From Clostridia bacterium (GTDB taxonomy: Bacteria; Bacillota; Clostridia; UBA1212; UBA1255): a stretch of DNA of 42,064 bases. The notes under the pieces are model-generated. The model was not told where the DNA came from, ran no database searches, and saw nothing but the letters and a program-made list of their open reading frames with translations. The position numbers and the translations under genes are program-made. Below are positions 1 through 42,064 of the stretch, piece after piece. The stretch covers positions 1-42,064 of the forward strand of contig JAGCTF010000238.1 of NCBI GenBank assembly GCA_017963755.1, given 5' to 3'. The number at the start of each line of letters is the position of its first letter. The first letter of the stretch is position 1.

Positions 1-1
1 C

Positions 2-691
2 GGCGTTGATATTATGATAGTGCGAGAACTTTCCGGCGGTATTTATTTCGGACGCCGTGAAGAGGGTGACAACGAAGCTTTCGATACCGAGTTTTATTCA
101 CGGCCGGAGATTGAACGGATACTCAAGGCCGGTTTTGAATGTGCAATGAAGCGCAAAAAGAAACTCTGCCTGGTTGACAAGGCCAATGTTTTGGCTTCGT
201 CAAGGCTCTGGAGAAAGATATTCTTCGAAATGGCAGCGGAATACCCCGAAATTGAAATATCTACGATGTACGTTGACAACGCGGCAATGCAGCTCGCTTC
301 GGCGCCTTATAAGTTCGATACGATCGTCACATCGAACCTTTTCGGCGATATATTGTCCGACGAAGCGGCGGTGATCACAGGTTCGATAGGCCTGCTTCCT
401 TCAGCGTCAATAGGAAAGATCGACATTTATGAACCCATCCACGGTTCCGCACCTGACATTGCCGGGAAAAATATCGCCGATCCTATAGGAATGATATTGT
501 CCGCCGCGATGCTCCTTCGCTACAAACTTGACCTTAACAAAGCCGCTGACGAAATCGAAGCCGCCGTTGACACTGTGCTTCAAAAAGGACTCAGGACCGC
601 TGATATTTTCTGCAGCGGCGACGCTGATCTGCAATTGACTAAGGTTTCCACGACAGAAATGGGCGAGGCTGTTTTAAATGAACTCAAATAA
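2..691 (+). CDS. leuB: 3-isopropylmalate dehydrogenase, C-terminal part (cut by window edge)
   Basis: Oxidatively decarboxylates 3-isopropylmalate in leucine synthesis, in the cytoplasm. The frame is open to the window edge, so about 229 C-terminal residues are visible of the usual ~355. The codons before the first ATG (GVDI, then MIVREL) match the family, so the ATG at 14 is internal. Visible family blocks are the GGIYFG loop, LVDKANVL (Lys and Asn of the active site), the Mg-binding [11 protein letters not shown], and [12 protein letters not shown] near the NAD site. The stop overlaps the next gene by 14 bases, suggesting co-transcription with capA. Isocitrate or tartrate dehydrogenases share the fold, but GGIYFG and the adenine-loop sequence favour LeuB. 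Confidence 0.93.
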
Positions 692-2222
692 TAAAAATTA
701 CAAAAGAAGAATCCTGCTGAACCGTATTACTTTCGGAATGATCATCGTAATCATCATTCTTGCGATAGTCTTTCTTGTAAAGCTTATCTCCGGGAATAAA
801 AGAGATAAAAATCCTTCTCCAACCGGGAATATTATCGTGAATACGGCGCCTCCTGCAGTAACAGACAGCGCTTCTGCGGGAAAAACGGACGACATAAACA
901 GTACAGCTGAGCCCGGTGAAACAGACGCGATCAAAACGCCTGAAACCTCTGCGGATCCGGTACAAACAGCCACGCCCCCGGATTCGGGCACACCTGTACC
1001 GCCAACGCAGAGGACTCCCGATAAGACCCCGGATAAGACTCCCGGAAACACTCCGCCTCAGCCTACGAAGACTCCGGACAATTCAAATTATACTGATATT
1101 ACGATCATTAACGCAGGCGACATAATGTTTCATATGGCGCAGGTCAGGGGCGCGAATATAAGCGGCACAGATTCGTACGATTTCTGGCCCACTTATCAAT
1201 ACGTTGCACCTATCGTACAGGCGGCAGATCTGGCCGTAGTGAATTTTGAATCTACGCTTTACGATACAAATTATTCGGGTTATCCGGGATTCAATTCTCC
1301 CGTTGATTCGCTAAAAGCTATAAAAGATGCTGGATTTGACACACTATTGTTCGCAAATAACCACTGCTATGATAAAGAACTTGTCGGTGTAAAGCGTACG
1401 CTCGCACATTTCCGTGAATACGGTTTTTCGTATTTAGGGGCAACGGACGATCTTAACTCGAGGCCTGACAAATCGCTTCTGCTTGACGTCAACGGAATCA
1501 AGGTCGGTATGGTCAATTACGCCGATTCTATTACTTATAAGAACGGCAGCACCTACACGATCAATGATATTCCTGTCCGCGACGGTGACTGGGATTACCT
1601 TAATATGTACGTGAATCAGGGGGAGGAGGAGTACCTCTATCCACGTATTGAACGCGACGTGAAAAAGCTGAAAGAAGCCGGAGCCGATATTATTATCGCG
1701 TACATGCACTGGGGCATCGAATATGAATTGACTCCGAATGATATTCAGAAAAAAACTGCGCGCAAGCTATGCGATGAAGGCGTTGATATCATAATCGGAA
1801 GCCATCCGCACGTTGTCCAGGGAATGGAATTTGTGAAGTCAAGCGACGGATCGCGTGAAACTGTTTGTTTCTATTCTTTGGGCAATTACGTTTCCAATCA
1901 GAACAGACTTACGCTCCCGAGTTATTCGGTCAAAGAGTATACTGAAAACGGCCTTATGGTCAAGTTATTTATCAGGAAATATGCTGACGGACGTACGGAA
2001 TTGCATAGACTTGAATGCATTCCGACGTGGGTCCACAGGTACGGCAGGGGAGACGGGCTGTATTCACACGAGATCATACCGCTGCCGGTGCCTGATGATA
2101 AGTTAGAAGCTTACGGTTTGACAAAGACTTCTTTCGGCGTCAATAACAGCAAAGCAGCTTATGAGATGACTTATCCGCTGTTCAGGGATAAAATCAACGA
2201 ATTTAACAAAATTCATGAGTAA
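678..2222 (+). CDS. CapA-family (PGA_cap) phosphoesterase-like protein, membrane anchored
   Basis: A 514-residue protein with a basic N-terminus, one membrane segment at about residues 19-40, a Pro/Thr/Asp-rich linker to about 135, and then a CapA/PgsA-type metallophosphoesterase fold outside the cell. Visible metal-site motifs are AGDIMF near 145, [15 protein letters not shown] near 226, and GSHPHV near 373, followed by FYSLGNYV. CapA proteins take part in poly-gamma-glutamate capsule synthesis or release, but many clostridial homologues lack CapBC partners and none is visible here, so the substrate is unknown. The start overlaps the end of leuB and has a GAGG-like ribosome site. The family call is secure; the exact role is not. 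Confidence 0.88.
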
Positions 2223-2284
2223 ATATCGTCAATTTTAATACGTTTTGTCGAAAATTAGTGAGCAAAAGAGAAGATATGCTATTC

Positions 2285-2824
2285 TAATTGAACAAAATTT
2301 TTGCCTAATTGAACAAAATTCCTCGAAGAAAATGAACCGGAATCGTGTCGCATGAATGGATACAGCACTAATAATATGACCACTATTCATAGTTCAAGGA
2401 AGTAATTGGAATAACTATTTATATTTCGAGCCATTGTGTATTATGAGATCCAGGCAAGAATAGACCGTAATAAATAATATAAAGGCATTATCCTTATAAT
2501 CAGAAGAAAATATTACAAAGAATGAATTTAAAGTTTAAATAGAAATCTTTCAGACGATGAACGGTTCATTGAAGTAAAACTGAAATAAAAGTTTAAATAG
2601 AAATTAATCAGAGGAAGAAACATTCATTAGAAAAAGACTGAATTAAAATATATACGTCTCAGAGATGATCAAAGATTTGACAATTATACTGAAGAATCTA
2701 TATATAATTCTCATGAGAGGAATATTTGAGGAAATCAGTTAAAAATAGATCTGCAGCTTTTAAAGGCCTGAACGGCCTAAAAATCCGCTGTCGTATGATA
2801 CAAAATTTTTATTTTGTTCAATTA
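2285..2824. repeat. 14-mer taattgaacaaaat: two direct copies left, one inverted copy right
   Basis: The 14-mer occurs at 2285-2298 and again at 2306-2319 (21-bp period). Its exact reverse complement is at 2811-2824. The right copy also forms a small hairpin with the adjacent attttgt/acaaaat arms (2800-2817). The arrangement resembles terminal inverted repeats about 540 bp apart, as in a MITE, but no transposase or convincing target-site duplication was seen. In AT-rich DNA, protein-binding sites or chance are alternatives. Confidence 0.4.
2523..2638. repeat. Degenerate 58-bp tandem repeat, two units
   Basis: Unit 1 spans 2523-2580 and unit 2 spans 2581-2638. An ungapped hand alignment gives 43 identities of 58, including a perfect 10-base block gtttaaatag. 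A third unit starting at 2639 matches only over its first ten bases (9 of 10) and then diverges. The period is not a multiple of three and neither strand carries a sustained frame across it, so it is not a coding repeat. Confidence 0.55.
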
Positions 2825-2861
2825 AATGGCGATTATAATAAATGGCTTTTAACGGTTTCAT
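2760..2861 (-). CDS. Possible small ORF, 33 residues
   Basis: An ATG at 2861 is preceded by a good ribosome site (GGGGAG, five bases upstream), 25 bases beyond the stop of the alpha/beta hydrolase gene on the same strand. It would encode 33 residues rich in basic and aromatic amino acids, starting MKPLKAIYYN and ending GRSGL. No family is recognised and there is no signal or membrane segment. It runs through the inverted 14-mer copy and the GGCC hairpin. It may be a real small gene, the start of a decayed gene, or chance; the ribosome site is the only positive evidence. Confidence 0.3.
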   Translation of the reverse strand: MKPLKAIYYNRHLIEQNKNFVSYDSGFLGRSGL

Positions 2862-2886
2862 AAACTCCCCTTTTATCAGATCAAGA

Positions 2887-3816
2887 TCATGCTTCGATAA
2901 AACGGATGATTTTATTAAAGATATCAGGATCCTGCTCAGTCATTTGAGCGATCGGTTTGTCAGCAAAATATGACTTACGTTCTTCTAAAGTATTAAGCTG
3001 CTTCTCGCTGACAAGTTTATTGTAGCCGCCGATCCACGCATTCATTGTCCGGAGCGCCTCATAACTGTATTGAGGATTATGTCTCTTGTTATTGACCGTG
3101 ATCAAATTAACGTTCGGATTTCCGGCTTTTTCAACTTTTCCGGCGTTATACTTATAATTGACCATCGGATCGTCCGTCGAATGTATCCAGAGCAATTTGT
3201 CAGTCGTTTTGGCAATATATTTTACGTTATCGATATTTCCGAACTTCGGACTGAGCTTCTTCTCATATCTCTTTATTCGGTTCGCAAGTAATCGAAATTT
3301 AACAAACCCGATCATTTCGTCTGATATACTTATAAATCCCGAAATTACAACTGCTTTTTTAATATCTTCCCGAATATTTATCACGTTCAACGCCGTATAA
3401 CCGCCGAGTGAATGACCTACCAACATAAGTTCTTCTGCCGGTTTAATAAGATCGAGCAATTCAATAACGTCCCTGGTAGGAGCATTGACAGAGTCCATCT
3501 TCTCTCCCCCGGATGAACCGCAGCCTGTATAATCGAGCGTTAAAACACGGTAACCTGCCTTGCACAGCGTTTCGATCTCGGCAAGATATGCCGTATGACC
3601 CGGACCCATTCCCGGACAGAATATTATCAATTTGTCCTTCTTGTAATCCGGATAATAGTAATTAAAATAACTTATCTGAACGTTATCGGTATTATTGAAC
3701 GTCCCGGGATCGCAAACCAGACCCGGAAAATCAGTATGATCGAAGTAAGGAATCGCCTCATCCTTATCGTATCTTATCAAGAAATTTTTCTTATAGATAT
3801 TCGTAATTAATCCCAT
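2887..3816 (-). CDS. Alpha/beta hydrolase
   Basis: A cytoplasmic serine hydrolase of 309 residues without a signal peptide. The nucleophile elbow GHSLGG is near residues 134-139 (Ser near 136), the acid is probably Asp in STDDPMV near 215, and the His is in the NKRHNPQ region near 245. The oxyanion region IIFCPGMGPGHTA is near residue 65. This is the serine aminopeptidase/monoacylglycerol-lipase-like subgroup. It is the last full gene of the unit running from 9233, 22 bases after the GH78-like gene, so an esterase acting on glycan substituents is possible but only an inference. The start has GGTGAG at suitable spacing. Confidence 0.82.
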   Translation of the reverse strand: MGLITNIYKKNFLIRYDKDEAIPYFDHTDFPGLVCDPGTFNNTDNVQISYFNYYYPDYKKDKLIIFCPGMGPGHTAYLAEIETLCKAGYRVLTLDYTGCGSSGGEKMDSVNAPTRDVIELLDLIKPAEELMLVGHSLGGYTALNVINIREDIKKAVVISGFISISDEMIGFVKFRLLANRIKRYEKKLSPKFGNIDNVKYIAKTTDKLLWIHSTDDPMVNYKYNAGKVEKAGNPNVNLITVNNKRHNPQYSYEALRTMNAWIGGYNKLVSEKQLNTLEERKSYFADKPIAQMTEQDPDIFNKIIRFIEA

Positions 3817-3838
3817 GTATGCTCACCCGTTCAAAACG

Positions 3839-5317
3839 TCATTTAAGCCCGTATTTACGTATAAAATAGCTCGCAGTACAGCTCCAGGCGTGGCAATAGC
3901 TGTTGATTCGTTTATCGCCGTAAGGAGACAGATCCGGATCCGATGGCACGTAAACTTCCCAGAAGCAGTCAGCTCCGGCGCGTACCATACCTCCCCAGTA
4001 ATCTCTCACTATCTCAGCACCCTGCTCCGTCAGCCCTGCGCGGAACAACGCTTCAGTCAGGTAGTGTTTTGCGTACGGCGTCACAGTATTAACTTCGCAC
4101 AATTCCTTGTCCGTAGTGATCTTTTCAAGCAGCGCTCTTGTCTTAACGGAATCAAGCACGCCGGATAAAGCGCCCCACATCTGTGACTGCACTGAGATCT
4201 GGCCTGTAATTCCACGGAACAATCCAACGTCGGGATCATAAAGCTTAAGCAGCGCTTCCTCAAGACGTTTGATCTGACCCTTAAGGAAAACCTCGGCGTC
4301 GTTGTCCCCCGCCACACCTGCCAAAAACAGCGTATCTTTAAGCATCGTGACCGCAATGCCCTGAGCGGCAACGGATTTGTCCAAAGGCCCGCACCAGTCA
4401 ACAAAATAATAAGCCGTATTGACGAGCCCGTTCTCAGAAACAGCCTCTGCAGCGATCTCAGCCTGGCGAAGAGCAACAGGCCACAATTCATTCACAATTT
4501 CAGGATCTTTTTCGAATTCGTACAGATCTTTCAGTGTTCCCGCAAAAAACAGCGCGTAATCGTGCAATATCCAGCCCTGATTCTTAAGTATCGGTTCCTG
4601 ATAGATTGCGGAACTCAAGCCGCCGTTATCATGCGGGATCCCTGCGAAAAGATAAAGGCAGCGCTTTACCAGATCGGTATTTTTAAAAGTCAGATAATTT
4701 GCTTTTGCCTGTAGATAAAGGTCGCCGAGCCACAGACGGCGGTCGCGTTTAGGACCGTCTTCAAAAACAGATTGCATGCAGTTTTTAAGCGTACGTACCC
4801 CTACTTCGTCAATTTTGCGGATAAAATCCCCGGTACCGGACGGAAGCGGACAAACAGCGCTCATATCTGCGGAAGTTACGCCGCGGACAACGCATGACCT
4901 GTATTTAACGCTGTAATTCGTATTGGCCGGAAACGTTACTTTAACGTATCTGAATGCGTACCTGCGCGGAAGAACGAACGGAGCGTTCGGATCATCCATA
5001 TAAACCGTCTCACGCTGGATCCACGTTGACGACAAGCCTCCCGTGTACGGCCTCGGATCATATTCGCAGAGATCTTCAGCAAATTCAAAAACAGCCTCGA
5101 GCGGAGAACCGGGATCACCGTCGCATTGCATTGACAGCGTCAAATATCCGACAATATGTGTGCCGAAGTCAAGTATAAATGATTTGCCGTGCCAGAGTTC
5201 GTTGTCAGTCGGCAATGATTCCGGCAAAGGATAATATTCTGTTTCATAAAAGTCAGGATATAACGCTCTGGCTTTTTCGAGAAATGTTTCGCTTCCGCTG
5301 TAAAGTCCGTTTATCAT
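3839..5317 (-). CDS. GH78-like (alpha-L-rhamnosidase-related) glycoside hydrolase
   Basis: A 492-residue intracellular protein. The N-terminal half is beta-sandwich-like; the C-terminal half is a predicted (alpha/alpha)6 barrel. The GH78-type catalytic segment reads DGPKRDRRLWLGD near residue 200. The first and last Asp match the family, but the middle acid is Asp where the characterised Bacillus enzyme has Glu. It is shorter than typical GH78 enzymes (often about 900 residues) and lacks their extra N-terminal modules. I chose the ATG at 5317, which has GGGGAG seven bases upstream; an ATG at 5338 would overlap the kinase gene and lacks a ribosome site. The gap from the kinase stop is four bases, so the two are co-translated. 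Rhamnosidase activity is inferred from the fold and motif. Confidence 0.72.
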   Translation of the reverse strand: MINGLYSGSETFLEKARALYPDFYETEYYPLPESLPTDNELWHGKSFILDFGTHIVGYLTLSMQCDGDPGSPLEAVFEFAEDLCEYDPRPYTGGLSSTWIQRETVYMDDPNAPFVLPRRYAFRYVKVTFPANTNYSVKYRSCVVRGVTSADMSAVCPLPSGTGDFIRKIDEVGVRTLKNCMQSVFEDGPKRDRRLWLGDLYLQAKANYLTFKNTDLVKRCLYLFAGIPHDNGGLSSAIYQEPILKNQGWILHDYALFFAGTLKDLYEFEKDPEIVNELWPVALRQAEIAAEAVSENGLVNTAYYFVDWCGPLDKSVAAQGIAVTMLKDTLFLAGVAGDNDAEVFLKGQIKRLEEALLKLYDPDVGLFRGITGQISVQSQMWGALSGVLDSVKTRALLEKITTDKELCEVNTVTPYAKHYLTEALFRAGLTEQGAEIVRDYWGGMVRAGADCFWEVYVPSDPDLSPYGDKRINSYCHAWSCTASYFIRKYGLK

Positions 5318-5321
5318 TTGA

Positions 5322-6725
5322 TTACTCCCCTTCGTCATATTTAATATTCACCGCTGCTTCATCAAGCGATCCGGTCAATCCGGAAGAAACGCACGCAAAC
5401 ATTGCGCTGCCGTACGCCGCCGCTTCGTCACAAACAGGTACAGAAACTTTGCATTGAAAAACGCGCTCAATTACGCCTCTTAAATATCTGTTTTTCCTAA
5501 TTGCCCCGCCAGTAGCAACAACTGAGCTAAGTTGCCCCGGCAAACCTCCGGAACAGTTGTCGTACATAGCCTTTAATTCGTCAATAACGCCGAACATAAA
5601 GCCCTTGATCAATTCCTCGGGTGTGAAGTTATCAGCCTCTATGAGGCTTATAGAGCCCTTTATAGATGGATCCTGACGCGTTCCGCAAAAGCGCGTATCT
5701 ACATTTAGACTGTGCTCAAAAGCCTTTTCGGATCCGCTGTCCAGCAGACCGTTAAGGTACCTGTCGATTCCTTTATAAGCGTTCGAACATTTTTCGCCGG
5801 TGACAAGCTCGGCGGTTTTTCTAAAGAATGATTCGAGTATGGCCAACGCTCTTCCGCCGCATAGCCCGGAACCCACCTGTATGTATTTACCGCCAAGAAG
5901 CGGTCTCAATTCCATCCCGGTGCCTTTAAGATCGACATAACCGGTTCTAAAAAAAGAGATCTGGCTTCCGGTTCCTATATTAAGCAGCAGCGTATTATCC
6001 GCTTTTTTAACAGAGGCAATAAAACTTGCCTGATTATCCCCTATCGCTACTGAAACTGGTATGTTTTTATAATATCCTATTATTTCAGTTCCGTCGGTGA
6101 TTTCAGGGCTAAGTCTTGTGCCAAGTCCGGTCAATTCAAGAAGATCAGCTCTGAATTCGTATTTTTTAATGTCAAAAAGTCCGAGGCTCGCGGCGTTCGA
6201 TGAATGGATAAGAGGCTTTTTCCTTCCGGAAATTCGCATCGCGACATAGTCAGGTATAGTGCAGATAAATGCCGCATTTTCGGGAACGGTTCCGGAAACA
6301 GTATGATAAATCAGCGTGGAAAAACCCCAGCCCGTTGCCATCTCAGCACCCGTCTTTTGTTTGATAAAATCGACTGCTGAAACTCCGCAGAATTGCGGCA
6401 AAGGTTCCTCACCGCTCTTGTCCATCCAGGAATAAAGCGGAGATACGGCGCGGCCGTCTTTATCTACGTACAAAATGCCGTGCATTTGCCCGGTAACGCC
6501 GATCGCGGACGGAGATTCAAATTCATCGTTTTCAATGATCTCATCAAGCGCATTAAAAACTTTTTCGCATATCTTTTCAGCATCATACAGAACTTCATAC
6601 GATCTGCCTTGAATTCGCGTATCATCAGGAATCGTCCGTGAATATAATTCGTTCCCGGTATCGCGGTCGATCAACGCAAAGCTTATTGTTGTAGATCCTA
6701 TATCGATTCCAAGACTTGTTGTCAT
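5322..6725 (-). CDS. FGGY-family carbohydrate kinase (sedoheptulokinase-like)
   Basis: A 467-residue ATP-dependent sugar kinase of the FGGY/actin-like ATPase fold. Visible motifs are the N-terminal phosphate loop GIDIGSTT (residues 6-13), GQMHG near 80, the catalytic-base region IGDNQASF near 233, NIGTGSQ near 252, and the C-terminal ATGGAIRKN near 408. The segment DTRFCGTRQDPSIKG resembles sedoheptulokinase more than xylulokinase or rhamnulokinase. The start at 6725 has GGAGG upstream. It lies 19 bases after the UroD-like gene and four before the GH78-like gene, so it probably phosphorylates a sugar released by this locus. The substrate is unproven. Confidence 0.82.
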   Translation of the reverse strand: MTTSLGIDIGSTTISFALIDRDTGNELYSRTIPDDTRIQGRSYEVLYDAEKICEKVFNALDEIIENDEFESPSAIGVTGQMHGILYVDKDGRAVSPLYSWMDKSGEEPLPQFCGVSAVDFIKQKTGAEMATGWGFSTLIYHTVSGTVPENAAFICTIPDYVAMRISGRKKPLIHSSNAASLGLFDIKKYEFRADLLELTGLGTRLSPEITDGTEIIGYYKNIPVSVAIGDNQASFIASVKKADNTLLLNIGTGSQISFFRTGYVDLKGTGMELRPLLGGKYIQVGSGLCGGRALAILESFFRKTAELVTGEKCSNAYKGIDRYLNGLLDSGSEKAFEHSLNVDTRFCGTRQDPSIKGSISLIEADNFTPEELIKGFMFGVIDELKAMYDNCSGGLPGQLSSVVATGGAIRKNRYLRGVIERVFQCKVSVPVCDEAAAYGSAMFACVSSGLTGSLDEAAVNIKYDEGE

Positions 6726-6744
6726 ACTATATATATCCTCCGGA

Positions 6745-7974
6745 TCAGAAGTTTTCTATCTCTGCTTTTACAAGTCCGACCCATTCTGTAAGGCCTTCGA
6801 ATCTGTAATTTACAGTGGTAATATCTTTAAGTACGAATGCGACGGGCGTACCGGAGCGGCGGCAGGCTTTCAACGTATTTCGTACTTCTTTTTTAACAGA
6901 ATCAGCGTCAGGATATCCTGACCGCACGTAAGCGGGATTAGGTTTTCTGAGCATAACAAAATCTCCGCCCATTGACTCTGCCTGCACATCGACGTCTGTC
7001 CAGGGACTGGCAGAGATAGATCGCACAGTTTTCATTTTGCGAATAATATCTATCTTCCTCGAAAGAGGCTCGCAGCAGCCGTAATTGACCCACCCGAAAC
7101 GGTCGTAGAGCGGCTTCAAATACTCGATCTCAAATTCGTCGTGCATTGCCGGCGAGACTTCGGAAAAGATCTGCGCGGCGCCGGAGATCCAGCAATCGCT
7201 TGTCCGGATATGTGCCTGGTCAATAGCTTTATACCTTTCTTCGTCGGTGTACGTTTCTACGCAGTGGCATTTGGTCCCCGGACCGGCGGCAAGCAGTTCC
7301 TGCGCTTCTAACTGGTCGATCGCGTCCATCTCGACGTCAACAAGGATCCGCATCATTTTATGTACGAATTCCGGTTCATCGATCACAGCGTAAAGGCATG
7401 ATTCCGCGCCTTTCCAGAACGTTATATGATCCCAGATCGCTGCCCAGATCATTACCCCTGTCGGACGGACCTCGATAATATCCCCTATTACGTCCTCAAC
7501 AAGCGCCTTATTTTCCGCCGTTTTTTCGGGATACGCCGTGATAACGCGTTTCTTCAGTTTTTTAAGTGATTCTACATCAGGAAGCTGATCGACGAACAGA
7601 TGCGTCTCGGCGTTTTTATGACCGCTCTCATCCTGCAGGATCGTATTGATACCGTAGCCGGTATCAGTAAATACCTTGCCGAGCGGATAATAAGCAGGAG
7701 GCACGAGATCAGCACCAAAATGATTCAAACGAAACAGTTCTCTTCGAAAATACTGTTCAAGACCGCGCAATAAAGGATCTGACGAAACACATCGAAGTTC
7801 GTCAGATCCTGAAAATTCGTGCCAAGGGAGCTGATCAAGAATGATAGGAGGACGGGCTGAAGCGTCAAGCGCATTCAGCCTCCCCCAGTTAAGCGCATCC
7901 GTTTTTGCTTTATCTGAAAAAGCAAATTCGGCGTACTTTTTTACAAGATCCCTGACGAGCTCCCTTTCATTCAT
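6745..7974 (-). CDS. Uroporphyrinogen decarboxylase/MtaA-like (UroD superfamily) protein
   Basis: A 409-residue TIM-barrel protein of the UroD superfamily, which includes haem-pathway decarboxylases and zinc-dependent methyl-corrinoid methyltransferases. A Cys pair in YGCCEPL near residue 318 is where related methyltransferases bind zinc, and KCHCVE near 240 adds further His and Cys. No haem gene or corrinoid protein is nearby, so true HemE is unlikely. The ATG at 7974 overlaps the preceding gene's TGA as ATGA, a translational-coupling arrangement; an upstream start at 8058 would lie entirely inside the neighbour. UroD-like genes of unknown function occur beside glycosidases in Clostridia. 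Confidence 0.78.
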   Translation of the reverse strand: MNERELVRDLVKKYAEFAFSDKAKTDALNWGRLNALDASARPPIILDQLPWHEFSGSDELRCVSSDPLLRGLEQYFRRELFRLNHFGADLVPPAYYPLGKVFTDTGYGINTILQDESGHKNAETHLFVDQLPDVESLKKLKKRVITAYPEKTAENKALVEDVIGDIIEVRPTGVMIWAAIWDHITFWKGAESCLYAVIDEPEFVHKMMRILVDVEMDAIDQLEAQELLAAGPGTKCHCVETYTDEERYKAIDQAHIRTSDCWISGAAQIFSEVSPAMHDEFEIEYLKPLYDRFGWVNYGCCEPLSRKIDIIRKMKTVRSISASPWTDVDVQAESMGGDFVMLRKPNPAYVRSGYPDADSVKKEVRNTLKACRRSGTPVAFVLKDITTVNYRFEGLTEWVGLVKAEIENF

Positions 7975-9233
7975 TTCTTCTTTTTCTTGGCAATGATAAT
8001 TCCGGCGACAGCGGCGCAAAGCACAACAGCAGCGATAATGATCACCGGAGCGACCCATTTATTATTGTTCGCCTCCGAGGTTTTCTCCCCAGGCTCTTCA
8101 GCAGGTTTATCGGTCACTTTAGCTTCATCTGAAGCTTCGGGCGCATCGGTAGTCACAGGAGCATCTGTGGCGACAGGTTCTTCGGTAGGCTTTTCCGTAG
8201 GTGCTTCCGTAGGCTCCGGAGTCGGTGCCTCCGTAGGCGCGGGAGTGATCTCAGGCGGAATAGAATCGTCTTCGAAAACCATTTTCAACTGAGGAGGATT
8301 CGTATCGGCGATCTCTCCGTCGGTGAAATACTTGAAAATGTCTTTCTGATCAGGCACTACGCCGGTAGAATCGTATCCGCCGATCTTAAGCTCAAAATCT
8401 GAGAATTCGATCAGGTACTCGCCTGCGGGAATATAGTAGAACGAAACGACCATACTAGTACAATTAATATGATCCTCGATCACGCAGGTGTCAATGCATT
8501 TTCCTTTAAGCGTCGTCTCGTAATCCTTATCCCATTTGTAGATCCTGGCGGTCAATCCGGCGCCGATCATATCCCACGTCGGTGCGTTCACAACGATGAA
8601 CTGATTCAGTCTCCAGCCTTCTTCAACTTTGAACGTAAATGCTACGGAGTTGTAATCAGAGAAGCAGACCGGAGTTCCGGTACCTCCTGTCGTAAGTCCG
8701 ACCGACTTCTTTTTAGCTTCGGGCTTTTTTTCCTGATAGTAAACGTCGTACCTGTTAAGCGCTACGGCAGTATCATCTTCAAGCTTAGCCAGCAGCGTTA
8801 TTTTAGTCTTTTCTGTATATTCAGTAACAGGGACCGTAATAGAATAATAAGTGACGTTATCACCGCCGAACTGGGCTGCATGAGAACCTTCCTCTGCTTC
8901 GATAAGCTGTCCTTCAAAAACGTTTTCCCCGTCATTGATAGTATATCCAGCAGCAACTATCGGCATATCGTAACCGGCCCAGCCTTCAAAGACTAAAGTA
9001 TCGTACCTGCCGTAGACTGTATATTTATTCAGCGCAAGGTAATCACCGGGAGCTCCGTTAGAGATATCGGCCCCGTCGGCAATGATCTTATCGATCTGTG
9101 ATCTGACTCCGTACCCGTAATCGTCCCACGATTCGTAGTTACCGGAAGCACTCACAACACCGTATCCGAACAATGAAACAGTTAAAGTAGCTACAAGAAG
9201 TGCGATAATAAAAACAATTGCTCTTTTTTTCAT
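7971..9233 (-). CDS. Secreted surface protein with C-terminal membrane anchor, unknown function
   Basis: A 420-residue protein with a typical signal peptide (basic MKKR, hydrophobic core to about residue 25, cleavage probably after VSA). A beta-rich ectodomain of about 300 residues follows. A Pro/Thr/Glu/Asp-rich spacer (repeated PTEAP, PTEEP units, about residues 325-380) leads to a final membrane segment (WVAPVIIIAA onward) and a KKKKK tail, so the domain is held on the outer face of the membrane. No catalytic motif is recognised; sugar binding is a guess from context. It is the first gene of the left unit, with AAGGGAAG before the start and a possible promoter at 9303-9332. Confidence 0.7.
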   Translation of the reverse strand: MKKRAIVFIIALLVATLTVSLFGYGVVSASGNYESWDDYGYGVRSQIDKIIADGADISNGAPGDYLALNKYTVYGRYDTLVFEGWAGYDMPIVAAGYTINDGENVFEGQLIEAEEGSHAAQFGGDNVTYYSITVPVTEYTEKTKITLLAKLEDDTAVALNRYDVYYQEKKPEAKKKSVGLTTGGTGTPVCFSDYNSVAFTFKVEEGWRLNQFIVVNAPTWDMIGAGLTARIYKWDKDYETTLKGKCIDTCVIEDHINCTSMVVSFYYIPAGEYLIEFSDFELKIGGYDSTGVVPDQKDIFKYFTDGEIADTNPPQLKMVFEDDSIPPEITPAPTEAPTPEPTEAPTEKPTEEPVATDAPVTTDAPEASDEAKVTDKPAEEPGEKTSEANNNKWVAPVIIIAAVVLCAAVAGIIIAKKKKK

Positions 9234-9302
9234 TTTGATCTTCCCTTCTTCATCTTTTTCATCAATAAAATGGCAGTCAGCATCGGACTCATTAACAACA
9301 GT

Positions 9303-9332
9303 ATTCTACCACTTTCCGGAATTAGAATTCAA
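9303..9332 (-). promoter_or_regulatory. Possible sigma-A promoter for the 9233-2887 unit
   Basis: On the minus strand a -35-like TTGAAT (9327-9332) and a -10-like TAGAAT (9303-9308) are separated by 18 bases, about 70 bases before the start at 9233. Both hexamers deviate from consensus, so support is moderate. It lies back to back with the better plus-strand promoter. Confidence 0.4.
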
Positions 9333-9341
9333 CAGAAATAA

Positions 9342-9370
9342 TTGTATTTAAAAACAGTTTATAGTATAAT
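9342..9370 (+). promoter_or_regulatory. Sigma-A-like promoter for the GH99-like lipoprotein gene
   Basis: TTGTAT (9342-9347), a 17-base spacer and a consensus TATAAT (9365-9370) lie 39 bases before the ATG at 9410, in the 176-bp gap between divergent genes. The perfect -10 and the ideal spacing support it. Confidence 0.6.
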
Positions 9371-9409
9371 TTTACCACTACTTTATACTTACGAAAGCCG
9401 GGATTATAT

Positions 9410-10495
9410 ATGATGAATCTATTTAAAAGAAGAAAGATCTACGTCGTTCTTACCGTACTGTCAGTATTGCTGTTATTTGGATTATTGACGACCGCCTGCA
9501 GCAGCGAAAAAGTTGACGATACAGATCCTTCTTCCTCATCGAATAACAACGAGGTGAACGATATGAAAATTAAAGTTGAACCTGCACAGTCAGACGTTGG
9601 GATCTGGTACAGCGTTTGGTACACGTATAACGGCGATCACGGAAATAACATTCAGACTAATATCTGGAAAAACTGGGATATTCAATATAAACCCCTGCTT
9701 CCGGACGGCACGTACGGATATTACGACTCACTTGACGAAGAACTGATTAATTACCATCTTGAACAGATCTCTGAAGCAGGGATCGATTTCCTGATTTTCG
9801 ACCAGACGAATAATATTGACGCCGAAGGCGGAATGATCAACAAAAGAGCGCTTAAAGTCGCTCAGTGCATCAAAGCATGGAACGATTCCGGAAAAAGGCC
9901 GATAAAATATTGCTCTGCTATCGGTAAGATACAATGGGAAAAAGATGGAAAAGCGATCGAGGACGAAGCGGTTCTTTTGTACAACCGTTATCTGCGGGAA
10001 GATTTCGGAGACGCTTATTATATGCTTGACGGAAAGCCGCTGCTTATCGTTTACGGCGACGGCGCTTCAGATATGTGGAACAAGTATTTAAAAGACGGCG
10101 GAAAATCGAAATATACTGATAAATTTACACTTCGCTGGGCGGACAATCAAAGCACTCCCGGTTATTACGGCTGGGCTTACGATAAAGGCACGAAGCAGAA
10201 CAAAGAAGTTATGGTAGTAATGCCCGGCTGGGACAACCGCAAAGGTCACACGCCTGTTCCGCGCGATCACGGAAACTGGTACCGTGAATCATGGAAAGAA
10301 GTCTTCACAGCAAAGGTAAAGCCGAAAATTCTTGTTATCAATTCTTTTAACGAATATGCCGAGAACACCGGCGTGTTCACCGCTCTTACGGATCTTTATG
10401 GAGATGACGCGCCGGATATGTACTGGAATATGACGAAGGAATATATAAAACTCTACCGTGAAGGCGGATATTTTGAGTTAAATGTTCAGAAATAA
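9410..10495 (+). CDS. GH71/GH99-like (WbsX-type) glycoside hydrolase, probable lipoprotein
   Basis: A 361-residue protein with a basic N-terminus, a hydrophobic core and a candidate lipobox LLTTAC (Cys30), followed by a Ser/Asn-rich spacer, so it is probably lipid-anchored outside the cell. The lipobox has Thr at -3, which is not ideal. The remainder is a TIM-barrel of the GH71/GH99-like superfamily (endo-mannanase/endo-mannosidase-related). GIDFLIFDQTN near 124 and NSFNEYAEN near 312 match the conserved NE-aromatic segment. It is the only plus-strand gene in the island, with its own promoter, and is a distant relative of the protein at 16033-17844. Two adjacent ATG codons (9410, 9413) could start it. 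Confidence 0.75.
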   Translation: MMNLFKRRKIYVVLTVLSVLLLFGLLTTACSSEKVDDTDPSSSSNNNEVNDMKIKVEPAQSDVGIWYSVWYTYNGDHGNNIQTNIWKNWDIQYKPLLPDGTYGYYDSLDEELINYHLEQISEAGIDFLIFDQTNNIDAEGGMINKRALKVAQCIKAWNDSGKRPIKYCSAIGKIQWEKDGKAIEDEAVLLYNRYLREDFGDAYYMLDGKPLLIVYGDGASDMWNKYLKDGGKSKYTDKFTLRWADNQSTPGYYGWAYDKGTKQNKEVMVVMPGWDNRKGHTPVPRDHGNWYRESWKEVFTAKVKPKILVINSFNEYAENTGVFTALTDLYGDDAPDMYWNMTKEYIKLYREGGYFELNVQK

Positions 10496-10521
10496 GAATT
10501 CAGCAATTTGAATTAATTATT
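10491..10521. terminator. Possible bidirectional terminator between convergent genes
   Basis: An AT-rich imperfect hairpin, aattca/tgaatt with outer aataa/ttatt arms, fills the 25-bp gap between the two convergent stop codons and overlaps them. It is weak in GC; its position is the main argument. Confidence 0.3.
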
Positions 10522-12530
10522 TACTCAAAAGGCTCTTGTAGTTCAACTGTTCTTCCGTCTTTAAGAACGAGTTTGATCGCGGTATTGTCAACGTCCCGAC
10601 TTGACAGTACCGCTTTTACCGGGCAGCCCTCGTCAGACGGATAAAGCATTGTCACGATCCTCGCACAAACACCGCAGGCAGAAAAATCTATTGCCGGCGC
10701 CGGAACGTCCGGCGTACGCCATCCTATAAACGGAGAAAAACTGCCTGTCGTCACAGAATAATTGTCACCTGAAAGCAGCGTTAAAGTTACACCGTCACCG
10801 TAATCAGCCGTAATAACTGCGCCGCAGCGCTTTGGCCCGGAATACTCATCCGCCACGCCGTTTGTATCACGCTCTTCCCTGAGCCCGGCGGATGCAGAAA
10901 AAGGAACGTTCTCAAGCTGCCAGTGGGCACTGTAAGTATGTTCTATACCGTCATTTGCAGTAAGACGGTCTATCACCAGATAAAAAGTTTTTAAACCAAG
11001 CGGATGATTTTTAACTTTAATAACGGATCTGCGGTGCGTAACGTCAATATATTGAGCCCCGAAGCCCTCGTCGTAAATACCGTACGCCGCATCGTAATCA
11101 TCCGCAAAAACGACTTTAAGATCGGACAATTTTTCCCGCTCTTCCTGCTTCCACCTGTACCTGCCTCGCCTGTTCTGTCCTTCCCCGTCAACTAGTACCG
11201 TGTTATGCGATCTGGCCGATAATACGTATTTCCGCATTTCGGACCTGTCATATATAAAAACTCCCGTATCAGCGAGCAGCCTTTTTCCGTACGCGAAAAG
11301 CAGAAAACTCAGCTTATCTTCATGCTGATGTCCGATGCCGAAAGGCGCGCTTTCAAAAAACGCCCACTGGCTGTCCGGCCCCCAGTTGTCTCTGAAGACT
11401 GCCATCCCGCTGTAAGGCATATAAGTATTGACAAAATCCGGAGGCGTTCCTGTCTCACGTTCAGACGCAAAATACCTGTAATAAGGCACTTCGGGGAAAA
11501 GATCCGCAGCCTTTCTGCACCACGGCACAACGCCTGCGTAACTCGAATCGTTGAGCCCCGGAGCATACAGATCCGGAGCAGAAAGTTTAACGTACATATC
11601 GAATCCCGGCATCATTGACCGCGTCAATTCAGGCGGGAGAGGCTCGCCCATTGCCTCCGACATCGAGAAGATCTTAAGTGTATTTTCCAGCACTACACCG
11701 TGGTAACCGGTCGCCAGCTCCAGTTGAAAACCGTCAGGATAGATCTGGTTAATGAGCTGTTCGCGTACGGTATTTAAAGCGTATGATTTCCATTTCTGCG
11801 CGTCACTGAGCCACGGATATAGAAGACCCGTCGTATACAGGCCTGCCATCTCCATAAACATCCAGTTACCTGCGCCGCTGTGGATGCGGTATACCCTGTC
11901 CGCGTTCTCCCACATTGACGCAAAATAATCGCAAATATCGTGGTCTGTAAATACACCTGAATTATAAAAAGCGTGCAGGGCAAAATGCCAGCTGTACCTC
12001 ATACGGATACCTATTTCGATCGTTCTGAAAGCCCAGGTCTCGTAGAACCGTGCGTTTTCCGGACAATCACACTGTGTACGCCAGGAGCGCCACAGACGGA
12101 TAAACAGGCGGGCAATTTCAATATCTCCCGTATCGCGATAAAGTTTTGCGAGGGCAATGAATTCGTGGTGTCTGTTGAGCTGCCACGGCCATTCGTAATA
12201 ATCGTTCGGAGTCGGATTCGATTCCCACATGATCCCCTCGGGAGTTCCGAAATCATGACTGAAATTGCACGACATTACTTCTCCGTGCCTGAGCTTCTCA
12301 TACACATCCCGGAAAGTCTCACAAGGGCGCTTCCACGTGTTTTCCTGCTCAGGAACGGGTACTTTAAAGAAAAGCTCAGGTTTAAGGCTTTGGCGCACAA
12401 AATCAGCGTAGCATTTCTCGGCGGCATCAATATCACCGGCGTTTATCAGATCCGGAAGAGCAGATAATTCTTTAAGATCGGTATTGACTTTTGTCTTGAG
12501 AAATTCTTCGGTACTAATTCGAATCGACAT
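10521..12530 (-). CDS. Heparinase II/III-family polysaccharide lyase-like protein
   Basis: A 669-residue protein with an N-terminal (alpha/alpha) toroid and a C-terminal heparinase II/III-like beta-sandwich. Lyases of this fold cleave uronic-acid-containing glycans by beta-elimination. Visible family segments are YPDGFQLELATGYH near 265-278, GIGHQHEDKLSF near 398 (conserved His), and SHNTVLVDG near 430. There is no signal peptide, so it would act on imported oligosaccharides. The ATG at 12530 has GGGAGG eight bases upstream; earlier ATGs up to 12575 lack such a site. It ends the right-hand unit, 41 bases after the lipoprotein gene. The substrate is not predictable. Confidence 0.82.
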   Translation of the reverse strand: MSIRISTEEFLKTKVNTDLKELSALPDLINAGDIDAAEKCYADFVRQSLKPELFFKVPVPEQENTWKRPCETFRDVYEKLRHGEVMSCNFSHDFGTPEGIMWESNPTPNDYYEWPWQLNRHHEFIALAKLYRDTGDIEIARLFIRLWRSWRTQCDCPENARFYETWAFRTIEIGIRMRYSWHFALHAFYNSGVFTDHDICDYFASMWENADRVYRIHSGAGNWMFMEMAGLYTTGLLYPWLSDAQKWKSYALNTVREQLINQIYPDGFQLELATGYHGVVLENTLKIFSMSEAMGEPLPPELTRSMMPGFDMYVKLSAPDLYAPGLNDSSYAGVVPWCRKAADLFPEVPYYRYFASERETGTPPDFVNTYMPYSGMAVFRDNWGPDSQWAFFESAPFGIGHQHEDKLSFLLFAYGKRLLADTGVFIYDRSEMRKYVLSARSHNTVLVDGEGQNRRGRYRWKQEEREKLSDLKVVFADDYDAAYGIYDEGFGAQYIDVTHRRSVIKVKNHPLGLKTFYLVIDRLTANDGIEHTYSAHWQLENVPFSASAGLREERDTNGVADEYSGPKRCGAVITADYGDGVTLTLLSGDNYSVTTGSFSPFIGWRTPDVPAPAIDFSACGVCARIVTMLYPSDEGCPVKAVLSSRDVDNTAIKLVLKDGRTVELQEPFE

Positions 12531-12571
12531 CCGTATTGCCTCCCTACAGACCATCATAATTCGGATCAAAA

Positions 12572-13273
12572 TCAAACGTTAAAGCTGTCCGGCAGTTCTA
12601 CTTTCACGTCATCATATACAAACCTGAATTCATCCGTCCGCTGCTCCGTATCAGATTCAAAAAATGAAACAAGTTTAACTACGCGGCCTTCATTGTCCTT
12701 AAAACCTTCGATCCTTACTTTGGTCATAAGTCCGTTCTTCTCACCCGAAACGTTAATTATCAAAGAAGAAGAACTTTTGCCGCCCGCAGTCTCGTCAGTC
12801 CTTGACCCGCTGAAAGTAAAAGTGCCGCCGGCTGTATCAAAGCCCAATCTTGAATCGACATACGATGTAACTATGCTCTTTGCAAGTTCCATATAATAGT
12901 CGTAAGCATTTCCGTCCGGAAGAGCGGATTCAAACTCTACACGGTATTTTCTGCCGGAATTATCTTTATAATAATATGTTTCAAGCCCGGTTTCATTGTC
13001 ATAATAATAAAAACGGTCTCCCTGTTTCGCGTATTTATATATCAGATCATATCCGCCGTATGAGGATATCGAAACCGGATCTGATGACGCAAGTCCGCTG
13101 AAAAAATCAGACGCAAGTTTGATCACGTCGATCTGAGTATCGGCAGTTACGGTCGTTTTATGCGATGAATTAAACCCGCATGAAGCAAAAAGCAGAGGAA
13201 TAAGGATAAAAGCAGTCAGTAAACAATAAGAGATATTTTTAAGTTTTCCTGCTGTATGTAAATTATTGATCAA
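12572..13273 (-). CDS. Lipoprotein of unknown function (TTG start)
   Basis: A 233-residue protein with a hydrophobic segment at about residues 16-30 and a lipobox-like LFASC (Cys32), so it is probably lipid-anchored. The mature part is a beta-rich domain with many Tyr, Asp and Gly and no recognised family. The start appears to be TTG at 13273, supported by GGAGGG eight bases upstream; no in-frame ATG precedes the signal segment. It lies between the glycosidase-like gene (21-base gap) and the heparinase-like gene, which suggests a role in binding or presenting the glycan, but nothing in the sequence proves it. Confidence 0.66.
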   Translation of the reverse strand: MINNLHTAGKLKNISYCLLTAFILIPLLFASCGFNSSHKTTVTADTQIDVIKLASDFFSGLASSDPVSISSYGGYDLIYKYAKQGDRFYYYDNETGLETYYYKDNSGRKYRVEFESALPDGNAYDYYMELAKSIVTSYVDSRLGFDTAGGTFTFSGSRTDETAGGKSSSSLIINVSGEKNGLMTKVRIEGFKDNEGRVVKLVSFFESDTEQRTDEFRFVYDDVKVELPDSFNV

Positions 13274-13294
13274 GGTGATCGCCCTCCGTTGTGA

Positions 13295-15250
13295 TTAATT
13301 GAAGTGTTTCCGCGCCGCATAATAAGCAGCAAATTTCAGCATAGCGTCGATGTTAATCGCGGTCTCCCACGGCCTGTACCTCGTCCCTTCCGGATAGCTC
13401 GCTATATACCTTTCTGCATACATATTTACGCCGTCACGCAGGTCAAGAAGTTTATTGAACACCGGTTCAGCACCTGGCAGCCCGTAATATAGAATATTAT
13501 ACAGTAAAAGACCGTAATCGTACCCTACGTTAAGTTCTGCTTCCGGCACTGAATAGGCAAAGCCGGAATCTGATACAGAGGCCGCAAGACGTTTTACTTC
13601 TTTGACGATGCTTTCTTTTATCTCGGGCAGATCGGCGCCGAGGTACGCAGGCATCAGCAAACTGCTAGGAAGACTTACTCTCCGGTCAATTTTACCGCGT
13701 TTTACACCTTTCGAGAGGCAGCCGGTACATAAATACGAGCGCTCAGGCGTAAGCCCGCTCCAGCCGAACGAGCCACAATTCATACATACTCCGTATCTGT
13801 ACGGCGGCAATTCTTTTTGTATATCCGGATCGTTTATGCAATATCGTCCCTCTTTAATAAATTTCGAAGAAAACGAACGCTTAACGCTCTCAACAGTCGC
13901 GCGCATTTCAGAAGTATCTTCCCCGCGTGAAACGAGATAATCGATCAGTTTTTCACCCGAACGTATAAAAAGCAGCGTTGCCTCCGCACTTCCGTCGGAA
14001 ACAGCGTCACGTGCGAGCAGGCCGCAGGCAATATAAGTCTCATCGCCGTTAAAAGGCAGTTCGTTGTCCGAGAGCTCCTGTACCTGGCAATTGTAAAGCC
14101 ATTTAAGAAACTTGATATTCTCATCAAGGATCGAACTGTCTCCGCTTACTGAAGCATATCTGAAGAACTGAAGCAGCAGGTAACCGGTGATCTCAACTTT
14201 ATCATTCTCGGCAAAATGAAACAGACCGTTCACGCCGATCCCCTGAGCGTTAAGGATCTTACCGTTCCGGTTGAAAGTATCACAATAGAAGCGCAGAATA
14301 TTGCCCGCTTCTTTAACAAGCCCGAGACTTATAAGTCCCTCTGCGACGCCGTACTGATCGCGCACGTATCCGAGATGATACGCATGTCCCGCCAGCACTC
14401 CGCCTTCCGCACCTTGCTGAACGAGTATACCGATCACCGCATCGTCGATCGCCGCTATAAATTCGTCGCGTCTCGGAAGCTCATCAGGTATAGACAGATG
14501 CGCATCGACCCGGTCAAAGATCTGCGACCATTTCGTTGTAAATGATTTAAGAATGGTTCCGGCGTCAATACCTTTAAGAAGATCATAATTTTCGCATGCT
14601 TCGGGATAGTCAGGCCCTCCGATAAGCATAAGATCCGCATCGCCTTTTACGTCAATAAGGATCGAAGAATTGCCTGCGATATGCAGCTTTGCGTTTCCGG
14701 AAGCGTGCAAAATATAAAACTGCGGGAAAGGAAGCGGATAATCGTTGTAAATATAATTACCGCACCTGCTCTTAATGAGTATCGCGCCGGTATCTTTATG
14801 CGGAATGATATAATCGATCATCCCACTGTTCCCTGATAATACTAACTTTAAAGAACCGCTTCCGGACCAAGCCATCTGTCTGATAAGAACCGGGAGTTCA
14901 GGATGTACGAAATCCGTTATTTCTCCCCTTCCGGAATCCTTATCCTCTGCAGAGACAGTCCATACCGGTGCGCGGAAACGGCGCTCAGGTACTCCGGTGA
15001 TAACGTTTCCTTGAAACGCAGACGTAAAGAGCGACGGAGAAGAATAAGGCGGTCCGAAGATCTCGTAGACGTTGCCGTACAGAAACGTGGCGGCGATCTT
15101 TCCGTTTCCGGTCATATAATAGAGCCTGCCGTCTCTTTCTCCGCGCGCATCGTTTACATCCGCGTTATTACTTTGTCCGCTGCTTCCGTATGCGCTTTTT
15201 CTGTACGCGCTTCCGGCCATTCCTCTAAAGCACTCAGTCGATCCTTTCAT
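13295..15250 (-). CDS. Six-hairpin glycosidase-like protein with zinc-ribbon insertion
   Basis: A 651-residue protein. Residues up to about 250 look beta-rich; the rest looks like an (alpha/alpha)6 glycosidase barrel (GHAYHLGYVRDQYGVAEG, FNGDETYI, YRPWETAIN). Inside the barrel is a C-x2-C-x15-C-x2-C signature (Cys489, 492, 508, 511; CMNCG and CTGC), as in zinc ribbons, which is rare in this fold. No CAZy family could be named. I chose the ATG at 15250: GGGAGGGG lies ten bases upstream and it overlaps the PHP gene by 17 bases; a start at 15313 would overlap by 80. No signal peptide, so cytoplasmic. Probably hydrolase or phosphorylase; not certain. Confidence 0.68.
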   Translation of the reverse strand: MKGSTECFRGMAGSAYRKSAYGSSGQSNNADVNDARGERDGRLYYMTGNGKIAATFLYGNVYEIFGPPYSSPSLFTSAFQGNVITGVPERRFRAPVWTVSAEDKDSGRGEITDFVHPELPVLIRQMAWSGSGSLKLVLSGNSGMIDYIIPHKDTGAILIKSRCGNYIYNDYPLPFPQFYILHASGNAKLHIAGNSSILIDVKGDADLMLIGGPDYPEACENYDLLKGIDAGTILKSFTTKWSQIFDRVDAHLSIPDELPRRDEFIAAIDDAVIGILVQQGAEGGVLAGHAYHLGYVRDQYGVAEGLISLGLVKEAGNILRFYCDTFNRNGKILNAQGIGVNGLFHFAENDKVEITGYLLLQFFRYASVSGDSSILDENIKFLKWLYNCQVQELSDNELPFNGDETYIACGLLARDAVSDGSAEATLLFIRSGEKLIDYLVSRGEDTSEMRATVESVKRSFSSKFIKEGRYCINDPDIQKELPPYRYGVCMNCGSFGWSGLTPERSYLCTGCLSKGVKRGKIDRRVSLPSSLLMPAYLGADLPEIKESIVKEVKRLAASVSDSGFAYSVPEAELNVGYDYGLLLYNILYYGLPGAEPVFNKLLDLRDGVNMYAERYIASYPEGTRYRPWETAINIDAMLKFAAYYAARKHFN

Positions 15251-16031
15251 AAACAGGTTTCCCCTCCCTGAAGTGTGCGATATGATCGAATCCGCAATAT
15301 TTGATGAGTTCAACCGCGGCTTTGAAATTCCTGCCTATCCTGTCAGCCTTATGAGCGTCAGAGCCGATCACGACCGTTTCGCCGCCGGCGTTTTTATACG
15401 CTTTTAACATTTCAAGATCCATCGGAGTCTTATCGTAAGAGCGCGTATTGACCTCGAAAGCAAGCCCGTATCTTATCATTTGCCCGACGACCGTTTTTAA
15501 TTCATCGTAAAACTCGCGGAAGTAAATAGTATTGTCCCCGAACGGCGCGTATCTGACGACGTAATCAAAATGCCCCAGCGTATTAAAATCGTGATAAAGA
15601 TCTACGTTCGTGATAACTTCCCGCAAATACCTTCTGTACGCGTGAACACGCTCAGGTTCAACTTTAAAATACGTCCCGTCATACGGATCGATCCGGCTTA
15701 TAAGATGCGTTGAACCTATTTTATAATCGAAATCGTACCCCGAGAGCCTGCTGATATTCTCGCTGACAACGTGAGGCTGGAGCCCTACTTCAACAGCGGA
15801 CAATATCTCGAGCCGCCCTTCATATTCCGCTTTAACTTTGTCAACAGCTTCCAGATAGTCTCCGAAATCGTAATAGACGTCGCTGCCGTCCGCGAGGTAG
15901 TTTACGTCAAGATGGTCCGTAAACGCGATCCCGGAAAGGCCGAGCTCAAGCGCACGGTCTGCGGCCGCGGTCATTTCAAGCTCGGAGTCGAACGAAAACG
16001 TCGAATGAAGGTGCATGTCATATAAGATCAT
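15234..16031 (-). CDS. PHP-domain phosphoesterase (histidinol-phosphatase HisJ-like)
   Basis: A 265-residue PHP protein with the metal-binding series DMHLHSTFS at the N-terminus, FTDHLD near 42, EVG near 80, STH near 107, GHFD and SDAHK near 225. These are the usual PHP ligands, so it should be an active trinuclear metal phosphatase. HisJ-type histidinol phosphatases are the nearest match, but no his gene is nearby and the operon concerns glycans, so it may dephosphorylate a sugar phosphate. The ATG at 16031 follows the previous stop by one base and has TTTTGGAG upstream; the longer start at 16094 would overlap that gene and is rejected. Confidence 0.82.
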   Translation of the reverse strand: MILYDMHLHSTFSFDSELEMTAAADRALELGLSGIAFTDHLDVNYLADGSDVYYDFGDYLEAVDKVKAEYEGRLEILSAVEVGLQPHVVSENISRLSGYDFDYKIGSTHLISRIDPYDGTYFKVEPERVHAYRRYLREVITNVDLYHDFNTLGHFDYVVRYAPFGDNTIYFREFYDELKTVVGQMIRYGLAFEVNTRSYDKTPMDLEMLKAYKNAGGETVVIGSDAHKADRIGRNFKAAVELIKYCGFDHIAHFREGKPVYERID

Positions 16032-16032
16032 A

Positions 16033-17844
16033 TCAATTCTCCAAAATGCAGCGGTAGCAGAATCTGCCGTCAGGAGCGGTATCGCCGCGATCATAAAATT
16101 TCATGATATCGCCGTCGTCAACGGAATTGTCAGCCCACTTAAATTCAAACTCCTTTTTTAACCTTACGAGAGCCCGCGGCACTTTAAGTTCCAGCACGTT
16201 TCCGGTGACCCTCAGCATCGCTTCGCCGATCTGCTCGAACTTCCATTCATTGTCAACGAACACCTCGATCGATGCGTTGCCTCCGGACTGATGGCGGTTG
16301 ATAATATAATCGAATCCGTTCCAGCCGTTAGAATCATCGCAATCCGAATTAAGGAACAGATTCATCCAGTTGTCGCCCTGAGGCCCGGTTATATCTTCGC
16401 GGCAGCGGCAGTAAAAATAGATGTAATTTCCGTCTGCGCAAACTTTCATAGAAACCAGGTCGTTGCGGCCGGACGTATTCACGTAATGCGTATTCCCGCC
16501 GTTGCCGTCCCAGTCGCGGTGAGCAGTGTCATAAGGCGCGTCAAGGTACTCCGGAGTCACGTTTTCCCATTCGGCCGGATTCCCGTCTTCGATATTCATC
16601 TTTACGCAGCCCTTTACAGGTTCAGGAAGCGACGCACCTTTATAACGCCTCACGAGTTCGACGAGCTGGCAATAATAATTATCTCCGAATAACCCGTTCA
16701 CAGGTTCGAGGTCGCGGCTGAACTCGCCGTTGAAGTTGTCAACGAAATAGCAGTCGTTATAACCGTCGCCCGGGACAACAGTATAAGTGTTGGCAATTCG
16801 TTGTCCGTTCGCCGGGTTGTTTAACGTGCCCGGATGAGAGCCCCACCGTCCAGCGGTCCATTCATTCCAGCCGGTTATCATAAGTATCGGCGGATCTTTT
16901 TCGATGGCGTGATCCATCTGTTCACGAAACGCTCTTCCGACTCCCGAGAGACCGGAACTGAGTCCGAATCCCATGTCGCCTTTTTCAACGTTATCAGGCT
17001 GGCGGCCGTTCGAATAGCTTCTGCCGGCGTTCGTACCATAGCTGCCATTTACCCAGAATCCGCACATTGCGATCATCTGCTCAACGTTCCCGTCTTTATC
17101 CAGGCCCGGGCTCTGAGGATACATATCCGCCCACGGCCAGCAGTTTTTCCCGTCATTTTTGAGATACCAGCTTCCGGAACCGCCCTTCGTATAAGCCCAG
17201 CTGTGGCGGATCGTGAAGAAAGAACGGATCTCGTCCGGAAGCATTTCAGTCTCGTCCTCCGGCACTAAAATAAGCGGTTTATCCTGATAAATAAACCATA
17301 GATCGCTGTAATGACCGGGCTTATAGAGTTCGTCATAAAGTCTTTCAACAGTTTTTGCAGCGTGTGTATTTGTGATAAACATCACGTCGGGAGTACGGAG
17401 CCCTTCAGAACGCATCTCGGACCAGACGCGGAATATCATATTATACGTTTCAGGATAAGTGAGCGCGTTTGTTACGTCAAGGAAGATAAAATCTATTCCG
17501 GCCTCCACGAGCATCGAGGCGTGTTTTCTTAGGATCCAGGGATCGTCTGACCTGTAATACCCGAAATACGGCTCAGCCCAGTACTGCAGGTAGCCCATTG
17601 GAGCATTCAAAGAATCTGATTTTACCTTTTCTATCCCGCCATCGTTATAAGAGCGGGTGTGATCGATCAGCGGTGCTCCGGGATTATGATCGTGCCAGAT
17701 AAAATAGAACATTCCGGCAATCCGGTCTTTCCTCAATGCTGGATATGCCGCGGGATCCGACCGCCTTCTTATACCGTCCGTAAAAGGCCATGACTCCGGT
17801 CTGAGGTCAATATAGTTATTATTTGCTTTTTTCTGATCAGGCAT
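16033..17844 (-). CDS. GH71/GH99-like glycoside hydrolase with C-terminal CBM9-like domain
   Basis: A 603-residue protein. Residues about 40-410 resemble the GH71/99-like TIM barrel: MFYFIWHDHNPG near 46, AGIDFIFLDVTNA near 115, and ITGWNEWTAG near 323, with the conserved NEW segment. The C-terminal part (about 425-600; DGNYIYFYCRCRED, NLFLNSD) resembles CBM9/DOMON-type carbohydrate-binding beta-sandwiches. There is no signal peptide, unlike the paralogue at 9410-10495. It is the first gene of the right-hand unit, with AAGGGG upstream, and follows tyrS after an 88-bp gap that contains a large hairpin. Retaining endo-mannan activity is possible; the substrate is unknown. Confidence 0.75.
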   Translation of the reverse strand: MPDQKKANNNYIDLRPESWPFTDGIRRRSDPAAYPALRKDRIAGMFYFIWHDHNPGAPLIDHTRSYNDGGIEKVKSDSLNAPMGYLQYWAEPYFGYYRSDDPWILRKHASMLVEAGIDFIFLDVTNALTYPETYNMIFRVWSEMRSEGLRTPDVMFITNTHAAKTVERLYDELYKPGHYSDLWFIYQDKPLILVPEDETEMLPDEIRSFFTIRHSWAYTKGGSGSWYLKNDGKNCWPWADMYPQSPGLDKDGNVEQMIAMCGFWVNGSYGTNAGRSYSNGRQPDNVEKGDMGFGLSSGLSGVGRAFREQMDHAIEKDPPILMITGWNEWTAGRWGSHPGTLNNPANGQRIANTYTVVPGDGYNDCYFVDNFNGEFSRDLEPVNGLFGDNYYCQLVELVRRYKGASLPEPVKGCVKMNIEDGNPAEWENVTPEYLDAPYDTAHRDWDGNGGNTHYVNTSGRNDLVSMKVCADGNYIYFYCRCREDITGPQGDNWMNLFLNSDCDDSNGWNGFDYIINRHQSGGNASIEVFVDNEWKFEQIGEAMLRVTGNVLELKVPRALVRLKKEFEFKWADNSVDDGDIMKFYDRGDTAPDGRFCYRCILEN

Positions 17845-17868
17845 TTTAAATACACCCCTTAAAAGTTT

Positions 17869-17915
17869 TTGACCTTTGCGTTTTCCGGCGATCCGGATCG
17901 AAGTGCAAAGGTCAA
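17869..17915 (-). terminator. Large hairpin between tyrS and the glycan operon (terminator or leader element)
   Basis: An 11-bp perfect stem (ttgacctttgc at 17869-17879, gcaaaggtcaa at 17905-17915) encloses a loop with a 12-base palindrome cgatccggatcg (17889-17900). It lies 18 bases after the tyrS stop and about 25 bases before the next start. On the minus strand the stem is followed by AAAAC rather than a U-run, so a classical intrinsic terminator is doubtful. A leader structure or operator is possible. Confidence 0.4.
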
Positions 17916-17932
17916 TAAACGGTCTATATTAA

Positions 17933-19159
17933 TTATTTCGTGAATCTGTGGAACGTCTTCTTTCCTTTGCGGACGACCGTCCCGGCATCAAGCATTTCAT
18001 CCGTAAGCACCGCGTTCGCATCATCGATCTTAACGTTGTCAACGAATATTCCGCCCTGCTGTATGAGCCTTCGTCCTTCGCCCTTCGAAGGTATGACTTT
18101 TGCAAACACGAGCGCGTCCAGCAGACTGACGCTTCCGCTTACGATCATATCAGCCGGGATGGAAGTCGTTGCCATATGTTCCGCGTCCTGATTTCCGCCA
18201 AACAGCGCCTCAGCGGTCGCCTTTGCCTTGTCAGCGGCTTCAGCTCCGTGTACGATCTTTGTCACCTCGTAAGCGAGACGGATCTTTGCTTCGTTGAGCC
18301 TGCTGCCTTCCCATTTCTCCATCTCTCTGATCTCTTCTATCGGAACGAACGTAAGCAGTTTGAGGCACTTTATAACGTCAGCATCACCGACGTTCCTGAG
18401 GTACTGGTAAAGTTCGTAAGGAGGTGTCTTGTTCTCGTCAAGCCATACGGCACCTTTTACCGTCTTGCCCATCTTAACGCCTTCAGAAGTCGTGAGCAGC
18501 GAGAACGTAAGCCCGTATACTTCCTCGCCTTCCTTGCGTCTTACGAGCTCCACGCCGCCGATTATATTTGACCACTGATCGTCTCCGCCGAACTCGATCC
18601 TGCAGCCGTAGTCCTTGTACAGGCGGTAGAAATCGTAGCTCTGCATAAGCATATAGTTGAACTCGATGAAGTTAAGGCCGCGTTCTAAGCGCTGTTTGAA
18701 GCATTCTGCGGCGAGCATACGGTTTACGGAGAAATGGACTCCGATATCGCGCAGGAAATCGACGTAGTTGAGATTAAGGAGCCAGTCGCCGTTGTTCACC
18801 ATAATTGCGGAATTATCGAAATCGAGGAACCTGCTGAGCTGGGCTTTAAGGCCAGCCACGTTATGCGCCAGGTCTTCGTCAGTAAGCATTTTACGCATGT
18901 CGGTCTTACCCGAAGGATCGCCGACTTTACCGGTCCCGCCGCCTACGAGAGCGATCGGTCTGTGACCTGCGCGCTGCATATGAGCCATAACCATGATCTG
19001 TACGAAATGGCCGATGTGGAGTGAATCCGCAGTGGGGTCAAAACCTACGTAAAACGTCACCGGTTCGGTGTCGAGCAGTTCTTTAACTTTCTCCGCATTG
19101 GTGCACTGGGCAATGATTCCGCGTTCAACGAGTTCGTCGTACACACCTTTTCTAATCAT
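17933..19159 (-). CDS. tyrS: Tyrosine--tRNA ligase
   Basis: Charges tRNA-Tyr with tyrosine using ATP. The 408 residues match the bacterial enzyme. The class I HIGH motif is at 48-51 (DSLHIGHF), the KMSKS loop appears as KMGKT near 231, YNFM-type tyrosine-site residues lie in [11 protein letters not shown], and GGDDQWSN is near 195. A C-terminal S4 RNA-binding domain occupies about 345-405. The start is one base after the rarA stop with AGAGG upstream, so it belongs to the glyA-rarA-tyrS unit. No T-box leader is visible in front of it. Confidence 0.97.
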
Positions 19160-19160
19160 A

Positions 19161-20480
19161 TCATTTAACCTCTTTCCTTTGTTCCTCTTTGAGCTTCCCT
19201 GCCCAGTTGAGGTATTCTATTATCTTCTGTTCGGCTCCGTTACCGCATGGAACGTAGTATTTTCTGCCTCTGACTTCAGACGGCAGGAATTCCATATCGG
19301 CAACGTGTCCGGGATAATCGTGTGCATATTTGTAATCTTTTCCGTATTCAAATTCTTTAAGTCCGTCAGTGACGGGATTTCTCAGCCACGGCGGAACTTC
19401 TCCCGTATCCTGCGACTGTACGTCAGCAAGGGCCGTATCTATAGCCATATACGCCGAATTGGATTTCGGAGAAGTGGCAACGGTTATGGCCGCATGCGCG
19501 AGCAGTATTCTGGCTTCGGGCATTCCGATCATTCTGACTGCCTCCGCCGCGGCCTGGGCAACGATCAGCGCGGTCGGGTTCGCGGTGCCAACGTCTTCAG
19601 AAGCGCATATAACGATGCGGCGGGCAATAAAGTTTATATCTTCTCCTCCGGCGATCGCCCTGGCTAAATAAAACGCCGTGGCATCCGGATCGCTTCCGCG
19701 CATCGACTTGATGAATGCGCTTATATTATCATAATGCGAATCACCTTTTTTATCGAATCGTATCGATTTCTGCTGAACGCATTCTGCGGCGATCTCCCTC
19801 GTTATATGGATATGCGAGCCGACGTCGTCAGACGTGGTAAGAAACGCAAGCTCGAGCGCGTTAAGTGCGGTCCTCGCATCTCCTGAAGATACGTCTGCAA
19901 GAAATGCTACAGCATCATCGTCACATTCGATATCGAATGACCCGAGGCCGCGCTCGCTGTCGGATAGCGCCATACGCAGTATCTGTGCTATATCTTCATG
20001 AGTAAGCGGCAGGAGCTGAAAAACGGTAGATCGCGAGATAAGAGCCTTGTTCACTTCAAAGAACGGATTCTCGGTAGTCGCGCCTATCAGTATTATTGTT
20101 CCGTCTTCAACGTACGGGAGCAGAGCGTCCTGCTGTGCTTTATTAAACCTGTGTATCTCGTCAATAAATAGCACCGTGCGTCCCGAGGGATTCAGCAGCA
20201 GATTCTGAGTGTCGGATACGATCTGCTTGATATCGGCTATTCCGGAAGAAACAGCGTTTATCCGTTTGAAATCGGTCCTGGTCGTGGCAGCGATAAGCCT
20301 GGCCAGAGACGTTTTTCCGGTACCTGGAGGACCCCAGAAAATGACTGACGAAAGCCTGTCTGCCTTGATCATCCGGTATAACAGTTTACCTTCGGCCAGA
20401 ATATGCTTCTGGCCGGCAAATTCCTCGAGCGTTCTCGGGCACATTCTGTATGCTAACGGCTCGCTTTGAGTCTGTGGCAA
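19161..20480 (-). CDS. rarA: Replication-associated recombination protein A (RarA/MgsA AAA+ ATPase)
   Basis: A clamp-loader-like AAA+ ATPase that acts at stalled replication forks. Visible are Walker A GPPGTGKT near 50, Walker [10 protein letters not shown] near 105, sensor 1 IGATTENP near 130, and the C-terminal tetramerisation domain with [11 protein letters not shown]. The start is uncertain: a TTG at 20480 has GGAAGG eight bases upstream, whereas the GTG at 20489 (442 residues) abuts that site directly. It lies 30 bases after glyA and one base before tyrS, so it is probably transcribed from the glyA promoter. No unusual residues seen. Confidence 0.95.
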
Positions 20481-20510
20481 ACTGTTCACCTTCCGGTTCG
20501 GTTTATAATA

Positions 20511-21749
20511 TTATTCGTAAAGCGGAAAACGGTCTATGAGCGCTTTAACTCCTGCTTTAACACGTTCTTTGCTGCCATCAAAATCTGTCAGTATATCATA
20601 GATGAATCCGGCGATCTCGTCCATCTCGGAAACGCCCATACCGCGCGTGGTGACGGCGGCGGTACCGAGCCTGATGCCGCTCGTGACAGACGGTTTCTCA
20701 GGGTCAAACGGAATACCGTTTTTGTTGCACGTGATATTGACCTCGTCAAGCATGTGCTGTGCGTCGCGTCCGGTGACCTTAAGACTGCGAAGGTCAAGGA
20801 GGATCAGGTGATTGTCCGTACCGCCGCTGACGAGATTCACGCCTCTCTTAAGAAGGCTGTCGGCAAGTGCCGCGCAGTTTTCGATAATCTTCTTCTGATA
20901 TTCTTTAAATTCAGGCGAAAGCGCCTCTTTAAAGCATACGGCTTTACCTGCGATAACGTGCATGAGCGGACCGCCCTGGGTGCCCGGGAAAACAGCTTTA
21001 TCTATCGCTTTAGCATACTGCTCCTTGCAAAGGATAAGGCCGCCTCTGGGACCTCGGAGTGTCTTGTGCGTCGTAGTCGTGACAAAATCCGCGTAAGGCA
21101 CGGGACTCGGATGGAGCCCGGCGGCGACAAGTCCTGCGATGTGCGCCATATCTACCATCAGCATAGCTCCTACGCTGTCGGCGATTTCTCTGAAACGTTT
21201 GAAATCTATAATTCGCGGATAAGCGCTCGCGCCTGCGACGATCAGTTTCGGTCTGTGCTCCAGTGCCAGAGCCTGAACTTTATCATAATCTATGCGCTGC
21301 GTAAACTCATCCACCTCATAAGGAACGATGTTGAACCATTTACCGGACATATTTACGGGGCTTCCGTGTGTAAGATGACCGCCGTGCGCGAGGCTCATAC
21401 CCATAACGGTATCACCTGGATCAAGAGTGGCGAAGAAAACAGCCATATTCGCCTGCGCTCCGGCGTGAGGCTGAACGTTTGCGTGCTCGGCGCCGAACAG
21501 CTCTTTAGCGCGTTCGATCGCAAGATTTTCAACTATATCAACATATTCGCAACCGCCATAATATCGTTTTCCCGGATAACCTTCGGCGTACTTATTAGTG
21601 AGGGGGCTGCCAACAGCCTGAAGGACTGCTTCGGAAACGAAGTTTTCAGAGGCGATAAGTTCGATCTTGGAGCGCTGGCGGTTAACTTCGAGGTCTATCG
21701 CGGCAGCGGCTTCCGGGTCTGTTTTGCGAATTATGTCTGAATTGTACAT
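20511..21749 (-). CDS. glyA: Serine hydroxymethyltransferase
   Basis: PLP enzyme interconverting serine and glycine with tetrahydrofolate as one-carbon carrier. The 412 residues are the normal length. Conserved segments are [33 protein letters not shown]-type at the N-terminus (seen as shorter blocks), [12 protein letters not shown] near 200, and [14 protein letters not shown] with the PLP lysine near 227. The ATG at 21749 has AGGAGG ten bases upstream; an upstream frame start at 21797 lies in the promoter and is rejected. It heads the glyA-rarA-tyrS unit. Confidence 0.97.
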
Positions 21750-21788
21750 TGACCAAATACCTCCTGAGGGAAAAATCTGTACTTTGTT

Positions 21789-21817
21789 ATTATACAACCG
21801 GAGCGGTTCGTTTACAA
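21789..21817 (-). promoter_or_regulatory. Sigma-A promoter of glyA
   Basis: On the minus strand TTGTAA (21812-21817), a 17-base spacer and a consensus TATAAT (21789-21794) lie 39 bases upstream of the glyA ATG, in the 103-bp gap after mutS2. This makes glyA-rarA-tyrS a separate transcription unit. Confidence 0.65.
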
Positions 21818-21852
21818 GCAGATTAAAACGCCGGTTCCTGAGTTTTAAAGCG

Positions 21853-24294
21853 TCAGTTTTTGAGTTTTACTACCGTAACTCCCAGGTCACCTTCGCCGAA
21901 AGAACCGTCCCGGAAGCTTGCCACCGTCTTTAAGGAGCGCAGATAAGACTGTACGCCGCGCCTCAGAGCACCTGTGCCCTTTCCGTGAACGATCCTGAAT
22001 GATTCAAGTCCGGCCATCGTAGCTTCGTTGATCTGACGTTCTATTATTTCAGTCGCTTCTTCGACGGTCATACCTCGCACGTCGATCTCCGGCTTTACGC
22101 TGGACGCGGTAGAATAGATGCGGTCGCGCTGCTTATCTGGTTTCAGGTTTTTGTCAGCCTTATTGGAAGCATTTTTACCTGCTTTTGAAGCAGGAGCCGC
22201 AGGGGCAACGTCATCTTTTTCGGCATACAGTTTGATGGACCCGGCCTGCACGTAAACTCTGCCGTCAGGCTTAGGAGGGGCGAGGACAACGGCTTCTCGT
22301 CCGAGGGACAATATTTTGACCTTATCGCCCTGTTTCAGATTATTTACGTCGAAGTCGGCGTCGATCAGTACGGAAGGAACGGTCTCGGCCTTTCCGATAT
22401 CGGCTTCAAGTTCACCGGCGATCTTTTCGAACTCACGCTTCGCTGCTTCGGCCGCTTTTACGGCTTCATTGCCGCCCAGGAGCGCCGCCCGCCTTATCTC
22501 GGTAAGCATTTTTTCGGCAGCAGCGCGGGCTTTATTGTCCGCTTCGCGGGCGCGTACCGACGCCTTATAGCGAAGTTCCATAGACTCTCTGACAAGCTCT
22601 TCTTTACGGAGCTTCGCCTCTTCGTAAAGTTCCTCCGCTTCTTTCTTTAAACGCTCCGTCTCCTCTGCTTCAGCCTCTGCTTTCATACGGTTCTGCTCGA
22701 TTCCTTTAAGCATGTCTTCGAAGCGAAGGTCTTCAGCCGAAACGAATTCTTTTGCGCGAGAAACGATAGAGGGATCAAGGCCAAGTTTTTCGGAAATGGC
22801 AAAAGCGTTGCTCTTACCGGGCACACCTATAAGCAGCCTGTACGTGGGAGCGAGGGTGTCAACGTCGAATTCGCAGCTTGCGTTGACGAATCCCGGTGTT
22901 GTTGAAGCAAATACTTTAAGTTCGCTGTAATGGGTGCTTGAAAGGCATACGGCACCGATCTCGTACACACGCTCTAAAATGGCCATAGCGAGCGCCGCGC
23001 CCTCGACAGGGTCAGTACCTGCCCCCAGCTCGTCAAAGAGCGTGAGCGACCTGTAATCGGCCTTTTTGAGGATCTCAGTGATGTTCTTCATGTGAGCGGA
23101 GAAAGTACTGAGGCTCTGGGCGATACTTTGCTCGTCTCCGATATCGGCGAATATGTCGTTGAATACACATATGCGGCTGTTTTCCGCGCAGGGGATCATC
23201 ATTCCGCTCTGCGCCATAAGGTGCAGAAGGCCTGTGGTTTTGAGCGTGACCGTTTTACCGCCTGTATTAGGACCGGTAATAATCATTGACGTCGCAGGGA
23301 CCATGCCGGGATCCGATGTCCCGAGCGTGATCGTGACCGGGACAGCCTTCTTTTTGTCGAGCAGCGGATGCCTCGCCTTTTTAAGATCGATCACGCCGTC
23401 GGTGTTAAGCAGCGGTCTTGAAGCGTTGTTTGCAAGCGCCCAGGCGGCTTTGGCAAGGGTGAAATCGATATATGATACCAGATTCAGATCCGAGGAAAGA
23501 ACAGCCGATTCATCCGCAACCATTTCGGACAATTCTTTAAGTATCCGTTCGATCTCTTCCTGTTCGGAAACACGAAGTTCGCGTATTTTATTGTTCGATT
23601 CGACAACGAACGCAGGTTCGATGAAGAGCGTCTGGCCGGAGGAGGAAGTATCGTGGACGATTCCCGGTATTTCTCCCCTGTTTTCAATTTTCACCGGTAT
23701 ACAATAACGGTCTCCGCGCATTGTAACGATATTGTCCTGCAGCGCTTTCGCATATCTGCTTGAATGAGTAAGCTCGTTCAGCTTGTCCTTGATCGAACCC
23801 TGTATCTGGAATATTTTCCTGCGTATATCTGAAAGTGCGGGACTTGCGTCATCTGCTATTTCGTCTTCGGACAGTATGCAGCGAGTAATTTCATTTTCGA
23901 GAGTCGTAAGGTTCACGAGTCTGTAAAACATATTTTCAACAGACGTAAGGCTTTCGGGCTCGGAATCCTGTACGGAGGCATATGAGATCATGCGGCGCAC
24001 GGCGGTAAGCAGGCTTTTTATCCCGAGCAGATCGGTATTGTTGAGCACAGATTCGGTCTGGGCGCGTATAATAACTCCGGAGAGATTTCTGACTCCTGCG
24101 GAAGGGGCACTTCCCCTTTTAAGTATGCAGTTTACGCCATCTTCCGTTTCGGTTAAAAGTCTGTTGATCTCGTCAGGGTCGGACAGCGGCTGAAGTTCCC
24201 GGGCATATTTTTTCCCGAGTTCGCAGCTCGCATAAGACTCAACGGATTCGCAGATCTTATCAAATTCGAGTGTTTTTAATACTTTATCGTTCAT
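21853..24294 (-). CDS. mutS2: Endonuclease MutS2 / ribosome-collision ATPase
   Basis: The 813-residue MutS2 has no mismatch-recognition domain. Bacterial homologues suppress recombination and, in Bacillus, split collided ribosomes. The MutS core has Walker A GPNTGGKT near 340, Walker [12 protein letters not shown] near 418 and the STHYSELK signature after it. A long charged coiled coil covers about 520-640. A KOW-like segment is near 660, and the C-terminal Smr nuclease domain (IDVRGMT near 736, HGKGTGALR near 775) is intact. GGAG lies before the start, 49 bases after the DnaJ-domain gene. Slightly longer than the usual ~785 residues because of a Lys/Ala-rich insert before Smr. Confidence 0.96.
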
Positions 24295-24343
24295 TTTTTA
24301 CTCCTTTATTTCAAAAAGCGGGCGGAGCGGCGCATTTATATTA

Positions 24344-25009
24344 TCAGCAGCAGAATACCGGTCCGCCGAGGGGGCCCATACACAAAGAGGAACAGAAGCA
24401 GCAATCGCGTGCTGAAACACAATAATCTGAATCTGCCGTACTTTGATTTGCCCTTTGCGAATATTCGCGCACGACTGCTTCGAAACGGTCAGCTTTATCT
24501 TTGAAAGTTTGATTTCCCGGATCCATGTTTGAAGCTGTGCGATAGCAGTTGTACGCGCCCGAGTACCTTCCGAGCTGTTCATTGACGACACCGCATAAAT
24601 AGTACCATTCAGCGTCTCTCTGATTTTCAGGGATCATCATTAGCGCCGAATAAGCCTGTATGACGAGGCCGTTCTGAAGATAACTTATTATCCTTGCGTA
24701 TTTACCGTTCGTTCCGTAAGAAGTATACTGACCGCCGGCAGCATTTCCGTAATACGACGATGTGCCTCCGGATCCGTACGGGTCTGAAGCGCCGGGGCCG
24801 TAGGAAGCAGCGCTTTCTTTCCCGGAACGGATGGCCTGTATCTTATCGTACGCCGCGTTTATCTCCCTTATTTTCTCTTCGGCCATCGGCGCCATAGGAT
24901 CGTCTCTGTACCTGTCAGGATGATATTTTTTAACAAGATCGCGGTATGCTTTTTTTATCTCTTCATCTGAAGCCGATGGAGAAACACCCAGTACTTTATA
25001 AGGATCCAT
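24344..25009 (-). CDS. DnaJ-domain protein with Cys-rich C-terminus
   Basis: A 221-residue protein: N-terminal J domain (residues 2-70) with the Hsp70-stimulating HPD at 30-32, a Gly/Ser/Tyr linker, a TPR-like helical part (about 110-190), and a 27-residue tail with seven Cys, including CCFC and a terminal CC. It lacks the zinc-finger and substrate domains of true DnaJ, so it is a specialised DnaK partner. It overlaps the DUF5685 gene by 14 bases and has GGAGG before the start, so the two are translated together. Similar Cys-rich tails occur in related clostridial proteins and may bind metal or be lipidated; unproven. Confidence 0.88.
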
Positions 25010-25916
25010 TATGTTCCTCCGCTTCTCCGGCGCCGGACTTCTGCCATGCAGCGCAGGCCTTTTCGTTTACGGTGCGGTCAATATACGGAAGCCCTTCGCT
25101 GAAAAGATTGTCCATAAATCCTTCCGTATCGCCGTCAGGTTCGCGGCCGGCAATCAATCTTAAGCGTTTTAGTTCCTGCCAGCAGTTTTCAGCTTCGATC
25201 AGGCAGCGCACTCGTACGATCTCCTCTTCTTTTCCAGCAGGCCTGTCGCCCAGAAGAACGTTATAAATATTATAATTTCCGTGCTTCCGGTCCGATCCTC
25301 TGTCATCAAGCGCATCGATGAGCATGATCCACTGCCCGAGCGCGATCCCGAGTCTGGCAAGGACCTCGGAATACATTTCGCTCATAAGTCCGTCAACGGT
25401 AAATATTCTTCCGAGTATCCTTCCAAAAGGCGCTGTAAAGTCGTCAACGTCAGTGCATCCGCTTTTTTCGAGTTCATGGAGTTCGGACAGATTCTGTTTG
25501 ATATATTCATAAAGTTCAGGATATGAAGCCGCGGCGCGTTTTACGCCTTTTTTCCACACAGTTAAAGCGGCCCTGCTTTTAAAAGAATGTTTATCGGAGA
25601 CGTTGTCCTCCGCAGCTAAACCCGAAAGCAGAATATTCACGCGCGAAGCATATACTATTCCGGGAGTTCCGTAAAAATACGGGTGAGAATGACCCGGATG
25701 GACGCTGCATCTGCCTTTTTTGAGCGGGACCTCCCCTTCGAAGGAGCAGTAATCCACAAGCATTGCCAGTGTCGCGGCTTCGTACGTAAGTGACAGGCGG
25801 GAACCTTGCCCGAGCAGTTTTCCCATCGTTTTACATACGCCGCAATAATACGCTTTATATTTATCATATTCCCTGAACCTGAGGTTCGGGACAAACGCTT
25901 TTGTATAACCGAACAT
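24996..25916 (-). CDS. DUF5685-family protein
   Basis: A 306-residue, mostly helical protein with the DUF5685 signature at the N-terminus (FGYTKAF, then [10 protein letters not shown] with a C-x2-C) and further Cys and His residues ([17 protein letters not shown]). Those side chains could bind a metal. No enzyme activity is known to me for the family. [17 protein letters not shown] segment near 215 is acidic and resembles prenyltransferase-like DD motifs, suggesting but not proving a terpene-synthase-like all-alpha fold. It overlaps the J-domain gene that follows and comes 100 bases after pfkA, past a probable terminator. GGAG precedes the ATG. Confidence 0.8.
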
Positions 25917-25967
25917 TTAAACTCCTGCTTTTATGATTATTTATATGCTGTACCGGACTGTACGGAA

Positions 25968-26003
25968 AAGGGCCCGTTCAGATGAATTCCTCACAGGCCC
26001 CTT
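25968..26003 (-). terminator. Probable intrinsic terminator of pfkA
   Basis: On the minus strand, AAGGGGCC (at 26003-25996) pairs with GGGCCCTT (ending 25968) with one mismatch, followed by TTTTCC. It lies 14 bases after the pfkA stop. The loop is about 20 bases, longer than usual. Confidence 0.42.
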
Positions 26004-26016
26004 AAAGTTATCTACA

Positions 26017-27024
26017 TCAAAGCGAAAGCATCTTGCTGGCTTCGATCATTTCGGGATCAAGCGTTTTTTTCATCTTAAGCGCTTCTTCGATATCGAACGC
26101 CACGTACTTCTCGTTTTTAAGGGCAATTATCTTATTGCGTTCTCCGTTGGCAAGCAGTTCCGTTGCTTTCACGGCCATCATACTTGCAGAAACTCTGTCT
26201 TTTACCGTAGGGCTTCCGCCTCTTTGCTGGTAGCCCAGAATCGTCGCATTGGTCGAAATTCCGGTGATCTCTTCTATCTGTTTTGCGATCTCGATCGTAC
26301 CACCGACGCCTTCGGCAATAATAACGATGTAGTGGTGTTTGCCTCTGTTTCTGCATCCGATTATCGGCTGTATTATGTCGGTGTCAATATCGAAGTGACG
26401 TTCCGGGAGTATGCATGCTTCTGCGCCGTCAGCGATCGCGCAGCTCAGTGCGATATATCCGGCACCTCTGCCCATGACCTCCACGACGCTGCAGCGTTCG
26501 TGAGAGTACGCGGTGTCCTTTATTTTATCTATGGCGTCTTTTACGGTATTAAGCGCCGTATCGAAGCCGATAGTGTGATCGGTGCAGTCAATGTCATTGT
26601 CGATCGTAGCCGGAATTCCAACTACGTTCATGCCGATACGCGAAAGATCCCGGGCACCTCTGAACGATCCGTCGCCGCCTATGACAACGATCGCATCGAG
26701 TTTGAACACCTGAGCCATTCTGTATCCGCGTTTGACGCCTTCTTCTGTCATAAATTCAGGGCAACGCGCGGTCTGCAGGATCGTACCGCCGCGGTTCATA
26801 ATATCAGAGACAGACCTTAAATTCATTTCGTACATATCGCCCGAAAGAAGTCCCTCGTATCCTTTTCTGATACCGTATACTTCAAACCCTCTGTATATAC
26901 CTGAACGTACGACGGCCCTTAGCGCGGCGTTCATTCCGGGTGCGTCTCCGCCGGAAGTTAAAACGCCTATTCTTTTAGGTCTGGATACCGATTCTGCTTT
27001 CAATGATTCATTCTGTTCGCTCAT
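26017..27024 (-). CDS. pfkA: ATP-dependent 6-phosphofructokinase
   Basis: Commits fructose 6-phosphate to glycolysis. The 335 residues include GVLTSGGDAPGMNAA at the N-terminus (ATP loop), IGGDGSFRGA near 114-123 (Gly at the position that favours ATP over pyrophosphate), PATIDNDIDCTD near 140 (catalytic Asp), MGRGAGYIAL near 183 and a sugar-binding PERHFD region. The N-terminus carries about 18 extra residues. The start has GGGAGG eight bases upstream. It follows the FAD oxidoreductase gene by 27 bases and is probably the end of the long minus-strand unit from gyrB. Confidence 0.95.
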   Translation of the reverse strand: MSEQNESLKAESVSRPKRIGVLTSGGDAPGMNAALRAVVRSGIYRGFEVYGIRKGYEGLLSGDMYEMNLRSVSDIMNRGGTILQTARCPEFMTEEGVKRGYRMAQVFKLDAIVVIGGDGSFRGARDLSRIGMNVVGIPATIDNDIDCTDHTIGFDTALNTVKDAIDKIKDTAYSHERCSVVEVMGRGAGYIALSCAIADGAEACILPERHFDIDTDIIQPIIGCRNRGKHHYIVIIAEGVGGTIEIAKQIEEITGISTNATILGYQQRGGSPTVKDRVSASMMAVKATELLANGERNKIIALKNEKYVAFDIEEALKMKKTLDPEMIEASKMLSL

Positions 27025-27051
27025 AGTAAAACCTCCCGCAAGCGATATGTA

Positions 27052-28440
27052 TCAGTTATATTTAAATGCAATAGAACGGGCTGCGTGTACACCGGACGCA
27101 GCGGCCTGAGAAAGTCCTCGCGTTATACCTGCACCGTCTCCGCACGCATACATTTTAGGAATTTCCGTCTCGAAGCCGTCTTTTAAAGAAAGCCGCGCAC
27201 TGTAGAATTTGACCTCCACACCGTAAAGCAGCGTATCGTGATTCGCCGTTCCGGGGGCAAGTTTGTCAAGCGCATAGATCATCTCTACGATATTGTCCAG
27301 GTGCCTCTTAGGCAGGACAAGCGAAAGATCGCCCGGAGTTGCGTGCAGTGTCGGTTTTGTGAAGCTCTTTCCGAGTCTGTGATCGTTCGTCCTCACTCCT
27401 CTGACAAGGTCGCCGAAGCGCTGTACGAGCACTCCTCCGGCAAGCATATTCGAGAGAGACGCTATGCGTTTACCGTACTGATACGGTTCATTAAAGGGTT
27501 CAGTAAAGCGGTTGCTGACAAGCAGCGCGAAATTCGTGTTTTCACTGCGCAGAGCTTTGTCAGAATAACTGTGGCCGTTGACAGTGATACACCCGTCAAC
27601 ATTTTCGGTGACAACGTGTCCGTACGGATTCATGCAGAAAGTCCTGACGTCGTCGCCGTACTGCTTTGTCCGGTAAACGAGTTTGGCCTCGTAGACCGTA
27701 TCGGTGATACGTTCAAATACCTGCGCCGGAAGTTCGACGCGAACGCCGAGATCGACCTGGTTGTTGATCAGGTGGATACCGAGATGTTTGCACTGAGAAG
27801 CGAACCATTCAGCGCCGGATCTTCCGGGAGCGCAGATAAGGTACGTGCATGAAAATTCACCTGCTTCTTCCGTCTCCAGAATGAAGTCCCCGTGCGGATC
27901 ATGATGAATGCTGCTCACAGTAGTATCGCACATAAGGTCTGTATACCCGGTAAGATCATCGCAGAGATTACCGAGTATTTCCAGATTTCTTTCGGTCCCG
28001 AGATGTTTCACCTGCGCCTTCAATAAATGCAGGTCATATTTAAGTGCATCTTTCTCGAGTTCCAGTGCGGCGGGAGAACTTGTCGAAAATCTCTCAGTAG
28101 TAGCGCCGAATGAAACGTTTACGCTGTCAACGTATTCGATCAGTTCCATTACGGTCTCAGCAGGCAGATAGTCCTTAAGCCATCCGCCGAACTCAGTCGT
28201 AAAATTAAATTTGCCGTCAGAAAATGCACCTGCGCCTCCGAAACCGTTCATTATAGAACAGTGGCGGCAATTTATGCAGTGATCGACTTTTCCGGCAATG
28301 ATCGGGCATATCCTCTTTTTAAGCGGATTCCCCTGCTCGATCAGCGCAACTTTAAGTCCCGGTGCTTTTTTATGGAGTTCGTACGCGGCGAAAATGCCCG
28401 CGGTACCTCCTCCGATTATTATTACGTCATATTTTTTCAT
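27052..28440 (-). CDS. FAD-dependent oxidoreductase (COG2509-type)
   Basis: A 462-residue flavoprotein. The N-terminal Rossmann dinucleotide motif is GGGTAGIFAA (about 10-19); an ATG-like FAD motif is LICAPGRSGAEWF near 205, and the C-terminal FAD segment is YACGDGAGITRG near 430. A Cys cluster CINCRHC near 56-62 followed by GFGGAGAFSDGK is typical of this uncharacterised family and may bind a metal or Fe-S cluster. The substrate is unknown. AAGGAA precedes the ATG; the gene sits between the PHP-domain gene and pfkA with gaps of about 30 bases, indicating co-transcription. Confidence 0.87.
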   Translation of the reverse strand: MKKYDVIIIGGGTAGIFAAYELHKKAPGLKVALIEQGNPLKKRICPIIAGKVDHCINCRHCSIMNGFGGAGAFSDGKFNFTTEFGGWLKDYLPAETVMELIEYVDSVNVSFGATTERFSTSSPAALELEKDALKYDLHLLKAQVKHLGTERNLEILGNLCDDLTGYTDLMCDTTVSSIHHDPHGDFILETEEAGEFSCTYLICAPGRSGAEWFASQCKHLGIHLINNQVDLGVRVELPAQVFERITDTVYEAKLVYRTKQYGDDVRTFCMNPYGHVVTENVDGCITVNGHSYSDKALRSENTNFALLVSNRFTEPFNEPYQYGKRIASLSNMLAGGVLVQRFGDLVRGVRTNDHRLGKSFTKPTLHATPGDLSLVLPKRHLDNIVEMIYALDKLAPGTANHDTLLYGVEVKFYSARLSLKDGFETEIPKMYACGDGAGITRGLSQAAASGVHAARSIAFKYN

Positions 28441-28471
28441 AGCAGTTCCTTTTTTAACAAGAAAAGAAGTT

Positions 28472-29722
28472 TCAGAACGCCGTATAGTTTCCTGTTACGC
28501 CTTCAACGTAAAACATTGCGTTTTTAATATCTGAAGTCGCATCCTGCTCGTGTTTGATGAGGGCGAAAGTAGCGTCGTGAAGATTCGCGAATTCCGGATT
28601 TCTCTGTGCCTCGCAGATAAATTTCTGTCTGGGAGAATTGATATCTTCTCCGCTTATCTGGAAAAGTCCGTATTTGTCGCAAAGCGCTCTCACTCTTCTG
28701 AGCTGCTCCATCGTATTTCTCGAAGGCATGTATGTAACTGCATTGAATCCGAGCCCTTTGATCGTCTCAAAAAGAAGATCGATATATGAGTCCTCAAATT
28801 TCTGTGCTTTCTTATCGCCTGTCACAGAATCGCCTACGTCTCCGAGATACGCATATGCGCTGATCGCACCGATCCTCTGACCGAGCGCGATAACTTCTTT
28901 TACCGGCGGGCATTCGTCTGTAGCGTCGATATAGAATTTTTCAACAAGGTTGCTCTTAAGTGCGCCTAAAAGGTCGTACTCATATACGGCGTTATCGGGA
29001 TCCATAAGGAACGCTCTTACTTTAGCCGAGATAGGCATACCGAAATCGTTTTCAAGGAAATCTACAACCGCCTGACCTTTTCCAAAGCGTTCAGTGATCT
29101 TTTTTGAAAGCGCGTACAGCAGATGTCTTTCCGTAACGCTGCCACCGAGGAAAGAGTTGGAAAGCGGGAGTACGTCGCGGTCAAAATCAAGCACGATATC
29201 GACGCCCGCGGTCAATTTATTGATGTTTTCGATCATCTTTCTGTTTCTGCGGTTTCTGGCTTCGCTGTAAGGCTTGAAGAAATCGATGACGGCGTCAATA
29301 TTCTGGTGAGGGACTCCGTGAAGCGCCATATACGCCACGCCCTTCTGATCAGGGTTGTTGATCCTGAGCGTCTCAAGAGGAGTGCCCTTCATCGAAGCTC
29401 TGCACTCGGTCCCGATCGTCGTAAGCATGCCGATGATCTTTCCTGCTTCGATAAATTCTCTTGCGCCTGAAAGCGAGTCGTGGTCCATTATTCCGGCTGT
29501 CTTAAGGCCGGAAGTGTACGCCATCCATATCGCTTTCGTAGGAGAATACGGAGAGAATGAATAAGTCGTATGGATGTGGTTGTTAACGTCGTCTCCTGAG
29601 ACGGTCGCTTCGATCTCACCGCGGTCGATCATCGCTTTTAATTCTCTTAATGATTCGAGGCGTACGAGTACGTCTTTATTGTTAAGTCTGTCTACCAGAT
29701 AATCGTATTTGTTCATTGTCAC
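28472..29722 (-). CDS. PHP-domain protein, 416 residues
   Basis: An N-terminal PHP metal-binding region (NHIHTTYSFSPYSP near 46, MDHDSLSGA near 77, GTECRAS near 100) is followed by a long C-terminal part ending in a SGEDINSPRQKF segment that contributes late metal ligands. It is longer than HisJ proteins and lacks polymerase modules; no substrate is known. The start is either GTG at 29722 (AAGGAG five bases upstream) or ATG at 29716 (eleven bases from the same site); only two residues differ. It lies 37 bases after the gyrA-like gene. A cytoplasmic phosphoesterase is likely. Confidence 0.8.
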   Translation of the reverse strand: MTMNKYDYLVDRLNNKDVLVRLESLRELKAMIDRGEIEATVSGDDVNNHIHTTYSFSPYSPTKAIWMAYTSGLKTAGIMDHDSLSGAREFIEAGKIIGMLTTIGTECRASMKGTPLETLRINNPDQKGVAYMALHGVPHQNIDAVIDFFKPYSEARNRRNRKMIENINKLTAGVDIVLDFDRDVLPLSNSFLGGSVTERHLLYALSKKITERFGKGQAVVDFLENDFGMPISAKVRAFLMDPDNAVYEYDLLGALKSNLVEKFYIDATDECPPVKEVIALGQRIGAISAYAYLGDVGDSVTGDKKAQKFEDSYIDLLFETIKGLGFNAVTYMPSRNTMEQLRRVRALCDKYGLFQISGEDINSPRQKFICEAQRNPEFANLHDATFALIKHEQDATSDIKNAMFYVEGVTGNYTAF

Positions 29723-29759
29723 TTTAGCTCCTTTATATAATTTCCGTATAGTTTTAGTT

Positions 29760-32021
29760 CTATTCGAGCAGGCTCAGCTGCTGTGCTTTCTGGTCGTCTT
29801 TTTTAAGAAAGCTGCCCGGAGAAGGAATCGATCTTATCCGGTACGCATTGGCGTCCGCGAGCCCTGCGTTGTCCGCCTTTTTCATATATTTCAGTTTGTA
29901 GTCCTTCTTCGGTTTTAATACCTGAACGCCCTGCGAGCTCTTGGTCGACTTGACCGGGATCAGATCGGATTTTAATGTCACAAGTCTGTCGTTCGTCGTG
30001 GCGCAAACTATATCGCCGGGCACGGACAGATGGAGCGCGTCAACGATCGGGCTCGAGTCGCTGTAAGCGTTAATCAGTTTCTTTCTGTTCGTCTTGGTCT
30101 CGTATGCGTTAAGCGGTACCCGGGCAACTTTTCCGTTCTCAAAAGCGAAGAGCATATCGCCGGAGTAATTGTCCGTCGGAACCATGTAGATTATACGCTC
30201 ATCGCCGGAAATATCAAGAGTATTGACGAGATACTCGCCCAGTGAAGCGGCCTTGCAGTCCGGCAGCTCATGGATACGGAACTTGTAAACGCACTGCTTG
30301 TCAGAGAAGAACAGTATCTCGGATTTATTGTGCCACTCTATCTCCTGCGTAAATTCGTCGTCTTCCTTCAGCTTCTGTTCGGGGTTGTTGCGAAGTGCGA
30401 TCATCGGGATCTTTTTGAAGTATCCGTCGCGCGTAAGGAAGAGTTTCAGATTATAATCGTCGATAAGTTCTTCTTTAGTTATCGTTACGACGTCGTCTTC
30501 GTGAATTATATCGGTAAGCCTGTCTTTACCGTATTTCTTTTCAACGTCGCGAAGCTGCCTCTTGATCAGCGTGCGGATCCTGTTTTCCTTGCCAAGCATA
30601 TCTTTAAGGTCGTCGATCTCTTCGATAAGTCTGGCGATATCCCCTGTTTTTTCGAGAATATATTCCTTGTTCAGGTTGCGCAGTTTGATCTCGGCTACGA
30701 AATTTGCCTGGATCTCGTCTATCCCGAAGCCCCACATAAGATTGGGAATGACCAGATCGTCGCTTTCGGTCTCGCGTACGATCTTTATCGCTTTATCGAT
30801 ATCAAGAAGTATTTTTTCGAGGCCTTTCAGAAGATGCAGTTTATCACTCTTGGTTTTGATATCGAACTGTATTTCACGCTTTATGCATCCGATCCTGAAT
30901 CTGACCCACTCCGCAAGCAATCCTCTGACGCCTAGTACCTGCGGTCTTCCGTCAATAAGCACGTTGAAGTTGCACGCAAAATTCTCCTGGAGCGAAGTCA
31001 TTTTGTAAAGCTTGTTCATCAATGCGTCGGGGTCAATATTTTTTCTGACGTCGAGCGTGATCTTCAGACCGCCGAGGTCCGTCTCGTCGCGGACGTCAAC
31101 GATCTCCTTGATCTTTCCGTCTTTTACGAGCTTCACTATATCGTCCATTATGGTTTCACATACGGTCGTATAAGGGATCTCATAGATCTCGATGCAGTTG
31201 TTTTTCTTGTCGAATCTGTATTTCGCGCGTATCTTTACGCTGCCGCGGCCTTCTTCGATGATCTGGTTAAGTACAGATTGCGAGTAGATGACCGTACCGC
31301 CCGTCGAAAAATCGGGAGCAACGATAAAATGGCTCAGATCACAGTCCTTGTCATCTATATATGCGCACGTTGCTTCGCATACTTCGCGGAGGTTGAAACT
31401 GCATATTTTCGTCGCCATACCGACCGCAAGACCCTCCGTCGAGTTTACGAGGATCGTAGGAAAAGTGACCGGGAACAGCGTGGGTTCCTTCATCGTACCG
31501 TCGTAGTTGTCAACGAAATCCACGGCGTCCCTGTCCATATCGGCGAACAGTTCTTCGCAGATCTTATCGAGTTTGACCTCGGTGTACCTCGGAGCAGCGC
31601 ACTGCATCTCGCGGGAATACTGCTTACCGAAATTGCCCTTCGAATCCACGTACGGATGTAAAAGGGCCTGGTTCCCGCGCGTCAGACGGACAAGGGTATC
31701 ATATATTGCCTGATCGCCGTGAGGGTTCAATTTCATCGTCTCACCGACGACGTTTGCTGACTTAGTGCGGGGGCCTCTCAGCAGTCCTTTTTTATACATC
31801 GTATAAAGGAGTTTCCTGTGTGACGGTTTAAATCCGTCAATATCCGGAATGGCTCGCGACACGATAACGCTCATGGCGTAAGGCATATAGTTTTCTTCGA
31901 GCGTCGTTGTGATGCGTTCCTCGCGGAAAAGTTTCGAAGGATCGCTCTCAACGATAATATCGTCAAACTTTTTATTGACCGGATGCGTGTCTCCGCTGTT
32001 GGATCTATGTTTTTCAGCCAT
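29760..32021 (-). CDS. Type IIA topoisomerase A subunit, GyrA/ParC-like (divergent clostridial type)
   Basis: DNA-cleaving subunit of a type IIA topoisomerase, 753 residues. The catalytic Tyr is in CAAPRYTEV near residue 145, and the winged-helix region reads SHRKLLYTMY and PHGDQAIYD near 100. The position equivalent to the quinolone-relevant Ser83 of E. coli GyrA is Gln here. A beta-pinwheel-like C-terminal part is shorter than in GyrA and lacks a clear GyrA-box. These traits, with the gyrB-like gene directly upstream (35-base gap), fit a second, topoisomerase IV-like enzyme common in Clostridia rather than the main gyrase. AAAGGAT precedes the ATG. Confidence 0.9.
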   Translation of the reverse strand: MAEKHRSNSGDTHPVNKKFDDIIVESDPSKLFREERITTTLEENYMPYAMSVIVSRAIPDIDGFKPSHRKLLYTMYKKGLLRGPRTKSANVVGETMKLNPHGDQAIYDTLVRLTRGNQALLHPYVDSKGNFGKQYSREMQCAAPRYTEVKLDKICEELFADMDRDAVDFVDNYDGTMKEPTLFPVTFPTILVNSTEGLAVGMATKICSFNLREVCEATCAYIDDKDCDLSHFIVAPDFSTGGTVIYSQSVLNQIIEEGRGSVKIRAKYRFDKKNNCIEIYEIPYTTVCETIMDDIVKLVKDGKIKEIVDVRDETDLGGLKITLDVRKNIDPDALMNKLYKMTSLQENFACNFNVLIDGRPQVLGVRGLLAEWVRFRIGCIKREIQFDIKTKSDKLHLLKGLEKILLDIDKAIKIVRETESDDLVIPNLMWGFGIDEIQANFVAEIKLRNLNKEYILEKTGDIARLIEEIDDLKDMLGKENRIRTLIKRQLRDVEKKYGKDRLTDIIHEDDVVTITKEELIDDYNLKLFLTRDGYFKKIPMIALRNNPEQKLKEDDEFTQEIEWHNKSEILFFSDKQCVYKFRIHELPDCKAASLGEYLVNTLDISGDERIIYMVPTDNYSGDMLFAFENGKVARVPLNAYETKTNRKKLINAYSDSSPIVDALHLSVPGDIVCATTNDRLVTLKSDLIPVKSTKSSQGVQVLKPKKDYKLKYMKKADNAGLADANAYRIRSIPSPGSFLKKDDQKAQQLSLLE

Positions 32022-32056
32022 TTATTGTATCCTTTCTGCTTAAATGGAGCAGTTTC

Positions 32057-34024
32057 TTATTCGAGGTCGAGGTCGTCAAGGTAAAGATGTCCTTTTTCGG
32101 CGATCAGCGCTTTTCTGCCGTCAAAGTCGTCGCCCAGAAGAGTTTCGAAATAATCCGATGTCTTTTTAGCATCGTCAGTCATAACACGTATCAAGCGTCT
32201 GGTCGCAGGATTCATCGTCGTCTGCCACATCATCTCGGGTTCGTTTTCACCGAGTCCTTTTGAGCGCTGGATAGTAGCTTTTCCGTCGAGGCCGGACAAT
32301 ATTTTTGCCTTTTCTTTTTCGTCGTAGGCGAAGTACGTTTTGCCCTTGTGCGTTATTTCAAACAGCGGCGATTCGGCAATGTAAACTTTTCCTTCGCTTA
32401 TTAGTGTCGGGGTCAATCTGTAAAGCATTGCCAGTATCAGCGTTCTTATCTGGAAGCCGTCAACGTCAGCATCGGTACAGATTATGATCTTGTTCCAGCG
32501 CAGATTCTGCAGATCGAAGAGCGACAGATCTTTTGCGTGTTTGTTCTGTATCTCTACGCCGCACCCGAGCACGCGCACCAGATTGGTGATGATCTCGCTT
32601 TCAAATATTCTGGCGTATTCCGCTTTCATGCAGTTCAGGATCTTTCCGCGCACAGGCATGACGGCCTGGAATTCGCTGTCTCTTCCCATTTTAACAGAAC
32701 CCAGAGCAGAATCGCCCTCAACTATGTAAAGTTCGCGTTTATCGACGTCTTTGGTGCGGCAGTCAACGAATTTCTTTACCCGGTTGTTTATGTCAATATT
32801 CCCGGAAAGTTTCTTTTTCATTGACGTACGCTGTTTTTCGGCGGATTCACGGCTGCGCTTATTGATAAGCACCTGCTCCATTATCTTATCCGCGTCCATC
32901 TTGTTCTCGATAAAGTAGATCTCGAGGCGCTTGCGGATAAAGTCGGTCATTGCTTCCTGGATAAACTTGTTGGTAATAGCTTTCTTAGTCTGGTTCTCGT
33001 AGCTCGTCATTGTCGAGAACGAGTTGGTAATGACCATCAGTGAATCCTGAACGTCTGCGAAAGTGATCTTGCTCTCGTCCTTGTTATACTTGCCCTGAGT
33101 GCGGATATATTTATCGATCTCGCTCGTAAAAGCGTTGCGCACGGCTTTATCAGGAGAGCCGCCGTTTACGAGGTAGCTTGAATTATGATAGTAGTCAAGC
33201 AGGTTTACGTAATTGTTAAAGCAGAACGCGAGCTGCATTTTCAGCTTGTATTCCGGGAGATCCTCCCTGTCGCGCCCTCTCGTTTCGGTCTCGTAGAACT
33301 GTATCGGCGTGATCTCTTTTTCTTCGGACAATTCTTTCATATAGTCCGTGATGCCGTTTTTATATACGTATTCGAAGCGCTGGTTCGAGGGCTCGTCGTA
33401 AAGCTTAAACGTAAGTCCGGCATTGACAACGGCCTGTTTCTTCAGCATGTCCGTAAAGAACTCGAGCGGAATGTCAATGTCGGTGAAAACTTCAAGGTCC
33501 GGCTTCCATCTCTGGATCGTACCGGTGCGTTTTTCCTGCGTAGGCTCCTTTTTCAGACCGCCGATATTATACCCTTTTTCGAAATGCAGATCATATTTGA
33601 AACCGTCCTTGTAGACGGTGACGTCCATATATTCAGACGAATACTGCGTAGCGCAGGAGCCAAGGCCGTTAAGTCCAAGGCTGTATTCGTAGTTTTCACC
33701 TTCGTTATTGTTATATTTTCCGCCTGCATACAGTTCGCAATAAACAAGTTCCCAGTTATAACGTCCCTCTTTTTCGTTATAATCGAGAGGACAGCCGCGC
33801 CCGTAGTCGCGCACCTGTATCGACTGATCTTTAAAGCGGGTAACTTCTATTACCTTTCCGTATCCTTCCCTTGCCTCGTCAATAGAGTTTGCAAGGATCT
33901 CTACGAACGTATGCTGGCAGCCTTCGAGGCTGTCGGAACCGAGGATCGAAGCCGGCCTTAACCTGACTCTGTCCGGTCCTTTTAATTGAGTGATACTGTC
34001 GTTTCCGTATGACTGCTTTGCCAT
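32057..34024 (-). CDS. Type IIA topoisomerase B subunit, GyrB/ParE-like (divergent clostridial type)
   Basis: ATPase subunit, 655 residues. GHKL motifs are present in divergent form: EILANSIDEA near 45 (catalytic Glu), DYGRGCP near 73, and GLNGLGSCA in the ATP lid. The QTK loop (ENQTKKAI) is kept near 340. The TOPRIM domain has IVEGDSALGS near 433 and DADVDGFQIRT near 516, with FQ in place of the usual SH; QRSKGLGENEP follows. I chose the ATG at 34024, preceded by AGAGGAG five bases upstream, over the one at 34042. It heads the long minus-strand unit after a strong hairpin. It pairs with the gyrA-like gene downstream. Confidence 0.92.
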   Translation of the reverse strand: MAKQSYGNDSITQLKGPDRVRLRPASILGSDSLEGCQHTFVEILANSIDEAREGYGKVIEVTRFKDQSIQVRDYGRGCPLDYNEKEGRYNWELVYCELYAGGKYNNNEGENYEYSLGLNGLGSCATQYSSEYMDVTVYKDGFKYDLHFEKGYNIGGLKKEPTQEKRTGTIQRWKPDLEVFTDIDIPLEFFTDMLKKQAVVNAGLTFKLYDEPSNQRFEYVYKNGITDYMKELSEEKEITPIQFYETETRGRDREDLPEYKLKMQLAFCFNNYVNLLDYYHNSSYLVNGGSPDKAVRNAFTSEIDKYIRTQGKYNKDESKITFADVQDSLMVITNSFSTMTSYENQTKKAITNKFIQEAMTDFIRKRLEIYFIENKMDADKIMEQVLINKRSRESAEKQRTSMKKKLSGNIDINNRVKKFVDCRTKDVDKRELYIVEGDSALGSVKMGRDSEFQAVMPVRGKILNCMKAEYARIFESEIITNLVRVLGCGVEIQNKHAKDLSLFDLQNLRWNKIIICTDADVDGFQIRTLILAMLYRLTPTLISEGKVYIAESPLFEITHKGKTYFAYDEKEKAKILSGLDGKATIQRSKGLGENEPEMMWQTTMNPATRRLIRVMTDDAKKTSDYFETLLGDDFDGRKALIAEKGHLYLDDLDLE

Positions 34025-34048
34025 ATAAACTCCTCTGAACATAGTAAA

Positions 34049-34082
34049 GCGGTAAAATGCCTGATTACGGGCATCTTACCGC
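34049..34082 (-). terminator. Strong hairpin after the aldolase/SDR gene, terminator or gyrB leader
   Basis: On the minus strand a 13-bp stem with one G-U pair (GCGGTAAGATGCC, loop of eight, GGCATTTTACCGC) is followed by TTTACT. It is the best hairpin in the 138-bp gap and lies 24 bases before the gyrB-like start. The U-tract is short, so it may be a weak terminator or an attenuator in the topoisomerase leader. Confidence 0.52.
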
Positions 34083-34162
34083 AGCAGTTAAAACTTATTT
34101 AAAACACAGCCCGGCAATGATAGCTTGCCTGACGTCTGCACGGTTGATCGCTCTGCCGTATA

Positions 34163-36142
34163 TCAATTGAGCATCTCCTGGCCGCCTGTTACCGGAACGG
34201 CCTGACCGGTCTCGTATTTCTGTTCTACGATGTAGAATATAGCTCTCGCGACGTCAATGATCTCGCAGCCTCTGTGCATAGGAACTTTTTCTTCATAGTA
34301 GCGTCTTACGTCTTCTACGCTCTTAGCGCCCGGAACTTTACCGGCCTTGAAATACTGAACGAAAAGGCCTTTAACAGGGTCAGACCACAAAGGCCCGTTA
34401 AGCAGATTTCCGGGGCAGATAGCGTTGACTTTGATGTTATAAGGGACAAGTTCAAGTGCGAAGCTCTGCGTAAGTCCGATTCCGCCGAATTTGCTGCCTG
34501 CGTAGGCGAAGTTCTTGTTCGAACCGGCAAGTCCGGACTTGGAGTTGATCTGAATGATGTCCATATAATAGTCAGGGGCGAATCTGTGCTGTATCTTCAT
34601 GATGCGCGAAGCAAGTTTCGAGCAGAGATAATATGCAGTGTAGTTGATCTTCGTAACAAGTTCAAATCTCGGCTGTGTCATTTCTTCGAGCGATCCGGCG
34701 ATAGCGATGCCGGCGTTATTTACGAAGATATCAAGTCCGCCGTATGCGAGGACCGTAGAGTAGACCATATCGGTAACAAAAGCTTCGTCGCCGACGTCCG
34801 CCTTGCATGCGATAGTGCGGTTCTTACCGAATTTAGCATTCATATTATCGCTGTTCTGCTTAGCAAGGTCGTAGTTAAGGTCTGCGATAACGACGTTTGC
34901 GCCTTCTTCAAGCATATATTCGGCGATGCCCTGTCCGAAGCCCTGAGCGCTTCCTGTGACGATGGCTATCTTTTCAGCGAGTCTCTTCGAAGCGCCGCCG
35001 CCAAGCGAAACTTTAGAACGGTAGGATTCAACTTCCCAGTTGCAGATGAAATCGATCATGTACTGTGTCATGAAGAGCGGACCGCCGAAGTTCTGGCTGT
35101 AAACGCCGATCTTGCACGTGTCGTTGAAAACGTCAGCGCAGATATCAGCATTCTTTTTGCTGGTTCCGCACGCAAAAATACCGAGATTCTGAACGGCAAC
35201 GATCCTGGGCGCAAAGCCGTACTTTTCTTTATAACCGGCAATGCCGTTCTGGATGAGCGCGTACTGGTCGTCAATGTTTTCAGCGGCTTTTACGAAAAGC
35301 GGATAAGGTTTGCAGTAAACGATGTGATCGGGAGAGAAGGCGGAAGATACCGGGTAGAAACTCTCTTCGTCCTTAACGAACTGCATGATCTGCTTGTTAG
35401 TCCTGAACGTAACGATGCTCTTCTGCTCGCCGTCGGAAAGCAGCATCCTGATGGCGGGCGCAATAAATGCGGCTCTTTCTTTATCAAATTCGACTTCGCT
35501 GAAATCCGGAGTCTTTCTGAGTTTGGAGCGAAGCACGGTGAAGATCTGCTTAGTCTTATTCTCAATATCTTTCTTAGTATCCGCAGCGATAAAAATGCCG
35601 TGATTCTGAAGAATGATGAAGTCAGCGTTCTTGCCTTTTTCGGCCTTATAACGCTCCATCTTTTTCTTCAGTTCGCACGCGAGCACGTATCCGGGTTCAC
35701 AAAGATCGACCCATACGAACTCGTCACCGAACAGACGCTTAGCGGCACGTTTACCGTTAACGCCGCAGGTAAGTCCGTTCATTTCCGCGGGATGCGTATG
35801 AACTACGTAAGTATAATTAATAAGATTATGAAGAAGAGTTTCAACACTCGGACGTTTCCCCGCTTCAGACTTTTCTTTCGCGTCCATCATATCCTCAAGC
35901 ACGAGCGCTTCGCGGCGAGCCTGATCTTTCGGATAACGCTTATCGAACATCGCGCTCAGCTTTGCTCTGTTCATCTTTACAAAGCCTTCTTCGGTGATCG
36001 TAGCGAGGGTCGTTCCGGAACCTTTTACGTACAGGTAATCTTTTGTTTTGAAAGAGGTGTTACCTCCGCCCGCAAGTACGAAAGCGGGATCGGAACCATA
36101 TTCGTGTGAGAGTGAAACTATCGTTGAAAGTGACATGGACAA
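34163..36142 (-). CDS. Bifunctional class II aldolase / short-chain dehydrogenase (rhamnulose-1-phosphate aldolase type)
   Basis: A 659-residue fusion. Residues about 1-370 form a class II aldolase with zinc-binding HTHPAEMNG near 114-122 and a third His in QNHGIF near 200. Residues about 385-655 form an NAD(P)-dependent short-chain dehydrogenase: TGSAQGFGQGIA near 394, NNAGIAIAG near 470, a Ser in INSKSGLAG, and YAGSK near 545-549. Such fusions split rhamnulose 1-phosphate and oxidise the L-lactaldehyde product. No rhamnose isomerase or rhamnulokinase gene is nearby. It is monocistronic, with its own promoter and a hairpin behind it. The ribosome site GGAGG is about 12 bases before the ATG. 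Confidence 0.87.
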   Translation of the reverse strand: MSMSLSTIVSLSHEYGSDPAFVLAGGGNTSFKTKDYLYVKGSGTTLATITEEGFVKMNRAKLSAMFDKRYPKDQARREALVLEDMMDAKEKSEAGKRPSVETLLHNLINYTYVVHTHPAEMNGLTCGVNGKRAAKRLFGDEFVWVDLCEPGYVLACELKKKMERYKAEKGKNADFIILQNHGIFIAADTKKDIENKTKQIFTVLRSKLRKTPDFSEVEFDKERAAFIAPAIRMLLSDGEQKSIVTFRTNKQIMQFVKDEESFYPVSSAFSPDHIVYCKPYPLFVKAAENIDDQYALIQNGIAGYKEKYGFAPRIVAVQNLGIFACGTSKKNADICADVFNDTCKIGVYSQNFGGPLFMTQYMIDFICNWEVESYRSKVSLGGGASKRLAEKIAIVTGSAQGFGQGIAEYMLEEGANVVIADLNYDLAKQNSDNMNAKFGKNRTIACKADVGDEAFVTDMVYSTVLAYGGLDIFVNNAGIAIAGSLEEMTQPRFELVTKINYTAYYLCSKLASRIMKIQHRFAPDYYMDIIQINSKSGLAGSNKNFAYAGSKFGGIGLTQSFALELVPYNIKVNAICPGNLLNGPLWSDPVKGLFVQYFKAGKVPGAKSVEDVRRYYEEKVPMHRGCEIIDVARAIFYIVEQKYETGQAVPVTGGQEMLN

Positions 36143-36172
36143 ATCAATCCTCCGTTATTGAATTCTTTGATG

Positions 36173-36201
36173 ATAATAGTCCTTTTGCGCAGATTTGTCA
36201 A
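36173..36201 (-). promoter_or_regulatory. Near-consensus sigma-A promoter of the aldolase/SDR gene
   Basis: On the minus strand a perfect TTGACA (36196-36201) is followed by 17 bases and TATTAT (36173-36178), one base off consensus. The -35 overlaps the stop codon of the RNase E/G gene. The -10 ends about 30 bases before the ATG at 36142. Also, gacaaatc/gatttgtc forms an inverted repeat around the promoter, a possible operator. Confidence 0.7.
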
Positions 36202-37415
36202 GCATGAACAGTGCGCGATCTGACTAATTCCAGCAGTTTTAGTCTTGTAAATCCGTGAACCGTTACCGGCGCCGGATCGTACATTGTAAATTCCCGCATC
36301 CGGTCAATTATAAGCTGCTCGTCCTGCTCCTGATCCATATTTATGAAGTCGCAAACGATCATTCCGGTTATTGACCGGAGGCGCAGCTGGCGGGCAATTT
36401 CTTCTGCCGCTTCGAGGTTTGTATTAAGTATAAGTTCGCGGCGCGAAGCAGCGCGAACGGAAGACGCGGTATTGACGTCGAATACCGTCAAGGCCTCTGT
36501 CCGGTCGATGACGATATTCCCTCCTGACGGAAGGTTTACGGTCCTTCCTGATATTTTTGCATATTCGCGGTCGATCCCGTATTTTTCGAAAAGCGCTTGA
36601 GATTCAGAAACAAAAACGCAAGACGGCTCTTCTTTTAAGCCGCTCATAAGATCATTTTTTATCAGTGCGGAATTTAAGAAGATCGTACAGGCGGGATCAT
36701 TGATGTATTTTGATATAAGCGCCTGTGTTCTGTCTTCCTGATACAGCAGCCCGGGCGTCCCGTGTCCGGAAGCGGCAAGATATCCGGCCATTATTTTTTG
36801 GGCAATGGCGCAGAGCCTTTGCCAGTCAGCGATAATGTCATTGTCACCTGCATCGGCAGCCGCGGTACGCATAATGATTCCGGCCGGCGCGGGCAATGAC
36901 AGCGATGCGTTTAATTGCCCCAGCAGTCCGGTTCCCAGCTGTTTTAAATGATCACGGACGGAGACGTCTGAAAGTTTCGCAGATACGTTGACTTTATCCG
37001 TCGCAGCGTTCAGCAATAGAACAGTATATATTCCGGATATAGCGGGGCTGTCGGTAAGGCGGCATAATTTATTGGACGTTTCGGATGATTTTACCTGAAC
37101 GAGCACGGTGTCTCCGGGACGGTATCTGTCGCTCGGAAGGTATCCTCTTAACGATCCTTTGCCCTGCTCTTTTAATATTACAAAAGCAGATGACGTGTTT
37201 TTAATGCAGTCACCTGCCCTTCCGGCATAAATACTGCCGATCGCAGGCGCGGTTTTAGATATATCTGAATATTCTGTGAGCTTTCCGTTTTCAAATAATG
37301 CGTATCGCAAAGAGCGGGCGCTTTCCGGAGCGGCATCCGCTATGGAGCCCGGATCATTTCGATATTCTAAATACAGCCTTGTTTCAGGTCTGCCGGAATT
37401 TGCGTTATCGGTCAT
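36198..37415 (-). CDS. Ribonuclease E/G family protein, short form
   Basis: A single-strand-specific endoribonuclease homologue, 405 residues. An S1-type RNA-binding region spans about 60-125 (YAGRAGDCIKN, FVILKE, GYLPSDRYRPGD). Both catalytic metal-binding Asp residues appear present, in VFDVNTA near 310 and CDFINM near 354. The protein ends right after FTRLKLLELVRSR, so the zinc-link Cys motif and the small dimerisation domain of RNase E/G are missing. It overlaps the SGNH hydrolase gene by four bases (ATGA), indicating translational coupling, and is the last gene of the hydrogenase-cluster strand. Confidence 0.88.
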   Translation of the reverse strand: MTDNANSGRPETRLYLEYRNDPGSIADAAPESARSLRYALFENGKLTEYSDISKTAPAIGSIYAGRAGDCIKNTSSAFVILKEQGKGSLRGYLPSDRYRPGDTVLVQVKSSETSNKLCRLTDSPAISGIYTVLLLNAATDKVNVSAKLSDVSVRDHLKQLGTGLLGQLNASLSLPAPAGIIMRTAAADAGDNDIIADWQRLCAIAQKIMAGYLAASGHGTPGLLYQEDRTQALISKYINDPACTIFLNSALIKNDLMSGLKEEPSCVFVSESQALFEKYGIDREYAKISGRTVNLPSGGNIVIDRTEALTVFDVNTASSVRAASRRELILNTNLEAAEEIARQLRLRSITGMIVCDFINMDQEQDEQLIIDRMREFTMYDPAPVTVHGFTRLKLLELVRSRTVHA

Positions 37416-38134
37416 TCGAACATAGTCTCCGCAAGTTTAAAAGCGAACAGTTTGTTCATTTCCCTGTCGGGATGATTTACGTAGTTTGCGAGCAGTTCCG
37501 TGGTGTTAACGCCGTTTTTCTCCATCTTTTTCCAGAGCGAATAGCAGTCGCATACTTTAACGTTTTCCTGCCCGCACAGTTTAACGGCTTCCTCGATATA
37601 TTTGTCAAGGATTCCTCCGTTCTGTATAGAAGCGATCCCGGAAGCCACGTTCCTGCCGAGTTCGAAATCAAGATTCGGGCTTACGTGTGTACACATCGTA
37701 TTCGGGGTCATAAAAATAATCTCGATATTATGTTCTTTTAGCGAAACAAATATATTCTTTAAAGCAGACGTGTATCGTTCGATCCCCTGAAGCCCGAGTC
37801 CGGAATCGTTGAGCCCGAAACACACAACGACGAGATCCGGAGAATATCTTAAAACGTCGCGCTCGAGCCTGTTAAAACCGTTCGGCGCGTTGTCACCGCT
37901 AATACCTGCGTTGATGATATTGACCGTCGCGGAAGGATACAGTTTGGTCAATATTTGTCCGAGATAAGTGTGATATGCTGAATTCCGGTCGAAAACGGTC
38001 TCGATCCTGCCAGGTTCGATCTCGTAGATCTCGAAACAGCCCTGCGTTACACTGTCGCCCAGAAAAGCGATCGTAGCGGCTGGTTTACCGAACAGATCTT
38101 TTGATTTTTCAGATATTTTCTGTATTATTTTCAT
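37412..38134 (-). CDS. SGNH/GDSL-family hydrolase
   Basis: A 240-residue esterase-like protein. Block I is FLGDSVTQG with the nucleophile Ser near 24; block II is GISGDNAPNG near 74; block III is FGLNDSG near 106; block V is NHPDREMN near 220, where His acts as base. The fold fits deacetylases and esterases acting on carbohydrates, but the substrate is unknown. There is no signal peptide. I chose the ATG at 38134, with GGAGG six bases upstream; an upstream start at 38173 would overlap the lipoprotein gene. It is coupled to the RNase gene by an ATGA overlap. Confidence 0.85.
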   Translation of the reverse strand: MKIIQKISEKSKDLFGKPAATIAFLGDSVTQGCFEIYEIEPGRIETVFDRNSAYHTYLGQILTKLYPSATVNIINAGISGDNAPNGFNRLERDVLRYSPDLVVVCFGLNDSGLGLQGIERYTSALKNIFVSLKEHNIEIIFMTPNTMCTHVSPNLDFELGRNVASGIASIQNGGILDKYIEEAVKLCGQENVKVCDCYSLWKKMEKNGVNTTELLANYVNHPDREMNKLFAFKLAETMFE

Positions 38135-38176
38135 AAAAGGCCTCCGCAATGATAAGAAACGGCGCGGCTGCACGGT

Positions 38177-39115
38177 TCATCGTATATATTCGATCATAAA
38201 ATCATCAGTAACGTCTTTCACGCTTACGCGCAGGACTGACGAATCGGTCACAAGTCCGACCTGATCTTCAATAAAACCGATGGACACTTTATAAGTTCCG
38301 ATAAATTTCAATCCTGCAAGGAAGTCTTCGCTGCTCATCTCGCCCGGGATCCGGACGGTCTTGTTAACGAAATCGATCTCAAAAGTATCAGAAGTAAACG
38401 TCATTCCGCGGATATAAAGCTCGGCGAACTGGACCCATTTGTTCAGCATGTTGTTGTCAAAGAAATAGTAACGGACAACTTCCACCGGGCCGATATTAAT
38501 ATTGTCCGTCGTCTCATCAGAAATGCTCTTGGTGCTGCGGTCAACGACTTCGATAAATTCATTGCTCCCCGCAAGTTTTACCGCTACTTTATAGAAATAG
38601 ATCTTATTCAAGGTGTACCACCAGTTATCGAGGCGGTTGATATAAACAGGCACGCTGAAGTTAAAATCGAGCGTGAGGTCAAGGTCGTTATTAAGTACAG
38701 ACCAGTACGTTCTGTCGTCGCTGTCAAAGATATTAGCCAGAACGTTATCCTTGTATCCCGGATTAGCGTCGTCTGAAAAATAGCACAGGTCGCGGACACT
38801 TCCGGTTTCTTTATCAAGATAGTTTTTGAATTTAAGAGAATCCGTTTCCGGACGCGCAGTCGGAACTTCGGTGGGTTCGGGAGTAATGACCTCCGTAGGT
38901 TCTTCAGTAGGTTCTTCTGTCGGAACATCCGTCGCGGGCGCTTCGGTTATAACAGATGTAGGAGCAGTAATGTCGCCAGTCGGAGAAGAATCTGCGGTGG
39001 CGGGTTTAAGAGTCTGAGGGTCTATTACAGGATCTTTATTATCGTCTACGCTGCAGCCGGACGCACAGATCGCGATCATGACTGCGGCGATAAACAAAAT
39101 CAAAGCTTTTTTCAT
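38177..39115 (-). CDS. Lipoprotein with Pro/Thr linker and discoidin-like domain
   Basis: A 312-residue exported protein. The lipobox ASGC (Cys21) is good, so it is lipid-anchored. A Pro/Thr/Glu spacer (about 45-92) holds a domain away from the membrane. Residues about 95-235 resemble an F5/8-type C (discoidin, CBM32-like) beta-sandwich (NVLANIFDSDDRTYWS, then an IYIRG-like end), often sugar-binding. The last 70 residues resemble a small cell-surface repeat seen in clostridial proteins (IDFVNKTVRIPGEMSSEDFL). The start overlaps the PHP gene stop by four bases (ATGA) with GGAGG upstream. Its place in the hydrogenase cluster is unexpected. Confidence 0.72.
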   Translation of the reverse strand: MKKALILFIAAVMIAICASGCSVDDNKDPVIDPQTLKPATADSSPTGDITAPTSVITEAPATDVPTEEPTEEPTEVITPEPTEVPTARPETDSLKFKNYLDKETGSVRDLCYFSDDANPGYKDNVLANIFDSDDRTYWSVLNNDLDLTLDFNFSVPVYINRLDNWWYTLNKIYFYKVAVKLAGSNEFIEVVDRSTKSISDETTDNINIGPVEVVRYYFFDNNMLNKWVQFAELYIRGMTFTSDTFEIDFVNKTVRIPGEMSSEDFLAGLKFIGTYKVSIGFIEDQVGLVTDSSVLRVSVKDVTDDFMIEYIR

Positions 39116-39852
39116 AGGATCATACCTCCGGGAAGTGATCTGAGCGCTTCTATGATGCCTTTCGGTGAATTCTCACTCACTTCTAAAAGCGCTCCGGGAT
39201 CTGCAATAAACTGAGGATAATGCGCATCAGAAGCATGTATAAGAGTATATTTTTTCATAAACGGGAATTTTTCGTACAGTGCGTCCAGATCGCACTCGTA
39301 AGATATCTCGGCAAATTCCAGCGGATAATCAAACGGCATCGCGCCCAGATTTGAAAGGACGCTGAATGAATCGCGGTCAACGTGAGCCGGATATGCTATT
39401 CCGCCCATTTCAAGTACCATCGGGATCGCTTCATCGATGCTGAGCCCGGTAGGAGAAAGGAGCATATTGGGATAATAGCCGAGGATCTCGTCGTTCTCAT
39501 CCATTATCACCTGCTCGCCGAAAATTTCGGGTTTGTTCGGGATCTGCGTATAGGACTCGATGACGATCTTCTGAAATTCATCAAGTTTTTCAAGATCCGG
39601 GAAAAGGCAGACAACGTGGACTTCCTCGACAGTTTCCAGTTCCATTCCGGGGACAACGGTAATGCCGTACTCTTTTCCCGCCCTGACAGCCGCAGGAACG
39701 TTGAACGTGATATTATGATCGGTGAGGGCAATGGCATCCAGGCCTCCCAGAGCGGCAAGCCCGACCAGATTAGCCGGTGTCATTTCCATATCGCCGCAGG
39801 GCGACAGACATGAATGCATATGCAGATCGACACGGATGCCAAACTTTTCCAT
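39112..39852 (-). CDS. PHP-domain phosphoesterase of the hydrogenase cluster
   Basis: A 246-residue PHP protein. Metal ligands are visible in VDLHMHSCLSPCGDMEMTP (residues 8-26), LTDHN near 43, GMELETVEEVHV near 69, PAHVDRDSF near 158, and HASDAHYP near 211. PHP proteins of this subtype are regularly encoded beside [FeFe] hydrogenase and DRTGG genes in Clostridia, suggesting a signalling or cofactor-related role, but no substrate is known. It starts three bases after the DRTGG gene's stop with only a weak ribosome site, so translation probably depends on the upstream gene. It overlaps the next lipoprotein gene by four bases. Confidence 0.85.
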   Translation of the reverse strand: MEKFGIRVDLHMHSCLSPCGDMEMTPANLVGLAALGGLDAIALTDHNITFNVPAAVRAGKEYGITVVPGMELETVEEVHVVCLFPDLEKLDEFQKIVIESYTQIPNKPEIFGEQVIMDENDEILGYYPNMLLSPTGLSIDEAIPMVLEMGGIAYPAHVDRDSFSVLSNLGAMPFDYPLEFAEISYECDLDALYEKFPFMKKYTLIHASDAHYPQFIADPGALLEVSENSPKGIIEALRSLPGGMIL

Positions 39853-39855
39853 AGT

Positions 39856-40191
39856 TCAAATATTACCGTTGATAAGGTCGTGCGTTTTAATAACCGCGTC
39901 AGCAGCGCTGAGTTCGGTAGCTAAGATCGTGATCCCCTTCTCGTTTGCTCTCTCAGCAAGATTATCGTATATCTCGACGCCTTCGGGGATAACGATACAC
40001 GCAACGTCTACGAGTGAAGCGACGGCAAGGATATTGATATTATTCATTACCGTTACCCACATATCTCCGGTTTTGGCATGTGATATGACCCAGCTGAGCA
40101 GGTCGCAGGCGTAAAAACCTGTGATCTCGCGCTCACCGTCGCCGGTTAAAATTGAAAAGCCGAGTTTTTCAGCAACTTCTTTTACAGTCAT
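39856..40191 (-). CDS. DRTGG-domain protein
   Basis: A 111-residue single-domain protein resembling the DRTGG domain, found in serine-kinase-like and phosphotransacetylase-associated proteins and commonly encoded with [FeFe] hydrogenases. The pattern LLSWVISHAKTGDMWVTV, then NINILAVASLVDVACIVIPEG, fits that fold; the eponymous DRTGG residues are not kept. Ligand and function are unknown; nucleotide or metabolite sensing is plausible. It lies 29 bases after the hydrogenase gene with AGAGGT upstream of the ATG, within the same operon. Confidence 0.78.
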   Translation of the reverse strand: MTVKEVAEKLGFSILTGDGEREITGFYACDLLSWVISHAKTGDMWVTVMNNINILAVASLVDVACIVIPEGVEIYDNLAERANEKGITILATELSAADAVIKTHDLINGNI

Positions 40192-40220
40192 TAAAAATTA
40201 CCTCTTTTCGATAATTATAG

Positions 40221-41540
40221 CTATCTTCCTTCAGACTTGTTGTCAAGCGTAGGAGGAAGCAGTCCTTCGAGTTCCATCATTTCTTTAGCGAGATTTCTGA
40301 CGCGGTCTTTAAGGACAAAGACACAGTCGGTAAGTTTCGCCTTACCGCGGACGATATCTTCCGAAAGTGCCCGGCACGTGGGCGCTCCGCATGCGCCGCA
40401 GTCAAGTGCCGGCAGCATCTGATAAAGTTCCTCCATGTCTCTGAGCTTCTGCATCGCTTTCGTGATATCTTCATCAAGTGTTGCGACGTCAATATGTTCG
40501 GGAGAACATTCAAATCCGGTATTTTCAAGTTCGGTGTCAGTTACTTCCTTGAGAAGTTTAGGAAGCATAGATTTGAATCTGAAATTACGTGTCCTCGCAA
40601 CGTACATATTTTCAACGGTGAGCGGCCCGCCCAGACAGCCTCCGGGACATGCAGCGGCTTCAATAAAGTCAACGTCGGTAAGCTTATCGTCCTCAAGCTG
40701 TTCAAGTATTTTGATCACGTTCTGGACGCCGTCAACGTATAATATTTTATCCGATTCGATCCCTTTCGCTTCTCCGCCGATCGTTGCCCATCTTACTCCG
40801 CTGAAACCGGCCTGCAGAATGTTAAGGGGCTCTTTTATTTTTCCCATCTGTTTGAGCAGCTTAAAATATAAACTCTTTATGGAAAAAACGCCGTTGACCG
40901 CCGACCTGCTGACTTCTATGGGATTTCTTACACTCGTCATTTTTGCGGCGCACGGTGAAATAAAGAATACTCCGATCTCGTCCGGTGTAACACCGGGATT
41001 CTTTTCGCAGAACTCACGCCTGGCATTGTCCGCGGAAACTTCCATAGGAGATTTTATCGGCATGATCTGCGGGATAAGGCTCGGGAATCTTACCTGTATG
41101 AGCCGTACGATCGCGGGACAGGCGGATGAGATCATCGGCCTCGTATCTTTGTTCTTTTCAAGATAAATATTGCTGGCTTTTGTTACGATCTCGGCGCCTC
41201 TTGCAACTTCGTAAACGTAATCAAAACCGATCATTTTAAGAGCGGTCATGATCTTATCGCGTCCGAATTTTGAAATATCGTACTGAAGATAGAGCGTAGG
41301 AGCCGGAAGTGCGATCGTATATTTGAAATCAGCCATCTTCTCGAGCGGATCAGTTACGGCTACTTTCGCCTTATAAGGGCACGTACGTACGCATTCACCG
41401 CAGTCGATACAGCGTTCTTTCATAATTCTAGCTTTACCTGACTGTACGCGGATAGCGTCTGTAGGACACTTCTTGATACAGTTGGTACAGCCTTTGCAGA
41501 GTTCTTCTTCTAATACGATAGAATGAAAATAGTCACTCAT
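40221..41540 (-). CDS. [FeFe] hydrogenase, putative sensory type (group C/D-like)
   Basis: A 439-residue cytoplasmic iron-sulfur protein. Two N-terminal [4Fe-4S] clusters use Cys15/18/21/25 and Cys44/47/50/54. The H-cluster domain has loop 1 ISSACPAIV (Cys141), loop 2 ISPCAAKM (Cys197, Lys200) and loop 3 EAAACPGGC (Cys298, Cys302). At Ala140 catalytic enzymes have the proton-transfer Cys, and loop 2 also differs from the MPCxxKxxE form. A C-terminal Fe-S motif (CGACGAPTC near 383-391) follows. There is no PAS domain. With anti-sigma-type, DRTGG and PHP neighbours it is probably an H2 or redox sensor rather than a bulk H2 producer. AAAGGT precedes the ATG. Confidence 0.9.
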   Translation of the reverse strand: MSDYFHSIVLEEELCKGCTNCIKKCPTDAIRVQSGKARIMKERCIDCGECVRTCPYKAKVAVTDPLEKMADFKYTIALPAPTLYLQYDISKFGRDKIMTALKMIGFDYVYEVARGAEIVTKASNIYLEKNKDTRPMISSACPAIVRLIQVRFPSLIPQIMPIKSPMEVSADNARREFCEKNPGVTPDEIGVFFISPCAAKMTSVRNPIEVSRSAVNGVFSIKSLYFKLLKQMGKIKEPLNILQAGFSGVRWATIGGEAKGIESDKILYVDGVQNVIKILEQLEDDKLTDVDFIEAAACPGGCLGGPLTVENMYVARTRNFRFKSMLPKLLKEVTDTELENTGFECSPEHIDVATLDEDITKAMQKLRDMEELYQMLPALDCGACGAPTCRALSEDIVRGKAKLTDCVFVLKDRVRNLAKEMMELEGLLPPTLDNKSEGR

Positions 41541-41556
41541 TATTTCAATACCTTTA

Positions 41557-41994
41557 TCAGCGGTTCATATAAACGATCAGCGTGATCTTCGTGCCTACTC
41601 CGACTTCCGATTCAACGTACATTTCGTCAGTATACCTTTTCATGTTCGGAAGTCCCATACCGGCGCCGAAACCCATTTCCCTGACAAGATTGGAAGCAGT
41701 TGACCAGCCCGGCTTCATGGCGTCTTCAACGCACGGAATTCCGGGGCCGTTATCGGATATGACGACTTTCACCATCTCAGGGGTGATCTCAACATCGGCA
41801 AATCCGCCGTTCGCATGGATAACGGCGTTGATCTCGGCTTCATACATCGCTATCGAAATGCGTTTTATGAGCTCGGGATTTACTCCGAGGCGGGTAAGTG
41901 TTTTTTTCACTCCGCTCGAAGCTTCTCCGGCAGTTGTGAAATCTTCCGCGTCAATATCATAATGCAGTTTTACGGTACTGTCGCTCAATTCCAC
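41557..41994 (-). CDS. Anti-sigma-type ATP-binding (HATPase) regulatory protein
   Basis: A protein of about 145 residues with a GHKL ATPase domain like SpoIIAB/RsbW kinases: N box MYEAEINAVIHA (about 50-61), G1 box ISDNGPGIP near 80, and G2 box GFGAGMGLPNMK near 107. Such proteins are typical partners of sensory [FeFe] hydrogenases and DRTGG proteins. The start is uncertain: GTG at 41994 (AAGG eight bases upstream) or TTG at 41988; a longer frame to a TTG at 42039 has no ribosome site. It lies 16 bases upstream of the hydrogenase gene. The operon may begin beyond the window. Confidence 0.82.
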   Translation of the reverse strand: MELSDSTVKLHYDIDAEDFTTAGEASSGVKKTLTRLGVNPELIKRISIAMYEAEINAVIHANGGFADVEITPEMVKVVISDNGPGIPCVEDAMKPGWSTASNLVREMGFGAGMGLPNMKRYTDEMYVESEVGVGTKITLIVYMNR

Positions 41995-42064
41995 CCCCCC
42001 CTGCCTTTTATGCCGTTGCTGTAAAGCAATCCGCAGCAAATAAACAGCGGCTGTTGTGTCGCTA

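Follow-up and report, generated by a model that had tools for sequence, protein, structure and literature searches.

A group D [FeFe] hydrogenase and its conserved ATPase, DRTGG and PHP gene neighbours in Clostridia

The window analysed here (42,064 nucleotides from a Clostridia bacterium) encodes a [FeFe] hydrogenase, HydS, which almost certainly belongs to group D (M2e) and lies in a conserved cassette with genes for an ATPase (AtpA), DRTGG proteins (Drt1 and Drt2) and a PHP-family phosphoesterase. The family of HydS, its residues, the gene linkage and the intactness of the active sites are established by our analysis. We consider a sensory role of HydS coupled to AtpA probable (about 0.6), a reading which rests on the published behaviour of TamHydS from Thermoanaerobacter mathranii, the characterised group D/M2e member (PMC8163306, PMC10407848, PMC13104023), and on the universal linkage of the two genes. 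The features concerned are the following.

39112..39852, minus strand: php, PHP-family metal-dependent phosphoesterase, 246 aa (Pfam 46.9 versus a cut-off of 26.4 bits; homologue alignment; AF2 model and PDB folds)
39856..40191, minus strand: drt2, stand-alone DRTGG protein, 111 aa (Pfam 26.4 versus 25.2; AF2 model; PDB fold matches)
40221..41540, minus strand: hydS, group D/M2e [FeFe] hydrogenase, 439 aa (Pfam; 87-sequence alignment; tree)
41557..41994, minus strand: atpA, SpoIIAB/RsbW-like HATPase_c_2 protein with intact N, G1 and G2 boxes, 145 aa (Pfam 44.7 versus 27.4 bits; homologue alignment)
41985..42062, minus strand: 3' end of drt1, last 26 codons of a DRTGG protein (the frame matches the end of an open reading frame at locus L138, which passes the DRTGG model)

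Class and active site of HydS

The first-pass annotation, made from the sequence alone, had given 40221-41994 as the span of the hydrogenase. The hydrogenase is present, but the span holds two genes, hydS (40221-41540) and the ATPase gene (41557-41994). The proposed domain content, with two ferredoxin clusters and a C-terminal Fe-S motif in the absence of a PAS domain, was confirmed by Pfam. The Fe_hyd_lg_C model matches HydS far beyond chance (126.7 bits versus a cut-off of 22.1), two Fer4 4Fe-4S motifs lie at the N-terminus, a PF04060 FeS domain at the C-terminus carries the Cx2Cx4Cx16C pattern (C381, C384, C389 and C406), and no PAS domain matched at E<=0.001. All four H-cluster cysteines (C141, C197, C298 and C302) are present, as is K200. 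Loop 1 reads SSACP, as first noticed, with A140 at the proton-transfer position and C141 as the H-cluster ligand; A140 aligns where an engineered Desulfovibrio entry of the PDB reads SACP. Loop 2 had been described as lacking both the usual Met and the Glu of the proton path. Met353 (CpI numbering) is indeed replaced, by Ser195, and HydS has no counterpart of the Glu stretch in the group A path, but that stretch is not part of loop 2. Moreover, loss of the group A proton path does not amount to loss of all proton transfer, because the Glu pair of the group D path is retained (E257 and E294, with D270 as well, corresponding to E252, E289 and D265 of TamHydS).

In a maximum likelihood tree of the H-domain, with groups assigned by domains and motifs rather than from a reference set, groups A, C and D are each recovered as a single clade, group B being represented by two rows only. 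The group D clade (support 100/100) unites the window HydS with those of Thermoanaerobacter wiegelii, Acetivibrio mesophilus and Christensenella. The idea of an atypical hydrogenase outside group A thus agrees with the phylogeny and with the pair Ala140 and Ser195 in place of Cys and Met. A catalytic group A identity was rejected on these same residues (Cys299 and Met353 in CpI) and on the position outside the group A clade; the group A model gives HydS 113.5 bits, far below its cut-off of 406.

The comparison originally drawn with the Thermotoga HydS group proved to be one group off, since tree, active-site signature and domains all point to group D. Thermotoga maritima HydS (group C/M2f, PMC10055695) does share with the window protein the Ala at the proton-transfer position, a C-terminal FeS motif, low activity and a putative sensory role. 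However, it carries a PAS domain, shows Gly at the M353 position and falls in a separate clade. The group C (M2f) relatives scanned combine this Gly with PAS matches, whereas the window HydS has Ser195 and no PAS match at the threshold given above, and a group C identity was rejected.

Ala140 is not peculiar to the window protein either, as it is the group D norm: of the 87 orthologues aligned, 84 have Ala and three have Ser at the C299 position, and 49 have Ser and 38 have Thr at the M353 position. HydS thus belongs to an already known type and is ordinary as a protein. The Ser variant of loop 1 (SSSCP) occurs only at loci of spirochaete MAGs (L080, L088 and L117). The group A hydrogenase HydA of the window's genome has Cys at the C299 position and Met353. 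We also observed that loop 1 of the trimeric-type HydA reads TSCSP (L070, L059, L092, L112, L061, L001 and most others), with Cys at the proton-transfer position and Ser where CpI has the ligand C300, in 45 of 53 long family members.

For residue comparisons with TamHydS, the T. wiegelii protein was used as a stand-in for its sequence, and a fair one, because all 17 of the TamHydS positions checked match at the published number. The window HydS resembles TamHydS in domain order, in Ala at C299 and Ser at M353, in the Cx2Cx4Cx16C motif and in its histidine kinase (HK)-like ATPase neighbour, and it has equivalents of E252, E289, D265, D378, D403, E392 and D393. It differs in Ile254 at S249, a moderately conserved residue of the group D proton path, in Gln33 at R32, in Ala at S384, and in Ala instead of Leu at M497. 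Two further differences lie outside the protein: in the window's genus, the cassette is located apart from hydABC, and HydEFG were not detected.

Cassette and partner proteins

The ATPase gene before hydS and the DRTGG and PHP genes after it, as first annotated, lie on the same strand and their products all pass the Pfam cut-offs. The atpA gene begins with a GTG codon behind a G-rich ribosome-binding site, and its start is overlapped by drt1 at the window edge. The main part of drt1 lies beside valS on another contig (C252, locus L138), an order that is also found in sister genera. The matching ends make it most likely that the cassette is complete in the window's genome and merely divided between two contigs.

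Linkage was scored by profile searches at 91 HydS loci, with genes beyond contig ends scored as undetermined. These loci comprise the 80 top-scoring matches of the scan and relatives of the window's genome, and the counts are therefore not phylogenetically independent. AtpA is encoded upstream of HydS at all 88 scorable loci, Drt upstream at 82 of 86, Drt downstream at 80 of 89 and PHP at 82 of 86; the complete order Drt1-AtpA-HydS-Drt2-PHP was found at 74 of the 81 loci where every member could be judged. The suggested neighbourhood of hydrogenase, ATPase, DRTGG and PHP genes consequently holds as a conserved gene linkage. At 45 of 64 loci, HydB is encoded downstream of HydS and no more than 8 kb away. 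The most frequent arrangement is Drt1-AtpA-HydS-Drt2-PHP-HydC-AtpK-2Fe2S-HydB-HydA; the window's genome has hydC, AtpK, hydB and hydA on a different contig (C127). Spirochaetal loci retain HydS and mostly AtpA, while Drt and PHP are absent at three out of four. Most loci devoid of both are spirochaetal (including L080 and L117), with one clostridial exception (L072).

AtpA shares with the anti-sigma kinases SpoIIAB, RsbW and RsbT the HATPase_c_2 fold and intact ATP-site motifs, and the ATP site is invariant in 71 homologues (E75 and N79 of the N-box, D104, G106, G108, G133, G135 and G137). It falls well below the NCBIfam equivalog cut-offs of SpoIIAB and RsbW, scoring 56.7 bits versus 135 for SpoIIAB and 27.6 versus 145 and 25.1 versus 155 for RsbW and, unlike these systems, the cassette contains neither a sigma factor nor a STAS protein. 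The AF2 model of Drt2 (pLDDT 97.4) matches DRTGG folds of the PDB (E of about 1e-5, TMq 0.71-0.76), namely those of CBS pyrophosphatase (3l2b, 3l31), AF1212 (2ioj) and the N-terminus of HPr kinase (1ko7). In contrast to those domains, the Drt proteins are stand-alone and exist as two divergent copies flanking atpA-hydS. D30 and S33 are identical in every aligned Drt1 and Drt2, the invariant Ser being Ser33 in Drt2 and Ser36 in Drt1. The putative metal ligands of the PHP protein (H11, H13, E71, H79, H157, D209 and H211) are invariant in 75 homologues. Since the solved structures closest to it in fold are those of nucleases and nucleotide phosphoesterases, and not protein phosphatases, a protein phosphatase activity is a guess. 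A second PHP-domain gene of the window (15234-16094, 286 aa, 79.8 bits) is found among genes of carbohydrate-degradation type, unlinked to hydS.

Part of this arrangement was known. In 2013, a histidine kinase gene and a group D-like gene were described upstream of a bifurcating hydrogenase in Thermoanaerobacter (PMC3608648). In 2020, group D was proposed to be sensory, with an HK-like ATPase neighbour and a position upstream of HydABC, and the way in which a PAS-less group D hydrogenase transfers its signal was posed as an open question (PMC8163306). In the open-access literature, the scope of our search, we found no description of DRTGG or PHP partners of a group D hydrogenase; open full texts yielded a single passing co-mention of DRTGG and hydrogenase, and nothing linking PHP, kinase and hydABC. 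An AraC gene has been reported beside hydS of T. mathranii. The gene following hydS in T. wiegelii (L070:11309-11644) encodes a DRTGG protein of 111 aa that shows a weak PucR-like match and lacks the helix-turn-helix of AraC; judging from this relative, the AraC annotation may be a misannotated DRTGG gene.

Undetected maturases in the window's genus

The window's genus is represented by seven genomes (G000-G006; completeness 94, 95, 96, 70, 88, 88 and 82), and model searches detected HydG, HydF and HydE above threshold in none of them, whereas all three were found in 9/9 genomes of the sister genera (g2-g4), albeit with only a fragment of HydF in G007. In the window's own genome (G000), HydG is absent even at E<=0.001, and the HydF model matches GTPase domains only. 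If losses are independent, one locus would go undetected in all seven genomes with a probability of about 1e-7, but losses during binning need not be independent. The pattern extends further: all three maturases are absent from 21 of the 35 sampled genomes with an Fe-hydrogenase domain, ten of these 21 being at least 90% complete. Besides G000-G006, the maturases were undetected in G016, G018, G020 and G022-G030, and most maturase-less genomes carry intact [FeFe] hydrogenases. Sampling across the order for HydG brought no further genomes. In maturase-less genomes, 16 hydrogenase neighbourhoods contained one radical-SAM-like motif and no visible replacement maturase.

Binning may drop the maturation genes systematically, or maturation may follow another route; both are unproven. 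Lost replicons are the simpler reading, because in other anaerobes HydG can be carried by megaplasmids and by records submitted as plasmids, and it is present in all eight named cultured HydS-bearing strains searched. It is improbable that in the window's genus, and perhaps in related families, intact HydS and HydA work without HydEFG, via an undescribed di-iron route or with the cofactor in another state. In the literature searched, we found no report of bacterial hydrogenases without maturases. Exceptions to the need for HydEFG are known to us only from protists, for example Giardia and Entamoeba.

The failure to detect HydEFG nonetheless raises doubt that HydS obtains its di-iron site in this genus. 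At the extreme, HydS would never receive the subsite and would be an apo redox sensor with [4Fe-4S] clusters only, in line with the contrast between the seven genomes of the genus and the nine of its sisters. We regard this as very unlikely: the maturase genes may just have dropped out of the bins, and HydS shows no decay, with only V8I and I272V at positions otherwise invariant in maturase-bearing genomes and a low dN/dS (about 0.05, with dS saturated). HydA is likewise intact and under strong purifying selection (dN/dS 0.02-0.04), which suggests that the di-iron pocket is still in use.

A possible sensory function

TamHydS combines low turnover with a raised affinity for H2, and a sensory function has been proposed for it (PMC8163306, PMC10407848, PMC13104023); the combination of an H2-induced structural change with low turnover is known for TamHydS only (PMC8163306, PMC13104023). 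By analogy, HydS would act as a low-turnover sensor of H2 or redox state, with H2 reacting at the H-cluster. Without the Cys299-based group A path, protons would travel via E257 and E294, so that turnover would be slow and the reduced state would persist. The reduced or conformationally changed HydS may then control AtpA, present at every scorable locus, which would phosphorylate a partner, possibly at the invariant Ser common to both DRTGG proteins. The PHP phosphoesterase could turn the switch back or have a nucleotide signal as its substrate, and the target would probably be the bifurcating hydrogenase HydABC or its operon. The roles of AtpA as immediate partner, of Drt as its substrate, of PHP in resetting and of HydABC as target are inferred; the specific relay from AtpA to Drt, with reset by PHP and HydABC as target, is tentative and on balance doubtful. 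The nuclease and nucleotide phosphoesterase folds nearest to PHP, the spirochaetal loci lacking Drt and PHP, the separation of the cassette from hydABC and the non-detection of HydEFG in this genus all count against the sensory reading as a whole.

HydS might instead be a slow catalytic enzyme of metabolism, surrounded by unrelated members of an operon, and TamHydS indeed turns over H2 in both directions (PMC8163306). This is unlikely in view of the invariable presence of AtpA upstream, the very low specific activity of TamHydS (PMC10407848) and the standard group A HydABC encoded by the same genome.

Somewhat less improbable, though still doubtful, is that HydS reports ferredoxin or the general redox state and not H2, the H-cluster only setting the potential and AtpA reading the redox state. 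The two conserved N-terminal clusters and the C-terminal one could exchange electrons with the cellular pool and, under H2, the N-terminal cluster of a group D enzyme is reduced while the C-terminal one is not (PMC13104023). Rex-like boxes also tie some operons to NADH status: matches of at least 13/14 to TTGTTAA-N4-TTAACAA precede Drt1 at four of 80 loci (L056:8994-9011, L058:8929-8946, L062 and L063), with about zero expected from a rough shuffle. Similar boxes occur nearby at L068 and L075; across these clostridial loci, the boxes lie before the cassette or within the operon. On the other hand, all residues binding the H-cluster, like the adjacent group D proton path, are strongly conserved, and a plain ferredoxin sensor would have no need of them.

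The group D proton path (PMC10407848) and the C-terminal cluster (PMC13104023) have already been probed by published mutation work. The cassette described here should be useful as a test system. The maturase anomaly is the most interesting lead, albeit unproven; if true, the rule that HydEFG are required by bacterial [FeFe] hydrogenases would be called into question. Finally, the partner set conserved across Clostridia, always with AtpA and mostly with two DRTGG proteins and PHP, provides a short list of candidates for signal transfer by HydS.
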